DNA of 64,000 nt from Bradyrhizobium sp. B097 (lineage in GTDB: Bacteria; Pseudomonadota; Alphaproteobacteria; Rhizobiales; Xanthobacteraceae), in NCBI RefSeq assembly GCF_038957035.1, contig NZ_CP152412.1, positions 3,406,501-3,470,500 on the forward strand. Direction: 5' to 3'. The translations under genes and the position numbers were made by a program. Shown one piece after another: positions 1 to 64,000 of the stretch (position 1 is the stretch's first letter; each line of letters starts with the position of its first letter). The notes beneath the pieces were generated by a model. It saw nothing but the letters and a program-made list of their open reading frames with translations. It was not told where the DNA came from and searched no databases.

Positions 1-364
1 AACCCTGCGCCTCGGCGCGGGCGTGCCATTCCAGCACCGGCGAGGAGTGATCGTTCTCCAGCACGATGACGCGGGTGCCGCGCGGAACGGTCAGCGCCTT
101 CGCCACGGTCGCTATGCCGTAGCTGATCGCCGGGATCAGCGCGACGTCATCAGGATCGGCATTGATCAGGCGTGCCGCCGCGCTGCGGGCGCGCTCATGC
201 TGGCGGCCGGCGAAACCGGCGTCGATGGTCCAGGGCTGGCCCTTGCGTCCGACCGCGGCGCGGCCAGCGTCGAGCGTTTTCAGCGGCAGCGGGCTGTAGG
301 ACGCGGAGTTCAGGTAGCAGACCTCGCGTGGGATCTCGAACAGATGGCGCTGGGAGGGAAGCAT
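1..364 (-). CDS. Class V aminotransferase (isopenicillin-N epimerase-like), N-terminal part
   Basis: Translating the minus strand from the ATG at 364 gives 121 codons with no stop before the window edge. The protein opens MLPSQRHLFEIPREVCYLN and continues with an SYSPLP segment, an R-x-x-ARLINADPDDVALIP stretch and a TRVIVLENDHSSP segment. This is the usual N-terminus of PLP-dependent class V aminotransferases (CsdB or isopenicillin-N epimerase type), where the small-domain arm is followed by a helix and the first strand of the PLP domain. The catalytic lysine would lie beyond the window. The VOC gene upstream is on the same strand with a 55-base gap, so the two may be co-transcribed. The substrate cannot be told from this fragment. 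Confidence 0.75.
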   Translation of the reverse strand, partial: MLPSQRHLFEIPREVCYLNSASYSPLPLKTLDAGRAAVGRKGQPWTIDAGFAGRQHERARSAAARLINADPDDVALIPAISYGIATVAKALTVPRGTRVIVLENDHSSPVLEWHARAEAQG

Positions 365-419
365 GTCGTCTCGTGGCTGGGATTGCAGGTGATGTCGCGA
401 TGCGGACGAGCGCGCGCGC

Positions 420-1307
420 TCAACCGTCGTACTGGTCCGGCCCCATCGCCCATGGCGCCTGGTCGTAGCCGTTGGCGAAGGTGCGGTTGGTCTGCGCCGG
501 ATTGCGGTTGACCAGCGGCCGTAGATACATCGGATGGGTGGCGCTGCGAACCTCATGCTCGACGGTGAACAGATGCCGGCCGTTGGCGGGATCGACGATG
601 TCGCAGAAGCGGTACTGGTACTGATTGTCCTCGCGGGACACCAGGTTGCGCGCGCGCAGCCGCTTGTAGGGGCCGGAGAAGTCCGTGATGTAGATCTGGA
701 CGTGATGGCCGTCGAACTCGCCGTGCGCCTGGTCGGTCTCGCGGAATTGCAGATACTGGTCCTTGCCGACTTTTGCGCGCGCGACGACGGCATCGCCGTT
801 CACGACGCTGGCGGGGATGCCCATGATTTCGGGATAGAACCGGCTGATCGCCTCGGCGGTGCCGCGCGGCACCTCGAACTCGACATAGGGCATGCCGAGC
901 GCGATGCGCCCGAACCGCGCGGCGTCCGGTTCAAAGCAGCGCAGCCGGTTGCCCCAGGGGCAGGTAGCCTCGACGTGATCGTTGTGCTCGCGATAGCCGA
1001 ACGCGGTGCCCTCGAGCTTGGGCGCGACCGCAGCGAGCCGCTGGAGCAGGGCCTGCCGTCCGGCGATCACGATTCCCGTGTGGCCGCGCAACACCTGCGG
1101 CCGGCCGCTCGGCAGATGAAACTGGCTGCGGCCGGCATTGACCCACATGTTGCTGTCGGAGACCATCAGATAGGGATCGCGGGTCAGCCCGATGCCGGCG
1201 ACGTAGAACAGCGTGGCGAGGCGCTGGTCCGGCACCTGCACGTTGACGTGCTCGAGATGGATGGCGTTGCCGAGGTCTTCTGCGGCGCGGTCGAATGGCT
1301 GCTGCAC
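420..1307 (-). CDS. VOC (glyoxalase/dioxygenase superfamily) protein, two-domain
   Basis: This is a 295-residue soluble protein. Near the N-terminus it has IHLEHVNVQVPDQRLATLFY, the typical first strand and helix of a vicinal-oxygen-chelate domain. A second paired module follows (MPYVEFEVPRGTAEAISRFY) and then HHVQIYITDF. Two VOC modules in one chain fit ring-cleavage dioxygenases or glyoxalase-like enzymes. The histidines in HLEHV and HHVQIYI and a glutamate in FTVEHEV could be metal ligands. No pathway genes flank it apart from the aminotransferase that follows, so the substrate is unknown. The family call is good and the enzyme activity is open. Confidence 0.7.
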   Translation of the reverse strand: MQQPFDRAAEDLGNAIHLEHVNVQVPDQRLATLFYVAGIGLTRDPYLMVSDSNMWVNAGRSQFHLPSGRPQVLRGHTGIVIAGRQALLQRLAAVAPKLEGTAFGYREHNDHVEATCPWGNRLRCFEPDAARFGRIALGMPYVEFEVPRGTAEAISRFYPEIMGIPASVVNGDAVVARAKVGKDQYLQFRETDQAHGEFDGHHVQIYITDFSGPYKRLRARNLVSREDNQYQYRFCDIVDPANGRHLFTVEHEVRSATHPMYLRPLVNRNPAQTNRTFANGYDQAPWAMGPDQYDG

Positions 1308-1395
1308 GGCGCGGCTCCCTGGATGCGGTGCCGCGCATGATAGTGCAACGGCACGGCCGATCCAGCTGACGGGCCATGAATGTTTCGCGGGGCTG

Positions 1396-2148
1396 CTACC
1401 CCCCGTAACTCTGCACCAGGCTGCCGGCGACCAGCGCCCAGCCGTCGACCAGCACGAAGAAGATCAGCTTGAACGGCAGCGAGACCACCACTGGCGGCAG
1501 CATCATCATGCCCATCGACATCAAGACCGAGGCGACCACGAGGTCGATGATCAGGAACGGCAAGAACAAGAGGAAGCCGATCTCGAAAGCGCGCTTCAAC
1601 TCGGAAATCATGAAGGCCGGCACCAGGATGCGCAGCGACATCTCCTCCGGCGTCGCCGGCGGCGGCTCGCCGGAGAGGTCCATGAACAGCTTCAGATCCT
1701 TCTCGCGGACGTTCTTCTGCATGAAGCCGCGCAAGGGGACCGAAGCGCGCTGCAAGGCTTCCTCGACGCCGATCTGGTTGGCGACCAGCGGCTTGATGCC
1801 GTCGTCATAGGATTTCTGCAGCACCGGCCCCATCACGAAGGCGGTGAGGAACATCGCAAGCGCGATCATCACCGAGTTCGGCGGCGCGGTCGCGGTGCCG
1901 AGCGCGGTGCGCAGTAGCGACAGCACAACCACGATGCGCGTGAACGACGTCATCATGACCAGGATCGACGGCGCGATCGACAGCACCGTGAGCAGCGCGA
2001 TCAGCTGGATCGCGCGCTCGGTCACGCCGCCATTGCCGCCGCCGAGATTGATGCTGATATCCTGCGCCATCGCCGGATCGGCGAAGGATCCGGCGGCGAT
2101 CAGGACAGCGATGAAAAAAACTCTACGCGGGACCGCCCCGAACCTCAC
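1396..2148 (-). CDS. fliP: Flagellar type III export protein FliP
   Basis: This 250-residue protein forms, with FliQ and FliR, the export gate in the inner membrane at the flagellar base. It has a cleavable-looking signal (FFIAVLIAAG to PAMAQD), then the conserved LTVLSIAPSILVMMTSFTRI segment, LRILVPAFMISELKRAFEIG, and a C-terminal LVDGWALVAGSL. The start is GTG at 2148, whose first bases overlap the TGA stop of fliO (GTGA), which is translational coupling. A longer reading frame runs upstream through fliO, but it lacks fliP homology and is out of frame with fliO. The length is normal for FliP without a large periplasmic insert. Confidence 0.95.
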   Translation of the reverse strand: MRFGAVPRRVFFIAVLIAAGSFADPAMAQDISINLGGGNGGVTERAIQLIALLTVLSIAPSILVMMTSFTRIVVVLSLLRTALGTATAPPNSVMIALAMFLTAFVMGPVLQKSYDDGIKPLVANQIGVEEALQRASVPLRGFMQKNVREKDLKLFMDLSGEPPPATPEEMSLRILVPAFMISELKRAFEIGFLLFLPFLIIDLVVASVLMSMGMMMLPPVVVSLPFKLIFFVLVDGWALVAGSLVQSYGG

Positions 2149-3092
2149 GAAGGATTCTTCGGTCGGCCGAGCAGCGATGCCATCTCGTCCTCGAGATTCT
2201 CGAAGCCGCTCTTCTGTCCGCCGGCGGGTGGGGCAGGCGGCTCGCTGCGCGGCGCGCGAACCGGCGGCGCCTCGGGCGCAACCGGCGGCGCGACGGTCTC
2301 GCCGGCGCCGGTCGGGCGGCGCAGTGCCGCCTCGAGCCGCTGCGCCATCTCGGCCAGATTTGCATCGGCGTTCGATGCCGGCGGCACCGGCGGAGGCGCC
2401 TGGGTTGCGACCGGCGGCGGAGCAGGGGGAGGCGGTGGCGTGACGGCACGCTCGGGCGCCCGCGGCGGCGCCTTCGGCGGCTCGGCAGCGCGCGGCGGAC
2501 GCGGGATGACGGGTTCGGAGCGCGGCGGCAGGCGCGGCGGCATCGGATCGGGCCGCGGTTCGCTGCGCTCGGCCGCAAAGCCCGTCAGCGGATCGTTGCG
2601 ACGCTCGGCGATCGGCGGCGGAGGCCGGCGCAGCTCGTCGGCGAAGGAGGGCCGTGCCTGACGCGGCGGCAGCTCCGGCTCGGGAAGTTCGAAATTGTCT
2701 GAGCGGGCGGCTTCGCTCTCGTTCCAGGCGGCATCCGGAAGCGGCGCCACGCGCGGCGGCGCGGCATCGGCTGCGACCGCGGGGCGGGTCGACATCTGAT
2801 CGCGCCCCGGCATCGCGCGGACGATATTCGGCTCGACGACGATGTCGGTCGGGCCACCGATCATCAGCAGATGCTCGATGTTGTCGCGGCGGACCAGCAC
2901 CAGCCGGCGGCGGCCATCGACGGCAGCCGCGTCGATCACGGCCAATCGTGGCATCCGTCCGCGATTGGCGTTGGCCCCGAGCCGGTTTCCGGCGAAGCGG
3001 CGGACGAGCCATGCGGTGACGCCGATCAGCGCCAGCACGACAACGAATGCCAAGACGAATGTAATGACCTGCATATTGGAGTCCCCGGCCAT
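2145..3092 (-). CDS. fliO: Flagellar export accessory protein FliO with long proline-rich tail
   Basis: FliO assists assembly of the FliP pore. This 315-residue protein has one N-terminal membrane helix (about residues 8-29, VITFVLAFVVVLALIGVTAW) followed by the FliO core: RMPRLAVIDAAAVDGRRRLV, then RRDNIEHLLMIGGPTDIVVE. The core ends near residue 95. The remaining two thirds are rich in proline, arginine and alanine, low in complexity and probably cytosolic and disordered. The start at 3092 is preceded by AGGAAGG at good spacing. The stop overlaps the fliP start. The gene diverges from flgB across a 354-base region containing a CtrA box. Confidence 0.88.
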   Translation of the reverse strand: MAGDSNMQVITFVLAFVVVLALIGVTAWLVRRFAGNRLGANANRGRMPRLAVIDAAAVDGRRRLVLVRRDNIEHLLMIGGPTDIVVEPNIVRAMPGRDQMSTRPAVAADAAPPRVAPLPDAAWNESEAARSDNFELPEPELPPRQARPSFADELRRPPPPIAERRNDPLTGFAAERSEPRPDPMPPRLPPRSEPVIPRPPRAAEPPKAPPRAPERAVTPPPPPAPPPVATQAPPPVPPASNADANLAEMAQRLEAALRRPTGAGETVAPPVAPEAPPVRAPRSEPPAPPAGGQKSGFENLEDEMASLLGRPKNPS

Positions 3093-3446
3093 CGTGGCCT
3101 TCCTCAGCTTCCGCCATCAACGAGCGCGGATTGATAGGTGCGGTTTTGCGCAGCGAATCGCGCCCGAGATTCGCCTTATTTCTTAATTCCCAGCGGCTTG
3201 CAGCCGGCTGTTCTATTAATAAACCAAGAATCGCTTGTCCCAAAACGACTTCTCAGCGCCCCACGCTGTCTTGGTTTGTGCTGGTTAACGCAGCATTCGT
3301 GGCGAAAATGCGCTCGCCGGCCGCAGTTGCGGCGTTCTCCACGGCTCCGTCCGACATTTTAACCACCCGTTAACCATACACCGGGCAAATTCTGCCTACC
3401 TCGGAAGGCCCAAAGGGTCGTCCAAGAGGTTAACGGAGCCGCGGCG
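3093..3446. promoter_or_regulatory. Divergent flagellar promoter region between fliO and flgB
   Basis: These 354 bases separate the two divergent flagellar transcription units and contain no convincing gene. The region is AT-richer than the flanking coding DNA. It holds a full CtrA box at 3359-3373 and isolated TTAAC half sites near 3285 and 3430, the last just before the GGAG ribosome-binding site of flgB. No sigma-54 type element (TGGCAC-N5-TTGC) was recognised. Transcription of both arms is probably controlled from here. Confidence 0.7.
3359..3373. promoter_or_regulatory. CtrA binding site, full TTAA-N7-TTAA box
   Basis: The sequence reads TTAACCACCCGTTAA and continues CC, so both halves are TTAACC separated by five bases. 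This matches the CtrA consensus of Caulobacter and other alphaproteobacteria exactly. It lies 74 bases before the flgB start. CtrA activates early flagellar operons in Caulobacter, and cckA, which encodes the kinase feeding phosphate to CtrA, ends the same gene cluster. Confidence 0.85.
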
Positions 3447-3857
3447 ATGTCCATGAACGATCTGCCGATCCTGTCGGCGTTGCGCAGCAAGATGCAGTGG
3501 CACCAGGAACGCCAGCGGGTGCTCGCCGAGAACATTTCCAATTCCGACACGCCGAACTTCCGGCCGCGCGACCTGGTCGAGCCGAAGTTCGACCGTGCCG
3601 GCACCACGATCGGCGGCGGCATGGGGACGCTGCCGATGATGCAGACCAGCGCGACCCACATGGCGGCGTCCGGCGCGCCGGACACATTCGATAATGATCG
3701 CGGCAGGAGTGGGTTCCAGACCCGCCCGGCCGGCAACGCGGTCAATCTCGAGGAGCAGATGCTGAAAGTGTCCGCCAACCAGATGGACTTCGCGGCCGCC
3801 ACCTCGCTCTACAGCAAGAGCCTGCATCTGCTGAAAACCGCGATCGGCAAAGGCTAG
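3447..3857 (+). CDS. flgB: Flagellar basal-body rod protein FlgB
   Basis: This 136-residue protein is part of the proximal rod. It has the N-terminal rod/hook signature QRVLAENISNSDTPNFRPRD around residues 24-43 and a C-terminal helix NLEEQMLKVSANQMDFAAATSLY that polymerises with the other axial proteins. The ribosome-binding site GGAG lies eight bases before the ATG. It is the first gene of the flgB-flgC-fliE-fliQ-fliR-flhB run, downstream of the CtrA box. The TAG stop falls on the first base of a palindromic repeat. Confidence 0.95.
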   Translation: MSMNDLPILSALRSKMQWHQERQRVLAENISNSDTPNFRPRDLVEPKFDRAGTTIGGGMGTLPMMQTSATHMAASGAPDTFDNDRGRSGFQTRPAGNAVNLEEQMLKVSANQMDFAAATSLYSKSLHLLKTAIGKG

Positions 3858-3905
3858 AGCATGATCCGGAAAAGTGTGAAGCGGTTTTCCGAAATGATCA
3901 TGCTC
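3857..3905. repeat. Dispersed palindromic repeat, family A (copy 1)
   Basis: The 49-base imperfect palindrome has outer arms GAGCATGATC and GATCATGCTC and inner arms CCGGAAAAG and CGGTTTTCCG. A near-identical copy lies at 47691-47738 behind recA. The element begins at the last base of the flgB stop codon and separates flgB from flgC. It could form a stem-loop in the transcript and influence relative expression within the operon. Confidence 0.9.
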
Positions 3906-3941
3906 AAACCAGCTACCGCCTGACGGCGCAAGGAGGATCCC

Positions 3942-4367
3942 ATGGCAGATGGAACAAGCGATTTTGCCCGCTCGATGAGCATCGCGACCTCGGGCCTGCG
4001 CGCGCAGGCAGGGCGGATGCGGGTGATCTCGGAAAATATCGCTAACGCCGATTCGACGGCGCAGACCGCGGGCGGCGATCCCTACCGCCGTAAGGTGCCG
4101 ACCTTCTCCTCCGCGCTCGATCGTTCGCTCGACGCCCAGGTCGTGACGCTCGGCCGGATCCGCCCCGACCAGTCGTCATTCCGCATCAAGCAGGAGCCGG
4201 GCAATCCGGCGGCGGACGCCTCCGGCAACGTCAAATATCCGAACGTCAATCCGATGGTCGAGATGACCGACATGCGCGACGCCCAGCGCTCCTACGAGGC
4301 GAACCTCAACATCATCAGCGCGACGCGGCGGATGATCCAGCGCACGCTCGACATCCTCAAATCCTGA
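3942..4367 (+). CDS. flgC: Flagellar basal-body rod protein FlgC
   Basis: This is a 141-residue proximal rod protein. The N-terminal rod motif is MRVISENIANADSTAQTAGG (about residues 26-45), followed by DPYRRKVPTF, typical of FlgC. The C-terminal helix contains VNPMVEMTDMRDAQRSYEAN, the conserved axial-protein end. A strong AAGGAGGA ribosome-binding site precedes the ATG. It is flanked by flgB and fliE on the same strand. Confidence 0.95.
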   Translation: MADGTSDFARSMSIATSGLRAQAGRMRVISENIANADSTAQTAGGDPYRRKVPTFSSALDRSLDAQVVTLGRIRPDQSSFRIKQEPGNPAADASGNVKYPNVNPMVEMTDMRDAQRSYEANLNIISATRRMIQRTLDILKS

Positions 4368-4393
4368 CGCAACAAGAACAGGGAACGTAAATC

Positions 4394-4705
4394 ATGGCTA
4401 CACCGACAGTCGCCGCCAACGCCTACGCCAACCTCGCGAAACTGATGGAGCGCGGCGGTGTCGAGAAGGCCGGGCAGGCCGTCGCCGGCCCGTCCTTCAG
4501 CGCGTTGCTGAAGGACTCCGTCGGCAGCGTGCTGGAGGCGGGCAAGAAGTCCGACGCGCAGACCATGGCGATGGCCTCCGGCAAGGCCAATGTGATGGAT
4601 GTGGTGACCGCGGTCGCCGACACCGACGTTGCGGTGTCGACGCTGGTCTCGGTGCGCGACCGTGTGATCCAGGCCTATGAAGACATCATGAAGATGCCGA
4701 TTTAG
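4394..4705 (+). CDS. fliE: Flagellar hook-basal body protein FliE
   Basis: This 103-residue protein links the MS ring to the rod. It has the FliE-type central part FSALLKDSVGSVLEAGKKSD and the conserved C-terminus with VMDVVTAVADTDVAVSTLVS and a final helix VRDRVIQAYEDIMKMPI. The length is normal. It starts 26 bases behind flgC. A second palindromic repeat begins directly after its stop codon and separates it from fliQ. Confidence 0.94.
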   Translation: MATPTVAANAYANLAKLMERGGVEKAGQAVAGPSFSALLKDSVGSVLEAGKKSDAQTMAMASGKANVMDVVTAVADTDVAVSTLVSVRDRVIQAYEDIMKMPI

Positions 4706-4706
4706 C

Positions 4707-4825
4707 CGTCATTCCGGGATGGTCCGAAGGACCATGCCCGGAATCCATAACCACGATCGGGAGTATGGATTCTCAGATGTGCAATTGCACATCCTAGCTC
4801 TCGCTTCGCGAGCCCCGGAATGACG
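4707..4825. repeat. Dispersed palindromic repeat, family D (copy 1)
   Basis: This is an inverted-repeat element with terminal arms CGTCATTCCGGG and CCCCGGAATGACG and inner self-complementary segments (GGTCCGAAGGACC, TGTGCAATTGCACA). A second, shorter copy with the same ends lies at 13268-13357. It occupies nearly the whole fliE-fliQ gap inside the flagellar operon. Confidence 0.88.
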
Positions 4826-4854
4826 AAAACAAACAACTGAAGGCGAGAACAACA

Positions 4855-5118
4855 ATGACCGGCCCTGAAACTCTCGACGTGGCGCGCGATGCGATCTGGA
4901 CCATCGTGCTGGTGTCGTCGCCTTTGATGGTGGTCGGCCTCGTGGTCGGCGTCGTGGTGTCGCTGTTCCAGGCGCTGACCCAGATCCAGGAACAGACGCT
5001 GGTCTTCGTGCCGAAGATTCTCGCGATCTTCGTCACATTACTGCTGGCGCTGCCGTTCATGGCGGACGCGCTCTCCAGCCACATGATGCGGATTTCGTCG
5101 CGAATCATCGGCGGTTGA
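4855..5118 (+). CDS. fliQ: Flagellar type III export protein FliQ
   Basis: This 87-residue export-gate protein has two membrane helices (about residues 14-37 and 50-75). The family pattern is clear: LDVARDAIWTIVLVSSPLMV, then VSLFQALTQIQEQTLVFVPK. The FQALTQIQEQTL loop is the FliQ hallmark. Its neighbours fliR and, on the other strand, fliP complete the FliPQR gate. The repeat upstream leaves 29 bases for the ribosome-binding site (AAGGCGAG). Confidence 0.95.
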   Translation: MTGPETLDVARDAIWTIVLVSSPLMVVGLVVGVVVSLFQALTQIQEQTLVFVPKILAIFVTLLLALPFMADALSSHMMRISSRIIGG

Positions 5119-5136
5119 TGCACTAATGCCGCGGTC

Positions 5137-5907
5137 ATGCGCATCGATGTCTCCCTGCTTCCGGCGCTGGCCGCAATCTTCGTGCTGGTCTTCGCGCGCG
5201 TGGGCGCGATGGTGATGCTGCTGCCCGGCTTCGGCGAGAGCAACATCCCGGCACGGGTCAAGCTGTCGATCGCGCTGCTGCTGACGCTGATCATCCTTCC
5301 CCTGCATCGCAACGCCTATCATGTCGACCTGACGTCGATCTCCTCGCTCGGCGTCCTGATGGTGCATGAGCTGATCATCGGCATCGTGCTCGGCGCGACC
5401 GCGCGGGTAACGCTGTCGGCGCTCAACGTCGCGGGCTCCGTGATTGCGCAGCAGCTCGGGCTCGGCTTCGTCACTGCGGTCGACCCGACCCAGGGACAGC
5501 AGGGCCAGATCGTCGGCAACTTCCTCACCATCCTCGGCCTGACGCTGCTGTTCGCCACGGACAGCCACTATCTCGTCATCGCGGCGCTCAGCGAAAGCTA
5601 CCGCATCTTCTCGCCGGGCGAGATCATGCCGACCGGCGACGTCGCCGCGCTTGCGACCTCCGCGTTCTCCGCCGCCTTCAAGATCGGCCTGCAGCTGTCG
5701 GCGCCGTTCCTGGTGTTCGGCCTCGTCTTCAACATCGGGCTCGGCGTGCTGGCGCGGCTGATGCCGCAGATGCAGGTCTACTTCGTCGGCGTGCCGCTCG
5801 CGATCATGGTCGGCTTCCTGATCTTCGGCGTCGTGCTCGCGGCGATGATGAATACCTATTTCGACTACTTCAACGGCGTCATGCGCCAACTCGCTCCAAT
5901 GAATTGA
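5137..5907 (+). CDS. fliR: Flagellar type III export protein FliR
   Basis: This 256-residue polytopic protein is the third part of the FliPQR gate. Conserved segments include FARVGAMVMLLPGFGESNIP near residues 18-37, GLGFVTAVDPTQGQQGQIVG in the middle (FliR-type), and MPQMQVYFVGVPLAIMVGF towards the C-terminus. It follows fliQ by 18 bases, so the two are almost certainly co-translated. A composite palindromic repeat separates it from flhB. Confidence 0.95.
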   Translation: MRIDVSLLPALAAIFVLVFARVGAMVMLLPGFGESNIPARVKLSIALLLTLIILPLHRNAYHVDLTSISSLGVLMVHELIIGIVLGATARVTLSALNVAGSVIAQQLGLGFVTAVDPTQGQQGQIVGNFLTILGLTLLFATDSHYLVIAALSESYRIFSPGEIMPTGDVAALATSAFSAAFKIGLQLSAPFLVFGLVFNIGLGVLARLMPQMQVYFVGVPLAIMVGFLIFGVVLAAMMNTYFDYFNGVMRQLAPMN

Positions 5908-5913
5908 TGAGTT

Positions 5914-6010
5914 AGAGCGTTTTCGAGCGAAGTGGGAATCGGTTCGCGTGAAGAAAACGCGTCAAAAATAGGGGCCGCAGAACATGATGCGATCAAGTCG
6001 CATCATGTTC
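5914..6010. repeat. Composite palindromic repeat, family B (copy 1) plus hairpin
   Basis: The first part (5914-5969) runs from AGAGCGTTTTCGAGCGAAG to GAAGAAAACGCGTCAAAA and is shared almost base for base with 18781-18833 and 44711-44765. It is followed by an unrelated perfect hairpin at 5980-6010 with 13-base arms (GAACATGATGCGA and its complement) around TCAAG. Together they fill the fliR-flhB gap. The copy at 44711 is followed by a different second hairpin. Confidence 0.9.
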
Positions 6011-6022
6011 TAGGGAGAAGAG

Positions 6023-7096
6023 ATGGCCGACGATACCGAAGACAAAACAGAAGACCCTACGCAAAAACGTCTCGATGACGCTCTTGAGAAAGGCGACGTC
6101 GTCAAGAGCCAGGAGGTCAACACCTGGTTCATCATCGCCGGCGCCACGTTGGTGCTGTCGACCTTCTCGGGCTCGATCGGCGGCGGCATCTTGATGCCGC
6201 TGCGCAATCTGATCGCCAATTCATGGATGATCCGCACCGACGGTGCCGGCCTGCTGCAACTGACCCAGACGCTTGGTTACGCGGTGGTCGCCGCGATCGG
6301 CGTGCCGTTCCTGATGCTGGCGCTGGCCGCGATCGCGGGCAACATGATCCAGCATCAGCTGGTGTGGTCGGGCGAGCAGCTCAAGCCGAAATTCTCCAAG
6401 ATCTCGCCGGCGGCCGGCTTCAAGCGGCTGTTCGGCAAGCAGGCGGTGGCGAACTTCCTCAAAGGCCTGTTCAAGCTGATCGCGCTCGGCGTCGTGATGG
6501 TCATGGTGCTGTGGCCCGATCGGCTGCGGATGGAATCGTTCCTGCGGGTCGACCCGGCCGAGCTGCTGCCGGCCATCACCGGCATGACGGTGCACCTGCT
6601 GGCGGCGGTGGTCGCCCTCCTCGCCGTGGTTGCGATCGCCGACTACTTCTTCCAGTACCGGACCTGGTACGAGCGTCACAAGATGTCGCTGCAGGAGATG
6701 AAGGAGGAGTTCAAGCAGTCGGAAGGCGACCCGCACGTCAAGGGCAGGATCAAGCAGTTGCGGGTCCAGCGCGCCAAGAAGCGCATGATGGCCCAGGTTC
6801 CGAAGGCCTCGGTGATCATCACCAACCCGACCCACTATTCGGTGGCGCTGGCCTATGATCGCAGCATGTCGGCGCCGATCTGCGTCGCCAAGGGCGTCGA
6901 CAGCCTCGCCTTCAAGATCAGGGAGATCGCCAAGGAGCACGACATTCCGATCGTGGAGAACGTGCCGCTGGCCCGGGCGCTCTATGCGACCGTCGAAATC
7001 GACAAGGAAATCCCGGTCGAGCACTACCATGCGGTTGCCGAAATCATCGGCTACGTGATGCGGCTGAGGCGCGGCCTGTCCGGCCTGCGCCAGTAA
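6023..7096 (+). CDS. flhB: Flagellar export switch protein FlhB
   Basis: FlhB is the export-apparatus protein that changes substrate class by self-cleavage. The 357 residues start with the usual DDTEDKTEDPTQKRLDDA segment. Four membrane helices follow, then a charged linker (MSLQEMKEEFKQSEGDPHVK) and a cytoplasmic domain with the autocleavage motif N268-P269-T270-H271 in SVIITNPTHYSVALAYD. All parts look intact. The gene ends the export cluster and is followed after about 130 bases by cckA. Confidence 0.96.
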   Translation: MADDTEDKTEDPTQKRLDDALEKGDVVKSQEVNTWFIIAGATLVLSTFSGSIGGGILMPLRNLIANSWMIRTDGAGLLQLTQTLGYAVVAAIGVPFLMLALAAIAGNMIQHQLVWSGEQLKPKFSKISPAAGFKRLFGKQAVANFLKGLFKLIALGVVMVMVLWPDRLRMESFLRVDPAELLPAITGMTVHLLAAVVALLAVVAIADYFFQYRTWYERHKMSLQEMKEEFKQSEGDPHVKGRIKQLRVQRAKKRMMAQVPKASVIITNPTHYSVALAYDRSMSAPICVAKGVDSLAFKIREIAKEHDIPIVENVPLARALYATVEIDKEIPVEHYHAVAEIIGYVMRLRRGLSGLRQ

Positions 7097-7225
7097 GGGG
7101 CGGAAAACCGCTTGAAATGCGCGTAACTTGCGAAATTGCCGCCTGATGGACTTGCGTTTTCGGGTCCGATTCAGGCACTCAGGGGCGAGGTGGCCGGCCG
7201 GTCGCCTTCGTGATGCAGACGAGCC

Positions 7226-9817
7226 ATGTCTCTCCAGATGACCGCCGATAGCAACGATCCTCCCGCGACCGAGCCGTTCGTGGCTCACGGGCCAGCGCGG
7301 CGGAGCGGCAGTATCCTGCTGGTGCTCCTGATCGCCACCGGCATCGTCGCGGTGGCCGTCTGGCTCATGACCATCGGCCGGACCCAGGCGCAGCCCTATA
7401 TCCTCTTTGTGCTGGCGCTGCTCGCCACCGTCGGGCTGTTCAACCTGTTCGCCCTTGCCGCCGGCATCATCCGCTTCTCCGACCGCACGAGCGACGACCC
7501 GGTGATGGGCCGGATCGCCGACCACGCCCACGAAGGGCTCGTCGTCACCGACTCCCGCGGCCACGTGGTCTATTCCAATGCCGCCTATCTCACGCTGACC
7601 GGCGCGGCCGGCCCGCAGGACGTCCGCCCCGTCGAACGTGTCTTCATCGGCAATCCCGACGTCTCCGAGGCGGTGTTCCGCCTCCTGAAGGCGGCGCGCG
7701 AGGGCAAGCGGCAGCAGGAGGAGGTCCGTGTCGCCGGGCACGAGGCCGGGCAAGGTAGCGGACAAGGCCGCTGGCTGCGGCTCAGGGTCCGCCCGCTCGG
7801 CGAGGGCAAGCGCGATGCGAGATATGCGGTGTGGTCGATCGCCGACGTCACCCGCGACCGCGAGCGCCAGGAAGACGTGTTCCAGGAGCTGCGGCACGCG
7901 ATCGAATATCTCGATCATGCGCCGTGCGGCTTCTTCTCGGTCAATCCGGCCGGCGAGATCGCCTATATCAACGCCACGCTGGCCAACTGGCTGGACTACG
8001 ATCTGGCCGAGATCGGCTCGGGCGGCCTGAAGCTGACCGACATCGTCTCGGGCGACGGCGCGGCGCTGCTGACCTCGATCGCGGCGGTGCCCGGCGAGGT
8101 CAAGACCGAGGTGTTCGACATCGACCTGCGGATGCGCGGCGGCAAGACCGTGCCGGTGCGGCTCTATCACAAGCTCGCCTTCGGCGCCGACGGCGCGGCG
8201 GGCGCCTCGCGCACGCTGGTGATCAGCCGTGCCCGCGACGAGCATTCCGATCCGGAGCGCGCCGCCGAGGTGCGCTTCATGCGCTTCTTCGACCATACGC
8301 CGATGGCGATCGCGACCGTCGATCGCGGCGGCAACGTGGTCGGCGCCAATGCGCGGTATGCCAAGCTGGCGCAGGGGCTGGACGGCGACGGCGGCGCGGC
8401 TAAGTCGATATTCCGCGCGGTCAATCCGCGCGACCGGGGCCTGTTGATCGCCGCGATCAACCAGGCTGCCGAAGGCCAGGGCGACATTGCGCCGGTCGAG
8501 GTGATGCTCGACGGGCCTAAGGAGCGCTCCGCCCAGTTCTTCGTCACCACCGTCGAGAAGGACGAGCGCGACGCCGAGACCGCGATCGTCTACATGCTCG
8601 AGACCACTGAGCGGCGCGCGCTGGAAAACCAGATCAACCAGTCGCAGAAGATGGAGATGGTCGGCCAGCTCGCTGGCGGCATCGCGCACGACTTCAACAA
8701 CGTGCTGTCGGCCATCATGATGGCGAACGACTTCCTGCTGAACGCGCACAAGCCGACCGACCCGTCGTTCCAGGACATCATGCAGATCAAGCAGAATGCC
8801 ACCCGCGCCGCGACGCTGGTGCGGCAGCTGCTTGCGTTCTCGCGCCGCCAGACGCTGCGGCCGCAGGTGCTCGATCTCGGCGACGCGCTCTCCGACCTCA
8901 CCATGCTGCTGCGCCGGCTGATCGGCGAGAAGGTCAAGCTCGACGTCGTGCATGGCCGCGATCTGTGGCCGGTCAAGGTCGACGTCTCGCAGTTCGAGCA
9001 GGTGGTGGTCAATCTCGCGGTGAACGCGCGCGACGCGATGCCCGACGGCGGCAAGCTGATCATCCGCACCACCAATGTGCCGACCGAGGAAGCCGCCCAG
9101 CTCGCCAACAAGGGCATGCCGGCTGCGGACTATGTGAAGATCGAGATTTCGGACACCGGCACCGGCATTCCGCACGAGATCATCGACAAGATCTTCGAGC
9201 CGTTCTTCTCGACCAAGGAAGTCGGCAAGGGCACCGGCCTCGGCCTGTCCACGGTCTACGGCATCGTCAAGCAGACCGGCGGCTTCGTCTATGTCGATTC
9301 CGTGCCGGGCGGCGGCACCACGTTCCGGATCTATTTGCCGCGGCATCACCAGGAGCAGGAGGTTGCACCGGAGACGCATGCCGGCAACGGCGCGGCAAAG
9401 GAGACTGCTACCGCAGAAGCGGCCAAGCCGAAGCCGGATCTCACCGGGCAGGGCACCATCCTGCTGGTCGAGGACGAGGACGGCCTGCGCTCGCTAAATG
9501 CGCGCGGCCTGCGTTCGCGCGGCTACAGCGTGATCGAGGCGGCGAACGGCGTCGAGGCGCTGGAGGCGTTCGAGGAGAACAACGGCAAGGTCGATCTCGT
9601 CGTCTCCGACGTCGTGATGCCGGAGATGGACGGGCCGACGCTGCTGAAGGAAATGCGCAGCCGCAATGCGGAGCTGAAGATCATCTTCGTCTCGGGCTAT
9701 GCCGAGGACGCGTTCGAGAAGAGCCTGCCGGAGAACCAGCAGTTCGCGTTCCTGCCGAAGCCGTTCACGCTGACGCAGCTGGTTGCCGCGGTGAAGGAAA
9801 CCATGACGGCGAACTAG
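7226..9817 (+). CDS. cckA: Hybrid sensor histidine kinase CckA
   Basis: CckA is the hybrid kinase that, through ChpT, phosphorylates CtrA and controls the cell cycle and flagellar genes in alphaproteobacteria. The 863 residues show two membrane helices (about 29-49 and 57-79) and PAS-like sensor regions (about 100-210, 225-330 and 350-460). The kinase core has the H-box [14 protein letters not shown] with His488 and an ATPase domain with [15 protein letters not shown] and [20 protein letters not shown]-terminal receiver has acceptor Asp795 in [14 protein letters not shown] and the KPF motif. The architecture and H-box match CckA. It follows the flagellar genes and may read through from them or use its own promoter in the gap. 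A second start at the fifth codon is possible. Confidence 0.92.
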
Positions 9818-10063
9818 GCCCGGGCGACGAGCCATGATACCCCTTCGCTTCCCGCAGGGCAGGGCAATGTTGCAATGCGGTCGCGGTTGAACCTGAGCCC
9901 CATCTCGCGCTAGGACGCGCTGTCGCATCCACAAGGACCATAGTGTCACATCGCCGCGACCGAGGGCCGCAGCCGCGGTTCCCGTTTCCCGCTTCACTTT
10001 TATCGGGCCCTGCCCATGTTAGGGGCGTTTCCCCATGCCGGGGAATCCTTTGAGGAAACCAAC

Positions 10064-11023
10064 ATGAATTTCTCGCAACGCACGCGTGGAATTGTCCGGG
10101 CGATCGCCGTCGCGATGGCGCTGGCGCTGCCGGTGATGATGACCGTTTCGGCGGCCGACGCCCGCGTTGGTGGCGGCGGCTCGCGCGGCTCGCGGACGTT
10201 CTCCGCGCCGCCCTCGACCAGCACCGCGCCGGGTTCTGTGGCTCCGATGAACCGTACCTTCAGCCAGCCTGGTAGCCCTGGCATGGGCTCGCCGGCGGCG
10301 GCGAATTCCGGCGGCCTGTTCGGCCGCGGCGGAATGGGTCGCGGCCTGCTCGGCGGCCTGGCCGCGGGCTTCCTTGGCGCCGGCCTGTTCGGCATGCTGT
10401 TCGGCGGTGGCCTGTTCTCGGGTCTCGGCGGCCTGTCGTCGATGCTCGGCCTGCTGCTGCAGATCGGTCTGATCGTGCTGGTGGTCCGGCTCGCGATGTC
10501 GTGGTGGCAGCGGCGCAATACGCCGGCGGCCGCCTACGCGGGTGGCCCCGACGTCGGCCCTGGTCCGCAGGCCAACGCCCGTTCGGGCTTTGGCTTTGGC
10601 CTCGGCGGCGGCTCGAACGCGCCGGTCGAGATCACGCCTGGTGACTACGAGACGTTCGAGCGGTTGCTCGGCGACATCCAGGCGGCATGGTCGAACGAGG
10701 ACATCGCGAAGCTGCACACGCTCGCGACGCCGGAAATGGTGTCGTACTTCTCGAAGGATCTCGAGGAGAACAAGGCGCGCAACGTCACCAACAAGACGTC
10801 CAACGTGAAGCTGTTGCAGGGCGATCTGGCGGAAGCTTGGCGCGAAGGCGACAGCGAATATGCGACGGTCGCGATGCGCTACGCGCTGGTCGACACCATG
10901 CTGGAGCGCGGCACCGGCCGTCAGGTCAGCGGCGGGCAGCCGGAGGAGGTCACCGAGGTCTGGACCTTCGTGCGCCAGCGCGGCGGCAACTGGGAGCTTT
11001 CGGCGATCCAGCAGACCAACTGA
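10064..11023 (+). CDS. Tim44-like domain protein, membrane-anchored
   Basis: The 319-residue protein starts with a signal/anchor (IVRAIAVAMALALPVMMTVS) ending ADARVGGGG. A glycine- and serine-rich region holds a long glycine/leucine hydrophobic block and a clear membrane helix (LLLQIGLIVLVVRLAMSWW). The C-terminal 130 residues (PGDYETFERLLGDIQAAWSN to WTFVRQRGGNWELSAIQQ) are a Tim44/MRPL45-type SnoaL-like fold. The start at 10064 was preferred over an upstream in-frame ATG because GAGGAAA lies six bases before it and the signal begins there. Bacterial members are widespread in alphaproteobacteria and their role is not established. A strong terminator follows. Confidence 0.82.
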   Translation: MNFSQRTRGIVRAIAVAMALALPVMMTVSAADARVGGGGSRGSRTFSAPPSTSTAPGSVAPMNRTFSQPGSPGMGSPAAANSGGLFGRGGMGRGLLGGLAAGFLGAGLFGMLFGGGLFSGLGGLSSMLGLLLQIGLIVLVVRLAMSWWQRRNTPAAAYAGGPDVGPGPQANARSGFGFGLGGGSNAPVEITPGDYETFERLLGDIQAAWSNEDIAKLHTLATPEMVSYFSKDLEENKARNVTNKTSNVKLLQGDLAEAWREGDSEYATVAMRYALVDTMLERGTGRQVSGGQPEEVTEVWTFVRQRGGNWELSAIQQTN

Positions 11024-11050
11024 TCGATAGCCGGTCACGACAAGTACAAT

Positions 11051-11083
11051 GCGCCGCGGCATTAACCGCGGCGCTTTTGTTTT
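11051..11083 (+). terminator. Rho-independent terminator after the Tim44-like gene
   Basis: GCGCCGCGG at 11051-11059 pairs perfectly with CCGCGGCGC at 11066-11074 around a six-base loop CATTAA. It is followed at once by TTTTGTTTTGT. It lies 27 bases behind the stop codon. Confidence 0.92.
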
Positions 11084-11173
11084 GTGGGCTTCATTCGCGT
11101 GTCGTGGTGCCGGAATATCCGGACACGCTGCGGGTTGATGTCAGCGGGCTAAAGCAACCATCGGGAGAACGAG

Positions 11174-11851
11174 ATGAAGTTCACTGCGCATATCGCGGTT
11201 CCTGCCTGTCTTGCGTTCGTCGTCATGGCCGCGCCGCCGGTTGTGGCGCAGACCGCCGACACCAGCTTCTTCGTGACCAGCAACGGCATCGGCAACGGCG
11301 GCAATCTCGGCGGGCTCGCCGGCGCCGACAATCATTGCCAGACCCTGGCGCAGGCCGCGGGCTTCGGCGCGCCGAAGACATGGCGCGCCTATCTCTCGAC
11401 CCAGGCGGCCGATGGCCAGGTAGCGGTGAACGCGCGCGATCGCATCGGCAAGGGCCCATGGAAGAACGTGAAGGGCGTCGTGGTCGCCAAGGACGTCGCC
11501 GATCTGCACAGCGCCGGCAACAATCTCACCAAGCAGACCGCGCTGTCCGAAAAGGGCGAAATCATCAATGGTGCCGGCGACACGCCGAACCGCCACGACG
11601 TGCTGACGGGATCGCAGGCCGACGGTACGGCGTTTGCGGCCGGTGAGGACCGCACCTGCAAGAACTGGACAAGCAGCACGCAAGGCGCCGCGATGGTCGG
11701 ACATTTCGACCGCAAGGGCCTGCGCGACGACGAACCGTCAAAATCCTGGAATACGTCGCATCCTTCGCGCGGTCCTGACGGCGGCTGCTCGCAAGCCGAC
11801 CTGAAGAGCACCGGCGGCGACGGCCTGCTGTACTGCTTCGCGGCGAATTGA
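11174..11851 (+). CDS. Secreted lectin-like (C-type-lectin/endostatin fold-like) protein
   Basis: This 225-residue protein has a signal peptide (about residues 1-25, ending VVAQ). The mature part begins TSFFVTSNGIGNGGNLGGLA and carries ADNHCQTLAQAAGFGAPKTWRAYLS, then CKNWTS and, near the end, GGCSQADLKSTGGDGLLYCFAAN. Four cysteines, a tryptophan-rich middle and a C-terminal LYCFA are what I associate with secreted lectin-like proteins annotated in Bradyrhizobium (DUF1554/endostatin-like). It is probably periplasmic or extracellular and binding activity is inferred only. It stands alone between a terminator and a palindromic repeat. Confidence 0.65.
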   Translation: MKFTAHIAVPACLAFVVMAAPPVVAQTADTSFFVTSNGIGNGGNLGGLAGADNHCQTLAQAAGFGAPKTWRAYLSTQAADGQVAVNARDRIGKGPWKNVKGVVVAKDVADLHSAGNNLTKQTALSEKGEIINGAGDTPNRHDVLTGSQADGTAFAAGEDRTCKNWTSSTQGAAMVGHFDRKGLRDDEPSKSWNTSHPSRGPDGGCSQADLKSTGGDGLLYCFAAN

Positions 11852-11881
11852 CGGGACAGGTGGGCGGCGCGTGACAATCCG

Positions 11882-11970
11882 TCGTCATTGCGAGGCGCAA
11901 TAGCGACGAAGCAATCCATCTTTCCGCGCATGCGGCGCGATGGATTGCTTCGCTTCGCTCGCAATGACGA
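11882..11970. repeat. Dispersed palindromic repeat, family C (copy 1)
   Basis: This is a long inverted repeat with ends CGTCATTGCGAGG and CGCTCGCAATGACG and inner arms GAAGCAATCCATC and GATGGATTGCTTC. A second copy with the same ends and inner arms lies at 42328-42414. Here it sits between convergent genes and could also terminate transcription. Confidence 0.92.
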
Positions 11971-11993
11971 GGAGAGCGTCCCAGCGGCCGCGC

Positions 11994-12401
11994 TCAGCTC
12001 TTTTTGCGCTTGCCGGCCTTCTTGGCGGTCTTCTTCGCAGTCTTCTTTTTCTTCGCGGTTTTCTTCTTCTTCGCGAAATAGGCCTCGACCTTCTTCGAGG
12101 AATGTCCGACCTCGGCCACCGCGGCCTTGAGGCGGGCAGGGGTTACCTTGAACTTCTTCGACCAGTAGCGGACCTCGTAGGGCTCGCTGATCGCGATCCG
12201 CGCGCGATCGGCGGCCATGTGCCGCTGCTCCTTGAAATGGGCTTCCACCTTCTTGGCGGAATGCCCGACCTTCTTGACGGCCGCCTTGAGCTTTGCCGGC
12301 GTGACCTTGAACTTCTTGGACCAGTACGCAACTTCGTAGGACTCGCTCAACGCGATCAGAGCGCGATCTTGTGCGCCCCGCTTCTTCTTGTTGTCCGCCA
12401 T
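11994..12401 (-). CDS. Tandem DUF3606 protein with lysine-rich tail
   Basis: This is a 135-residue, strongly basic protein. Two copies of the same module are visible: SESYEVAYWSKKFKVTPAKL with KKVGHSAKKVEAHF, and SEPYEVRYWSKKFKVTPARL with AEVGHSSKKVEAYF. Each matches DUF3606, a short helical domain usually found singly in about 60-residue proteins of rhizobia. After the second copy comes a tail made almost only of lysine, alanine and threonine (KKKTAKK repeats), like histone H1 tails. The ATG at 12401 was chosen because AGGG lies seven bases before it; an ATG five codons upstream has none. DNA or RNA binding is inferred from charge only. Confidence 0.75.
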   Translation of the reverse strand: MADNKKKRGAQDRALIALSESYEVAYWSKKFKVTPAKLKAAVKKVGHSAKKVEAHFKEQRHMAADRARIAISEPYEVRYWSKKFKVTPARLKAAVAEVGHSSKKVEAYFAKKKKTAKKKKTAKKTAKKAGKRKKS

Positions 12402-12554
12402 AAGTTGACCCTTCATCGAAGATTCGATGCTGGAACCTTAGCAGTCTCCGCGCAGTTCGGACAGACGCGCGGTGCGCGGTGGACGATCTGACCACACCAC
12501 GGCTACGATCACCGTGAAGCAAAGCGATGCGGTGAAGTTTGTGGAGGTAAGTGC

Positions 12555-13262
12555 ATGCACTATCAGCTTTACTACTGGCCAATGATCCAGGGCCGCGGCG
12601 AATATGTCCGGCTCGCGCTCGAGGACGCGGGCGCTGAATATACCGATGTCGCGCGCGGCAAGGGCGGCACCGGCGCCATGATGAAGATGATGGACGCGCA
12701 CAAGGGCACGCCGCCCTTTGCGCCGCCATTCCTCAAGGCCGGCCAGCTCGTGATTGGGCAGACCGCCAACATCCTGCTCTATCTCGGCCCGCGCCATGGC
12801 CTCGCGCCGAAGGCGGAGGCGGGAAAGCTCTGGGTGCGCGAGGTGCAGCTGACGATTGCGGACTTCGTGCTGGAAATCCACGACACCCACCACCCGCTCG
12901 GGCCGTCGCTGTATTACGAGGACCAGAAGGCGGCGGCGAAGAAACGCACGGAAGAGTTCTGGAAATCGCGGGTGCCGAAATATCTCGGCTATTTCGAGGA
13001 TCTTGTACGGGCCAATGGCGGCGGCTTCGTCACCGGACGCCGGCTGACTTACGCCGATCTGTCGTTGTTCCAGATCGTGGAAGGCCTGCGCTACGCCTTT
13101 CCGAAGCGGATGGCGGCATTCGAGAAGAAGGTCCCGCGCCTGATTGCGCTGCGCGACCGCGTCGCCGAGCGGCCGAACATCAAGACGTATCTGGCAAGCG
13201 AGCGGCGGATTCCGTTCAACGAGGAGGGGATCTTCCGGCGCTACAAGGCGCTGGATATGTAG
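12555..13262 (+). CDS. Glutathione S-transferase family protein
   Basis: This 235-residue cytosolic protein has a thioredoxin-like N-terminal domain beginning YQLYYWPMIQGRGEYVRLAL, the same pattern as mu/sigma-class GSTs with the catalytic tyrosine near residue 7. The glutathione-binding region AGQLVIGQTANILLYLGPRH follows, and then an all-helical C-terminal domain with GGGFVTGRRLTYADLSLFQI (the N-capping box) near residue 160. It would conjugate glutathione to electrophiles or act as a peroxidase. It stands alone and diverges from the DUF3606 gene. The family call is firm, the substrate unknown. Confidence 0.88.
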   Translation: MHYQLYYWPMIQGRGEYVRLALEDAGAEYTDVARGKGGTGAMMKMMDAHKGTPPFAPPFLKAGQLVIGQTANILLYLGPRHGLAPKAEAGKLWVREVQLTIADFVLEIHDTHHPLGPSLYYEDQKAAAKKRTEEFWKSRVPKYLGYFEDLVRANGGGFVTGRRLTYADLSLFQIVEGLRYAFPKRMAAFEKKVPRLIALRDRVAERPNIKTYLASERRIPFNEEGIFRRYKALDM

Positions 13263-13267
13263 GCATA

Positions 13268-13357
13268 GTCATTCCGGGGCACGCGAAGCGTGAACCCGGA
13301 ATCCAGAGGTGTGGCGCGAGATTCCGGGTTCGACGCTGCGCATCGCCCCGGAATGAC
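13268..13357. repeat. Dispersed palindromic repeat, family D (copy 2)
   Basis: It has outer arms GTCATTCCGGGGC and GCCCCGGAATGAC, with inner complementary pairs CACGCGAAGCGTG and ACCCGGAATC/GATTCCGGGTT. It shares its ends with 4707-4825. It lies between the convergent GST and GFA genes, five bases behind the GST stop, and could act as a two-way terminator. Confidence 0.9.
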
Positions 13358-13367
13358 TGCTTCGTAG

Positions 13368-13727
13368 TCACCTGTTCCGCCCGTCCACCGGCGTCATCGC
13401 GATCTTCGACAGGTCGATGCCGTCGATGCAGTTGACATTGAGCGCGACGATGTCGGCCCCATCGGGCTTCTTGCCGCGTGCGAACACGTCGACGCCGCAA
13501 TCGACGCAGAGCTGGTGGCGGATCGCATGGCGGTTGAAGAGATATTCCTTCAGGTTCTCGGCGCCGGCGCGAAGCTGGAAGCTCGATGGCGGCATGAACA
13601 CGAAGTGCAGGCCCTTCTTGGTGCAGATCGAGCAGTTGCAGGCGGTCACCATGGCCATGTCGGTGGTGCATTCGAAGCGCACCTGGCCGCAATGGCAGCC
13701 GCCGGTGTAGGTCTTGCTCTCTGCCAT
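13368..13727 (-). CDS. GFA-family (glutathione-dependent formaldehyde-activating/CENP-V) zinc protein
   Basis: The protein is 119 residues, normal for the family. The zinc-binding cysteines are all visible: GGCHCGQVRFEC, ACNCSICTKKG and CVDCGVDVF. These correspond to the CxC, CxxC and CxxC sets of the Mss4-like GFA fold. Family members bind or transfer glutathione adducts, and many have unknown substrates. It lies nine bases behind the ICMT-like gene on the same strand, so the two are probably an operon. Confidence 0.88.
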   Translation of the reverse strand: MAESKTYTGGCHCGQVRFECTTDMAMVTACNCSICTKKGLHFVFMPPSSFQLRAGAENLKEYLFNRHAIRHQLCVDCGVDVFARGKKPDGADIVALNVNCIDGIDLSKIAMTPVDGRNR

Positions 13728-13736
13728 GATGGTCCC

Positions 13737-14411
13737 TCACCACAGTCCGGGCACGAGGCGATAGCGCACCCGCGCCGCGTAATCGGCATAGCCTGACAAC
13801 CCCGCCATCAGCGTGCGCTCCTCGATCCCGGTGCGGAACGCGAACATCGCGAAGAACACCGGCACGAAGGCAAGGCCCCACCAGGAGCCGAGCGTCAGCG
13901 GCACGCCGATGAAGAACAGCATCACGCTCGCATACATCGGATGGCGGACCAGCGCGTAGGGCCCGGTCGAGATCACGTGATGGTCGCGCTCGGTCTGCAC
14001 CTTCACGACCGGCGCGGCGAACGAATTGGTGCGGAACACCCAGAGGATCAGCGCGGTCGAGGCCAGATACAGCACCAGGCCGAGCACGATCAGCAGCACG
14101 CCGGCGTTGGCGCCGCCAAAGCGGCGATCGAGCCCCATCGCGACGAACCACAGCACGGCAATGATCAGGAACACCAGCATGAAGCGCTTGTCCTCGGCGG
14201 GCTGGCCCTCACGCGCGGTGAGCCGCATGCGCTCGGCCAGCAGGCCGGGATCGACCTTGGCAAGCCACAGCCCGCAGCCCGGGCCGATCAGCGCCGAGGC
14301 GATCAGGTAAGCCCACGCGCCGGGCCAGTGCAGCGTGCCGGCGAAGCCAAACAGCAGCGCGGCCATGGCGAGGACGAACAAGGTGTTCTGCAGGAGGAGC
14401 TTTGCGATCAT
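13737..14411 (-). CDS. Isoprenylcysteine carboxyl methyltransferase (ICMT)-like membrane protein
   Basis: This 224-residue protein has about five hydrophobic segments. The C-terminal part carries the ICMT/PEMT signature: HHVISTGPYALVRHPMYASV around residues 145-165, and FRTGIEERTL followed by YADYAARVRYRLVPGLW at the end. In this family the region binds S-adenosylmethionine and methylates small or isoprenoid thiols or phospholipids. The N-terminal helices differ from phospholipid N-methyltransferases. The bacterial substrate is not known. It precedes the GFA gene in an apparent operon. Confidence 0.82.
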   Translation of the reverse strand: MIAKLLLQNTLFVLAMAALLFGFAGTLHWPGAWAYLIASALIGPGCGLWLAKVDPGLLAERMRLTAREGQPAEDKRFMLVFLIIAVLWFVAMGLDRRFGGANAGVLLIVLGLVLYLASTALILWVFRTNSFAAPVVKVQTERDHHVISTGPYALVRHPMYASVMLFFIGVPLTLGSWWGLAFVPVFFAMFAFRTGIEERTLMAGLSGYADYAARVRYRLVPGLW

Positions 14412-14532
14412 GGGCGGGCTCCGTGATTCCAGCCGCGATTATCGCACCCTTTTTCCGGCAAACCTGCGACCGCAGTGATCAACTTTCGGAGCAGGTGAGG
14501 TGTTCCTGCTCCGTCCCTGCATCATCTCTGCA

Positions 14533-14562
14533 TTGACATTCGCATAAGTCATCACTTATATA
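14533..14562 (+). promoter_or_regulatory. Promoter and ArsR-type operator of the ArsR/AHSA1 pair
   Basis: A perfect -35 box TTGACA is at 14533-14538 and a -10 region TTATAT/TATATA is at 14556-14562, spaced 17-18 bases. An inverted repeat ATAAGT-CATC-ACTTAT (14544-14559) overlaps the spacer and -10, the usual position of an ArsR-family operator. The ATG at 14568 is only six bases after the -10, so the transcript should start on or next to it. Confidence 0.8.
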
Positions 14563-14567
14563 TTTCT

Positions 14568-14894
14568 ATGACCGCCGCCATGCAGCTGACCAATGTGCTC
14601 AAGACCCTCGCGGACCCGACGCGGCGGGCGGTGTTCGAGCGGATCATCCGGGAAGGGGAGATCGCCGCGACCGGTCTGGTGCAGGGCTCCAAGGTGTCGC
14701 AGCCGGCGGTGTCGCAGCATCTGCGCGCGCTGCGCGATGCCGGCCTCGTCGCCGAGCGGCGCGAGGGCCGGCACATCCATTATCGCGTCGCGCCGAAGGG
14801 GCTCAGTCCGCTGATCGACTGGCTCGGCCATTACGAGACGTTCTGGGCCGAGCGCTTCGCAAATCTGGAACGGCTGTTGAAGGAGAGTGAGTGA
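14568..14894 (+). CDS. ArsR-family transcriptional regulator
   Basis: This 108-residue winged-helix protein starts MQLTNVLKTLADPTRRAVFE, the standard ArsR opening. The recognition helix region is SKVSQPAVSQHLRALRDAGL and the wing is VAERREGRHIHYRVAPKG. No cysteine metal site is visible, so it probably belongs to the group that is paired with AHSA1/SRPBCC proteins. The stop overlaps the start of that next gene. The mRNA appears to be leaderless, because the -10 box ends six bases before the ATG and there is no ribosome-binding site. It probably represses its own operon through the inverted repeat on the promoter. Confidence 0.9.
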   Translation: MTAAMQLTNVLKTLADPTRRAVFERIIREGEIAATGLVQGSKVSQPAVSQHLRALRDAGLVAERREGRHIHYRVAPKGLSPLIDWLGHYETFWAERFANLERLLKESE

Positions 14895-15334
14895 TGGGTG
14901 AGACGCACGCGATCACGGTCGAGAAGGTGCTGCCTTATGCCGCCGACAGGATCTGGCGGACGCTGACCACGAGCGAGTTGCTGATGAAATGGCTGATGCC
15001 GAACGATTTCCAGCCGAGCGTCGGACACAAGTTCAACTTCCGCACCAAGCCGATCGGCGATTGGGACGGTGTCGTGCATTGCGAGGTGCTGGACTGCGAT
15101 CCGCCGCGCCTGCTGCGCTATTCCTGGAAGGGGGGCGCCGACACCAATCCGGAATTCGGCTCGAAGCTCGACTCGATCGTCACCTGGACGCTGACGCCGG
15201 TCGAGGGCGGCACGCAGGTCCGCATGGTGCATGACGGCTTCGTCTTCCCCGGCAACCGCTATGCCTTCGACATGATGAGCCCGGGCTGGGGCAAGATCGT
15301 CGATGCGATCGGTCGGGTCACGGCGGAAGCCTGA
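14894..15334 (+). CDS. SRPBCC/AHSA1-domain protein
   Basis: This 146-residue protein has the START-like fold of the Aha1 C-terminal family. It begins with HAITVEKVLPYAADRIWRTL, followed by LLMKWLMPNDFQPSVGHKFN and a C-terminal GTQVRMVHDGFVFPGN to MSPGWGKIVDAI. Such proteins are regularly fused or coupled to ArsR regulators, and probably bind a small hydrophobic ligand. The ATG at 14894 shares its A with the TGA of the ArsR gene, and GGAG lies nine bases upstream. A GTG one codon earlier is a less likely start. Confidence 0.87.
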   Translation: MGETHAITVEKVLPYAADRIWRTLTTSELLMKWLMPNDFQPSVGHKFNFRTKPIGDWDGVVHCEVLDCDPPRLLRYSWKGGADTNPEFGSKLDSIVTWTLTPVEGGTQVRMVHDGFVFPGNRYAFDMMSPGWGKIVDAIGRVTAEA

Positions 15335-15338
15335 CGGA

Positions 15339-15830
15339 TCACTCGTTCTTGCCGCGCCGGACCGTGATCGATGCATCGGTCCGGTTGCGCGTGCATTCGA
15401 GGTTGAGGCGGCGGTAGCGCATCGTGATGGTGTTGCCGCGCAGGATGCCCATGCGCTTCAGGCAGCGCGAGGTGCCAGTGGTGGCGTCGTCCTTCGGCAC
15501 GGTGAAGACCAGCGCGGTAGCGGAGCCGACCAGGTTGAAGAACTCGGGCTTCATCTTGCGATCGGTCTTGGCAAAGAGCTCGATCGAATAGTCCTTGCCG
15601 CGGCAGCCGAGCGACAATTCCTTCGCCGCCGGATGTGTGAGGTATGTGATGTTGGCGGCGCTGAAATTGACCTTCAGCCCGTCGATCTGGCCGGCGAGCT
15701 GCTTGGCGATGTCCTCGCAGGGATCGGCATGCGCAGGCGCCGCGGCGAGGGCCGTCGCCAGCGCGATCAGCGCGGCCGGCATGAAAAAGCGGATGCTCAA
15801 GGCAAAGCGTCGGCGCAACGGTGCAGTCAC
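15339..15830 (-). CDS. Conserved periplasmic protein of unknown function
   Basis: This 163-residue protein has an arginine-rich n-region, a hydrophobic signal (IRFFMPAALIALATALAAAP) and cleavage near AHA-DPC. The mature part has four cysteines (DPCEDIAKQL, SLGCRGKDYS, SRCLKRMG and LECTRNRTD), which could form two disulfide bonds, and a beta-rich middle. I do not recognise a named domain. It converges on the AHSA1 gene with four bases between their stops. Confidence 0.65.
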   Translation of the reverse strand: MTAPLRRRFALSIRFFMPAALIALATALAAAPAHADPCEDIAKQLAGQIDGLKVNFSAANITYLTHPAAKELSLGCRGKDYSIELFAKTDRKMKPEFFNLVGSATALVFTVPKDDATTGTSRCLKRMGILRGNTITMRYRRLNLECTRNRTDASITVRRGKNE

Positions 15831-15905
15831 GAAATACCCCCGCGGTATGAAAATACGCGAAGCTACATGCAGGCTCCCGCGCAGCGCGTCAATATGGCCG
15901 GTCCG

Positions 15906-16223
15906 TCAGGATGCGCACTTGCCGTCCTGCGCCTTGGAGGCTCCGGCGGCGCGGCGTTCGCAATCATTGCCATAGGTCTTGCCGTCGCAGCCGCACACCG
16001 GCTTGAAAATCTTGTTGCAGATCGTTGGCCGGAACGCGCAGGTGCCGGTCTGGTCGGCTCGGCCGCATTGTCCCGGCTTGAACTGGCAGAACTGGCCGCT
16101 ACGGCTGCATTGAACGCCGGCAAGGCCGCCGCACGGTCTGCCGAGGCGGGCCGCATCGGCACCGGTCGGGACCGCGATCAACAAGGCCAGCGCCGCGAAC
16201 GAGATCAAAAGCGCTGTCTTCAT
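15906..16223 (-). CDS. Secreted Kazal-type domain protein
   Basis: This 105-residue protein has a signal peptide MKTALLISFAALALLIAVPT ending GADAA. The mature part is cysteine-rich. The second half has the Kazal serine-protease-inhibitor pattern KPVCGCDGKTYGNDCERRAAG ending DGKCAS, with the spacing C-x-C-x6-YxNxC. The first half (CGGLAGVQCSRSGQFCQF) is an additional disulfide-rich segment often found before Kazal domains in rhizobial proteins. The start at 16223 has AGGAGA seven bases before it, and an upstream in-frame ATG has no signal. It may inhibit host or competitor proteases, but that is inference. Confidence 0.85.
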   Translation of the reverse strand: MKTALLISFAALALLIAVPTGADAARLGRPCGGLAGVQCSRSGQFCQFKPGQCGRADQTGTCAFRPTICNKIFKPVCGCDGKTYGNDCERRAAGASKAQDGKCAS

Positions 16224-16458
16224 GATGGTCTCCTGATGGCTTCCGCGGTGGTTTCGCGGATCGCTGAAGCGTTGTGGCAACCAGAGATTACGGAGGGATG
16301 AAACATAGCACGCGGATTGCCGGTCCCGCGCATGGCTGGAAGGCGGCCGGCTTCCCTTTCCTTTGTCCGAAAAAGGCTTAGAACGGCTCTACATTGCCGG
16401 TGGCCCCCGCGGCCGGACCGGCCTAACGAACCCGACCTGCAAGCCCAAAGAGCAGCTC

Positions 16459-18111
16459 ATGAACGCCCCCTCAGCCTTCCCCGACCAGAAGCCCGTTCCG
16501 CCCTACAAGCACACCCCGCTGTTCCCGCTGGGTGCCGACACCACACCCTACAAGAAAGTGACGAGCGAGGGCGTCCGGGTCGAGAAGGTGTTGGGCAAGG
16601 ACATGCTGGTGGTGTCGCGGGAGGCGCTGCGGGCGCTGTCCGAGGCCGCCTTCGGCGACATCAACCACTATCTGCGGCCGGGCCATTTGAAGCAGCTGCG
16701 CTCGATCCTCGAGGACAAGGAAGCCAGCGACAACGACAAGTTCGTCGCCTTCGACTTCCTGAAGAACGCCAACATCGCCGCCGGCGGCGTGCTGCCGATG
16801 TGCCAGGACACTGGCACCGCGATCATCATGGGCAAGAAGGGCTGCAACGTTATCACCGACGGCGACGACGAGGCCGCGCTCTCCGAAGGCGCGCGCGACG
16901 CCTATCTGCGCCGCAATCTGCGCTACTCACAGGTCGCGCCGCTGTCGATGTATGAGGAGAAGAACACCGCCAACAACATGCCGGCGCAGTGCGAGATCTA
17001 CGCCGAGGGTGATGATGCCTACAAGTTCATGTTCATGGCCAAGGGCGGCGGCTCCGCCAACAAGAGTTTTCTGTTTCAGGCGACGCCCTCGGTGCTGACC
17101 AGGGATCGGCTGCTGGCGTTCCTGAAGGAGAAGGTGCTGACGCTCGGCACCGCGGCATGTCCCCCGTATCACCTCGCTATCGTGATTGGCGGCACCTCGG
17201 CCGAGCTCTGCATGAAGACCGTGAAGCTCGCCTCCGCGCGCTATCTCGACGCGCTGCCGACCCACGGCTCGGCCGACGGCAACGCATTCCGCGATCTCGA
17301 GATGGAGCAGGAAATCCTCAAGATGACGCAAAGCCTGGGGGTAGGCGCGCAGTTCGGTGGCAAGTATTTCTGCCACGACGTGCGCGTGATCCGGATGCCG
17401 CGCCACGGTGCCTCGCTGCCGATCGGCCTCGGCGTATCCTGTTCGGCGGACCGCCAGGTGCTCGGCAAGATCACCAGGGACGGCGTCTATCTCGAGGAGC
17501 TCGAGCACAATCCGGCGCAGTATCTGCCCGCGGTCGAGCAGTCGCTCGGCGGCGATGTCGTCAAGATCGACCTCAACCAGCCGATGAAGGATATCCTCGC
17601 GACGCTGTCACAATATCCGATCAGGACCCGCGTCTCGATGACCGGCACCATGATCGTGGCGCGCGACTCTGCCCACGCCAAGTTGCGCGAGCGGCTGGAG
17701 AAGGGCGAGCCGCTGCCGGATTATTTCAAGAACCATCCGGTCTACTACGCCGGCCCGGCCAAGACGCCCGACGGCTACGCCTCCGGCGCGTTCGGCCCGA
17801 CCACCGCCGGCCGCATGGATTCCTTCGTCGACCAGTTCCAGGCCGCGGGCGGATCGATGGTGATGGTCGCCAAGGGCAACCGCGCGGTCGCGGTGCGCGA
17901 GGCCTGCAAGAAGCACGGCGGCTTCTATCTCGGCTCGATCGGCGGCGCGGCAGCGAACCTCGCCGAGCACTGCATCAAGAAGGTCGAGGTGGTCGAGTAT
18001 CCCGAGCTCGGCATGGAAGCGATCTGGCGCGTCGAGGTGGTCGACTTCCCGGCCTTCATCATCATCGATGACAAGGGCAACGACTTCTTCAAGGAATTGA
18101 ATCTGGGTTGA
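16459..18111 (+). CDS. fumA: Fumarate hydratase, class I (iron-sulfur)
   Basis: This enzyme hydrates fumarate to malate in the TCA cycle. The 550 residues match the two-part class I fumarase: the alpha region with [20 protein letters not shown] (cluster cysteine in PMCQDTGTA) and the beta region with [16 protein letters not shown], then [11 protein letters not shown]. Further cluster cysteines are in [20 protein letters not shown] and [19 protein letters not shown]. The start at 16459 gives the normal length; an earlier in-frame start adds 32 residues without similarity. The stop overlaps the start of the DUF429 gene. Confidence 0.95.
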
Positions 18112-18782
18112 GGGCAACAGGCCTCGACGGATTCTCCAAAGGCTGGGTCGCCGTCAGCATCGACGGCGACCAGCGCACGCTTTCCTTTCACGGCGACATT
18201 GCGGACGCGCTGGCGCGTCCGTTCGATCGCGCCGGGATCGATATCCCGATCGGAATGAGCGATGACGGCCAGCGCGATTGCGATCGTCTGGCCCGCGAGC
18301 GGCTGCGTCCGCACACCTCGCGCGTCTTCACCGGTGCGCGACGCTGGCTGTGGCAGGAATTCCGTGATCCCGGTCAAGCGAACGAAGAAGCGCTGCGCCG
18401 CGGCCAGACCCGCGTCTCGCGCCAGCTCTGGCACCTCGGCAACAAGATCATGGAGGTCGACGCGTTCGTCCGCGCGAACCCCGCATGCGACATCCGCGAG
18501 GTGCATCCCGAACTGGTGTTCCTGCGGCTGAACGGCGGCACGCCACTGCCGCGCAAGAAGTCGGAGGAGGGCGATGCGCTCCGCCGCAGGCTGCTGAAGC
18601 GGTCAGGCTTTCGCGAGATCGATCGCTGGCTCACCGAGACGCGGATCGGCACCGGCGCCAAACGCGACGATGTGCTGGATGCCTGCGCGGTGGCTTTGGC
18701 TGCTCATCAACCAAGCGGCTGCGTTCCCGGGGGACCGCAGCCGCTGGATGGACATGATCTGCCGATGCAGATCTGGTTCTAG
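18108..18782 (+). CDS. DUF429 family protein (RNase H-like fold, predicted nuclease)
   Basis: This 224-residue protein starts with TTG inside TTGA, overlapping the fumA stop, so translation is probably coupled. The N-terminal motif [18 protein letters not shown] and the next acidic segment [20 protein letters not shown] fit the catalytic aspartates of the RNase H-like fold expected for DUF429. Further conserved parts are [20 protein letters not shown] and [15 protein letters not shown]. The function is unknown. The last codon joins the edge of a palindromic repeat, whose first bases make the TAG stop. Confidence 0.8.
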
Positions 18783-18833
18783 AGCGTTTTCGAGCGAAGT
18801 GGACACCGGTTCGCGTGAAGAAAACGCGTCAAG
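18781..18833. repeat. Dispersed palindromic repeat, family B (copy 2)
   Basis: It runs from AGAGCGTTTTCGAGCGAAG to GAAGAAAACGCGTC and matches 5914-5969 and 44711-44765. Its first two bases complete the TAG stop codon of the DUF429 gene, so the element has set the end of that protein. Confidence 0.92.
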
Positions 18834-18850
18834 GCAAAAAGCTGGAGCGC

Positions 18851-19147
18851 TTACGCCCGCGTGCCGGTGAAGGGGAAGCTGCCCATCGGGCCGATGCCCA
18901 TCTCGCCGGAGATGCCGTCGCCTGCGACCGTGCCGGAAAATTCGAGCGTCAGCGGCATCGGATTGGTGATCGAGACCTTCCAGGCGACGCTGTCGCCGTT
19001 CACGGTGCCGTCGAAGATTTCGGTGGAGTTGCCCTCGGCGCCCTGCGTGCCGGTGAGCGTGCCGCCGGAGCTCGCCAGCGACAAGGTCGCCTTGCGCTCG
19101 CCCATCGGCGTCGTCATCGTGAGATTCCAGTTTCCGTCCACCGCCAT
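18851..19147 (-). CDS. Small conserved beta-rich protein of unknown function
   Basis: These 98 residues carry no signal or membrane helix. The chain is a series of short strands with glycines: GNWNLTMTTPMGERKATLSL, TLTGTQGAEGNS, EIFDGTVNGDSVAWKVSITN, LEFSGTVAGDGISGEMGIG, FPFTGTRA. This looks like a small beta-barrel or sandwich. The SGTVAGDGISGEM pattern is often seen in stand-alone proteins or C-terminal domains in Bradyrhizobium. It is a single gene with its own start and lies behind repeat family B. Confidence 0.65.
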   Translation of the reverse strand: MAVDGNWNLTMTTPMGERKATLSLASSGGTLTGTQGAEGNSTEIFDGTVNGDSVAWKVSITNPMPLTLEFSGTVAGDGISGEMGIGPMGSFPFTGTRA

Positions 19148-19226
19148 TGATGTCTCCCCTCCGGTAAAAAAGCGTGCGCGGGTATAGCCTATCTTGGCGC
19201 GCGCGCCTAGTTCGCGGCTGCGGCGA

Positions 19227-19781
19227 TCAGGCGCGGGCGGCGGCGCGCAGCCGGTTGCCGACCAGGAAGCGGAAAGCGACGTACTGGATCGCGAACGCGG
19301 CGATCTTGGCCCCGACCAGCACCACCGACACGTAGAACGCCCACAGCTTCATGTCGCCGGTCGCAGCGATCGCGATGGTGCCGGCGGCGAGGATGAACAT
19401 CAGCCCGGCCCAGGCGTAGCCGGCGAGAGTGGCGTATTCCGGAATGGTCTCGGTCACGATCGGCGGCAGATAGCGCAGCATCCAGCCGCGCTTGAGCATG
19501 ATCGTGCCGATCGCGATGTGGCCGATCGCGGGCTTCGCCAGCACGAAGCGCGGATCGTTGGTGAGCAGCGTCGCGCCGCCAAGCACGATCACCAGTCCAA
19601 GGCTCGCCCAGGTCATGTAGCCGAGCGCCTGTCCCCTGACGCGCGCATAGACCACTTGGGCAACCGCACCCACGATCGCAACAGCGGTGGCGATCAGGAC
19701 ATTGTTGGTGGCGAGATAGACCACCAGGAACACGATGGTGGAGAAGAAGTCGCTCGCGAGCCTGGCAAATACGCTCTTCAT
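19227..19781 (-). CDS. IspZ/YciB-family inner membrane protein (septation protein A-like)
   Basis: This 184-residue protein has five or six membrane helices. The family marks are LASDFFSTIVFLVVYLATNN at the start, RFVLAKPAIGHIAIGTIMLK in the middle and IQYVAFRFLVGNRL near the end. The YciB family includes intracellular septation protein A, whose loss disturbs division or envelope in some bacteria. It lies 57 bases behind another membrane protein of similar layout and the two probably form one operon controlled by the TetR operators at 20433-20504. Confidence 0.78.
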   Translation of the reverse strand: MKSVFARLASDFFSTIVFLVVYLATNNVLIATAVAIVGAVAQVVYARVRGQALGYMTWASLGLVIVLGGATLLTNDPRFVLAKPAIGHIAIGTIMLKRGWMLRYLPPIVTETIPEYATLAGYAWAGLMFILAAGTIAIAATGDMKLWAFYVSVVLVGAKIAAFAIQYVAFRFLVGNRLRAAARA

Positions 19782-19838
19782 CGTCGTGGTTTCCGTTTCC
19801 TCAGGCAGGATGATCGTTGTGATCTTGGTATGTTGCGT

Positions 19839-20414
19839 TCAGCGTGACGGCAGCGCGCCAGCCGGCGGCGTCCCGTACTTGGCCGCGCGATATTGCGGAT
19901 ACCAACGGGTGAAGCCCACCGCGGCGTTGCGCGCGGCGAAGGCGATCAAGAGGCCGGTCCACAGCGGCAGGGCCGGCACATAGAGCACCGCGATGTTGCC
20001 GATCAACATCAACAGCGTCGCGGCGGTCCAGGCTCCGGTGATCAGGTAGTTGGCAGTGAGGAAGCCCGGCTGCTTCGCGATCTCGGCATCGACCTGCTCC
20101 AGCGCATATTGCCGCGTGAAGGGATGGCCGATCAGGATCGAGCCGAACGACACCAGCAGGATGCCGGCATCGACGGCGATCTTCACCGCGATTGTGCTTG
20201 GCGTCGGATCGACGAAGGTGAGGTAGCTGCCGACCGCGGTGAACACGATCACCGAACCGACGCCGAGGATCTTGATGCTGCGGCCGCGCGCGATATCGAA
20301 CGCGATGACGGCAAGGCAGATCAGCGCGGCAGCGAGCAGGCTCACCGTGGCCGAGGTCACCAGCATCAGCGTGGCAAAGGCGCCGTAGGGAGCGAGGATC
20401 AGGAAGATCGTCAT
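19839..20414 (-). CDS. Multi-pass membrane protein, distant YciB/IspZ-like
   Basis: This 191-residue protein has about six membrane helices. Segments such as KIAVDAGILLVSFGSILIGH, PFTRQYALEQV and a C-terminal AFAARNAAVGFTRWYPQY resemble the layout of its downstream neighbour, suggesting a related fold, although the sequences have diverged. The ATG at 20414 was chosen because GAGG lies shortly before it; an earlier in-frame start would be inside the operator DNA. Its promoter carries the same operator pair as the carotenoid oxygenase gene, so both should answer to the TetR regulator encoded at 23318. Confidence 0.72.
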   Translation of the reverse strand: MTIFLILAPYGAFATLMLVTSATVSLLAAALICLAVIAFDIARGRSIKILGVGSVIVFTAVGSYLTFVDPTPSTIAVKIAVDAGILLVSFGSILIGHPFTRQYALEQVDAEIAKQPGFLTANYLITGAWTAATLLMLIGNIAVLYVPALPLWTGLLIAFAARNAAVGFTRWYPQYRAAKYGTPPAGALPSR

Positions 20415-20432
20415 TCGGAGCCTCGAAGGCTT

Positions 20433-20504
20433 ATCTTTACACCGTAAAGATACCGTAGAGGCGGGCAGAGGGAGCGTCAAGCGAAATCTTTACAGTGTCA
20501 AAAT
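20433..20504 (-). promoter_or_regulatory. TetR-type operator pair around the promoter of the membrane-protein operon
   Basis: Site 1 (20433-20451) is the perfect palindrome ATCTTTAC-ACC-GTAAAGAT. Site 2 (20486-20504) is ATCTTTACAGTGTCAAAAT with a weaker right half. On the minus strand a -35 TTGACG (20475-20480) and a 17-base-spaced -10 TACGGT (20452-20457) lie between them, so one site abuts the -35 and the other covers the start point. The same layout occurs at 23226-23298. Confidence 0.85.
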
Positions 20505-21013
20505 CGTGATGTGATGCTGAAAATGTGAGTTATTCCAATTGAATGGGGCCGTGATGGTTCGCTTGCTGTGTTCTTCGCGGTCGTCATGGCCGGGCTTGTC
20601 CCCGGCCATCTTCGTCTTCCGTTCAACAGGCGACAAAGGCGTGGATGTCCGGGACAGGCCCCGCGTTTTGACCGAGACGGTCGAGCTTGAAACCGGGCTT
20701 GCCGGTGCGGTCGACCCAGTTGAGGATGGCGCCGAGATCGGCCGTGGAGCGTAATCCGAAGATCAGGGCCGAAGCCGCGCAGCGCGGGTGCGATAGCGCC
20801 AGCCTTGAAGGTTTGACGTCGGTCCGGTCCACTCGCAACAGGCAGCAGCTGTCCTTGACCGTGAGTTGCTTGCGCTTTGGAAAGCGTGATTAGCTGCAAG
20901 CGAGGAAGTGCGAGGACGCGAGCGACCGCGATGGATAAGGCAACGCTAGTCACGGCCTTTGATCAAAGAGGTGACGTCGCTCCAAGGTTCGTACCGCATG
21001 GACGAAAATAACG
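20505..21013. other. Intergenic stretch with a palindromic repeat and no convincing gene
   Basis: This region of about 500 bases contains an inverted-repeat element at about 20577-20672, with GTCATGGCCGGGCTTGTCCC on one side and GTGGATGTCCGGGACAGGCCC on the other. It is a repeat type common in this group from memory. The rest (20680-21000) has short open frames on both strands, none with start signals or recognisable motifs. A decayed gene is possible but cannot be shown. Confidence 0.5.
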
Positions 21014-21673
21014 ATGAGTGGTTCAAACATGGCGGCGGCGAGTTGCAAGACAAGGCTCACAAAGGCGTGCAGTGCGGCGATGTTGATGGCCCTTCTCATG
21101 GATCCATTTCCAAAGGTCGCGGCGCAAGAGGGTATCTTCCGCTGGCGAGTCAATCGAACAGAGAAACAGTCCGTCCTCGTTCAAGCTGCGTCTGATGCAA
21201 CCGATGATTTCGGTCGTGTGGTTCTTTCCTGTGAACTTACATCTGGGAACGTCGAAGTCTCGGTGATGATGGAGGACGATCAGCGTGCCAAATTTGCGGA
21301 ACTTTTGAAGAGCGAACGCTATCCAACTGTTACGCTATCGAACGGCGGTGAGAACAATAGGTCGGTGATCGATAAGCTAGTATTCAGTGACGTGGGTGGT
21401 TGGTCGTATGCCTTTCATGTTCAGGATGATGACGAGTGGTTGGCCGATTTCGAAAAGACCGGAACGCTACGCTTTACGGTGGGAGACACCATAAACGACA
21501 GCGATAGTTTGAACGTCGGTCTCGACGCGATCGCGGCCTTTCGAGATCAGTGCAGAAAACCGCCGCAGGCATTACCCCCATCGAATCACTCCGGCGGCTC
21601 GTTGCCGTGGACCAAGCCGAATCCAAACGCATTCCCGCCGCCTCCGGTGCCCTCCGGCCAACGCGGGCAGTAA
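21014..21673 (+). CDS. Putative exported protein, AT-richer than neighbours
   Basis: This 219-residue protein has a possible signal (SAAMLMALLMDPFPKVAAQE) cleaved after VAAQ. The mature part (EGIFRWRVNRTEKQSVLVQA, then GRVVLSCELTSGNVEVSVMM) alternates polar and hydrophobic residues like a secreted beta protein. The tail is proline-rich (LPWTKPNPNAFPPPPVPSG). Codon use is less GC-biased than in nearby genes, and no family is recognised. The reading frame is long enough to be real, but it may be a horizontally acquired orphan. Confidence 0.5.
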   Translation: MSGSNMAAASCKTRLTKACSAAMLMALLMDPFPKVAAQEGIFRWRVNRTEKQSVLVQAASDATDDFGRVVLSCELTSGNVEVSVMMEDDQRAKFAELLKSERYPTVTLSNGGENNRSVIDKLVFSDVGGWSYAFHVQDDDEWLADFEKTGTLRFTVGDTINDSDSLNVGLDAIAAFRDQCRKPPQALPPSNHSGGSLPWTKPNPNAFPPPPVPSGQRGQ

Positions 21674-21800
21674 CTCTTGATCGGGTGGTCCTCTGCGGCA
21701 GGCTTTGAATCTCGACGGCCAACAAGTGTCGGTCTTGGTCAAAGCCTGCCCGGGCGTGACAGTGGAGGAATTAGCTCGTGCTGGAGAGGGCGCGCGTCGC

Positions 21801-23204
21801 CTACTCCGCCCCCACCCAATTGCCGTGGAATCCATCCGGCACGCGGTGGCCGAGATGAACCAGCGCGGTCGGGCCGGCCTCGACGTCGGTGGCGTTGAAG
21901 ACGGCGAGGTCGCTGCGGTTTTCGCGGGCGCGCCAGACCGCGGCGAGCAGCCAGCCGTCGCCCTCGGCAGCGCCCGAGCCGCGCTCGACGAAGACAGGCT
22001 CGGAGATCGTGTCGCCGGCCGGCAAGAGATATTTGCCGAGCCGCTTGCCCGCGCCGTCGACATGCACGATGCCGGACAGCGCGCCGGCCAGCGGCACGTC
22101 AGGGTCGGTGCTTGCGTGCCAACCGTGGCTATTCCTGAGACCGGCGCGGCGGTCGTCGATGCGCGGGAATTCGCCGGTCAGATCGTTGAGATAGGTTTGC
22201 GTGAAGCTGTCGGTATTCCCGGCCAGATCAAAGCTCCAGCGGCAGAGCCGGGCGCTCGATTTCTTCTCATCCGTCGGCGAGCCGTCGGGATGGGTGAACA
22301 GCGGCGGCTCCTCGTACTGCATCACGTCGGCGACGATGCGGTTGCCGTCTTCCCATGCGTTCATGACGTGGAAGACATAGCAGTTCTCGGCGCGGAACCA
22401 GACCAGATCGCTGGCTGAGCCGTTGCGCTTCATGACGCCGACATAGGCGCCTTTTCCCGGCTCCCAGGCGTAGGGCGGCTTGCCACGCATCGCGCGTTCC
22501 ATGCTGCCGGTGATCGGCAGGATCGGAAACAGCACGTGGTTCTCGGTGACGATGAAGTCGTGCACCATGCTGGCATAGGGCGCCTCGAAGCGTTCGAACC
22601 GCGTCACCACGCCGGATGAATTGACCGCGCCATACGACAACGCCGGCGTCAGCGGACCGGCGGCGTTGTAGCCGAAGAACACCATCTCGCCGGTGACCGG
22701 ATCGATCTTGGGATGGGCGGTGAAGGGGCCCGATATCGCGCCCTTGTAGTCGCAATAGCCGAGGCGGTCGAGCGTGCCGGGATCGATCTCGGTCGGCAGA
22801 TGGCCTTCCTCGAGCGCGAGCAGGCGGCCGGCGTGGAAGATGATGTTGGTGTTGGCGACGCCGCTGTCGGTGAGGGTCGTTTCCGGCGCATCAGGCAGCT
22901 TGCGGCCGAAGCCGCCGAACAGTGCGCGTCCGGCGTCGTGCTCGGCCTGCCATTTCGGGGTGCGTACCCAGCGATTGCGATAGCTGGCGCGGCCGTTCTC
23001 GAGATGGAAGGCGTGCAGCATGCCGTCACCGACGAACCAATGCGCGCCCGGCACATTGAACTGCGGATTGGGGCCGTTGCGGTACAGCGTGCCGTTCAGC
23101 TCGCGCGGCAATTCGCCTGTGATCTTCAGAAACGGCGCGTCGGCTTCAAATGGAATCGGCGCCAGATTGCTTCGCGCCGTGTTGGATGTGACCTGATCGA
23201 GCAT
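21801..23204 (-). CDS. Carotenoid cleavage oxygenase (RPE65/lignostilbene dioxygenase family)
   Basis: This 467-residue non-haem iron enzyme cleaves a double bond in carotenoids, apocarotenoids or stilbenes. The four iron-ligand histidines are all in place: H164 in GPFTAHPKIDP, H215 in YASMVHDFIVT, H279 in CYVFHVMNAWED and H460 in GFHGNWVGAE. The N-terminal ELPRELNGTLYRNGPNPQF is the family signature for the first blade of the propeller. It diverges from a TetR gene across a region with two operators, one of which covers its predicted start point. The length and motifs are normal. The substrate is unknown. Confidence 0.93.
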   Translation of the reverse strand: MLDQVTSNTARSNLAPIPFEADAPFLKITGELPRELNGTLYRNGPNPQFNVPGAHWFVGDGMLHAFHLENGRASYRNRWVRTPKWQAEHDAGRALFGGFGRKLPDAPETTLTDSGVANTNIIFHAGRLLALEEGHLPTEIDPGTLDRLGYCDYKGAISGPFTAHPKIDPVTGEMVFFGYNAAGPLTPALSYGAVNSSGVVTRFERFEAPYASMVHDFIVTENHVLFPILPITGSMERAMRGKPPYAWEPGKGAYVGVMKRNGSASDLVWFRAENCYVFHVMNAWEDGNRIVADVMQYEEPPLFTHPDGSPTDEKKSSARLCRWSFDLAGNTDSFTQTYLNDLTGEFPRIDDRRAGLRNSHGWHASTDPDVPLAGALSGIVHVDGAGKRLGKYLLPAGDTISEPVFVERGSGAAEGDGWLLAAVWRARENRSDLAVFNATDVEAGPTALVHLGHRVPDGFHGNWVGAE

Positions 23205-23225
23205 TCCGCATCTCCCTGCATTATA

Positions 23226-23298
23226 ATCTTTACACCGTAAAGATATCAGTAGGAGTGACGCCGCCGATCGTCAAGCAAAATCTTTACAGTGTAAAAAT
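23226..23298. promoter_or_regulatory. TetR-type operator pair between carotenoid oxygenase and TetR genes
   Basis: Site 1 (23226-23244) is identical to 20433-20451 over all 19 bases. Site 2 (23280-23298) is ATCTTTACAGTGTAAAAAT, with a perfect TTTACA-G-TGTAAA core. The sites start 54 bases apart (53 at the other locus). On the minus strand TTGACG (23269-23274) and TACTGA (23246-23251), 17 bases apart, form the oxygenase promoter between the sites. Binding by the divergently encoded TetR protein would block it and probably its own gene. Confidence 0.88.
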
Positions 23299-23317
23299 TG
23301 CGACATATAAGGGCCGC

Positions 23318-24040
23318 ATGGCAAGATTATCCAAAGAAAACAAGGCGACTCGTCCAACACGGGCTCCGACCCGCCGGGTTGCGCGTGCCGCCAATCGCTC
23401 GGCACCGCGGCGCCGGACCAATGACACGCCGTATCATCATGGCGATCTGCATGAAGCGCTACTGAAGGCCGCGGAGCGCGTGCTCGAGTGTGATGGACTG
23501 GCCGGACTGACACTGCGTGCGGTGGCACGCGAGGCCGGCGTGTCGCATGCCGCGCCCACGCATCATTTCGGCGATCTCACCGGATTGCTCAGTGAGCTCG
23601 CGGCGATCGGCTTCCGGCAGTTCGGCCAGGCGATGGCAGCGGCGGACGCTTCAGCGGCGACACCGCCCGAAAAGGGAGTGGCGAGCGCCAAGGCTTATGT
23701 CGCCTATGCGCAGGCGCATCCCGGCATGTATGGGCTGATGTTTCGCAGCGAGCGGCTCGATCATGAGCGGCCGTCGCTGCACGAGGCGTCCGAGGCGTCG
23801 TTCGCCGGGCTGACCCGCGGCGTCGGCGCCAGCCGACAAGAGCAGATTTCCAAGGAGCAGCTTACATTGGACCAGGCGGCCGCGATCGCGTCGGCCTGGT
23901 CGCTGGTGCATGGCTTTACCATGCTGCTGCTCGACGGCCGCCTCAAGACGATTCTGGATCGGTCGCCCGAGGGCACATCAGTGGAAGCGTTGTTGACCGC
24001 GATGCTGCGTTTGTCTGCGGGCCGCTCAGCGCGGCTGTAA
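23318..24040 (+). CDS. TetR-family transcriptional regulator
   Basis: This 240-residue regulator has a basic N-terminal extension (about 30 residues rich in R, A and T). The DNA-binding domain follows: HHGDLHEALLKAAERVLECD, then LTLRAVAREAGVSHAAPTHH and FGDLTGLLSELAAIGF. The C-terminal ligand domain contains YVAYAQAHPGMYGLMFRSER, the TetR_C_33/WHG-type pattern. The ATG at 23318 was chosen; the open frame extends upstream but would include operator DNA. The matching palindromes before the oxygenase gene and the membrane-protein operon make this the likely repressor of both, perhaps released by an apocarotenoid. Confidence 0.9.
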   Translation: MARLSKENKATRPTRAPTRRVARAANRSAPRRRTNDTPYHHGDLHEALLKAAERVLECDGLAGLTLRAVAREAGVSHAAPTHHFGDLTGLLSELAAIGFRQFGQAMAAADASAATPPEKGVASAKAYVAYAQAHPGMYGLMFRSERLDHERPSLHEASEASFAGLTRGVGASRQEQISKEQLTLDQAAAIASAWSLVHGFTMLLLDGRLKTILDRSPEGTSVEALLTAMLRLSAGRSARL

Positions 24041-24065
24041 CCGATATTGCGCCTGCGGCGGCGTT

Positions 24066-24668
24066 CTAGCGTTTCGTCAGCGATGTCGAGCGGCCGCTCT
24101 GTCCGATCGTCTTCACCTGATCCGCGCCGCATTTGAAATCGCGGGCGAAATCATCGGCGGCCTGCCGCGCCAGCTCGTTGGCGTTGGGATTGGCGGCAAC
24201 GTCGACATAGGCGACATGACAGACCTCGCCCGGCGGCAGCCGCGTTACGGCGAGCATCGCCCGTGAGACCGGGCCGCCGCGCTTGTCCTGCTCGCTGCTG
24301 TCGGCGATCTGCCAGCGCTGGATGATCGCGAAGGGTTTGCTGCCGGCGGCACGCCATTCGACCGTATCGCCGGTCGAGCTGAACGGGCCGAACCAGGCCT
24401 GCGCCGCCGGTTCCCTGGCTGCTGCCGCGCGGTTTCGGCCCACCGAGACTACTTCGCGCAGATCGCCTTCATTGATCAGCACCACAAGGCCGGATTTCCC
24501 CGGGCAGACGCGCGTGGCGCTGCCGTCCTCCTCGTTGGGCTTGCCGATCATCCGGCAGGCCTTCGGCGCGGTCGAGGTATAGCTGCTGCTGATCGTTTGG
24601 GCGGCAGCCTGACCAGGATTTGCGCTGGCGAGCGCCGCAACGATTGTTGCAAAAGCAGGATATTTCAT
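24066..24668 (-). CDS. Exported protein of unknown function
   Basis: This 200-residue protein has a signal peptide (MKYPAFATIVAALASANPGQ ending AAAQT). The mature chain has TAPKACRMIGKPNEEDGSAT, VCPGKSGLVVLINEGDLREV and LPPGEVCHVAYVDVAANPNA. Three of four cysteines are spaced as in conserved rhizobial periplasmic proteins, with no named domain that I recognise. It converges on the TetR gene and has no clear partner. Confidence 0.65.
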   Translation of the reverse strand: MKYPAFATIVAALASANPGQAAAQTISSSYTSTAPKACRMIGKPNEEDGSATRVCPGKSGLVVLINEGDLREVVSVGRNRAAAAREPAAQAWFGPFSSTGDTVEWRAAGSKPFAIIQRWQIADSSEQDKRGGPVSRAMLAVTRLPPGEVCHVAYVDVAANPNANELARQAADDFARDFKCGADQVKTIGQSGRSTSLTKR

Positions 24669-24833
24669 CGGGGGAAACCTGCGATCCGGACGTTACTTTA
24701 TGTCTGACATATGCAATCTGGGGAAGGTTCAACAGACACGCTGGAAACACCTGACAGGCGCGCGGAATCGTCCTAGAAGGGCGGCTTCGCAACTTCTGTC
24801 GCGTGCACCTTGCGTGCCTTAGCCTCGATCGTC

Positions 24834-25490
24834 ATGCCCGCATCATCATCGCAAAAGCCCTATCGTGTCGGCCGTTCCCGTACTGGCCTTGGCCTTTTCG
24901 CCACCAAGCCGATCAAGAAAGGCACCAAGATCATCCGTTATTTCGGGCCGTTGCTCGACTCGAAGAAGAAGGATGAGGACGCGATCGAGAACAAATATCT
25001 GTTCGAGCTCACCAACCGATGGACCATCGACGGCTCGATCCGCGAGAACGTCGCCCGCTACATCAACCATGCCTGCAGGCCGAACGCGGAATCCGACGTC
25101 AAGCCGCGCAAGCGCAAGGTGTTCATCCGCGCCATCAAGGACATCGAGCCGGGCGACGAGATCAACTACGATTACGGAACCGACTATTTCAAAGCCTATC
25201 TGAAGCCGATCGGCTGCAAGTGCGATGCCTGCGAGAAGAAGCGCAAGAAGAAGCGCGCGGAGGCGAGGGCGGAGCGGCTGCGGCTGAAGGAAAAGGCCGA
25301 GCGGAAAGCCAAGCGCGAGGCCGAGAAGCTCGCCGAGCAACCGGCCAAGGCCAGGGCAAAGAAGACGAACGGCGCCAAGGCAAACGGCAAGCTGAACGGC
25401 ACGCAACTGAACGGTCATTCTCTCGTCAAGGCTGCCGGCAGGAAGGCTGCCGCCCCGAAGCGAGGCGCCGCGCGGGTGCTCCAAGCCTGA
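24834..25490 (+). CDS. SET-domain protein-lysine methyltransferase with basic tail
   Basis: This 218-residue protein contains a complete SET domain in residues 8-125: the opening VGRSRTGLGLFATKPIKKGT, the AdoMet site ARYINHACRPNAESD and the catalytic end GDEINYDYGTDYF. A post-SET-like GCKCDACEKK cysteine cluster follows. After residue 130 the chain is almost all lysine, arginine, alanine and glutamate and probably helical. SET proteins of this kind resemble eukaryotic histone methyltransferases and occur sporadically in bacteria, where targets are largely unknown. The ATG at 24834 was chosen from homology, since no strong ribosome-binding site is visible. Confidence 0.88.
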   Translation: MPASSSQKPYRVGRSRTGLGLFATKPIKKGTKIIRYFGPLLDSKKKDEDAIENKYLFELTNRWTIDGSIRENVARYINHACRPNAESDVKPRKRKVFIRAIKDIEPGDEINYDYGTDYFKAYLKPIGCKCDACEKKRKKKRAEARAERLRLKEKAERKAKREAEKLAEQPAKARAKKTNGAKANGKLNGTQLNGHSLVKAAGRKAAAPKRGAARVLQA

Positions 25491-25939
25491 CGCCGCGCTC
25501 CGGAATCGGGGCGTGTACTCATAACGTCTTGCGCGGCGAGATCGACTACGTCGCCTCGCGCCGAGGCACTGACCCGCGCGGCATCCGGTCCGGCGATTGG
25601 CTGCTATACGTCCCAACGATGGACGGCCAAATTGGGCCCATCGACTTCCGATCGGGCGCAAAGCCAGCAATGCTGTGACCAGGACCCCTACCCATAAAGG
25701 CGCAGACGTCAGTTTCGGACAGCCAAGCGAAATCTTACGATCAGCCAGAGCATTACCGCTCGGGACCCTGACCCGACATCACTCTTTTGCTCCCTTTGGT
25801 GCCACGGCGGCGTCGCGTAGGCTATCGCGAGCTGCCGTGAAGCGAGAGCTGCCGAGGTGCTCGCTTGGGGATTGGGCAGTGATCATCTTGCAAGCAGTAG
25901 CACTCTGAAAAGTGGAGCAATCATCGCAGGGAGGACCTC
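25491..25939. other. Intergenic region without a convincing gene
   Basis: These 449 bases follow the SET gene. Open frames on the plus strand are short, start without ribosome-binding sites and have no recognisable motif. Base composition becomes more AT-rich from about 25680 to 25900, which may reflect decayed or imported DNA. An AGGGAGGA ribosome-binding site at the right end belongs to the cupin gene. Confidence 0.5.
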
Positions 25940-26404
25940 ATGAAAAAGCTTCTGACTTTGGCAGCCTTGATCGCACTGGCGGGTTCGGCGCTGGCGCAAG
26001 ATGCCGGGACCATCGTCAAACCAGATGCTCTGACGTGGAAGGACAACCCGAACGTTCCGAAGGGTGGCCAGGTCGCGCTCCTGGCAGGTGATCCAACGAA
26101 AGCTGGCAGCGTGGTGGTTCAGCGCATCAAGCTTCCTCCCAACTATAAAGTTCCGCCGCACACTCATCCCTATGCCGAGACCGTCACGGTGATCAGCGGT
26201 AGCGTCGGCTGGGGCATGGGCGAAAAGTTTGACCCTACCAAAGGCGAGATGGTCAAGGCGGGTGCCTTGGAGATGATGCCGGCGAGACACGCTCATTATG
26301 TTTGGACGGAAAACGAGGGGGCGATCCTCCAGATTCAATTCACCGGCCCAGGAGGCATCGACTACATCGATCCGGCCGATGATCCCCGCAAGAAGACGCA
26401 TTGA
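25940..26404 (+). CDS. Secreted cupin-domain protein
   Basis: This 154-residue protein has a signal peptide (MKKLLTLAALIALAGSALAQ). The mature part is a single cupin barrel: YKVPPHTHPYAETVTVISGS carries the first metal motif (HxH and the following glutamate), and the second motif includes MMPARHAHYVWTENEGAILQ. It is likely a periplasmic metal-dependent binding protein or enzyme of unknown substrate. It stands alone with a strong ribosome-binding site. Confidence 0.85.
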   Translation: MKKLLTLAALIALAGSALAQDAGTIVKPDALTWKDNPNVPKGGQVALLAGDPTKAGSVVVQRIKLPPNYKVPPHTHPYAETVTVISGSVGWGMGEKFDPTKGEMVKAGALEMMPARHAHYVWTENEGAILQIQFTGPGGIDYIDPADDPRKKTH

Positions 26405-26519
26405 AGCATTGAGGTCCGCTCCGCCATCAGGGGCACAGCGGACCTCATACGCGTCCTGACTACGGCACGGGTTATGATGGGTACACGCCCGAAGCACGAG
26501 GTTCCTGACCTCTGCACCC

Positions 26520-26825
26520 CTATGAGTGCACACCCCAGCCGCCGGGCTTGCGCGCCGATGCGGGCAGCGGGGCATCGCCGAAATCGAGCGTCGAGCGTTG
26601 AAGGATAGTGCCGCGCTCGTCGATGACAAGGCGGAAACGGCGGTGTTCCGAGAAGAAGGTCAACCGATGTCGACCGGCATCGTTGTCGACCCCGCGTTCC
26701 GACAGCGTCGTGATTTTGCCGGATCGCATTTGGTCCTGTAGCAGCCGCACAGTGATGCCGAGGCCGTCGGCGACGATATCGGCATCGACCTCGAACGTGC
26801 TGTCAGTGAATGCGATCGTCGTCAT
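26520..26825 (-). CDS. DUF6522-like protein, coupled to the Rrf2 regulator
   Basis: The 101-residue protein begins MTTIAFTDSTFEVDADIVAD and goes on with VRLLQDQMRSGKITTLSERG, RHRLTFFSEHRRFRLVIDER and RSTLDFGDAP. I recall this pattern as DUF6522, a small protein that sits next to Rrf2 regulators and denitrification or nitric-oxide genes in alphaproteobacteria; the accession name is from memory. Its ATG overlaps the TGA of the Rrf2 gene (ATGA), so translation is coupled. A longer upstream frame only repeats Rrf2 DNA out of frame. Confidence 0.72.
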   Translation of the reverse strand: MTTIAFTDSTFEVDADIVADGLGITVRLLQDQMRSGKITTLSERGVDNDAGRHRLTFFSEHRRFRLVIDERGTILQRSTLDFGDAPLPASARKPGGWGVHS

Positions 26826-27256
26826 GATGCCCTTGCAGGATGACGCGCCGGACGCGCGAGATAGGCGCATTCGGCGAGCGTGGTTCCATCGAGCTCGCGC
26901 ATGAAGGCCTCGCGGGCCGCCGCGAGCCTCGCCTTCAGGCGGCAGCGCGGCAGCAGCACGCATTCTCCGCCATCATCCCTGAAACATTCGACCAGTACGC
27001 TGCCGCCCTCGAGCGCGCGCACCACCTCGCCGAGCGTGATCGCCTGCGGGGCGCGCGCCAGCGAAAACCCGCCGCCGGCGCCGCGCTGGGTCGCGATGAA
27101 GCCGGCCTCGGCGAGGTCGCGCACCACCTTGGCGAGATGATTGCGGGAAATGCCGAACTCGGCCGCGATCTCGCTGGTGGCAAATGAGCGGTCCGGCTCG
27201 CCGGCCAGCCGCATCAGCGCGCGCAGCGCAAAATCCGTGAATGATGTCAGGCGCAT
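26822..27256 (-). CDS. nsrR: Rrf2-family regulator, NsrR-like (nitric-oxide sensor)
   Basis: This 144-residue winged-helix regulator begins MRLTSFTDFALRALMRLAGE, exactly the Rrf2/NsrR opening. The recognition helix is SEIAAEFGISRNHLAKVVRD. Three cysteines, C91, C99 and C105 in VECFRDDGGECVLLPRC, are placed as in NsrR, where they hold an iron-sulfur cluster that reacts with nitric oxide. It diverges from a truncated hemoglobin gene across an 83-base region holding a 29-base palindrome. Derepression by nitric oxide of the hemoglobin and of its own operon is the likely logic. IscR is less likely because no isc genes are nearby. Confidence 0.85.
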   Translation of the reverse strand: MRLTSFTDFALRALMRLAGEPDRSFATSEIAAEFGISRNHLAKVVRDLAEAGFIATQRGAGGGFSLARAPQAITLGEVVRALEGGSVLVECFRDDGGECVLLPRCRLKARLAAAREAFMRELDGTTLAECAYLARPARHPARAS

Positions 27257-27300
27257 GGAAGCCCTTCGAAATCAGCACTTGGCGGATCCGCTATAGCAAT

Positions 27301-27329
27301 CTAAATGGGCATTTAAAATACCTATTTAG
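27301..27329. promoter_or_regulatory. NsrR-like operator, 29-bp palindrome
   Basis: The sequence runs from CTAAATGGGCATTT to AAATACCTATTTAG around a central A. The arms match in 12 of 14 positions. It lies 11 bases before the hemoglobin start codon and about 45 bases from the nsrR start. The long AT-rich dyad resembles known NsrR sites, which have paired 11-base arms. No other palindrome is seen in this gap. Confidence 0.82.
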
Positions 27330-27339
27330 GATGTGAGGC

Positions 27340-27810
27340 ATGACAGCAGCAGAGCGCCGCGAGCAGATCACCGCCGAGATTGTCGCGCGGACCAGGATCA
27401 CCGAGGGAATGATCGAGCAGCTGGTGCACGGCTTCTACGCCAAGGTCCGCAAGGACCCGATGATCGGGCCGGTGTTCGAGGCCAGGATCACCCATTGGGA
27501 GCCGCATCTGGCCCAGATGTGCGCGTTCTGGTCGTCGGTCGCACTGATGACCGGGCGCTATCACGGCACGCCGATGGTCAAGCACATGAAGCTGCCGGTC
27601 GATGCCGCGCATTTCGACCGCTGGCTCGAACTGTTCGAGGCGACGGCGCATGAACTGTGCCCGCCGGTCGCAGCGCTTCATTTCATCGAGCGCGCGCGGC
27701 GCATCGCCTCGAGCCTCGAGATGGGCGTCGCCAGCGGGCAGGGCGTGATGCTCGGGGTTGGCGAACGTTACAGGCGAAGCGAAGCAGGCGACACTGCAAT
27801 GACTTTGTAG
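27340..27810 (+). CDS. Truncated hemoglobin, group III
   Basis: This 156-residue globin has the group III features: LVHGFYAKVRKDPMIGPVFE near residues 28-47, THWEPHLAQMCAFWSSVALM (E-helix tryptophan region) and GTPMVKHMKLPVDAAHFDRW, where H82 is the likely proximal haem ligand. Such proteins bind oxygen or nitric oxide and are linked to nitrosative stress. It starts behind the NsrR-like operator. The stop TAG lies inside a palindromic repeat, so its last residues (RRSEAGDTAMTL) come from repeat-adjacent DNA. Confidence 0.92.
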   Translation: MTAAERREQITAEIVARTRITEGMIEQLVHGFYAKVRKDPMIGPVFEARITHWEPHLAQMCAFWSSVALMTGRYHGTPMVKHMKLPVDAAHFDRWLELFEATAHELCPPVAALHFIERARRIASSLEMGVASGQGVMLGVGERYRRSEAGDTAMTL

Positions 27811-27890
27811 GGTGGGTAGAGCGCAGCGAAACCCACCATCTCTGCCGCGGAACGAAGCCGATGGGTTTCGCTTCGCTCGACCCATCCTAC
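27807..27890. repeat. Dispersed palindromic repeat, family E (copy 1)
   Basis: It has arms GTAGGGTGGGTAGAGCG and CGCTCGACCCATCCTAC, with inner GCGAAACCCAC and GATGGGTTTCGC. A cleaner copy is at 51424-51508. The TAG at its left edge is the stop codon of the hemoglobin gene. Confidence 0.9.
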
Positions 27891-27902
27891 GCAGCTACGC
27901 AG

Positions 27903-28012
27903 CTGTCATCGCCCGCGAAAGCGGGCGATCCAGTATTCCAGAGGCGTCAACGATTGATCCGATGGGCCGCAGCTTACTGGATCCCCCGCATACGCGGGGG
28001 TATGACAGCGTT
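27903..28012. repeat. Palindromic repeat of the CCCGCGAAAGCGGG type
   Basis: It starts CATCGCCCGCGAAAGCGGGC, has an inner pair ATCCAGTATTCC / TTACTGGATCC, and ends CCCCCGCATACGCGGGGGTATGACAG. It is separate from the repeat just before it and lies behind the convergent membrane-protein gene. This element type is common in Bradyrhizobium from memory, and only one copy is in the window. Confidence 0.75.
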
Positions 28013-28025
28013 GTGTTGGCTGCCG

Positions 28026-28424
28026 TTACGCCGCCACCACGCCCTGGCTCTTCCGCAAGCCCATGTATTGCAGCTCGGCGAACACGCCGGTGGCGATCGC
28101 CTGGGCGAGGATCACGATGATGCCGAGCAGGTTCGGCGACACCGCGCCCGAGAGCAGCAGCGCGATGCTGGCAAGCGTCCAGGCCGCATTGCCGGCGACC
28201 ACCAGGATCACAGGTCCCTTCGGCAGCGAGGTTCGCGCGCCGAGCCAGCCGACCAGCGCGGTGTAGGCGATCAGGAACAGCCCGGTCTCGCGCAGCAGGG
28301 CGTCCGGCAGGCCGAGCAGCGAGGCCAGCGCGCCGGTGTCGAGCACCATCGCGATGGCGGATACGCCGCTGAACACGGCATCGGCAAGCAGGGCGCGGCG
28401 CAGCAGCTGGGACGAATGGAACAT
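28026..28424 (-). CDS. Four-helix membrane protein of unknown function
   Basis: This 132-residue protein has four hydrophobic helices: ALLADAVFSGVSAIAMVLDT, TGLFLIAYTALVGWLGA, VILVVAGNAAWTLASIALLL and LGIIVILAQAIATGVFAELQ. The pattern is that of small rhizobial integral membrane proteins without named function. It follows a second small membrane gene on the same strand with a 30-base gap, so the two form a likely operon that diverges from the MmyB-type regulator at 28759. Confidence 0.72.
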   Translation of the reverse strand: MFHSSQLLRRALLADAVFSGVSAIAMVLDTGALASLLGLPDALLRETGLFLIAYTALVGWLGARTSLPKGPVILVVAGNAAWTLASIALLLSGAVSPNLLGIIVILAQAIATGVFAELQYMGLRKSQGVVAA

Positions 28425-28454
28425 GGCAGTGTCTCCTCGGGTTGGGATGGGTTT

Positions 28455-28658
28455 TCAGCGCATCAGGGACTGCAGCTGGCGCCACAGGCCCTTGCCGACC
28501 CTCATCTCGACCGCATAGACCTGCGCGAACACGAACATGCTGGTCGCGTGCACGATCGGCTGGGGTATGTTGAGCGAGCGCGCGACCAGCCAGGTGGCCA
28601 GATGGACCAGCCACGGGGCCAGGACGGCGAGGGCGCGGATTAGGGACAGCATCAGCAT
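28455..28658 (-). CDS. Small membrane protein
   Basis: This 67-residue protein has an N-terminal hydrophobic helix (LMLSLIRALAVLAPWLVHLA) and a second weaker one (IVHATSMFVFAQVYAVEMRV), ending in a basic tail. The start at 28658 has GGAG six bases before it; an ATG two codons earlier touches that same ribosome-binding site and is less likely. It precedes the four-helix membrane protein gene and diverges from an XRE-type regulator across about 100 bases, which may control it. Confidence 0.6.
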   Translation of the reverse strand: MLMLSLIRALAVLAPWLVHLATWLVARSLNIPQPIVHATSMFVFAQVYAVEMRVGKGLWRQLQSLMR

Positions 28659-28758
28659 GGTCATCTCCTGTGCCGTGGAAGATGAGCCGGCCCGCGCGCC
28701 AATTCGATTACCTCAGGCGTAATGGAACGGGCGAATTTCGCATGATAGGTTTTGCACC

Positions 28759-29583
28759 ATGAACGCACATGCATCCATGGCGCGGGCCGAGCCCGCAAAA
28801 CCCGTCCTGATCGGCGAGCACCTGCGCGAGTGGCGGCAGCGCCGCCATCTCAGCCAGCTCGACCTTGCCGTCGATGCCGAGGTCTCGGCGCGGCATTTAA
28901 GCTTCGTCGAGACCGGCCGCTCGGCGCCGTCGCGCGACATGGTCCTCAAACTGGCGGAGCGCCTCGATGTGCCCCTACGCGAACGCAACGTGCTGTTGGT
29001 CGCCGCGGGGTTCGCACCCGCATTCCCGCAACGCTCGCTGGAGGATCCCGCGTTGAAATCGGCGCGCGAGGCGATCAACCTGGTGCTGAAGGCGCATGAG
29101 CCCAATCCGGCGCTGGCCTATGACCGGCACTGGAATCTGGTCACCGCCAACCGCATGGTGGCGCCGCTGCTCGAGGGCGTGCCGCAGCGGCTGCTCGGGC
29201 AGCCCTTCAACATCCTGCGGTTGGCGTTCCACCCGGAGGGCCTGGCGCCGCGCACCGTGAACCTGGCGGAATGGGCAGCGCATCTGTTGGAGCGGCTGCA
29301 TCGGCAGTGCGAGGCAACGGCTGATCCGGAGCTGCTCAAGCTCTATCAGGACCTGAAATCCTATCCGATCCCGGCGCGGGCCGCCCCGATCACCCCCGAC
29401 AACAACGTCGCGCTCCCGTTCAAGCTCCGCCTCAATGGCGAGATCCTGAGCTTCATCTCGACCACCATGGTGTTCGGCACCCCGGTCGACATCACGCTGC
29501 AGGAACTGGCGCTGGAGACCTTCTTCCCGGCCGATGAGCTGACCGCCGAGCGGATGCGGCAGATGGCCAGCGCTCTGGGCTGA
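28759..29583 (+). CDS. XRE/MmyB-type transcriptional regulator (copy 1)
   Basis: This 274-residue protein has an N-terminal Cro/XRE helix-turn-helix in residues 19-75: LREWRQRRHLSQLDLAVDAE, VSARHLSFVETGRSAPSRDM. A larger ligand-binding domain of the MmyB type follows, with NPALAYDRHWNLVTANRMVA, then FNILRLAFHPEGLAPRTVN and VDITLQELALETFFPADE. The same family in actinobacteria and rhizobia often controls an adjacent short-chain dehydrogenase. Here the divergent small membrane genes and a second copy of itself are the only neighbours. Confidence 0.88.
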   Translation: MNAHASMARAEPAKPVLIGEHLREWRQRRHLSQLDLAVDAEVSARHLSFVETGRSAPSRDMVLKLAERLDVPLRERNVLLVAAGFAPAFPQRSLEDPALKSAREAINLVLKAHEPNPALAYDRHWNLVTANRMVAPLLEGVPQRLLGQPFNILRLAFHPEGLAPRTVNLAEWAAHLLERLHRQCEATADPELLKLYQDLKSYPIPARAAPITPDNNVALPFKLRLNGEILSFISTTMVFGTPVDITLQELALETFFPADELTAERMRQMASALG

Positions 29584-29637
29584 ACGAACCGATACGCGAA
29601 CTTTGCAGCCGGAGCCGCCTGGCGGCATAATCCGCTC

Positions 29638-30465
29638 ATGAACACCCATTCGACCCCGGCCCGCGGCGCACGACCTCATCCCGTGGGCGACCTCCTGCGT
29701 GATTGGCGCGGGCGACGCGCCATGAGCCAGGCCGACCTCGCCTTCGAGGCCGGCATCTCGATCAAGCATCTGAGCTTCGTCGAAACTGGCAAGGCCGTCG
29801 CGAGCAGGGACATCCTGCTGCAGCTTGCCGCAGCGCTCGGTCTCTCGCTGCGCGATCGCAATGCGCTGCTGGAGGCCGGTGGCTTTGCTCGGCAATATGG
29901 CGAGCATGATCTGGCGGCGCCGGAGCTCGCCGACGCCAGGCGCGCGATCGACCTGCTGCTGCGCCGGCACGAGCCGTTTCCGGCCATCGTGACCGACCGG
30001 CAGTGGAACGTGATCGTGGCCAATCGCGCGGCAGCGCGGCTGATCACGATGCTGCTTGGTCCGGTGCGCATGCAGCGGCCGCTCAATCACATGGCGATGT
30101 TTTTGTCGCCGGACGAGCTGCGTCCCTACGTCGAGAACTGGTCGAATCTCGCTGCGGCGCTGCTGGCGCGGGCGCGTCACGAGGCAATGGCGGCACCGCT
30201 CGACCTCGCGTTGCAGTCGACCTGGCGCAAACTCCTGAAACTCCCCGATATCCCCGTGCCGCACCTCAACGAAACCGCGGCGCCGGGGCCACTGTGCGAG
30301 GTGCGGTTACGCAAGGGCGAAGTGATGCTTGGGCTGGTCGGCACGGTGCTGACGCTCGGCACGCCTCAGGACGTGACGTTGCAAGAGATGCGCGTCGAGA
30401 TGTTCATGCCGGCCGACGAAGCCTCCGAGGCTGTGCTGACGGCGCTTGCGGCTCAGGACGCTTGA
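29638..30465 (+). CDS. XRE/MmyB-type transcriptional regulator (copy 2)
   Basis: This 275-residue protein is a diverged tandem paralogue of the gene before it. It has the same layout: helix-turn-helix in LLRDWRGRRAMSQADLAFEA and GISIKHLSFVETGKAVASRD, MmyB-type core in FPAIVTDRQWNVIVANRAAA, and the C-terminal LGTPQDVTLQEMRVEMFMPA. It follows by 54 bases on the same strand. Its last 13 bases overlap the convergent thioesterase gene. Confidence 0.88.
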   Translation: MNTHSTPARGARPHPVGDLLRDWRGRRAMSQADLAFEAGISIKHLSFVETGKAVASRDILLQLAAALGLSLRDRNALLEAGGFARQYGEHDLAAPELADARRAIDLLLRRHEPFPAIVTDRQWNVIVANRAAARLITMLLGPVRMQRPLNHMAMFLSPDELRPYVENWSNLAAALLARARHEAMAAPLDLALQSTWRKLLKLPDIPVPHLNETAAPGPLCEVRLRKGEVMLGLVGTVLTLGTPQDVTLQEMRVEMFMPADEASEAVLTALAAQDA

Positions 30466-31250
30466 GCCGATCCGGCGCGGCGTTCGAAGCTCATCGCCTG
30501 CATCACCTCGGCGAACGGGCCGCCGCGATCGCTGAGGGTCGCGGTCGTGAGCCCGGCTCCGCCGGTCCCGACGCGGGTGCGCGAGCGGATCAGGATCCAC
30601 TCGCCCTCGGGCGGGCGGAAGTAGTAGAGGCTGATCTCGGGATTGACGAACGTCCATTCGCGCATGTCAACGATCTGCGCGACGCCGCTGGAAAAGTCCG
30701 CGGCCTGCACCGACTGCAAGAGCGGCGTGTTGAGCTCACCGGCGACGAGCGGTACGTCGAGGCGCATCCAGGCGGCGGCAGGGCCGGGCTTCTCAAGCGC
30801 GCCCTCGATCAAGCGCACCGAGACGTTCTGGAAATAGCGGCTCCAATTCTGCGCAAAGGCCGGCGGCGGCGTCCCGGCCTCGGGGGCGGTGTCCGGGCTT
30901 GCCGGATGCGAAAACGGATCGCGCGGCGATTCTTCGCCTGGCGCCGTCACCAGCGCCGTACAGCGGCCGATCTCGATGTCGCCGTCCAGGAGACTGACCT
31001 GGATCGTCTTGGCCTTGCGGCCGTCGCGCAGCACGGCTGTTTCGACCGCGAAGGCGCGCAAGCCGGCCGGCCGCCAGAGATCGAAGGTCAGGCGGCGGAT
31101 CGCGAAACCTGTGCGGAGCGCCAGCCGTTCGACTTCGCGCGCCATCAGCGCGGCGGTGGCGCTGCCTTGCAGCATGTCCGGCGACCATGGCCCTCCGGCG
31201 TGCTCGGTGGCACGAAACAGATTGCCTTCTGGCAGAAAAATGGCGGTCAT
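30453..31250 (-). CDS. Acyl-CoA thioesterase family protein (TesB-like double hotdog)
   Basis: This 265-residue protein starts MTAIFLPEGNLFRATEHAGG. GPWSPDMLQGSATAALMARE and the strand-rich RRLTFDLWRPAGLRAFAVET form the first hotdog. The second is WMRLDVPLVAGELNTPLLQS to VNPEISLYYFRPPEGEWILI and GGAGLTTATLSDRGGPFAEV. This order is the thioesterase-like (TesB/4HBT_3) arrangement. The ATG at 31250 was chosen by family start, with an in-frame extension upstream not supported. Its substrate acyl group is unknown. Confidence 0.78.
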   Translation of the reverse strand: MTAIFLPEGNLFRATEHAGGPWSPDMLQGSATAALMAREVERLALRTGFAIRRLTFDLWRPAGLRAFAVETAVLRDGRKAKTIQVSLLDGDIEIGRCTALVTAPGEESPRDPFSHPASPDTAPEAGTPPPAFAQNWSRYFQNVSVRLIEGALEKPGPAAAWMRLDVPLVAGELNTPLLQSVQAADFSSGVAQIVDMREWTFVNPEISLYYFRPPEGEWILIRSRTRVGTGGAGLTTATLSDRGGPFAEVMQAMSFERRAGSAQAS

Positions 31251-31407
31251 CGGCGGGTCTCTGCGGGCTGTTGTGACAGGCCGCTGTCTAGAAGGCGGGC
31301 GTTCTTCCCACAATAACCGCCGAGGTTATGTGATGCGAGACATGCGGCCGACGCCCTTGTGCTGCAGAGCGGGGGGCTTACCTTGGGGCCACAATCCGGA
31401 GGACGCC

Positions 31408-32073
31408 ATGAGCACCCTGAAGCCGCTTCGCCTCGATATCGTCTCCGACGTCGTTTGCCCCTGGTGCTACATCGGCAAGCGTCGCATCGAGGATGCGCTC
31501 AAGCTGGTGCCCGATGTGCCGGTCGAGGTGCACTGGCGGCCGTTCTTCCTCAATAATTGGGTGCCGCGCGAGGGCATCAGCCGTGAGGAATATCTCACGG
31601 CCAAGTTCGGCTCGGTCGACGCCTACAAGGGCATCGCCGGCCGCGTGGTCGCCGCCGCCAATGAGGAGGGGCTGACCTACCATCCCGAGCTCGTCAAGCG
31701 GCAGCCCAACACGATCGACTGCCATCGCCTGATCCACTGGGCCGAGGCCAAGGGCAAGGCGGCCGAGATGAAGCAGCGGCTGATGGAGCTGTATTTCCGC
31801 GACGGCGGCGATCTCACCGACACCAATGTGCTGGTGCAGGCGGCAGCCGACGTCGGGCTCGACGCCGACGACGTGCGCAAGCGTCTTGCCACCGACGAGG
31901 ATGTGGCGCTGGTGTCCGCGCAAGCGCAGGAAGCCTCCGAGAAGGGCATCTCCGGCGTGCCGACCTTCGTGTTCGCGCAGAAATACGCGGTGTCCGGCGC
32001 CCAGCCGGCCGAGCAGCTCGCCCGCGCTATCCGCGAGGTCTCGGCCGAGATCAACGCGCAGGCGGCCGAGTAG
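31408..32073 (+). CDS. DsbA-family oxidoreductase, FrnE-like
   Basis: This 221-residue cytosolic protein begins with a thioredoxin strand and the active site VSDVVCPWCYIGKRRIEDAL (CPWC). The inserted helical domain follows (GRVVAAANEEGLTYHPELVK, DCHRLIHWAEAKGKAAEMKQ). The C-terminal cis-proline region is GISGVPTFVFAQKYAVSGAQ. This is the FrnE/2-hydroxychromene-isomerase-like DsbA branch, which lacks a signal peptide and acts in redox or isomerase reactions. A strong terminator follows. Confidence 0.92.
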   Translation: MSTLKPLRLDIVSDVVCPWCYIGKRRIEDALKLVPDVPVEVHWRPFFLNNWVPREGISREEYLTAKFGSVDAYKGIAGRVVAAANEEGLTYHPELVKRQPNTIDCHRLIHWAEAKGKAAEMKQRLMELYFRDGGDLTDTNVLVQAAADVGLDADDVRKRLATDEDVALVSAQAQEASEKGISGVPTFVFAQKYAVSGAQPAEQLARAIREVSAEINAQAAE

Positions 32074-32091
32074 TCCGCAGTCGTTCACGGA

Positions 32092-32119
32092 AGCCCGGCT
32101 CATGCCGGGCTTTTTCGTT
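32092..32119 (+). terminator. Rho-independent terminator after the FrnE-like gene
   Basis: AGCCCGGC at 32092-32099 pairs with GCCGGGCT at 32104-32111 around the loop TCAT. TTTTCGTTT follows. Confidence 0.93.
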
Positions 32120-32158
32120 TGCCCACACGATCCATCGGAAACAACCAGGGAGACCATC

Positions 32159-32797
32159 ATGATCTATGAGCTGCGCACCTACACGGTACGTCCAGGGACC
32201 GTCGGCGAGATGGTGAAGGCGGCGAGCACGATCTCGCGCGACATCCGCGCCGACAATTTCGGCAAGCTGGAAGGCTACTGGATCACCGAGATCGGGCCGC
32301 TCAATCAGGTCATGCACATGTGGAGCTACGCCGATCTCAACGAGCGAGCCCGGCTGCGTGCCGAGCTTGCGAAGAATCCGCGCTGGACCGGCGAGTACAT
32401 TCCGGCGATCCGTCCGCTCTTGGTGCGCCAGGAGGTCCGGCTGCTGAATGCGATCATTCCGCCGGTGGCGCCTGCCACCAAGGGCAACATCTACGAATTC
32501 CGTAACTATCGCGCAAAGCCGCTCGGCGGCGTCAAGCAATGGCTCGATCTGATCACCGGCGTGCTGCCGGAGCGCGAGAAATATTCCAAGATCGTCGGCC
32601 TCTGGCACACCGATTCCGGCCAGCCCAACGAGGTCTGCCACATCTGGGCCTATCCCGATCTCAACGCCCGCGCCGCGGCGCGCGGCGGTGCGATGAAGGA
32701 TCCGGCTTGGCTGGAATTCCTGGGCAAAGGCACGCAGCTGCTCGAGGAGATGCACTCGACCATCATGCTGCCGGCCCCGCATTCGCCATTGCAGTAA
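32159..32797 (+). CDS. NIPSNAP family protein
   Basis: This 212-residue protein has two ferredoxin-like halves. The first opens MIYELRTYTVRPGTVGEMVK and has YWITEIGPLNQVMHMWSYAD, and the second opens IYEFRNYRAKPLGGVKQWLD and has WHTDSGQPNEVCHIWAYPDL. This internal repeat is typical of bacterial NIPSNAP (dimeric alpha-beta barrel) proteins. The function in bacteria is not settled. The gene lies between two terminators, so it is transcribed alone. Confidence 0.88.
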   Translation: MIYELRTYTVRPGTVGEMVKAASTISRDIRADNFGKLEGYWITEIGPLNQVMHMWSYADLNERARLRAELAKNPRWTGEYIPAIRPLLVRQEVRLLNAIIPPVAPATKGNIYEFRNYRAKPLGGVKQWLDLITGVLPEREKYSKIVGLWHTDSGQPNEVCHIWAYPDLNARAAARGGAMKDPAWLEFLGKGTQLLEEMHSTIMLPAPHSPLQ

Positions 32798-32832
32798 CGC
32801 CGAGGATGGTTGGGCCGGGCATACAGCGGCAG

Positions 32833-32868
32833 AAAGCCTCACCCGATGTTTCCATCAGATGAGGCTTT
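32833..32868. terminator. Symmetric hairpin behind the NIPSNAP gene
   Basis: AAAGCCTCA at 32833-32841 pairs with TGAGGCTTT at 32860-32868, and the inner CGATG/CATC extend the stem around TTTC. The A-rich left and T-rich right ends fit a two-way terminator between converging genes. Confidence 0.8.
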
Positions 32869-33052
32869 CCAGGCAAGGGCATGCGCTGCCTGAGAAACAG
32901 CGCGCCGCAACGCTAGAAGGGCTAGCTGACACCAACCTGACGCCGGGAACTTATTGTTTCCCGGTGTGTCTGCATGGCTACGAAATGGTAAACCGTGGGT
33001 CGCGGTGAGGGAGGCGAGCTCGGTGCGCCGTTCCGCCGGGCCACCCGGCGCA

Positions 33053-33886
33053 TTACGAAAGCCAGGGCGGCATCAAGTTGCGTGATGCCGCTTCGTCCAG
33101 CACGGCGAACCGGTCCGAGCCATCCTCGAACGCCGCGACCACGTCGGCGAGCCGGTCGAGCTCGGCAAGGGCGTCGACCTTCAAGACCTTGCTGGCCGGC
33201 GCCGCGTCGCGCCAGCTATCCCAGGCCGACATTTGCCGGTTCGTGAGCGCCAGCAGGTCGCGGTAGACGTTGACGTGAAGAAACCACAGGCCAGTGGCCG
33301 CGCCGTGTCCGAACGCTCCGGCAGCCACCGCGTTGCTTCTCGCCATCCGCCAGGCCTGCGATGCCGTCAGAAACGCATCGCGCGGCAGGTTCGCGCCGTC
33401 GAACCTGATTTGCAACTGGTCAATCTGAAGCGCATCGAGCTGCGCGTCGGCCTGCAGCCAGCGCCGGTCGGATGGTGACCAATATTCGCAGATCCAATGA
33501 TCATGATAGATGTCGTCGCCGATGTAGGTCGCAAAGCCGCAGCGGACCCGCGCCGGGATCGATCGGTTTCGGAGCATGCTGCACAGCAGGAGCGCGTAGT
33601 CGCGACAGGTGCCGAACGTCCGGCTGCGCGGCGGGCGTGCCGCGGTGAGCGATCCGGCGCACGACGCCTGGATCAGCTTCAACCGATCCGCGACCGGTTG
33701 GGTTTGCCGGACCATCGGGAAATCAGGCGGAATGCCGTACCGCTCCGCCCAGGCGACGTGCATGATCAGCCCCGAGACGACCTCGCACAGTCCGGAGACC
33801 GTTGTGGGCAAATCGTCATACGCACCGGCCAACTCACCGGGGTCGGTCAGCGCGTCCTGCCGGACGTAGCATTCCTGGATCGTCAC
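33053..33886 (-). CDS. Transglutaminase-like (papain-fold) protein
   Basis: In this 277-residue protein the catalytic triad of the transglutaminase-like core is visible: C94 in FGTCRDYALLLCSM, H130 in YHDHWICEYWSPSD and D147 in RRWLQADAQLD. This is the same order as in bacterial transglutaminase-like proteins with a CRDxA motif. The C-terminal half (about residues 165-277) is helical and has no domain I know. No signal peptide is seen, so it is probably cytosolic. A separate 200-base stretch up to 33053 holds no other gene. Confidence 0.82.
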   Translation of the reverse strand: MTIQECYVRQDALTDPGELAGAYDDLPTTVSGLCEVVSGLIMHVAWAERYGIPPDFPMVRQTQPVADRLKLIQASCAGSLTAARPPRSRTFGTCRDYALLLCSMLRNRSIPARVRCGFATYIGDDIYHDHWICEYWSPSDRRWLQADAQLDALQIDQLQIRFDGANLPRDAFLTASQAWRMARSNAVAAGAFGHGAATGLWFLHVNVYRDLLALTNRQMSAWDSWRDAAPASKVLKVDALAELDRLADVVAAFEDGSDRFAVLDEAASRNLMPPWLS

Positions 33887-33923
33887 GTTCCCGCCCGATC
33901 ATGACGTCATCGGCTCGAGGCCG

Positions 33924-35156
33924 TCATGTGCAGCCTATCGATCCGCGCGGGCTTGTGTAAGGGGGACCGTGTTCTCCGGGCTTGGCGCGCCGGCTGCGGA
34001 TGAAGTGGACGGCGCCGCGCGCGGCCTCGTAGGCGAGATTGTTCAGGGTCAGCGCGGCATGAACGGCGGCAACCAGCGGATCGCGCCGCCGCAGCGGCAG
34101 CAGCACGTCGCCGATCGCGAAGCGGCCACGCCAGATCGGGTCGATCATAGGATGGCCGGGCGCTGCGGTGGAATCGGCCGAATTGATCGCGGGATCGGCG
34201 CAGAGATGGCGCGTCAGCTCCAGCGTCAATTGCGCGCCCGGCGAATGCTTCGCAAAGCGCTCGTCGATGCCGATCTTGAAAAAGAAGGCGCGGTCCTGAT
34301 GGCGCACCACGATGCCGCCCGCAACCGCCGTGCCGCCCGCATGCAGCATGACGATCTCGCAGCGGCCGGTCTCGGCCAGCGCCGACGTCGCGCGGCGGAT
34401 GAAGGCTGCGTCGCCGGCATGCTGGCTGAGCGCGGTGCCGCGCTGGCCCTTCCAGCCACCGGCTTCGAGCGCAAGGAAGATCTCGAGCGCCGCCGCAACC
34501 TCGCGCGGCGTGCGCGCGACATCGAAGCGCACCGCGCCGTGGTCGGACAGGCGATGGCGCTGCCGGCGCAGCTCCTTCAGCTTCTTGGGCCCGAGCGCGT
34601 CGCGCAGCAATTCATCGGCATCGCGCATCGCATCGAGCTGCGCGCGTTGATAGGTGCTCAGCAGGCGCGGCTGCAAGCCGTCGCGCGCGAGCACCGCGCG
34701 GATCGCCGCCATGGCCGGGCCCTCGAGCGACATGGTGCGCAGGATCAGCGCGTGCGCGCCCGCATTGCGTGCCTGCTGCAGCATCTTGCCGGCGGCCTGC
34801 TCGGCGGCATTGCGGTCGAGCAGCGGCGTGCACAGCGTGCCGTAGGGTTCGGCGCCGACCAGCGCGGGCAGGGGGATCCGGTAGATTCGCCGCAACGGCA
34901 CGACCGGCAACAGCCCGATCAATTGCCCGGCATCGCCGGTGGCGCTGAGCAGCGATGCACCGGTGCGGCCGCGCGCGGAGGCATCGACCGCCAATTCCCA
35001 GTCGGGTTGGTAGTAGCCATTGGGCTCGATCGCGCGCTCGGCAAGCGCCCGCCATGCGCCGACCGGCGCGGCCGACAGCGGCGGCAACGCGCGATCGTCC
35101 ATGGCATCCTTGCGCGATGCACGGCGGATCATTGCCTGGTCAGCAATATCGGCCAC
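33924..35156 (-). CDS. GNAT acetyltransferase of the BcsL/CelD (Acetyltransf_6) type
   Basis: This 410-residue protein has an N-terminal part with YYQPDWELAVDASARGRTGA and GLLPVVPLRRIYRIPLPALV, then the core GPKKLKELRRQRHRLSDHGA and the acetyl-CoA-fold segment GGTAVAGGIVVRHQDRAFFF followed by KIGIDERFAKHSPGAQLTLE. This matches the CelD/BcsL acetyltransferase family, often linked to cellulose or exopolysaccharide modification, although no such genes lie nearby. The start is GTG at 35156. An ATG at 35102 behind AAGGA is an equal candidate. Confidence 0.82.
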   Translation of the reverse strand: MADIADQAMIRRASRKDAMDDRALPPLSAAPVGAWRALAERAIEPNGYYQPDWELAVDASARGRTGASLLSATGDAGQLIGLLPVVPLRRIYRIPLPALVGAEPYGTLCTPLLDRNAAEQAAGKMLQQARNAGAHALILRTMSLEGPAMAAIRAVLARDGLQPRLLSTYQRAQLDAMRDADELLRDALGPKKLKELRRQRHRLSDHGAVRFDVARTPREVAAALEIFLALEAGGWKGQRGTALSQHAGDAAFIRRATSALAETGRCEIVMLHAGGTAVAGGIVVRHQDRAFFFKIGIDERFAKHSPGAQLTLELTRHLCADPAINSADSTAAPGHPMIDPIWRGRFAIGDVLLPLRRRDPLVAAVHAALTLNNLAYEAARGAVHFIRSRRAKPGEHGPPYTSPRGSIGCT

Positions 35157-35382
35157 GTCCCATGTTTCCCCGGTCTGCAGGGCTGATCGGCCTTGCGTTC
35201 ATCGCGGGCAACGCTAGCGGAAAGAAATGGAAAATGCCGTTGAGGCCATCCGGCAATTTGAGCGGTCACGTTAACAGGGCGTTCAGCATACTGCGGCTGT
35301 GCGCTTTGGTGGTTGCGACAACGTGGCGCCGGAGATCGCGAGAGCTCACAACGATGCGCTGACAGCGCTGCGCATGAAGACG

Positions 35383-35835
35383 CTACGGCTTGGGGCTCCG
35401 TTGCGCTTCGGCCGTCACGGAGCTTTCGACCGGCTCGTAAGTCTCGGTCACGCAGTTGTCGTCGGCCTCCACCTGCCGGCGATCGAAGATCGCGCCGTCA
35501 TTGATGAAGACGCGATAGGTCTGCGTCCCGAGCGGCTTGCCGATCACCGAAGTCAGTTCGGCGCGCACGCAGGCGGTCCAGCCGGTGCCGCGGGGGTCGT
35601 GCAGCGGAGCGGAGACCCGCACATGGGTCGGCTGCGAGCCGGCTGTGAACACCGAATCCAGCTTGCCGGCCATCAGCCGCTTGAGGTCTGGAGGCGTTTC
35701 GAGCGGCGCCGGCTCGGTGGCCTTGACCTTCAATACGTCAGGCCATACCGCGTGGCTGTCCGCCAGCCCGCAGCCGCTCAACATCAAGGCGGCGCCGGCC
35801 AGCAGCGCCGCCACTTGTACTTGTCCCTGTCCCAT
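35383..35835 (-). CDS. Putative lipoprotein of unknown function
   Basis: This 150-residue protein starts with a lipoprotein signal, VAALLAGAALMLSGCGLADS, where C22 is the lipid-modified cysteine of the lipobox LSGC. The mature part contains VFTAGSQPTHVRVSAPLHDP, then TGWTACVRAELTSVIGKPLG and TYRVFINDGAIFDRRQVEAD. This last part resembles small envelope proteins found across Bradyrhizobium without named function. It is a single gene. Confidence 0.75.
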   Translation of the reverse strand: MGQGQVQVAALLAGAALMLSGCGLADSHAVWPDVLKVKATEPAPLETPPDLKRLMAGKLDSVFTAGSQPTHVRVSAPLHDPRGTGWTACVRAELTSVIGKPLGTQTYRVFINDGAIFDRRQVEADDNCVTETYEPVESSVTAEAQRSPKP

Positions 35836-35994
35836 TGAGCTAATTTAATGTGCCGCCGCCCATATTGCGCCCCCCTGGTGGCGCTGAATTCGCATCGCGC
35901 GGCGCTTTGTCGATCAACAAATGTCGAGCGACAAGCTATCTTGGGGTAGAGGTGTTGCCGGATGTTTCTACGGCGGCGGGGGAGAGAGACTGAC

Positions 35995-36222
35995 ATGAAG
36001 AGCTTCACGGTTGCTGCCGTCATTCTGGCGTTGATCGCGACACCGACCCTGGCCCAGGGCCGGCGAGGCGGCGGGGGCGACGATAGGAAGACGGAGAAGA
36101 AGCCCCAGATCGACGAGAAGGCCTACAAGGCCGCACTCGATCGTATCCCCGAGCCCAAGGAGAAATACGATCCCTGGGGCGTCACCAAGCCGGCCGCCGA
36201 TCCAGCCAAGAAGCCGAAATAG
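35995..36222 (+). CDS. Small secreted protein of the AYK-IP-DPWG family (member 1)
   Basis: This 75-residue protein has a signal peptide MKSFTVAAVILALIATPTLA ending LAQG. The mature part is charged: DDRKTEKKPQIDEKAYKAAL, then DRIPEPKEKYDPWGVTKPAA. The stretch from D-E-K-A-Y-K to DPWG is shared with the protein at 44323 (NDKAYKDSLSKIPDAKGSADPWG-type), at 23 positions with no gap. A GGGGGAGAGAGAC stretch precedes the ATG. The role is unknown. It lies 128 bases before an orthocaspase gene on the same strand. Confidence 0.72.
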   Translation: MKSFTVAAVILALIATPTLAQGRRGGGGDDRKTEKKPQIDEKAYKAALDRIPEPKEKYDPWGVTKPAADPAKKPK

Positions 36223-36350
36223 CTGGGCCCATCCGATCCCGCGACGATTCCGGCGTGAGAACCGGTTCCGGCGGCAGCAGATTGCCGCACGGCATGAACC
36301 TCCACCTGACGGCTATCGACCCATCTCCGATGTCATTGTCGGAGGCCGCC

Positions 36351-37775
36351 ATGCTTCGCCGTTCCCTCTTCAGCCTGATCGTTCCGGCTGCGATCCTGTT
36401 CGGTGCCGTGCCGGCATGGGCGGAAAGCCGTCTGGCGCTGGTGATCGGGCAGTCCGCCTACAAGTCGGTGCCTGCACTTCCCAACCCCGCCAACGACGCC
36501 AGGGCCATGTCACAGATGCTGACCGACGCCGGCTTTGCCGTGACGACGGCATCGGATCTGTCCCAGGACGAGATGCGCGCGAGGATCAGCGACTTCGCCG
36601 GCCAGGTGGCGGCGAAGGGCGCCGATACCGTGGCGCTGGTGTTCTATGCCGGGCATGGCCTGCAGATCGATGGCGAGAACTATCTGGTGCCGGTCGATGT
36701 CGATCCGAAGCGCGAGGCCGATATCCCGATCCAGGCGGTTCGCCTCAACGACATCCTGAACACGCTGACCTCGGTGCCGAGCCGGATGCGCATCGTGCTG
36801 CTCGATGCCTGCCGCAACAATCCTTTCCCGGAACTCAGCAAGACCGCTGGACATGGGCTTGCCATCATTGATGCCAAGATCGGCGCGCCCGGCACCTTTG
36901 TCTCGTTTTCGACGTCACCGGGCGCCGAAGCCGAGGACGGCAGCGGCGCCAACAGCCCCTATACGACCGCGTTGCTGGCCTCGGCGAAGGAGCCGGGGAT
37001 TCCGATCGAGGACACCTTCAAGCGCGTCCGCCTTGCGGTGAACAAGGCGACCGATGGCCGCCAGACGCCGTGGGACTCCTCGTCGCTCACCGACGATTTC
37101 CGATTCATGGCAGGTTCGTCTGCCTCGCCCGCGGCCGCGCCGGCGCCGGCCAAGCGCACCGTCGACGAATGGAAGCGCGAATTGCAGGGCAAGCCGATCG
37201 AGGTTGCAAACGAGCTGATGGTGGTCGACGGCACCGATGAAGCCTATGAAGCCTTCGCCGCGATCTTCGCCGGCACGCCGCGCGGCCTGCAGGCGCGCGA
37301 CTGGCTCGACCGGCATCGCCGCATGGTGGCTTGGAACGATGCCATCCTCGCCAACACGGCGGCGGCCTATCGCAGCTTCCTCGTGCTGTACCCCGACAGC
37401 GATCTGACAGCGACCGCGCGCAAGATGATCGAACGGTTGCGCTACCGTCCCGATCTGACACCGGCCGCTGCGCTCAGCGTGCCCGCGACCAACGTTGCGC
37501 TGGCGGCGCCGACCTGTCCCTGCAACGCCGCGCCGCCGCAGGAGCAGCAGAAGGCCGCAGCGCCCGTGAAGAAACGTGCCGATCCCGATCCGCCGCGGCG
37601 CGCCGGCAAGCGCCCGCCGCGCGTCGTGGTCGAGGACGATGTCGTGGTGGTGCGTCGGCCGCCTCCGGCCGTGGTCTACGAGCCGGTTGGGCCGCCGATC
37701 GGAATCGGGATCGGCATCGGCGGCGGTGGTTATCGCGGCCATTATGGCGGCGGCTATCGCAGGGGTGGATACTGA
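36351..37775 (+). CDS. Orthocaspase (caspase-fold peptidase C14 family), secreted
   Basis: This 474-residue protein has a signal peptide (SLFSLIVPAAILFGAVPAWA). The caspase domain starts ESRLALVIGQSAYKSVPALP and has the catalytic His102 in LVFYAGHGLQIDGENYLVP and Cys154 in IVLLDACRNNPFPEL, both intact. A second region (SSPYTTALLASAKEPGIPI) closes the fold. Beyond residue 270 a helical linker with a tetratricopeptide-like AYEAFAAIFAGTPRG section leads to a proline-, valine- and glycine-rich C-terminus. The ATG at 36351 has GGAGG five bases before it. It probably acts outside the cytoplasm. The substrate is unknown. Confidence 0.9.
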   Translation: MLRRSLFSLIVPAAILFGAVPAWAESRLALVIGQSAYKSVPALPNPANDARAMSQMLTDAGFAVTTASDLSQDEMRARISDFAGQVAAKGADTVALVFYAGHGLQIDGENYLVPVDVDPKREADIPIQAVRLNDILNTLTSVPSRMRIVLLDACRNNPFPELSKTAGHGLAIIDAKIGAPGTFVSFSTSPGAEAEDGSGANSPYTTALLASAKEPGIPIEDTFKRVRLAVNKATDGRQTPWDSSSLTDDFRFMAGSSASPAAAPAPAKRTVDEWKRELQGKPIEVANELMVVDGTDEAYEAFAAIFAGTPRGLQARDWLDRHRRMVAWNDAILANTAAAYRSFLVLYPDSDLTATARKMIERLRYRPDLTPAAALSVPATNVALAAPTCPCNAAPPQEQQKAAAPVKKRADPDPPRRAGKRPPRVVVEDDVVVVRRPPPAVVYEPVGPPIGIGIGIGGGGYRGHYGGGYRRGGY

Positions 37776-37799
37776 CGCGCCAATCGCGTAAAGGGTTTT

Positions 37800-37839
37800 C
37801 CCGCATGAGATGCGGCGTTTGATGGTCGCATCTCGCGGG
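37800..37839 (+). promoter_or_regulatory. Hairpin overlapping the ribosome-binding site of the PQQ dehydrogenase
   Basis: CCCGC and GAGATGCG (37800-37814) pair with CGCATCTC and GCGGG (37827-37839), with an AT bulge on one side and a 12-base loop. The right arm ends within GGGAGGA, the ribosome-binding site of the gene at 37848, so folding would partly hide it. It may control translation or be a coincidence. Confidence 0.45.
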
Positions 37840-37847
37840 AGGACGCA

Positions 37848-39872
37848 ATGCGGTCGCTGTTTCGCCTGCTCGTCGCGCTGCTGCTGTGTACTCAACCTGC
37901 GTTCGCTTGGGAGTATTGGGGCGGCGACCGCGGCGGACAGCGCTTCTCGCCGTTGACGCAGATCACGTCAGACAATGTCGGCACGCTGGTGCGCGGCTGG
38001 GAATTCCGCACCGGCGATCTCGACGCGCGCCCGCCCGAGGTCATGAAACGCACCAAGTTCGAGGTAACGCCGCTGTTCGTCGAGGACAGCCTGATCTTCT
38101 GCACGCCGTTCAACGAGGTGATCGCGCTCGATCCCGGCAGCGGTGCGCAGAAATGGCGTTTCGATCCGAAGATCAGCATGGCGCAGCGGCCGGCCAATCG
38201 GTTTGTCTGCCGCGGCGTCGCGCACTGGACCGATGATCGCGCGGCTGATGGTGCGGCCTGCAAGTCGCGCATCTTCACCGGCACCAATGACACGCGCCTG
38301 ATCGCGCTCGATGCCAGGACCGGCAAGCCCTGCGCCGATTTCGGCAACAATGGCGAGATCAAGATCGACGCCGGGATGAAGCTGGAATGGCCGGGCGAGT
38401 TTCAGATCACGTCGGCGCCGGTGACGGGACGCGGTGTGGTCGTGGTCGGATCCGCGATCGGTGACAACCGGCGGGTCGATGCGCCGGTCGGCGTGGTGCG
38501 CGCCTTCGATGCACGGACCGGCCAGCCGCGCTGGACCTTCGATCCGCTCGTGCATGACAGCGTCGAGGCCGGCCACAGCAACGTCTGGGCGCCGATGTCG
38601 GTGGACGAGGAGCGCGGCCTGGTGTTCCTGCCGACGACATCGCCCAGCCCTGATTTCTGGGGCGGCAAGCGCCCGGGCAATGACGAGCACGCCAATTCCG
38701 TCGTCGCGCTGCGGATCGAGAGTGGGGAGCTCGCTTGGGCATTCCAGACCGTGCATCACGACGTCTGGGACTACGACCTGCCGGCACAGCCGACGCTGGC
38801 GCGGATCGACACTGGCAACGGCATGCGCGATGTCGTGATCCAGCCGACCAAGCAGGGCTTTGTGTTCGTGCTCGATCGCGACACCGGCAAGCCGGTGTGG
38901 CCGGTCGAGGAGCGCGCGGTGCCGCAGAACGGCGCCGAAGGCGAGACACTGTCGCCGACACAGCCGTTCCCGACCCATGTGCCGCCGCTGCTGACGCAGC
39001 GGATGACGGCCGATGATGTCGGCGGCCTGCTGCCGGGCGTCGGCAGCGCGGCGTGCGACAAGCTGTTCGCGCAATCCCGCAATGAGGGGCTTTACACGCC
39101 GCCGTCGACGCAGGGCACGATCATCTATCCGATGACCGGCGGCGGCGTGAACTGGGGCAGTGCGGCATTCGATCCAGTCAACCAGATCCTCTACGCCAAT
39201 GTCAGTCATGCGGCGCACATCGTCACCCTGATTCCGCGCGACCAGGCCAAGGGCTTCAATCCGCCGCCGGGCCATGAATTCGGCCAGCAGGAAGGCGCAC
39301 CGTTCGCGATGTCGCGGGCGCTGGCGAAGTCGGCGGCCGGGTCGCCCTGCAACAAGCCGCCATGGGGCGAGACGGTGGCGGTCGATCTCAAGGCCGGCAA
39401 GATCCTCTGGCATACGTCGGTCGGCACCAGCGAGGATCTCGCGCCGCTCGGCATCGCGCTCAACACCGGCACGCCGCTGGTCAACGGCGTCGCGATCACC
39501 GCGGGCGGACTGGTGTTCACCGGCGCGATGGATGCCTATCTGCGCGCGTTCGATGCGAGGTCGGGCCGGCAGTTGTGGCTCGGCCGGCTTCCGGTGCCGG
39601 GCGTCGCCAATCCGATGACCTATCTCTGGAAGGGCGAGCAGTACGTCGTGATCGGCGCCGGCGGCCATTCCGAGGCCGGCACATCGATCGGCGATAGCGT
39701 GGTGGCGTTTCGCCTGCCGCGCCAGGGCGAGGGGGCATCGTTGTGGACCTGCCTGATCGATCGGCCCGGCGGGCGGTTCACCGCCAAGGCTGTGGCCGCC
39801 GGACTCGTGCTCGTGGCCCTCATTGCGCTGTTGTGGCGCTGGCGGCACAGCCGTCGCTCGCGATCCGCTTAG
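37848..39872 (+). CDS. PQQ-dependent glucose-dehydrogenase-like quinoprotein with C-terminal membrane helix
   Basis: This 674-residue protein has a signal peptide (LFRLLVALLLCTQPAFA) and an eight-bladed PQQ propeller starting WEYWGGDRGGQRFSPLTQIT. Conserved parts include HHDVWDYDLPAQPTLARIDT, the family's active-site segment, and GGVNWGSAAFDPVNQILYAN. The order follows membrane quinoprotein glucose dehydrogenase (Gcd) without its N-terminal five-helix domain. Instead a single membrane helix (AVAAGLVLVALIALLWRW) sits at the very C-terminus, followed by RHSRRSRSA. A new anchoring mode of this kind is uncommon. No cytochrome or PQQ biosynthesis gene is near. Confidence 0.85.
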   Translation: MRSLFRLLVALLLCTQPAFAWEYWGGDRGGQRFSPLTQITSDNVGTLVRGWEFRTGDLDARPPEVMKRTKFEVTPLFVEDSLIFCTPFNEVIALDPGSGAQKWRFDPKISMAQRPANRFVCRGVAHWTDDRAADGAACKSRIFTGTNDTRLIALDARTGKPCADFGNNGEIKIDAGMKLEWPGEFQITSAPVTGRGVVVVGSAIGDNRRVDAPVGVVRAFDARTGQPRWTFDPLVHDSVEAGHSNVWAPMSVDEERGLVFLPTTSPSPDFWGGKRPGNDEHANSVVALRIESGELAWAFQTVHHDVWDYDLPAQPTLARIDTGNGMRDVVIQPTKQGFVFVLDRDTGKPVWPVEERAVPQNGAEGETLSPTQPFPTHVPPLLTQRMTADDVGGLLPGVGSAACDKLFAQSRNEGLYTPPSTQGTIIYPMTGGGVNWGSAAFDPVNQILYANVSHAAHIVTLIPRDQAKGFNPPPGHEFGQQEGAPFAMSRALAKSAAGSPCNKPPWGETVAVDLKAGKILWHTSVGTSEDLAPLGIALNTGTPLVNGVAITAGGLVFTGAMDAYLRAFDARSGRQLWLGRLPVPGVANPMTYLWKGEQYVVIGAGGHSEAGTSIGDSVVAFRLPRQGEGASLWTCLIDRPGGRFTAKAVAAGLVLVALIALLWRWRHSRRSRSA

Positions 39873-40610
39873 GTGCTCCCTGCTGCAGGTGCGCGCCTCC
39901 AAAATATCGAAAACAACCCCATGCAAAGGTGCCGGCGGCTGCCGGCGTTCGAAAAGCAACTTGACACGTCGGGCAACTCAGGGGTATTTTTCTAATATTC
40001 AGAAATGATGCAAGCGCCGCCCTCGCTCCGCTAAGGCGCGATGAATTCAGGTTGAATCGGCTTGGCGGCATTCGCTGCATCTTCCCCCGCAACCGGCAGG
40101 GCAATCGCATACTAAAAAATCTGTCGGGCAGCGTCCTCGCGGCCATCTTTCGAGACGCCGCTGCGCGGCTCCTCAGGATGACGGGTCTTGTTTTGCGGCA
40201 CAGTAGTAGACCCTCATGGCGAGGAGCGCCGCTTGCGGCGCGTCTCGAACCACGAGGCCGAGTTACCTCCGTAGCCGCTGAAGGGTCTTATGCGATTGCC
40301 CTACCGCAACCAGAGAGGGAGCGCAGGTTGTTCGCGGATGCAATTGAACCTGGGGGGTGGACTCATCCGGGATATCGCTTCCGAGAGGAAATCCGGGCGC
40401 GCGGCGTGGACCGCGGGGATGTCGCCCTGTGGACCAACTTCGCCGCCTCCGACTGGTCCGTTGTTGGGTGCAGTCCGGACTTCTCACCAACGATCCCCGA
40501 CCGCCGCATTTGACCCGAAGCAGACATTTAACAAAGCAACTCGACGAATTTCTAAGGAATTGCCGTATAGTCGTAACGGCTGAACTCGAACGGTATTCAG
40601 AGGTCAAGGA
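39873..40610. other. Intergenic region with palindromic repeat (40142-40260) and no clear gene
   Basis: The left part (39895-40000) is an AT-mixed stretch I recall as a recurring Bradyrhizobium intergenic element, including TTGACACGTCGGGCAACTCA. At 40142-40260 is an inverted repeat with ends GGCCATCTTTCGAGACG and CGTCTCGAACCACGAGGCC. Overlapping open frames to 40513 have no start signals or motifs and look like repeat DNA. The following orphan gene begins at 40611. Confidence 0.6.
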
Positions 40611-41228
40611 ATGCAAAACGCGACAGTGGCCGCGCTCGTATACGAGCTTCTGTTCGAGGTTTACCGAAAGATTGATCTCGACCGAAAGCAAGGTTGGCTC
40701 CAATCGCTTCCTGATGAAAATGGCACGCTGCATGAGGCGTTCTATGTCGAGGGTTCAGGGCACTGGGAATGGCCTGCCGGAGTGCTGAACCAAGTTGGTG
40801 CTCTGAAGCCGCTTTACGAGCCGAACCCGCCTCATTGGACAACTCGCCTTCCCGGCCGATCGAAAATCTTTTTTGAACCCGTTATGACCTTAGACGAATG
40901 CGAGGCCGCTAACTTTCTGAAATTCGAGACTTTCGACAACTACTGTGTTGCGATGTTCTCCTTTGAGTACCTGCACAGCCATTTCGCGTACCGTGGAGGG
41001 TTAGTAAATCTCGACATTCGCTCGCATCGCTTTCTGAAAGCCGTCGCGTCGCAGGACGATATTTTCGCAATCGAGGGTCCCGACCGCGTCAGATTTGACG
41101 AGGCGCGCTACCAAGAAAAAGTCATGACCCGGTGGAGGGACGGACTAGATGATCGCAACATACGACCGAAGACGGGAGCTTCGCATGGAGGAGGCGATCT
41201 AGAGGGGAAAGTCCGCTCCTGGCCCTGA
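40611..41228 (+). CDS. Orphan protein of unknown function, AT-richer
   Basis: This 205-residue protein has no signal or membrane helix. It begins MQNATVAALVYELLFEVYRK and has WLQSLPDENGTLHEAFYVEG and FLKFETFDNYCVAMFSFEYL. Its codon use is less GC-rich than that of the flanking genes, and its C-terminal part (IRPKTGASHGGGDLEGK) looks random. The ribosome-binding site CAAGGA lies close before the start. It could be an acquired cargo gene, for example of a lost mobile element, but nothing identifies it. Confidence 0.5.
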   Translation: MQNATVAALVYELLFEVYRKIDLDRKQGWLQSLPDENGTLHEAFYVEGSGHWEWPAGVLNQVGALKPLYEPNPPHWTTRLPGRSKIFFEPVMTLDECEAANFLKFETFDNYCVAMFSFEYLHSHFAYRGGLVNLDIRSHRFLKAVASQDDIFAIEGPDRVRFDEARYQEKVMTRWRDGLDDRNIRPKTGASHGGGDLEGKVRSWP

Positions 41229-41496
41229 GCGGACATTCACCACAGCATCGCCGAGGTCGGTTTCTGAGAGCGACATGGACCTCGCTAGTACGCGCCCTGT
41301 TCTCATCACGCTTTAGCGCGACCCGTCACAAATCACGAACACGAATTCTCAATCCGTGCACTGAAGCGACGTGCAGGCAAAGTTGCGCGATGTCTCGCTT
41401 GCGTTCGTCGCGACGCTTCACTTACGAGGTCGCGAGCGGAGCCGCCGGGGCTTCCGGCGCCTGTTCATTTTCAGATCATTGCCCAAGGAGATTGCG

Positions 41497-41790
41497 ATGA
41501 AGATCACTGCCTCGATCATGCTTGCCACTGCACTCGCGCTGTCGTCCGCGCCGGCCAACGCCACCGTCCTCGATCTCTCGACCATGACCTGCAAGCAGTT
41601 CGTCGAAGGCGGCGACGACACCATCAAGATGGTGCTGGTCTGGATGGATGGCTGGTACAAGGGCGATTCCGACGAGGCGATCATCGACACCGAGGTGTTC
41701 GTCGAGAGCGCCAAGAAGTTCGGCACCTATTGCGGAAAGAATCCGACCATCAGCATCGTCAACGCCGCCGAGGCCGTGCTCGGTAAGTAG
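41497..41790 (+). CDS. HdeA/HdeB-like small periplasmic protein
   Basis: This 97-residue protein has a signal peptide (MKITASIMLATALALSSAPA ending NA). The mature part has LDLSTMTCKQFVEGGDDTIK, VLVWMDGWYKGDSDEAIID and KKFGTYCGKNPTISIVNAAE. The two cysteines about 50 residues apart, with the LVWMDGWYKG motif, fit the HdeA family of acid-stress chaperones. AAGGAG lies seven bases before the ATG. Its stop touches the stop region of the convergent PaaI-like thioesterase. Confidence 0.82.
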   Translation: MKITASIMLATALALSSAPANATVLDLSTMTCKQFVEGGDDTIKMVLVWMDGWYKGDSDEAIIDTEVFVESAKKFGTYCGKNPTISIVNAAEAVLGK

Positions 41791-42252
41791 TTATCCCGGC
41801 AGCATCGCGAACGCGCTCGACACCATCGCCACCGGCTTGTTGTCGGTGGCGGAGAGCAGCGTGACGCGGCCGAAGCTCATGGTGCGGCCGAGCCTGACCA
41901 CGCGGGCGTCGGCCAGCACGTCGGACGCGGTCACCGCGCGCATGAAATGCGTGGTCTGGTCGACCGTCGTCATCGGACGATAGCCCTTGTTGGCCGCGAG
42001 ATTGGCCAGCACCATCGCGGTGTCGGCGAACGCCATCAGCGCCTGGCCGCAGACGATGCCGCCGTTGCGGCACAAGCGCTCGGAAAACGGCATGCGCAGG
42101 ATCGCGCCGGGCTGCCAGTCGGGATTACCACCGGCGGGCGGCGCAACGTCGAACTGCTCGACCGCCAGATTGAGGTCCTGCACCCAGGGCGCAAAGACGT
42201 CGCCGAGCACGCGTTTCGCGTCGTCGATCCCGAATTCATTGGCCTGCTGCAT
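41791..42252 (-). CDS. PaaI-family hotdog thioesterase
   Basis: This 153-residue hotdog-fold protein has the characteristic GGIVCGQALMAFADTAMVLA helix, where the aspartate after ALMAFA is the usual catalytic residue. MTTVDQTTHFMRAVTASDVL and RTMSFGRVTLLSATDNKPVA follow. PaaI-type enzymes cleave acyl-CoA thioesters. It converges on the HdeA-like gene with no spacer between the two stops. Confidence 0.87.
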   Translation of the reverse strand: MQQANEFGIDDAKRVLGDVFAPWVQDLNLAVEQFDVAPPAGGNPDWQPGAILRMPFSERLCRNGGIVCGQALMAFADTAMVLANLAANKGYRPMTTVDQTTHFMRAVTASDVLADARVVRLGRTMSFGRVTLLSATDNKPVAMVSSAFAMLPG

Positions 42253-42327
42253 GGCGTCCCGTTTCCTCTCTTGTTGCCCGTCTTGTTCTAGTACTCAGTA
42301 TCGCTGAAATGTGAATCGCGTTCGGTT

Positions 42328-42414
42328 GTCATTGCGAGGAGCGACAGCGACGAAGCAATCCATGCCTCCGCATATGCGGGCAGATGGATTGCTTCGCTTC
42401 GCTCGCAATGACGA
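42328..42414. repeat. Dispersed palindromic repeat, family C (copy 2)
   Basis: It has the same ends (GTCATTGCGAGG, CGCTCGCAATGACG) and the same inner arms (GAAGCAATCCAT, ATGGATTGCTTC) as 11882-11970, with a changed loop. It lies between the amidase end and the thioesterase start, both on the minus strand. Confidence 0.92.
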
Positions 42415-42444
42415 TGGTGTCTCACGAATTTAGGATTCCGGGTA

Positions 42445-43920
42445 CTAGTTGCGCGTGACATGCACGTCGGGCGTCTTGCCGTCATTCCACTTGCCGTCGA
42501 TCGCCCGTTCGATCTGGGCGGCGAGCTGTAGCAGCAGGCCGTCATCGGCCTGCTTGCCGATCGCCTGGATGCCGAGCGGCAGGCCGTGCTCGTTGGTCGC
42601 GAGCGGCAGCGAGATCGCCGGGATGCCGCAGAGATTGGCGAGCGGCGTGAAGGCGAAGTTGCGCCAGAGATTGCCGAACCAGTCCAGCACCGACGGGTTG
42701 TCGCTGATGGTGAGATATTCCGTGGTGCCGATCTTCGGCGTCGGCAGCGCCGTGATCGGCGTCAGGATGATGTCCCAATCCGCGAAGAAGGCGCCGAAGC
42801 CGCGCGCCGTGGTGTTGAACACGGCCTGCATGCGGGCGCGGTCGGCGAAGCTAAAGTCGCGGCCATGCTCCCAGATCCGGATGTTGATCGGCTCGATCAG
42901 GTCCGCAGGCGGCCGCGTCAGTCCGCGCGCCGCGAGCATGTTGCCGATCACGACGGCGAAATTGCTGATGTAGCAGGTGGTCTGCGCCGCGAAGGCTTCC
43001 GCGTAGTCGATCGAGGGCAGTGCGTAATCGACCTGATGGCCGAGGCCTTCGAGGAAACGTCCGACCCGCTCGAGCTCGGCTGCGATGTGCGGCGTCGCGC
43101 GATAGTCGCCCCAGGTGTGCGACAGCGCGATCTTGAGCCGGCCGGGGTCGCGCGCGATCATCGCTGTATAGGGCTCCGGCGGTGTCCAGAACGGCATGAA
43201 CTCGCCGGGCGCCGGGCCACGGCAGCTATCGACGAAGGCTGCGGTGTCGCGCACCGAGCGCGACTGGCAGCCCTGGATCGAGACGAGGCCGGTGAGATCG
43301 GACAGATGCGGCGCGAGCGAGAACACGCCGCGCGACACTTTCAGCCCGATATTGCCGTTGACGCCGGCCGGAATCCGGATCGAGCCGCCGCCGTCGGTCG
43401 CATGTGCGATCGGGACGGCGCCGGCGGCGACCATCGCCGCGCTGCCGGCCGACGAGCCGCAGGTGGTGTAGTCGGTGTCCCAGGGATTGCGCGTGACATA
43501 GACCGCGGGGTTCTCGGCCGAGCTGCAGACCCCGAACTCCGGCGTGGTGGTGCGGCCGATCAAATTGAGACCGGCCTTGCGCAGCTTCGTGGTCAGGAAG
43601 GTGTCGGCCGCGGCGCGGTTGCCGCGCATCATCAGCGAGCCCATCTCCTGCAACCGGCCCTTCAGCGTCGGGCCGAGATCCTTCATCAGGAAGGGCAGGC
43701 CGGCGAACCGGCCGTTGAGATCGGCGCCGTCGCGCGCGGGATCGGCGATCACGTCGTCGAACAGCTCGACCACGCCGGAGAGCGCGGGATCGACCTTGGC
43801 TGTGGCGGCGGCAGCCTGCGCCGCGAGCTCCCGTGGCGTCAGCTCGCCGTTCCGGACGCGCTCGGCGAGCGCCGTCCCGTCGTGCCGCGTCCATTCGTCC
43901 CAGCTCATCGCCAAAGTCAT
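42445..43920 (-). CDS. Amidase (amidase-signature family)
   Basis: This 491-residue amide hydrolase has the Ser-cisSer-Lys triad visible as K80 in LPFLMKDLGPT, S156 in TTCGSSAGSAAMVAAG and S180 in ATDGGGSIRIPAG. The order and spacing match the amidase-signature family. A GTTTPEFG-type segment (IGRTTTPEFGVCSSAE) supports the aliphatic/aryl amidase group. The exact substrate is not evident and no nitrile hydratase is nearby. A second start four codons downstream (MSWDEWTRHDG) is as likely as the first. Confidence 0.92.
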   Translation of the reverse strand: MTLAMSWDEWTRHDGTALAERVRNGELTPRELAAQAAAATAKVDPALSGVVELFDDVIADPARDGADLNGRFAGLPFLMKDLGPTLKGRLQEMGSLMMRGNRAAADTFLTTKLRKAGLNLIGRTTTPEFGVCSSAENPAVYVTRNPWDTDYTTCGSSAGSAAMVAAGAVPIAHATDGGGSIRIPAGVNGNIGLKVSRGVFSLAPHLSDLTGLVSIQGCQSRSVRDTAAFVDSCRGPAPGEFMPFWTPPEPYTAMIARDPGRLKIALSHTWGDYRATPHIAAELERVGRFLEGLGHQVDYALPSIDYAEAFAAQTTCYISNFAVVIGNMLAARGLTRPPADLIEPINIRIWEHGRDFSFADRARMQAVFNTTARGFGAFFADWDIILTPITALPTPKIGTTEYLTISDNPSVLDWFGNLWRNFAFTPLANLCGIPAISLPLATNEHGLPLGIQAIGKQADDGLLLQLAAQIERAIDGKWNDGKTPDVHVTRN

Positions 43921-44116
43921 GTCGTCGATTCCTTTTCTGCTTTGTTGCGCAGTGTAGTTTGGGGGGCCGCCCGGTCAAACCATCGCGCGGACGCTGCGCT
44001 CGGGCGCGCCGGCGCTGCTGTCCGACGCGCTTGCGCGGCGTTGCAAGCGCCGTGCCCGGCTTGAAAATGCCCCAGTTTCGGCGCCCAATTGCCCCTCGTC
44101 AGTGGTGGGGGCGTCC

Positions 44117-44248
44117 ATGTTCCGCAGGTTGGTATTGCTGGGCGGCATGATCGCGGTCGGGCTTGCGCTTGGTGGCTGCACGCGATGCGGGCCGATCTGG
44201 GACGACTGGATGCAGTCGCCGAAATCCTGCAAGTCAGACCACCTCTAG
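44117..44248 (+). CDS. Small lipoprotein, 43 residues
   Basis: The short frame from ATG 44117 to TAG 44246 reads MFRRLVLLGGMIAVGLALGG, then CTRCGPIWDDWMQSPKSCK and SDHL. It is a basic n-region, a hydrophobic helix and a lipobox LGGC, so C21 would be lipid-modified. A mature tail of 23 residues holds three further-spaced cysteines and the WDDW motif. A GGTGGGGGC stretch precedes the ATG. It is on the same strand 74 bases before the DPWG-family gene. I believe similar tiny lipoproteins exist in Bradyrhizobium, but I cannot check. Confidence 0.65.
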   Translation: MFRRLVLLGGMIAVGLALGGCTRCGPIWDDWMQSPKSCKSDHL

Positions 44249-44322
44249 GGCAGGGACGGGCGCGCTTGGCGGCGGCTTTCTTGGGGTGATATACCGCTGA
44301 CGAAAATGCATGGAGCGTTCTT

Positions 44323-44628
44323 ATGAGAGTTTTGAGCGCAGTTGCGGTTGCGGTGCTGCTGTCGGCGCCGGCCTATGCGCAAATGCCGAACGTCAATCTG
44401 ATGCCTGAGGTCAAGACCAAGACCCAGGAGGAGAAGGATCGGGACGCGATCAACGACAAGGCCTACAAGGACTCGTTGAGCAAAATTCCGGATGCCAAGG
44501 GATCGGCCGATCCCTGGGGCGCGGTGCGCAGCGATGCGCCGAAGGCGGCTGCTCATCCTCCCGCCAAGCCGAAGACCAAGACCGGGAGCTCCGCGCAGCC
44601 CGGAGGCTCCGCGCAGCGCAGCCAGTAG
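44323..44628 (+). CDS. Small secreted protein of the AYK-IP-DPWG family (member 2)
   Basis: This 101-residue protein has a signal peptide (MRVLSAVAVAVLLSAPAYAQ). The mature part reads MPNVNLMPEVKTKTQEEKDR, then DKAYKDSLSKIPDAKGSADP and WGAVRSDAPK, and a tail rich in lysine, proline, serine and glycine. The block from DKAYK to DPWG is shared with the protein at 35995. The signal peptides and tails differ, so only that block is under common constraint. The role is unknown. Confidence 0.75.
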   Translation: MRVLSAVAVAVLLSAPAYAQMPNVNLMPEVKTKTQEEKDRDAINDKAYKDSLSKIPDAKGSADPWGAVRSDAPKAAAHPPAKPKTKTGSSAQPGGSAQRSQ

Positions 44629-44710
44629 GCCCCGTTCGGGCCGGCTTCGCCGGTTTCCCGCAGACTCGGATTCTTGTGGCGCCGCCCCTATGTTGGGGGC
44701 GTCGTCAGTT

Positions 44711-44808
44711 GGAGCGTTTTCGAGCGAAGTGGATACCGGTTCGCGTGAAGAAAACGCGTCAAAACTAGAATCTAGAGCCCGGTTCCGATTCAATCGGAAC
44801 GGGGCTCT
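44711..44808. repeat. Composite palindromic repeat, family B (copy 3) plus hairpin
   Basis: The first part (44711-44765) matches 5914-5969 and 18781-18833. It is followed by a different hairpin (44774-44808) with arms AGAGCCCGGTTCCGATT and its near-complement around CA. Copy 1 carries another hairpin in this place. Confidence 0.9.
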
Positions 44809-44825
44809 ATTCCGGAGTTGCGGCA

Positions 44826-45056
44826 ATGGTGTTTCGTCCGCGCGATCTCGCCAGCCGGATGGCCGAGCGGCGCAAGCCGGATGACGGCTATCTGCGCGAG
44901 ACCTTCAGCCTTCCGCGCGACCAGGCCCGCCTGCGGGCGCGCGACTTTCTCAAGCGCTACCCGAAGGCCGCCTATATGAGCGCGGTCGAGAGCTGGCGCG
45001 AGCTGCCCGGCGGCGAGATCGAGTTCACGATGCGGCGGCTGGCCAGCGCGGACTGA
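44826..45056 (+). CDS. Small conserved protein of unknown function
   Basis: This 76-residue, charged, cytosolic protein reads MVFRPRDLASRMAERRKPDD, LRETFSLPRDQARLRARDFL, KRYPKAAYMSAVESWRELPG and EIEFTMRRL. The SAVESWRELPGGEIEFTMRR block is what I associate with short conserved Bradyrhizobium ORFs. No domain is known to me. A repeat with hairpin ends 17 bases before the start, so the ribosome-binding site lies in that short gap. Confidence 0.6.
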   Translation: MVFRPRDLASRMAERRKPDDGYLRETFSLPRDQARLRARDFLKRYPKAAYMSAVESWRELPGGEIEFTMRRLASAD

Positions 45057-45086
45057 AGCTCGCCGGCTTGCCGGACAGACTGCGCC

Positions 45087-45293
45087 TCAGTCCTGATCGC
45101 GGTGCCCCCGGGTCCGTCCGAGCCCGAGATTGTTCAGCTCGCGGTCGATCCGCAGCTGCACGCGGCGGATCGCCAACAGGTCGAGCTTTGCTTCGGTCTT
45201 GCCCGTGAAGACCCGATCGCCGATCTGGAAACGCCATTTCCAGACGCCGGGCATGAGCTGCGTGACGCTGAATTCGACGCCCTTGTGAATCAT
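45087..45293 (-). CDS. Small conserved protein of unknown function
   Basis: This is a 68-residue protein if it starts at 45293: MIHKGVEFSVTQLMPGVWKW, RFQIGDRVFTGKTEAKLDLL and AIRRVQLRIDRELNN. The frame is open for 23 more codons upstream, but the family pattern (MIHKGVEFSVT...GVWKW) that I remember from rhizobial small proteins starts here. It is probably cytosolic and beta-rich at first, with a helix after. It is convergent with the 44826 gene. Confidence 0.6.
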   Translation of the reverse strand: MIHKGVEFSVTQLMPGVWKWRFQIGDRVFTGKTEAKLDLLAIRRVQLRIDRELNNLGLGRTRGHRDQD

Positions 45294-46043
45294 CTGGAAC
45301 GGTTCCGCGAATGAATGGCGGTCGTCGATATTTAAATCAAAGGTTGTACTAATAATTAACACCCGTCAAAGGATGGAGTGAATCGTCGCGCCCCTTTGGA
45401 CGTCGTTGCGGATCCCGAAGTGGATCCGTTCGCCGGCGGCGTCGCCTTGCCTCGCGATGCGCAATCGGTGCGTCGGCCGGACAAGTCAATGTTACGAACA
45501 CTGCCGGAACCCGAGTCTTCCCTCGAACGCTACGTAGTTTTTTTGGGCGTCAGGAGGGGTACCAAGGTAGTATGCAGATTGTGCCAATCGTGATCCGGCT
45601 TCGCCAAATCCTTCGGTAACTCGTTGATTATCTGATGAGGTCGAGACGAAGGCGGAGCCGCCTGCTCGCGGAACTTTGTTCTGCCCCGGAGAACTACGGA
45701 TCGCGCCGCGCCGCCGCTCAAACGCTTCGATAACGGCTTCCGTCGGCGTGTTCGGATCCGCCCGGGTTCATCTGGGCTGATGCCTGACAGCACAACGCCG
45801 CCCGCTTGAAATGCTTGCGGACGGCGCTGGCCCTAGCCCCACGAAGGTGTGCAAAATCCTGATAGCTGGGAGCCTATACAATTTGTGCCACGGGACATGT
45901 CCCAAATTGGCTATCACGGCGATCAGTCCGGACCGCGCTGCCTCGGCGCTTCATCGCGTTGGCGTCGCCGATGGCGCTGAGGTCGCGCGGAAGCGTGCCG
46001 TTCGATTCGCGAGCGAAGAGGCGGCCTCTAAGGCTAGAACTAG
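45294..46043. other. Region without a clear gene, mixed composition
   Basis: About 750 bases with several short open frames and a change to lower GC. A GTG frame at 45378-45593 (71 codons, MNRRAPLDVVADPEVDPFAG) has AAAGGA before it but no recognised similarity. Other frames up to 46000 have no start signals. There are scattered partly complementary segments. It may be decayed or imported DNA. A small membrane gene begins at its right end. Confidence 0.5.
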
Positions 46044-46340
46044 ATGACAATCGCCAGAATGACGGCGTTCTACGTTGGGGCAACCGCGCTAATGGGAGCG
46101 CTCGGACTCGTATCTTCGGCAATATATTTGTCGGTTCTTAGCTCGTGCACTGGCGACGCGGAATGCATCGGGACTGAGGCAACTTTCTTGGTATACGCCC
46201 TACTACTCGCTATCCCCGGCGCTCTCCTGGTATTCGTCGGTCGCAGGTCCTTTCCGTCCGCCTCTAAATCCGCCGAGCGGGACGACCCCGAGCAAGGAAC
46301 GGATGGCGTCCAATCGAAATTTATAAGCCCAGAACAGTGA
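46044..46340 (+). CDS. Small two-helix membrane protein, uncertain
   Basis: This 98-residue frame has two hydrophobic segments (FYVGATALMGALGLVSSAIY and TFLVYALLLAIPGALLVFVG) separated by a short loop with two cysteines (SSCTGDAECIGTE), ending in a polar tail. The hydrophobic pattern is gene-like, but codon use is AT-richer than the surroundings and the ribosome-binding site is weak. It could be an acquired gene. Confidence 0.45.
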   Translation: MTIARMTAFYVGATALMGALGLVSSAIYLSVLSSCTGDAECIGTEATFLVYALLLAIPGALLVFVGRRSFPSASKSAERDDPEQGTDGVQSKFISPEQ

Positions 46341-46475
46341 ATAGGCTTTCTCGGTAGTCCTACTGAGAACATTGGCTAAGCTATGGTTTCCGTTCGCTTA
46401 ATCGGATTCAGGACACTCTAGAATTCAAACTAAGACACAGGGGCTTAAACGCGGACAACGCTGATACGCCGAAAA

Positions 46476-46497
46476 GAACATATTGCGAACATAGAAC
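46476..46497. promoter_or_regulatory. SOS (LexA) boxes before recA
   Basis: GAAC at 46476, 46487 and 46494. The first two are separated by seven bases (GAAC-ATATTGC-GAAC), the reverse complement of the alphaproteobacterial LexA box GTTC-N7-GTTC. A third GAAC three bases on may add a site. The boxes lie about 100 bases before the recA start, in the expected promoter position. Confidence 0.87.
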
Positions 46498-46595
46498 AAA
46501 CGTGGTACGAGGTTCCTATCAACAAACGCGTTCCGCCTGATCGCATCGCCCGTTTTTCCCGCTAGCGAATCCCCGCCATAAGGAGCACATCCCAA

Positions 46596-47684
46596 ATGTC
46601 CGCTACTGCACTGCGTATCGTCGAAGGATCCTCCATGGACAAGTCCAAGGCCCTCTCAGCCGCGCTCTCCCAGATCGAGCGTCAGTTCGGCAAGGGCTCG
46701 GTGATGAAGCTCGGCAAGAACGACCGTTCGATGGATGTCGAGACGGTGTCCTCGGGATCGCTGGGGCTCGACATTGCGCTCGGCGTCGGCGGTCTGCCGA
46801 AGGGACGTGTCGTCGAGATCTACGGGCCGGAATCGTCGGGCAAGACCACGCTGGCGCTGCACACCGTGGCGGAAGGCCAGAAGAAGGGCGGCATCTGCGC
46901 CTTCATCGACGCCGAACACGCGCTCGACCCGGTCTATGCGCGCAAGCTCGGCGTCAACATCGACGAGCTCCTGATCTCGCAGCCCGACACCGGCGAGCAG
47001 GCGCTGGAGATTTGCGACACGCTGGTGCGCTCCGGTGCGGTCGACGTGCTGGTGATCGATTCGGTCGCGGCGCTGGTGCCGAAGGCCGAGCTCGAGGGCG
47101 AGATGGGCGATGCGCTGCCGGGCCTGCAGGCGCGCTTGATGAGCCAGGCGCTGCGCAAGCTCACCGCCTCGATCAACAAATCCCACACCATGGTGATCTT
47201 CATCAACCAGATCCGCATGAAGATCGGCGTGATGTACGGCTCGCCGGAGACCACGACCGGCGGTAATGCGCTGAAATTCTATGCCTCGGTCCGCCTCGAC
47301 ATTCGCCGCATCGGCGCGATCAAGGAGCGCGACGAGGTGGTCGGCAACACCACCCGCGTCAAGGTGGTGAAGAACAAGCTGGCACCGCCGTTCAAGCAGG
47401 TCGAGTTCGACATCATGTACGGCGAAGGCGTCTCCAAGATGGGCGAGATCCTCGACCTCGGCGTCAAGGCCGGCATCGTCGAGAAGTCGGGCGCCTGGTT
47501 CTCCTATGACAGCCAGCGGCTCGGCCAGGGCCGCGAGAACTCCAAGGCGTTCCTGAAGGCGAATCCCGACATCACCGCCAAGATCGAAGCTGCGATCCGC
47601 CAGAACTCCGGCCTGATCGCCGAGCAGATCCTTGCCGGTACGCCCGAGCGCGATGCCGAGGGCGAAGAGCCCGCCGAGGAGTAA
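46596..47684 (+). CDS. recA: Recombinase RecA
   Basis: RecA coats single-stranded DNA for homologous recombination and activates LexA cleavage. The 362 residues include the Walker A motif GPESSGKTT at 77-85 and the MAW-type [20 protein letters not shown] region (read as [15 protein letters not shown]). Loop L1 lies in [20 protein letters not shown] and L2 near [16 protein letters not shown]. The sequence closely follows Bradyrhizobium RecA as I know it, including the start [26 protein letters not shown] precedes the ATG at nine bases. An SOS box lies upstream and repeat family A follows the stop. Confidence 0.98.
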
Positions 47685-47690
47685 GCCTCA

Positions 47691-47738
47691 AGCATGATCC
47701 GGAAAAGTGCGAAGCGGTTTTCCGAAAAGATCATGCTC
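47691..47738. repeat. Dispersed palindromic repeat, family A (copy 2)
   Basis: It runs from AGCATGATCCGGAAAAG to CGGTTTTCCGAAAAGATCATGCTC. It matches 3857-3905 at all but a few positions. It starts seven bases behind the recA stop and could act as a terminator or processing hairpin. Confidence 0.92.
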
Positions 47739-47842
47739 GAACGATCAAATCATTTCGCTGCAAGCGGGCGCTGAGGACGTTGAGTTGCCGACGTCTTCGG
47801 CGCCTGTTTGGTTTTGTAGCCGGTGTTCAGTGAGTTGATGCG

Positions 47843-48823
47843 GTGAAGCGCCTGATCTTGGGTAATCCATCCGGGCTCGACCTGAAACGCGCAGGTCTGG
47901 GCGACGCGGTGCTTCCGCTTTCATTTCGCTTCGCCTGGGGCGTGCTGCCTTCGTCACAAGAGCTGGCGGCCTATTTCGGCGTGCGAGCGGGCCAGAAGCC
48001 GGGGAATCATTGGTCGGATTGGATTTCCCCGTCCGCGAAGCGCGCAACTTGGAAGGACCTCGCGTTCAACGATTATTGCCAGTCGTTCGACGTCATCGAA
48101 TTGTGGTTTGACCCTGATCCAAACGATCAGCTGCAGTTGATCTGGGTACTCGACCAGTTTCATGCTCAGCCGGACATGTTAGCGAAGCTGAAATTGCGTC
48201 AAGTCGGCTTCAGCCTGCTAACGATGGACCCGGCATGGCGCGGTTGGAACGAGGTCCCGCTGGCTAACATCCGAGCTGTGGATATCGAGACTGCAAGCAT
48301 GTGCTGGCAGGCGTATCGGGCGACAACTCCGCAGACGTGTTTCGATGTGGTGCACCGCGACCTGAGCGCGTTTCCCTTGCTGAGGCCGGCGCTGCTTGAT
48401 CTGCTTCGTGAGCTGCCATGGAGCAGATCGGGACTAGGCGCGACCGAGATGCGACTGCTGGAGCTGATCGCGGCGGGATTCATGGGGACCAACGCGCTAT
48501 TCTACCTCCGCGGCTTTCGCCAGCGCGGCGTCTTCAACGACATGGAAATCGGCAGGCTGCTCGAGGGCCTTGCGCATGGACCGCAGCCGGTGATCGCCGG
48601 GCTCGACGATGGCTTGCGCTCTATCGACCCGAACAATGCGAAAGGTCGCCTGGAGGCCTTCCGGCGAAGCCGCTTGTCGGTGACAGAGTTTGGCAAGGCG
48701 GTGCTCGCCCACAAGGCGGACTTCAGCGATCACAATCCGATCAATCGCTGGTGGGGCGGCACGCACCTCACCAACGACAACCTCTGGCGCTGGAGTCCGG
48801 CGGTGACTGGCCATAGCACGTAG
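47843..48823 (+). CDS. DUF1835-like protein, tandem copy 1
   Basis: This 326-residue protein begins at a GTG with MKRLILGNPSGLDLKRAGLG. The N-terminal domain matches the DUF1835 pattern seen more clearly in copy 3 (SGAGALKVARLADCVVG). Shared landmarks with the next two genes are LWFDPDPNDQLQLIWVLDQF, a central LSAFPLLRPALLDLLRELPW, and the C-terminal NPINRWWGGTHLTNDNLWRW. It has no signal or membrane helix. Function is unknown. It starts about 100 bases behind the recA repeat. Confidence 0.78.
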   Translation: MKRLILGNPSGLDLKRAGLGDAVLPLSFRFAWGVLPSSQELAAYFGVRAGQKPGNHWSDWISPSAKRATWKDLAFNDYCQSFDVIELWFDPDPNDQLQLIWVLDQFHAQPDMLAKLKLRQVGFSLLTMDPAWRGWNEVPLANIRAVDIETASMCWQAYRATTPQTCFDVVHRDLSAFPLLRPALLDLLRELPWSRSGLGATEMRLLELIAAGFMGTNALFYLRGFRQRGVFNDMEIGRLLEGLAHGPQPVIAGLDDGLRSIDPNNAKGRLEAFRRSRLSVTEFGKAVLAHKADFSDHNPINRWWGGTHLTNDNLWRWSPAVTGHST

Positions 48824-48840
48824 TGGGAGCCTCGCGCATC

Positions 48841-49827
48841 GTGACAAGTTTGATCCTTGCGACAAGCGATCTCGCGAGCTACCGCCTGAGACAGGCGCGA
48901 AGGGCCGATATCGTCGTCGGTTTGAGACCGCGCTTCGTTTGGGGGAAAATGCCCTCATCAGCTGAGCTCGCGACCCTCCTGGAAGCGCGTTCCGAAAAGC
49001 ATGTCCATTTCGACACGCACTGGCTCGACTTCGCCAGTTCGAGATGGACTGGCTCGATCGGTCGGGACGTCGGTCTTGTCGAGCTCTGCGAGCGTTGCGA
49101 CGGCGTCGAGCTATGGGCTGATCCCCGGCCGAACGACCAGCTGGTGCTGGTCTGGTTGCTCGACGTGCTCCGTCCGCACCGGCACGTCGTAGCGAAGCTC
49201 AGTCTGGTCCAGACCGATGTCGAGATCGGCATATACCGAAGCGAGAGCTCGGCGAAATGGCGATTGCCGGCACTTGCGGTAACCGATGATCGGTTGGAAT
49301 TGGCCAGTCGCGCCTGGAATGCCTATTGTGCTCCGACGCCCGAGCCTTGTTTCGACCTTCTCATGCAGGATCTGTCGGCGATACCGCAGTTGCGCGCGGC
49401 CCTCATTGCGCTGCTTGAAGAGCTTCCCGGGCAGGAAACCGGCCTCGGCGCGTCCGAGTTGTGGATGCTGGATCTCGTCGCCGAAGGCGAGGCAAGGCCA
49501 CAAGTCCTTTCAAGCGAGTTGAACAGAGAACGCGGCGTGTTCGATTTTCAGGAAGCGGAGCTGATCCTGGACCGGCTCGCTTATTGTCCATCGCCGGTCC
49601 TGACCGGATTCCCCGCCGAGATCGAGGGGCCAGACGATTTGAAGGCCCGACGAGAACGGCTCCTGTACAGTCGGCTGTCGCTCACCGATTTCGGCCGCGA
49701 AGTGTCGGATCGCGAGCTCGACTTCAGCCAGTACAATCCAATCCATCGCTGGTGGGGCGGCGCCGAGCTGACCAATGACCGGCTGTGGCGCTGGCATGCC
49801 GAGAGCCGCACCCTGGTCGCTCCATAG
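48841..49827 (+). CDS. DUF1835-like protein, tandem copy 2
   Basis: This 328-residue protein starts at GTG 48841, chosen because it aligns with the first residues of copies 1 and 3 (MTSLILATSDLASYRLRQA) and has GGGAG before it. It shares ELWADPRPNDQLVLVWLLDV, LSAIPQLRAALIALLEELPG and the C-terminal NPIHRWWGGAELTNDRLWRW with its neighbours. The gap to copy 1 is 17 bases, so the first two copies are probably co-transcribed. The proteins are diverged well beyond recent duplication. Confidence 0.78.
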   Translation: MTSLILATSDLASYRLRQARRADIVVGLRPRFVWGKMPSSAELATLLEARSEKHVHFDTHWLDFASSRWTGSIGRDVGLVELCERCDGVELWADPRPNDQLVLVWLLDVLRPHRHVVAKLSLVQTDVEIGIYRSESSAKWRLPALAVTDDRLELASRAWNAYCAPTPEPCFDLLMQDLSAIPQLRAALIALLEELPGQETGLGASELWMLDLVAEGEARPQVLSSELNRERGVFDFQEAELILDRLAYCPSPVLTGFPAEIEGPDDLKARRERLLYSRLSLTDFGREVSDRELDFSQYNPIHRWWGGAELTNDRLWRWHAESRTLVAP

Positions 49828-49914
49828 GTCTACGCATTGGATCGAAGCCGGAGGCTCACAATGTGTCGTTCAGCAAGTTGGACCGATGAATCCCGTGACC
49901 GCGAATGAGCTGTT

Positions 49915-50913
49915 ATGAGCCGACTCATCCTCACATTCACTGATAGCGGCGCTGGCGCGCTGAAGGTCGCACGGCTCGCCGATTGCGTCGTTGGCGTCGA
50001 GCTGCGGTTCGTTTGCGGAAAATTGCCGGCATCAAGCGAACTGGATGCCTTGTGCTCGCCGCGCGCGGCTTCGCACCGCGCCGGAGCACACTGGCTGGAC
50101 AATCTCACCGGCGGATTGCTTGAGGACGCGCATCGTCAAGGTCTCGGATTGATCGAATTTTGCGAGCTCTTTGATGCCGTCGACCTTTGGGTCGATCCCG
50201 ATCCGAACTCACAACTGCAATTGATCTGGCTGCTGGATCACTTGCGCCCGCATGCGGGCGTCACAACAAGGCTTGTGATACTGCAAGCGGATCAGGCCAT
50301 CGGCGAGCAGCAGCCGGCTAAATTAGCCGCCTGGCCGCCGCGCCTCGCGCCCATCCGTAGCCATCATCTCAAAACCGCTAGCGACGCGTGGACCGCTTGG
50401 CGCGCATCAACGCCGGAAAGCTGGTTCAATCTGTTGACGCACAATCTGCGCGCGCTTCCGCAATTGCGAAATTCAGTCGTCGCGCTGCTGGAAGAACTTC
50501 CCGGGCGTAGCTCCGCGCTCGGCGCAACGGAAATGCGAATGCTGGGGCTGCTGTCAGCGGGACAGGTCCATCCGTACGATCTGTTTCCCGGGCACGAGAA
50601 ACCCAATCGCCGGCGGACGTTCGGTTATTGGGAAACGGGGGCCTTGCTGGACGGGCTGGCTCACTGTCCAATGCCTGCCATCTCCGGCCTCGATGACGGG
50701 CCGTTCGATCTCGACATGCACGAGGACCCGGAACGTCACCAACGCTACAAGCGGAGCCGGCTCGCGCTGACCGGCCTCGGCAGGGCAATCGTCGCGGGCT
50801 CCGGCGATTTCAGCCAGCACAACCCGATCCATCGCTGGTGGGGCGGCACCGAGCTGGCCAATGACCGGCTATGGCGCTGGGACGCCGAGAGCCGCACTTT
50901 GGTCACCCCGTAA
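49915..50913 (+). CDS. DUF1835-like protein, tandem copy 3
   Basis: This is a 332-residue protein. MSRLILTFTDSGAGALKVAR and LADCVVGVELRFVCGKLPAS are the clearest DUF1835-type start of the three. Shared parts are DLWVDPDPNSQLQLIWLLDH, LRALPQLRNSVVALLEELPG and the C-terminal NPIHRWWGGTELANDRLWRW, ending in DAESRTLVTP (also DAESRTLVAP-like in copy 2). It lies 87 bases behind copy 2. Three diverged members in a row suggest selection for different ligands or partners. Confidence 0.8.
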   Translation: MSRLILTFTDSGAGALKVARLADCVVGVELRFVCGKLPASSELDALCSPRAASHRAGAHWLDNLTGGLLEDAHRQGLGLIEFCELFDAVDLWVDPDPNSQLQLIWLLDHLRPHAGVTTRLVILQADQAIGEQQPAKLAAWPPRLAPIRSHHLKTASDAWTAWRASTPESWFNLLTHNLRALPQLRNSVVALLEELPGRSSALGATEMRMLGLLSAGQVHPYDLFPGHEKPNRRRTFGYWETGALLDGLAHCPMPAISGLDDGPFDLDMHEDPERHQRYKRSRLALTGLGRAIVAGSGDFSQHNPIHRWWGGTELANDRLWRWDAESRTLVTP

Positions 50914-50922
50914 GGCCTGCAT

Positions 50923-51354
50923 CTACGCCAGCGCCGTTTCCCGGCTCGCAATCAGCGCGCGCAGGTCTTCCGTCACGGCGACCGATTGATGGGTCTTCTG
51001 GTCGGTCGCAACCCAGATGATTTCGCCGGTCGCGCGCAGGTCCTCGGAGCCCTTGGCGAAGATCGCGAGGGTAAGCACGATCGAGGAACGGCCGATCCGC
51101 GCGACTCGCACGCAGACCTCGATGTCCTCGTCGAACCGGATCGGCGCCTTGTACTCGACCACCGATTTCACGGTGTGAAAGTCGATTCCGGTCCGCGCCA
51201 CCTCGCCGAGATAGTCGTAGCCGAGCGCGCGGAAATACTCTGTTATCGCGGTGTCGAAGTAGGTCAGGTAGTGCGCGTTGAACACCACGGCCTGCGCGTC
51301 GACCTCGGAATAGCGGACGCGAAACGGGAAGTGAAACCAGAATTCCTCGCGCAT
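50923..51354 (-). CDS. YbgC/4HBT-type acyl-CoA thioesterase
   Basis: This 143-residue hotdog protein has the 4HBT signature FRVRYSEVDAQAVVFNAHYL with the catalytic aspartate in SEVDAQ, then YFRALGYDYLGEVARTGIDF and RFDEDIEVCVRVARIGRSSI. The ATG at 51354 has GGAGG six bases before it. It is convergent with the DUF1835-like copy 3, with a nine-base gap. The substrate may be a medium- or short-chain acyl-CoA. Confidence 0.88.
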   Translation of the reverse strand: MREEFWFHFPFRVRYSEVDAQAVVFNAHYLTYFDTAITEYFRALGYDYLGEVARTGIDFHTVKSVVEYKAPIRFDEDIEVCVRVARIGRSSIVLTLAIFAKGSEDLRATGEIIWVATDQKTHQSVAVTEDLRALIASRETALA

Positions 51355-51423
51355 GTTTCCTCCTGCCGCGGCGCTGCTTCTTATCGTTCGTCCGCCGCCA
51401 GTGGGGACGTATGGTGGCCGGAT

Positions 51424-51508
51424 GTAGGATGGGTAGAGCGAAGCGAAACCCATCACTTCACAGTCCGGATGCAATTGATGGGTTTCGCTGCGCTCTACCC
51501 ATCCTACA
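51424..51508. repeat. Dispersed palindromic repeat, family E (copy 2)
   Basis: The arms GTAGGATGGGTAGAGCGAAG and GCTCTACCCATCCTAC are nearly perfect complements, with inner GCGAAACCCATCA and TGATGGGTTTCGC. It matches 27807-27890. It lies between the gcvP end and the thioesterase start, on the minus-strand side of both. Confidence 0.92.
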
Positions 51509-51532
51509 TGAGTGGCTAGAGCAATGGCCGCT

Positions 51533-54406
51533 TTACTCCGCCGCCTGCGCGTAATCCTCGATCGGCGGGCACGAGCACACCAGATTGCGATCGCCGTAGA
51601 CATTGTCGACGCGGCCGACCGGGCTCCAGTATTTGTCGGACCGCGACACGCCCGCGGGGAAGCAGCCCTCGGCGCGGCTGTAGGCCCGGTTCCAGGCGTC
51701 GTCGGCGATGTCGTGGACGGTGTGCGGCGCGTGGCGCAGCGGCGACGCCTCGACCTTCCAGCGGCCCTTCTCGATCTCCGCGATCTCGCCCCGGATCGCG
51801 ATCATGGCGTCGCAGAAGCGGTCGATCTCGAACTTCGATTCCGATTCCGTCGGCTCGATCATCAGCGTGCCCGCCACCGGGAAGCTCATGGTCGGCGCAT
51901 GGAAGCCGTAGTCGATCAGTCGCTTGGCGATATCGTCCACCGTGACGCCGCTGGTCGTCTTCAGCGCCCGCGGGTCGACGATGCACTCATGCGCGACGCG
52001 GCCGCGCTCGTTGCGGTACAGCACCGGGAAGTGCGGCTGCAGCCGCGCTGCGATGTAATTGGCATTGAGGATCGCAACCTCAGTCGCCCGCGTCAGCCCT
52101 TCGCCGCCCATCATCAGGATGTAGATGTAGGAGATGGTCAGGATCGACGCCGAGCCGAACGGCGCGGCCGACACCGGGCCGATGGCGTGTGCCGTCGCCC
52201 CGTCGGTTGCGGGATGGCCGGGCAGATAGGGCGCAAGATGCGCCTTCACGCCGATCGGGCCCATGCCGGGGCCACCGCCGCCATGCGGGATGCAGAAGGT
52301 CTTGTGCAGATTGAGATGGCTGACGTCGGCGCCGTAGTCGCCGGGCCGCGACAGGCCGACCTGCGCGTTCATGTTGGCGCCGTCGAGATAGACCTGGCCG
52401 CCATGCGCATGCACGATGTCGCAGATATCGCTGATATGCTCCTCGAACACGCCGTGGGTCGACGGATAGGTGATCATGACCGCGGCGAGATTGGCGGAAT
52501 GCTTTTCCGCCTTGGCGCGGAGATCATTGACGTCGACGTCGCCGCGCGCGTCGCACGCGACAACCACGACGTCCATGCCGACCATCGCGGCCGAGGCCGG
52601 ATTGGTGCCGTGCGCGGAGGAGGGGATCAGGCACACCTTGCGGTGCGGCTCGCCGCGCGCGAGGTGATAGCCACGGATCGCCAGCAACCCGGCATATTCG
52701 CCTTGCGCACCGGAGTTCGGCTGCAGCGAGATCGCGTCATAGCCGGTGATGTCGCACAGCCACTGCTCCAGCCGCTTGAACAGCGCGTGATAGCCCTTGG
52801 CCTGATCCGCGGGCGCGAACGGATGCAGATTGCCGAACGCCGGCCAGGTCAGCGGGATCATCTCGGTGGTGGCGTTGAGCTTCATCGTGCAGGAGCCGAG
52901 CGGGATCATCGCGCGGTCGAGCGCGAGGTCGCGATCGCTGAGCTTGCGCATGTAGCGCAGCAGCTCGGTCTCCGAGCGGTGGGTGTTGAACACCGGATGG
53001 GTGAGGAACGCGCTGGTGCGGCGCAGCTCCTTCGGCAGCGCCTCGCGCGCGGCCGCCTCGATCTCGGCAAAGCTGAGCTTGCCGCCGAACACGCGCCACA
53101 CCGCTTCGACCGTCTCCGGCGTCGTGGTCTCATCGAGCGCGATGCCGAGCGTGGTCGCGCCGATGCGCAGATTGATCCGCTCCGCCTGCGCGCGGGAGAC
53201 AATCTCGATCTGCTTCGCTCCGGCCTCGACTGTCATGGTATCGAAGAAGGCCTCGCTGGTCGGCGCAAAGCCGAGCTTGCGCAGGCCCGCGGCGAGTACG
53301 GTGGCGCGGCGATGCACGCCGCGTGCGATATAGGTCAGGCCTTCGGGGCCGTGATAGACCGCATACATCGAGGCGATCACGGCGAGCAGCACCTGCGCGG
53401 TGCAGATGTTGGAGGTGGCCTTCTCGCGGCGGATATGCTGCTCGCGGGTCTGCAGCGCGAGGCGATAGGCCGGTGCACCGCGCGAATCCACCGAAAGGCC
53501 GACGATGCGGCCGGGCAGCGAGCGCTTCAGCGTGTCGCGCACCGCCATGTAGGCGGCGTGCGGTCCGCCATAACCCATCGGCACGCCGAAGCGCTGCGCC
53601 GAGCCGATTGCGATGTCGGCGCCGAGCTCACCGGGCGAGGTCAGCAGGGCCAGCGACAGCAGGTCCGCGGCGACGATCGCAAGCGCGCCCTTGGCGCGCA
53701 GCGATGCGATCGCCGGCCGGAGGTCGCGCACCGCGCCCGTCGTGCCGGGATATTGCAGCAGCGCGCCGAGCACGTCGGCCTTGTCGAGCTCGGTCAGGGG
53801 ATCGCCGACGACGAGCGCCCAGCCCAATGGGGCGGCGCGCGTGCGCATCACAGCCAGCGTCTGCGGATGCACTTCCTTGTCGACGAAGAACACCTTCGCC
53901 TTCACCTGCGAGTGGCGTTCGGCGAGCGCCATCGCTTCGGCCGCCGCGGTCGCCTCGTCGAGCAGCGAGGCGTTGGCGACATCGAGCCCGGTGAGATCGC
54001 AGATCATGGTCTGGAAATTGAAGAGGGCCTCGAGCCGGCCCTGGCTGATCTCCGGCTGATACGGCGTATAGGCGGTGTACCAGGCCGGGTTCTCCAGGAT
54101 GTTGCGCTGGATCACCGCGGGCAGGATGGTGCCGGAATAGCCCTGGCCGATCAGCGAGGTGAACACCTGGTTCTGCGCGGCGAGCTCGCTCATATGCGCG
54201 AGCGCTTCGGTTTCGCTCAGCGCCCGGCCGAGATCGAGCGGCGCCTTCTGAAGGATCGACGCCGGCAGCGTCTCATTCATCAGCGCCTGCAGGCTCGCGG
54301 CGCCGACCGTCTCCAACATCGCGTTGATGTCGCGCGGGGATGGTCCGATGTGTCGGCGGACGAAATCGGTGGCGGCTTCGTTGATCGGCTTGAAGGGCGC
54401 GTTCAT
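51533..54406 (-). CDS. gcvP: Glycine dehydrogenase (decarboxylating), P-protein
   Basis: This is the 957-residue PLP enzyme that decarboxylates glycine and loads the aminomethyl group onto GcvH. Both halves are present in one chain. The PLP lysine is K702 in [17 protein letters not shown]. Other marks are [18 protein letters not shown] near the start and [20 protein letters not shown] around residue 600. It is the last gene of gcvT-gcvH-gcvP, under the glycine riboswitch. A long plus-strand frame covering the gene is a shadow. Confidence 0.98.
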
Positions 54407-54428
54407 GGGCTAATCCTTGGGGTGATCC

Positions 54429-54794
54429 TCAGGCGGTGTGCGCGGCGTAGGCGGCCTCATCCATCAGGCCGCCGAGTTCGCCCTTGTCTGATATCTTCAG
54501 CTTGAAGAACCAGGCCTTGCCGCCGGCATCCGAATTGACCAGCGCGGGCTCGGCCGCGAGCGCCTCGTTGACCTCGATCACTTCGCCGGTGATCGGCGCG
54601 TAGACGTCGGAGGCGGCCTTGACGGATTCGACGACGGCAGCGGCCTCGGCCTTCTTCAGGCTGCGGCCGACCTTGGGCAGCTCGACGAACACGACGTCGC
54701 CGAGCTGCGACTGCGCGTAATCGGTGATGCCGATCGTGGCGACGTCGCCCTCGATGCGGAGCCATTCGTGGTCGGACGTGTACAGCGTCGTCAT
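54429..54794 (-). CDS. gcvH: Glycine cleavage system H-protein
   Basis: This 121-residue lipoyl carrier shuttles the aminomethyl group between P- and T-proteins. The lipoyl lysine is K59 in [20 protein letters not shown], the H-protein signature. The rest ([20 protein letters not shown]) is normal. It lies 22 bases before gcvP and 20 behind gcvT. Confidence 0.98.
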
Positions 54795-54814
54795 GGGGAT
54801 CGGTCCTTTGGCGT

Positions 54815-55960
54815 TTAGCGTTTGTAGGTATTGGGAACGAAGGGCGTGGCGGCGACCTTGAGCGGCAGCCGCTGGCCGCGCACTTCGGCGAAAACCGTGG
54901 TGCCGACGGCGGAGAGGGCGGTGGGCAGATAGCCCATCGCAACCGGCGCATTGAGGCTCGGGCCGAAGCCGCCCGAGGTCACCTTGCCGATTGGCTCGGT
55001 TGAGGTCGGATCGGCAAACAGCGCGGCGCCTTCGCGCACCGGCGCGCGGCCATCGGGCTTCAGGCCGACACGGCGGCGGGAAGCGCCTTGTGCGAATTGG
55101 GTGAGAATCTTGTCAGCGCCCGGAAAACCGCCGGCGCGGGCGCCGCCGCTGCGGCGAATCTTCTGCACCGACCATTCCAGCGCGCCTTCGACCGGCGTCG
55201 TCGTGGTGTCGATATCGTGGCCATAGAGGCAAAGCCCGGCCTCGAGCCGAAGGCTGTCGCGTGCGCCGAGCCCGATCGGCAGTACATCGGGATTGTCCAG
55301 CAGTGCAGTGACCAGAGCCTCCGCCTTGTCTGCGGGCGCGGAAATCTCAAAACCGTCCTCGCCGGTATAGCCGGAGCGCGAGACGAAACAGTCAATGTCA
55401 CTGAGGCGGCGCGGTCCGGCGTCCATGAATTTCATCGAACTGACATCTGGGCAAAGTTTCGCCAGCGCCGATTCGGCTTTCGGCCCCTGCAGCGCGATCA
55501 GCGCGCGATCGGCCAGCGACACGATTTCGCACGCTTCGGAGAGATGCGCGCGCAGATGGGCCTCGTCCTCGGCCTTGCAGGCGGCGTTGACCACCAGGAA
55601 CAGGTGATCGCCGAAATTCGCCACCATCAGGTCGTCGAGCAGGCCGCCGTCGTCGTTGGTGAATTGCGCGTAGCGCTGCCGTCCCGGCGCGATGCCGGCG
55701 ATGTCCTGCGGCACCAGTTTTTCCAGTGCGAGCGCCGCGTCGCCGACCTTGCCGGATTTGGCCTTCAGCACGAGCTGTCCCATGTGGGACACGTCGAACA
55801 GGCCGGCTTCCTTGCGGGTGTGGAGATGTTCCTTCAGCACGCCGGCGGTGTATTGCACCGGCATGTCATAGCCGGCGAACGGCACCATCTTGGCGCCGCG
55901 CGCCAGATGCAGCGCGTGCAGCGGGGTCTGTTTCAGCGGGGAGGTTTCGCGCGCAAGCAT
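54815..55960 (-). CDS. gcvT: Glycine cleavage system T-protein (aminomethyltransferase)
   Basis: This 381-residue protein transfers the methylene group to tetrahydrofolate. It has [20 protein letters not shown] at the start, the folate-binding [12 protein letters not shown] and [20 protein letters not shown], and [20 protein letters not shown], all GcvT hallmarks. The ATG at 55960 follows a GTG codon that the open frame could also use. It is the first gene behind the riboswitch, so all three cleavage genes respond to glycine. Confidence 0.97.
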
Positions 55961-56017
55961 CACAGGGCCCTCGCGGTTCCCGCCGGGGACCTATTTCCCC
56001 TTGAGAAACCTGCAGAA

Positions 56018-56187
56018 AGCCCCATCTGTCGCTGTGCCTGAGAGTATTATCCCGTCGGCGGACGCATCGGGGAGAACCCCAGCGCCTCTTTCCAGATGTT
56101 AGACGTCACGCGGTCCTTTTGCCTGAGAGTTTCCGGGGCGGTTGCTCCTTCGGCGCCGGCGGTAAGGCCGGTCTCTCCCGACGTGAC
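56018..56187 (-). promoter_or_regulatory. Tandem glycine riboswitch
   Basis: On the minus strand, aptamer 1 runs from about 56187 to 56103 with P1 arms CACGTC/GACGTG and the core GCCGAAGGAGCAACC then CTCTCAGGCAAAAGGACCG. Aptamer 2 runs from about 56098 to 56023 with P1 CATCTG/CAGATG and GCCGACGGGATAATACTCTC then AGGCACAGCGACAG. Both carry the CTCTCAGGCA element. The short linker (about five bases) is typical of cooperative tandem glycine sensors. The gcvT start is about 60 bases downstream. Confidence 0.95.
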
Positions 56188-56392
56188 TAATAACAGGTAG
56201 GTAGAAAACACGGCGCCACCAAGACTGTCAACGCAGCTCTCGCTGCTATCCAATGGGCTTTGTGCTGCCGCGGCAAGCCCATGATCCGCCTGCACAGTTT
56301 CTGGACACCGCAGCTGGCAATGTCTAAAAGCGTTCGGCCGGAAAATGACGCCTTTTTGCGGCTGGCCGGCCCCTTTTTCCGATTGGATGAAC

Positions 56393-59080
56393 ATGAGCAG
56401 CGTCAACGACATCAGGTCGACATTTCTGAACTTCTTCAAGGAGAACGGCCACGAGATCGTGGCGTCGTCGCCGCTGGTTCCGCGCAACGACCCGACCCTG
56501 ATGTTCACCAATGCCGGCATGGTGCAGTTCAAGAACGTCTTCACCGGCGTCGAGAAGCGCGGCTATCAACGCGCCACGACGTCGCAGAAGTGCGTGCGCG
56601 CCGGCGGCAAGCATAACGACCTCGACAATGTCGGCTACACCGCGCGGCATCTCACCTTCTTCGAGATGCTCGGCAACTTCTCGTTCGGCGACTACTTCAA
56701 GGAGCGCGCGATCGAGCTCGCCTGGAATCTGATCACCAAGGATTTCGGGCTGAAGAAGGACAAGCTGCTCGTCACCGTCTACCACACCGACGACGAGGCC
56801 GCCGGCTACTGGAAGAAGATCGCGGGCTTCTCGGACGATCGTATCATCCGCATCGCGACCTCGGACAATTTCTGGGCGATGGGCGATACCGGCCCGTGCG
56901 GTCCGTGCTCCGAGATCTTCATCGATCGCGGCGAGCATATCTGGGGCGGACCTCCGGGCAGCCCGGAGGAGGACGGCGATCGCTTCCTCGAATTCTGGAA
57001 TCTGGTGTTCATGCAGTACGAGCAGGTGACGAAGGAGGAGCGCGTGGCGCTGCCGCGTCCCTCGATCGACACCGGCATGGGGCTGGAGCGCATGGCGGCC
57101 ATCCTGCAGGGCGTCGAGAGCGTGTTCGAGACCGATCTGTTCCGCCATCTGATCGATGCGGCCGCCTCGGCCCTCGGCCATGGGCCGAACGCGCAGAACG
57201 TGGCGTCATACCGGGTGATCGCCGACCATCTGCGCTCCTCGGCGTTTTTGATTGCCGACGGCGTGCTGCCGTCGAACGAGGGCCGCGGCTATGTGCTGCG
57301 CCGGATCATGCGCCGCGCGATGCGCCACGCGCAGCTCCTGGGCGCGAGCGAGCCGCTGATGCATCGCCTGGTCTGGGCGCTGGTCCGCGAGATGGGCCAG
57401 GCCTATCCGGACCTGGTGCGCGCGGAGAAGTTGATCGAGGAGACGCTGCAGCTGGAAGAGACCCGCTTCCGCAAGACGCTGGTGCGCGGCCTGTCGATCC
57501 TCGACGAGAAGAGCGCCGGCCTCAAGAAGGGCGACATGTTCGACGGCGACACCGCGTTCACGCTGTACGACACCTATGGCTTCCCGCTGGACCTGACGCA
57601 GGATGCGCTGAAGTCGCGCGGCATCAGCGTCGACCAGGCCTCGTTCACCGATGCGATGAACCGCCAGCGCGAAAAGGCGCGTGCCTCCTGGGCAGGCTCC
57701 GGCGAGGCGGCAACCGAGACGATCTGGTTCCCGCTGCGCGAGAAGCTCGGCGCAACCGAATTCCTCGGCTATGAGACCGAGAGCGCGGAAGGCGTGGTGA
57801 CGGCGCTGGTCAAGGACGGCGCCGAGGTCGACGGCCTCAAGGCCGGCGAGAGCGGCGCGATCGTGCTGAACCAGACGCCGTTCTATGCCGAGTCCGGTGG
57901 TCAGGTCGGCGACGTCGGCGTCCTCACGGGCGAGGGCGTCAAGTTCCGTGTCACCGACATGCAGAAGAAGGCCGGCGACCTGTTCGTGCATGTCGGCACG
58001 GTGGAGCAGGGCACCCTGAACGTCGGCACCGCGCTGCAGCTCGAGGTCGACCACGCCAGGCGTTCGTCGATCCGCGCCAACCACTCGGCGACGCACCTGT
58101 TGCATGAGGCGCTGCGTCAGGTGCTCGGCGATCACATCGCGCAGCGCGGCTCGCTGGTCGCGCCCGATCGCCTGCGCTTCGATTTCGTGCATCCGAAGCC
58201 GATCACGCCGGAAGAGCTCGCCAGGGTCGAGGACATCGCCAACGATGTCGTGCTGGAGAATGACGAGGTGACGACCCGCGTCATGGGTGTCGACGACGCC
58301 CGCGAGGCCGGTGCGCGCGCACTGTTCGGCGAGAAGTACGGCGACGAGGTTCGCGTCGTCTCGATGGGGAAGAGCGCCCGCGAGCACGGCCAGAACGCGC
58401 TCGGCTGGTCGGTCGAGCTCTGCGGCGGCACCCATGTTCGCCGCACCGGCGACATCGGCTTGATTTCGGTGACCAGCGAGAGCGCCGTCGCCTCCGGCGT
58501 CCGCCGCATCGAGGCGCTGACCGGACATCATGCGCGCAAGCACGCCAATGACACCATGACGCTGGCGAAGACCGCGGCGGCCGAGCTGCGCACCTCGATC
58601 GAGGATGTCCCGGCACGCATCGCGGCTCTGATGGAGGAGCGCAAGAAGCTCGAGCGCGACCTGTCGGATGCCCGCAAGAAGCTCGCGATGGGCGGCGGAG
58701 CGTCGTCGAACGGTGCCGCCTCCGGCGTTCGCGAGGTCGGCAACGTCAAGCTGCTCGCGCGCGCGGTCGAAGGCGTCGAGACCAAGGACCTCAAGAGCCT
58801 CGTCGACGACGGCAAGAAGCAGATCGGCTCCGGCGTGGTCGCGATCGTCGGCGTCACCGAGGACGGCAAGGCCGGCATCGTGGTCGGCGTCACCGCCGAC
58901 CTCACTTCGCGCTTCAACGCGGTCGAGCTGGTGCGCAAGGGCTCCGAGGTGCTCGGCGGCAAGGGCGGCGGTGGCCGGCCCGACATGGCGCAGGCCGGCG
59001 GGCCGGACGGTGCCAAGGCGGACGCCGCGCTGTCGGCGATCGAGCAGGCCATGACTCAACAGGCATCGGCCGGCGCCTGA
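56393..59080 (+). CDS. alaS: Alanyl-tRNA synthetase
   Basis: The enzyme joins alanine to tRNA-Ala in the cytoplasm. The 895 residues show the class II start [20 protein letters not shown] (motif 1 region), then [19 protein letters not shown]. The editing domain has [15 protein letters not shown] (with NHSATHLLH) and the zinc motif [17 protein letters not shown]. The C-terminal domain is intact. The start at 56393 ([11 protein letters not shown]) gives the usual N-terminus. The open frame begins earlier, with a second ATG two codons upstream. It diverges from the gcv operon. Confidence 0.97.
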
Positions 59081-59094
59081 CGGAGAGGCTGATC

Positions 59095-60342
59095 GTGGCG
59101 ACGGCTCCGCTTAAGCCTACGATCAGCGACCCCGGACTGCGCGAACGTCTCTACGAGCTACTCGAGCAGGATCACCTGCCATATTCGGTCGGCTCGCGCT
59201 TCGTCCGGCTTGTCGTCGCGATCATCACCGTCGACGTGCTGGCGGCGATCCTGGCGTCGGTGCCGGAGATCGATGCCCAGTTCTGGTGGCTGTTCACGGC
59301 GATCGAGATCGCCGCCGTGATTGCCTTCGCGCTGGAATATGCCGCGCGGCTCTGGAGCGTGGTCGGCCGCTCGCTGCGCGACATGACGCCGTCGCAGGCG
59401 CGGCTCGAATACGCCTTCTCGGCGCTCGGCGTCATCGACCTGCTCGCCTTCCTGCCGTCGGCCATCGCGCTTGCGATCGGTGACAAGACCGCGCTGGTGC
59501 TGTTCGGCATGCTGCCGTTCCTGAAGCTGGTGCGCTATTCGACTGCGATGCGCTCGCTGCTGGCGGCGCTACATGCCGAGCGGCGTACGCTGTTCGGCTG
59601 CGTCGTGATCCTGACCGGCGCGGTGCTGCTGTTCGCCTCGCTGCTCTATGCCATCGAGCACAAGGTGCAGCCGGACAAGTTCGGCACCATGCCGCAGGCG
59701 ATGTGGTGGGCGATCGTGACGCTCGGCACCGTCGGTTACGGCGACGTCGTCCCGGTGACGCCACTCGGCCGCATCGTCACGGTGGTTGCAATCGTGGTCG
59801 GCTTTGCGATGATCGCGCTGCCGGTCGCGATCGTCTCGACCGCGTTCGCCGATGAGGTGCGGCGCCGCGACTTCGTCGTGACCTGGGGCATGCTGGCGCG
59901 GGTGCCGCTGTTCTCCCATCTCAACGCCGCCGATATCGCCGACATCATGCGCCTGCTGCGGTCGCAGACCATCGAGGCCGGCGAGGTGCTGGTGCGGCGC
60001 GGCGATGCAGCGTCGTCGATGTATTTCATCACCGCCGGCGAGGTCGAGATCGACCTGCCGAGCCAGCGGGTGCGGCTTGCCGACGGCTCGTTCTTCGGCG
60101 AGATCGCGTTGCTCCGGCGCACCAACCGGTCCGGCACGGTGACGGCGATACGGAAGACCAAGCTGCTGCTGCTCGATGCGCAGGACTTCCATGCCCTGAT
60201 CGAGCGGATGCCGGCGCTCGCCGCGCATGTCAGGGAGACGGCGGAGGCGCGGCTGGCCGATCCGCTCACGGCCGGTGGCGACCTTGCCGCCAGCGAGATT
60301 GCCCAGTCGCCGCACGAGACCGACGGCGGCATCCGCGATTAG
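59095..60342 (+). CDS. Cyclic-nucleotide-gated potassium channel (MlotiK1-like)
   Basis: This 415-residue protein has six membrane segments in residues 35-250, the selectivity filter TVGYGD at 212-217 and pore helix MPQAMWWAIVTLGTVGYGD. The C-terminal cyclic-nucleotide-binding domain (about residues 285-395) contains LRRGDAASSMYFITAGEVEI-type strands and the phosphate-binding cassette FFGEIALLRRTNRSGTV. This is the layout of MlotiK1 from Mesorhizobium. It starts GTG with GGAG before it, 14 bases behind alaS, so the two are probably co-transcribed. It overlaps the convergent DUF3455 gene at the end. Confidence 0.93.
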   Translation: MATAPLKPTISDPGLRERLYELLEQDHLPYSVGSRFVRLVVAIITVDVLAAILASVPEIDAQFWWLFTAIEIAAVIAFALEYAARLWSVVGRSLRDMTPSQARLEYAFSALGVIDLLAFLPSAIALAIGDKTALVLFGMLPFLKLVRYSTAMRSLLAALHAERRTLFGCVVILTGAVLLFASLLYAIEHKVQPDKFGTMPQAMWWAIVTLGTVGYGDVVPVTPLGRIVTVVAIVVGFAMIALPVAIVSTAFADEVRRRDFVVTWGMLARVPLFSHLNAADIADIMRLLRSQTIEAGEVLVRRGDAASSMYFITAGEVEIDLPSQRVRLADGSFFGEIALLRRTNRSGTVTAIRKTKLLLLDAQDFHALIERMPALAAHVRETAEARLADPLTAGGDLAASEIAQSPHETDGGIRD

Positions 60343-60839
60343 TCGCGGCGCAGAAACACGTAATCCGCCGAATACGCCGCGCTCTTCAGTGCGCCTGATT
60401 TGTCGCAGGCGCCGCTGAGCTCGCCGCCCGAGGTGTTGATCCGCTGCACGGTGGCGACGCTCGAGAGCAGGCCGTTGCCGCGGTGGGAGATCACCTCGAG
60501 CTTCAGCCAGGGAATGTCCGCTGGCGTCGCGCCGGGCGCGCTGCCGGCGGTGCGGGCGGTCACGGCGCTGCCGTCGACATGCTCCCAGTTCGGTCCCGCA
60601 TAGTGCCGGCCGACGGTGCGGCCTCCGGCGATCAGGGTGGCGACCGGTTCGCGGAACGACCAGGCGAGCTTGCCGTCGGTGACCGGCTTGCACTCATAGA
60701 CCTGCACGCCCTCGGCATGGGCGGTGAGGACCGCGGTCTCGTCGGGCGCCGCAACGGGGGCGGGCAGCGGATCGGCAGCGAGCGCCGCCGATCCGGTCAG
60801 CAACAAGGATGCGAGCGTCACCCGGCCGGGAAAGGTCAT
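60339..60839 (-). CDS. DUF3455 periplasmic protein
   Basis: This 166-residue protein has a signal peptide (FPGRVTLASLLLTGSAALAA). The mature chain has GVQVYECKPVTDGKLAWSFR, then GGRTVGRHYAGPNWEHVDGS and IPWLKLEVISHRGNGLLSSV with INTSGGELSGACDKSG near the end, all typical of DUF3455. Two cysteines could pair. The ATG at 60839 was chosen over a TTG nine codons upstream. The role is unknown. The gene ends four bases inside the potassium channel gene. Confidence 0.85.
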   Translation of the reverse strand: MTFPGRVTLASLLLTGSAALAADPLPAPVAAPDETAVLTAHAEGVQVYECKPVTDGKLAWSFREPVATLIAGGRTVGRHYAGPNWEHVDGSAVTARTAGSAPGATPADIPWLKLEVISHRGNGLLSSVATVQRINTSGGELSGACDKSGALKSAAYSADYVFLRRD

Positions 60840-60876
60840 GGTCACGCTCGCTATTGTGTTCGGCAACAGGCGGCCG

Positions 60877-62091
60877 TCAGGCCGCCATCGCCTTTCCGAG
60901 ATTCTCGGCGACCTTGTCGAGGAAGCCGGTGGTGGAGAGCCAACGCTGGTCGGCGCCGACCAGGAGCGCGAGGTCCTTGGTCATGTAGCCCTCTTCGACG
61001 GTCGCGACGCAGACCTTCTCCAGGGTGGTGGCGAACTTCGCCAGTTCCGGGTTGTTGTCGAGCTTGGCGCGATGGGCGAGGCCACGGGTCCAGGCGAAGA
61101 TCGACGCGATCGAGTTGGTCGAGGTCTCCTTGCCCTTCTGGTGCTCGCGGTAATGGCGGGTCACGGTGCCGTGGGCGGCTTCGGCTTCCACCGTCTTGCC
61201 GTCCGGGGTGAGCAGCACCGAGGTCATCAGGCCGAGCGAGCCGTAGCCCTGGGCCACGGTGTCGGACTGCACGTCGCCGTCATAGTTCTTGCAGGCCCAG
61301 ACATAGCCGCCCGACCATTTCAGCGCCGAGGCCACCATGTCGTCGATCAGGCGGTGCTCGTAGGTCAGGCCCTTGGCCTCGAATTCCTTCTTGAACTCGC
61401 GGTCGTAGATGTCCTGGAAGATGTCCTTGAACCGGCCGTCATAGACCTTGAGGATGGTGTTCTTGGTCGAGAGGTAGACCGGGTAGTTGCGCAGCAGGCC
61501 GTAGTTGAGCGAGGCGCGGGCGAAATCGATGATGGAGTCGTCGAGATTGTACATCTCCATCGCAACGCCGGCGCCGGGCGCCTTGAACACTTCCCGCTCG
61601 ATCACGGTGCCGTCCTCGCCGACGAACTTCAGCGACAGCGTGCCCTTGCCGGGGAACTTGATGTCGGTAGCGCGGTACTGGTCGCCATAGGCGTGGCGGC
61701 CGATGATGATCGGCTTGGTCCAGCCGGGAACCAGGCGCGGCACGTTCTTGCAGATGATCGGCTCGCGGAAGATCACGCCGCCGAGGATGTTGCGGATGGT
61801 ACCGTTCGGCGACTTCCACATCTGCTTCAGGCCGAACTCCTTCACCCGGGCCTCGTCGGGGGTGATGGTGGCGCATTTGACGCCGACGCCGACCTTCTTG
61901 ATGGCTTCGGCCGCGTCGATGGTCACCTGGTCATTGGTCTCATCGCGGTATTCCATGCCCAGATCGAAATAGAGCAGTTCGACATCCAGGAACGGGTTGA
62001 TCAGCTTGTCCTTGATGTACTGCCAGATGATCCGGGTCATCTCGTCGCCATCGAGCTCGACGACGGGGTTGGATACCTTGATTTTTGCCAT
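60877..62091 (-). CDS. icd: Isocitrate dehydrogenase (NADP+)
   Basis: This 404-residue TCA-cycle enzyme converts isocitrate to 2-oxoglutarate. It starts [20 protein letters not shown], has [15 protein letters not shown] and [20 protein letters not shown] segments, and the conserved [20 protein letters not shown] and [20 protein letters not shown]. The sequence belongs to the homodimeric class II NADP type of rhizobia. The gene follows the DUF3455 region on the same strand with 37 bases between. Confidence 0.97.
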
Positions 62092-62215
62092 GACGGGGAG
62101 GCCTTCTTGGGAACGGCGCGCTTTTGACGGCGGGGGTGGAATACGCCTGCGCTATAGCACCGCCCGGGGACGGGCGGAAGCGCACCGGTTATGCACTTTC
62201 AGCCCATCTTTTCAC

Positions 62216-63944
62216 CTAAAATGAGACCTGCGTGGCGGTCCCGGCCACGATGTACCAGGTCACGAACAGGCCCGCTATCAAGGCCCCCGGCAGGCTCGAT
62301 CCGGTCCGCCGCCATGTGAAGGTCGCGATCACGGCGACGATTGCCAGGAGCGGCACGAACTGGATCGCGACGATGGTCGAAAGCGGCACGAAACCCGGGT
62401 CCGGGATCGGGTTGAACAGCTTTCCGGTCAACCACAGCGTGCCGTATTGCAGCACCAGCAACACGATGAAACCGAGCGTCAGCGCCAGGATATTGGTCAG
62501 ATAGAGCGCTGCGCGCGGCGCCCATGGTCGAGAAATTCCGGTGCAGCACGTGCAGCGCCACGACGAAAAACGCCGTGAACGGAATCAGATAGATCAGGAA
62601 GATGAGGAATTGCTTCGCGCTCATCAATTTGAGTGCGACGATCCAGAATCTGAAGTCGATCTTCAAGGCGAGGTCGGCGAGCCAGAGCGCGGCGTAGCCG
62701 ACCGCAACCGAGGCCACCGCGATCACGACGGATTGACCGACGAGGCCGGCCCGGCTGGCGCGCTTCGGGGCGAACCACATCAGCGCCAGCGTGATCAAGC
62801 CGTTGATGATGGCCCAGACCAGGATCTGGTTGGTGATGCCCTGCGGCAGGAACGCGCTCGGGGTCACGAATGTGCCGCCCAGCCCGAAGGCCGGATAATA
62901 GGTCAGCGCCGGGATGAGGGCGGACAGGACGAACGCCGCGGTCCAGCGCCGGCCTTTGGCGGCCTCGTGCGGCGGCATGGTGCCGTCGGCAACCGCCGGC
63001 AGCCGCAAGCGCGAGAACATCGGTGCCTCCAGCAGCCCGTCGAATGTCCCGATCACAAGGGCAACGAAGCCGATCAGCGCGATCAGGGTGCCGATCTCCT
63101 TGCGAAACCAGATCTGGTCGTCGACCGGACGAGGGGTGCCGCCCTTCAACGTCCTGGCGAACCAGTCGAGGCTGTAGCCGATCGCCTCGTGCGAGATGTG
63201 CTCGGCCGGATGGGTCATCGCCGGCGTGTACAGCACCCTTGCGGAGCCGTTGGCCGGATCGCCATAGACCTTGCCCGGTTCGATCGCGCCTTGCGTGCCG
63301 AACAGTGCCCAGAGCTTCGGGCTCATGGTGACGTCGCGGGCGAGGTCGACGCCCCACATCAGTTCGGGGAATTCCTCGTACTGGGCGAACACCAGCGCGG
63401 TGTTGCGCGGCCATGTCGTGGTGCCCTCGGCGGCGAACGGCTTGCCGGTGGATGAGCCCTCCAGCACCATCGATTTGTAGTCGTTGGGCATGGCTGTGGC
63501 CGCCGCCAGCACGGTCCAGCCGCCCATCGAATGGCCCTCGAGCCCGATGTTCTCTTTGTCGACGAAGGGCAGGCTGCGGAGATAGGCGAGGCCGTCGGGT
63601 CCGCCAAAGCCGTTTGCGAAGGAGGGCGGCTCGCTGTAGCCGTGGCCGGTCTGATCGAGCGCCAGCACGACATAGCCGCGGCGGGCGAACTCGATGGCAA
63701 AGCCGTCCTGGGTCTCGCGCGAATTGATGTAGCCGTGGACCGCGAGGATGCCGGGCGCCGGGATCTGCGGCGTCGCGTTCGGCGGGACGTAGAGCAGGGC
63801 GCTCATGGTGTTGCCCTTGGCGCCCTTGAACCTGACATCCTCGATCCGGATGCCGCCTGCGGTCTGCGTGAGGTGGGCGAGCAGGCCCCCCGCCACGATC
63901 AAGACCACGCCCACAATCGCCAGCGTCCATCTGCCCCGCATCAT
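62216..63944 (-). pseudogene. Alpha/beta hydrolase with C-terminal membrane domain, frameshifted near 62515
   Basis: The first part (63944 to about 62515) encodes an N-terminal membrane helix, a hydrolase domain with the nucleophile motif IGLEGHSMGGWTVLAAATA and YSEPPSFANGFGG, and several membrane helices (LVIGTFDGLLEAPM, VVIAVASVAVGYAAL). Near 62511-62523, in a GCGCGC-rich stretch, the frame loses homology-like hydrophobic pattern (ends in charged, arginine-rich residues), while the neighbouring frame goes on with ALYLTNILALTLGFIVLLVL and TWRRTGSSLPGALIAGLFV to a stop at 62216. One extra base in the window sequence would explain it. It may be a real frameshift mutation or an error in this GC-rich run. 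The family is otherwise whole. Confidence 0.78.
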
Positions 63945-64000
63945 CGTCCCCCCAAGGTGCCTCGCCGCTCAAGCGGCGTCTCAAGCGTGCCTTTACAGCT

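Follow-up and report, generated by a model that had tools for sequence, protein, structure and literature searches.

The window, by which we mean the whole 64,000-nucleotide stretch of Bradyrhizobium sp. B097 DNA analysed here, carries a gene for a TetR-family repressor of 240 aa (tetR, 23318–24040, plus strand) that is divergent from the gene for a 467-aa enzyme of the carotenoid-oxygenase superfamily (CCO, 21801–23204, minus strand). TetR has a basic N-terminal extension, a helix–turn–helix at about residues 48–93 and matches to the Pfam models TetR_N (PF00440, 1.9e-09, 37.6 bits against a cutoff of 24) and TetR_C_33 (3.1e-14). Farther along the minus strand lie genes for two membrane proteins, both of which a preliminary description of this DNA had called YciB-like. 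This holds for the 184-aa product of 19227–19781, which resembles the YciB/IspA septation family in scoring above the Pfam cutoff (IspA, PF04279, 7.8e-16, 59.2 bits against 28.7) and differs from canonical YciB in being a divergent paralogue within the same genome: the housekeeping copy at 194692 of the genome contig reaches 8e-59, as compared with about 7e-15 for this one. It does not hold for the 191-aa polytopic protein of an unnamed family encoded at 19839–20414, for which we use the label MemB. MemB has several hydrophobic segments, and its assignment as a YciB relative was rejected because it has no Pfam match and profile comparison with YciB (hhalign) gave a probability of 0.3%, that is, no detectable similarity. 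Its match to the NCBIfam model VC0807 (NF041646, 2e-06, 27.6 bits) is below the cutoff of 65; 2676 relatives were found at E ≤ 0.001, and the nearest named proteins are from B. embrapense (96% identical) and B. mercantei (95%). A conserved 98-aa protein (18851–19147, minus strand) follows YciB in most orthologous loci, but its membership of the operon is uncertain, and in one genome (L049) its gene lies 2.3 kb away from YciB.

The oxygenase had been described as a carotenoid cleavage enzyme, a name that can be upheld only at the level of the Pfam superfamily (RPE65, 5.6e-136). Its score against the NCBIfam model CarotCleavDioxg, 303 bits, is below the cutoff of 675. The four iron-ligand histidines (164, 215, 279 and 460) are kept in all 120 close homologues surveyed, which were the 120 best of 5711 and all at least 78% identical. 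The best NCBIfam match is lignostilbene-alpha,beta-dioxygenase (421 bits against a cutoff of 800), and the best-scoring solved structures are 6xm6, which we take to be LSD4 of Sphingobium SYK-6, and lignostilbene dioxygenases, a group to which NOV1 also belongs. In 6xm6, residues 59, 101 and 134 are Phe, Tyr and Lys, as in LSD4, where Tyr101 and Lys134 bind the 4-hydroxyl of the substrate (PMC8191317). CCO is thus like LSD4 in fold family, in the Fe–His set and in the retained Phe59, and unlike it in the NCBIfam score and in the replacement of Tyr101 by Phe99 and of Lys134 by Glu132. Position 99 is Phe in 120 of the 120 best homologues and position 132 is Glu in 115 and Val in 5; Glu also occupies the latter position in 25 of 30 enzymes from the named loci. 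Judged by these defining residues, CCO is not a lignostilbene dioxygenase. Since both phenol-contacting residues are replaced, neither a stilbene nor a carotenoid can be taken as its demonstrated substrate.

Paired operators and the promoters they enclose

The preliminary description reported a 19-base palindrome in identical form at two places, each followed by a second related site 53–54 bases further on, and these paired palindromes are confirmed. The sequence ATCTTTACACCGTAAAGAT occurs at 20433–20451, upstream of MemB, and again at 23226–23244, upstream of CCO. The partner sites are ATCTTTACAGTGTCAAAAT at 20486–20504 and ATCTTTACAGTGTAAAAAT at 23280–23298, with start-to-start distances of 53 and 54 bp, respectively. 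In the following, the perfect palindromes are called O1 and their partners O2. With up to three mismatches to the palindrome, the window holds 7 matches (both strands counted), as compared with none in 100 shuffles. A search of the whole 9.25-Mb genome, which had been named beforehand as a check, found exact copies only at these two promoters; two mismatches add nothing but the partner at 23280, and a tolerance of three brings in the one at 20486 together with two places that have no partner, at genome positions 512 and 183238. The exact twin pattern of O1 plus O2 likewise occurs twice in this genome, at the CCO and MemB promoters. A looser degenerate pattern with three mismatches gave 271 places against 90 for the reversed control, so weak single sites may exist elsewhere in the genome. 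A chance origin of the repeats was rejected in view of the empty shuffles, the rarity in the genome and the conservation across the genus with controls at zero. A mobile repeat was discarded because the genome has no further exact palindromes, and a plasmid origin because the search gave a single weak match that spans 6% of the query.

Both pairs had been said to bracket a minus-strand promoter of the form TTGACG-17-TACnGn. The sequences are present at both loci and their geometry is conserved: in the order O2, 5 bp, TTGACG, 17 bp, TAC..., O1, the pairs enclose TTGACG (20475–20480) and TACGGT (20452–20457) on the MemB side, and TTGACG (23269–23274) and TACTGA (23246–23251) on the CCO side, with O1 lying over the predicted transcription start. 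Among the 65 twin sites of 35 loci (the window included), TTGAC begins exactly 5 bp after O2 in every case, and TA stands 17 bp beyond the -35 element in 64. Neither promoter is picked up by a scan with the plain sigma-70 consensus, the -10 elements being poor matches, and that scan yielded 1 site where 1.1 were expected; the reality of the two predicted promoters thus rests on conservation rather than on consensus score. A second promoter with TATAAT at 23220–23225 was rejected, as it is not conserved downstream of the twin sites in orthologues.

The oxygenase O2 has a further role to suggest, for it holds the putative -35 element of tetR (TTTACA, 23283–23288), an overlap present at all 35 loci. 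The predicted -10 element, TATAAG at 23306–23311 on the plus strand, is followed 6 nt later by the ATG. Across the same loci the -10 lies 16–17 bp from TTTACA in 35 of 35 and an in-frame ATG stands 6–7 nt behind it in 32, and the tetR mRNA is therefore predicted to be leaderless. A palindromic operator is conserved at the promoter of tetR itself in all 35 loci. The membrane-operon O2, in contrast, has no divergent gene beside it.

Conservation within and beyond Bradyrhizobium

Across 195 genomes of the genus, this one included, the exact twin-site pattern is present in 177 and missing in 18, and a site with at most one mismatch is present in 190, five genomes having none at that threshold; the reversed-pattern controls gave 0 in both searches. 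All 35 of the other Bradyrhizobium genomes examined have a tetR orthologue (best E 1.4e-76 or lower), and 34 of the corresponding loci were taken, G027 being left out as its contig ends there. TetR, CCO, MemB and YciB occur together in 29 of the 34, and CCO is kept in 33. As for the others, the contig ends within L045, MemB was not found in L042 and L070, YciB is gone from L047, where MemB directly follows CCO, and L063 has lost CCO and retains MemB as a fragment. The second twin disappears where MemB or YciB comes directly behind CCO or where MemB is lost (L042, L047 and L070). With the window added, twins adjoin tetR in 35 of 35 loci and precede MemB in 30; as there is no divergent gene at the latter position, O2 does not serve autoregulation solely, and repression of the enclosed promoter presumably involves both O1 and O2.

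Outside Bradyrhizobium, an alignment search of genome contigs with MemB returned 387 relatives, the best 80 of which were used. TetR was present at 44 of these 80 loci, CCO at 37, both at 32 and neither at 31, so MemB exists outside the module too. TetR lies on the opposite strand in 41 of the best 80, and 39 of these 41 have a twin pair (31 of the 33 that are not labelled Bradyrhizobium), a count that omits the three of the 44 TetR matches on the plus strand (L115, L125 and L157) and relies, for other clades, on a degenerate pattern drawn up after seeing those loci. The same twin criteria gave 0 of 1753 on other 360-bp windows of the 80 loci and 0 of 4100 on block shuffles. An order-wide single-sequence search detected MemB relatives in 10 of 297 genomes. 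Three of the ten are from other genera: L085 and L086 have TetR, CCO and twin sites, and L087 does not. The regulon hence appears to be nearly unchanged across the genus, to be recognisable in other bacteria and to control the oxygenase together with small membrane proteins. That the oxygenase and the membrane genes are linked in one TetR regulon, as first proposed, finds comparative support in the conservation of the twin sites, the gene linkage, the geometry and the covariation described below.

The divergent TetR had been named as the natural regulator, and comparison favours this assignment. O1 cores of the TTAC/TTAC type are paired with Ala78 in 57 of 58 TetRs and those of the TTCC/TTCC type with Thr78 in 11 of 11, a further 9 loci being mixed. 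This count covers the loci that have a twin pair and whose TetR match reaches 100 bits or more, and it includes a few loci fetched twice by two routes. A paralogous Bradyrhizobium cluster (L074, on the same contig as L128) combines Thr78 with a mixed TTAC/TTCC operator. The covariation is in part phylogenetic, the TTCC group being mostly beta-proteobacterial. Because operator core and recognition helix covary and the -35 element of tetR sits within O2, TetR is likely to be the regulator of the palindromes. At the level of sequence and conservation, then, the operator pairs, the fixed promoter geometry, the gene linkage and the covariation of TetR with its sites can be regarded as established.

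A further suggestion, that the spacing would place two dimers on one face of the helix, fared less well. It is compatible with the spacing in the genus, which is 42 bp in 3 genomes and, by exclusion, 51–55 bp in the rest (in the 195 genomes there are no twin spacings of 56–86 bp and, within 21–50 bp, only the three 42-bp cases), a distribution that at first suggested phasing by whole turns. Spacings of 45, 46 and 49 bp in other clades would speak against it: the 39 twin pairs among the MemB loci are spaced by 45 (3 pairs), 46 (8), 49 (5), 52 (6), 53 (9), 54 (4), 55 (1), 56 (1) and 57 bp (2). At L050, with a 42-bp spacing, the -10 element falls into O1 and the 17-bp spacer is unchanged. The spacing is accounted for just as well by the invariant promoter inside each pair as by helical phase, and phasing was dropped as a conclusion in view of the -35 element fixed 5 bp after O2, the geometry of L050 and the shorter spacings in other clades.

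Proposed mechanism and alternative readings

We consider it probable, at roughly 0.8, that the locus is a local regulon in which TetR controls its own gene and two promoters with twin operators, each of the two repressed by a sandwich of TetR and released by a hydrophobic inducer. A TetR dimer would bind the 19-bp palindrome, written as ATCTTTAC-RNY-GTAAAGAT. With O2 5 bp upstream of the -35 element and O1 over the transcription start just behind the -10 element, two dimers would exclude RNA polymerase from both sides of the target promoter. At the divergent promoter, O2 would also cover the -35 element of the predicted leaderless tetR and so bring about autorepression. A hydrophobic inducer would free TetR, whereupon CCO and the MemB–YciB operon would come on together and tetR would be relieved too. 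CCO may cleave the inducer or a relative of it, and MemB and YciB may handle the inducer, or its effect, in the membrane. That TetR binds and represses, that it regulates its own gene and that tetR starts without a leader is what we infer from the arrangement of sites and genes.

As to what the regulon responds to, the inducer may be an apocarotenoid or another non-phenolic alkene that is sensed by TetR, cleaved by CCO and handled in the membrane by MemB and YciB. This can be held tentatively. The membership of CCO in the RPE65 superfamily, its four histidine ligands and the replacement of the phenol-binding pair would fit such a substrate, as would the arrangement in 24 of the best 80 MemB loci, where CCO precedes MemB on the same strand by no more than 260 bp; moreover, in L074 a distant CCO (32% identical) is likewise found with MemB and TetR. 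On the other hand, TetR faces MemB directly, with no CCO upstream of MemB, in 13 of the best 80 loci, and the inducer therefore need not be the substrate of CCO.

Those same 13 loci lend themselves to another reading, in which the core function is a response to membrane stress or solvents and the oxygenase is an accessory gene. Other membrane proteins are similarly placed, namely a DUF6790 protein in the same setting in L074 and, in L071, a DUF2306-like protein that has a TetR as neighbour. Extra sites in the 12 genomes examined led to the inspection of four further places: two (L170 and L172) are single sites without a twin, and the other two are twins, each in a single genome; the one in L169 precedes an M20 peptidase and the one in L171 an MFS_2 transporter. 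This reading is rather doubtful, however, as CCO is kept in nearly all the orthologous Bradyrhizobium loci and a sample of 80 loci drawn with MemB cannot tell which partner is commoner or which target is older.

It is improbable that the locus serves the detoxification of lignostilbenes or phenylpropanoids, with CCO as a lignostilbene dioxygenase and a root or lignin stilbene as inducer. The best NCBIfam match and the presence of lignostilbene dioxygenases among the top structures would agree with it, and one database source names a close homologue (P0126) lignostilbene dioxygenase, but the match falls far short of its cutoff and the residues that contact the phenol in LSD4 are consistently replaced in CCO and its homologues. 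That the palindromes belong to a different regulator or have a structural role, and are not TetR operators, is very improbable given their position at tetR and its -35 element, their covariation with the TetR recognition helix and the absence of exact copies elsewhere in the genome.

Relation to known systems

TetR–tetO represents the classical divergent, autoregulated pairs of repressor and target with tandem operators. The TetR regulon proposed here is like it in the divergent repressor, the palindromic operators over the promoters and the predicted autoregulation. It differs in that a twin sandwich of one design serves two target promoters, only one of which adjoins a divergent gene, in that it controls an oxygenase and small membrane proteins where TetR–tetO controls an efflux pump, and in the predicted leaderless mRNA of the repressor. 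Mycobacteria also have a TetR-family regulator, Rv0653c, beside a CCO gene, Rv0654; we know of no MemB or YciB genes or twin sites in that neighbourhood. Rv0653c is listed among the regulators with a predicted upstream motif (PMC4482099).

No description of such a regulon was found in the open-licence literature searched. The type of regulator is known; what seems to be new is the set of genes it combines, the promoter sandwich that they share and the clade of the enzyme. The regulon would provide a genus-wide, precisely located set of operators and a TetR sensor for a CCO clade that is classed next to lignostilbene enzymes but is a poor fit to them. TetR ligands are often the substrate of the pathway, so a screen for compounds that release TetR would make the substrate of CCO directly testable. 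More speculatively, the locus could be a module, not described before, by which soil bacteria and those associated with plants respond to alkenes. It would be made up of a leaderless TetR sensor, a distinct CCO clade with the Phe/Glu pair and MemB as the dedicated membrane partner of CCO, with promoters clamped by two operators, and its inducer could be an apocarotenoid from roots or some comparable hydrophobic olefin. We think this rather unlikely as a whole; if true, it would mean that these bacteria can detect such compounds from plants and cleave them at the membrane. The locus would also give a first functional context to the family of MemB, whose members number in the thousands and for which no Pfam model gave a match here. 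Some MemB relatives are named 'intracellular septation protein A' in databases (P0004, P0035 and P0243).

Twin operators ahead of other genes

Twin operators, that is, the pairs of palindromes (O2 and O1, predicted TetR operators) enclosing the TTGACG-17-TA promoter, also occur around the same promoter ahead of an MFS_2 transporter gene (L171, 3782-3854) and of an M20 peptidase gene (L169, 3582-3653), each in a single genome. The operator-promoter cassette at these two loci looks as if it had been recruited.

Variant and distant modules

At L093, a named Bradyrhizobium locus, a twin site (5282-5351) is followed by a tandem pair of genes resembling that of the polytopic membrane protein MemB; TetR was not found within the fetched stretch. 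In the Tardiphaga-type loci L131, L136, L137 and L139, a third, IspA-like gene sits between the carotenoid-oxygenase superfamily gene (CCO) and MemB, and is preceded by a twin site of its own. One genome, that of Bradyrhizobium sp. dw_411, carries a distant second module copy (L074, 1094-4710; L128 lies on the same contig), which comprises TetR (46%), CCO (32%), MemB (42%) and a DUF6790 membrane protein, with 52 bp separating its twin sites.

The CCO-MemB gap and an additional YciB-like gene

Between CCO and the MemB promoter, approximately 1.2 kb (window 20505-21800) was unmatched in the compared loci, save for a dispersed repeat of about 80 bp near 20580-20660. This gap contains an open frame on the plus strand (21014-21673) with no Pfam match. 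An additional, divergent YciB-like (PF04279) copy, which is not part of the regulon, lies at 2769059-2769526 of the genome contig.
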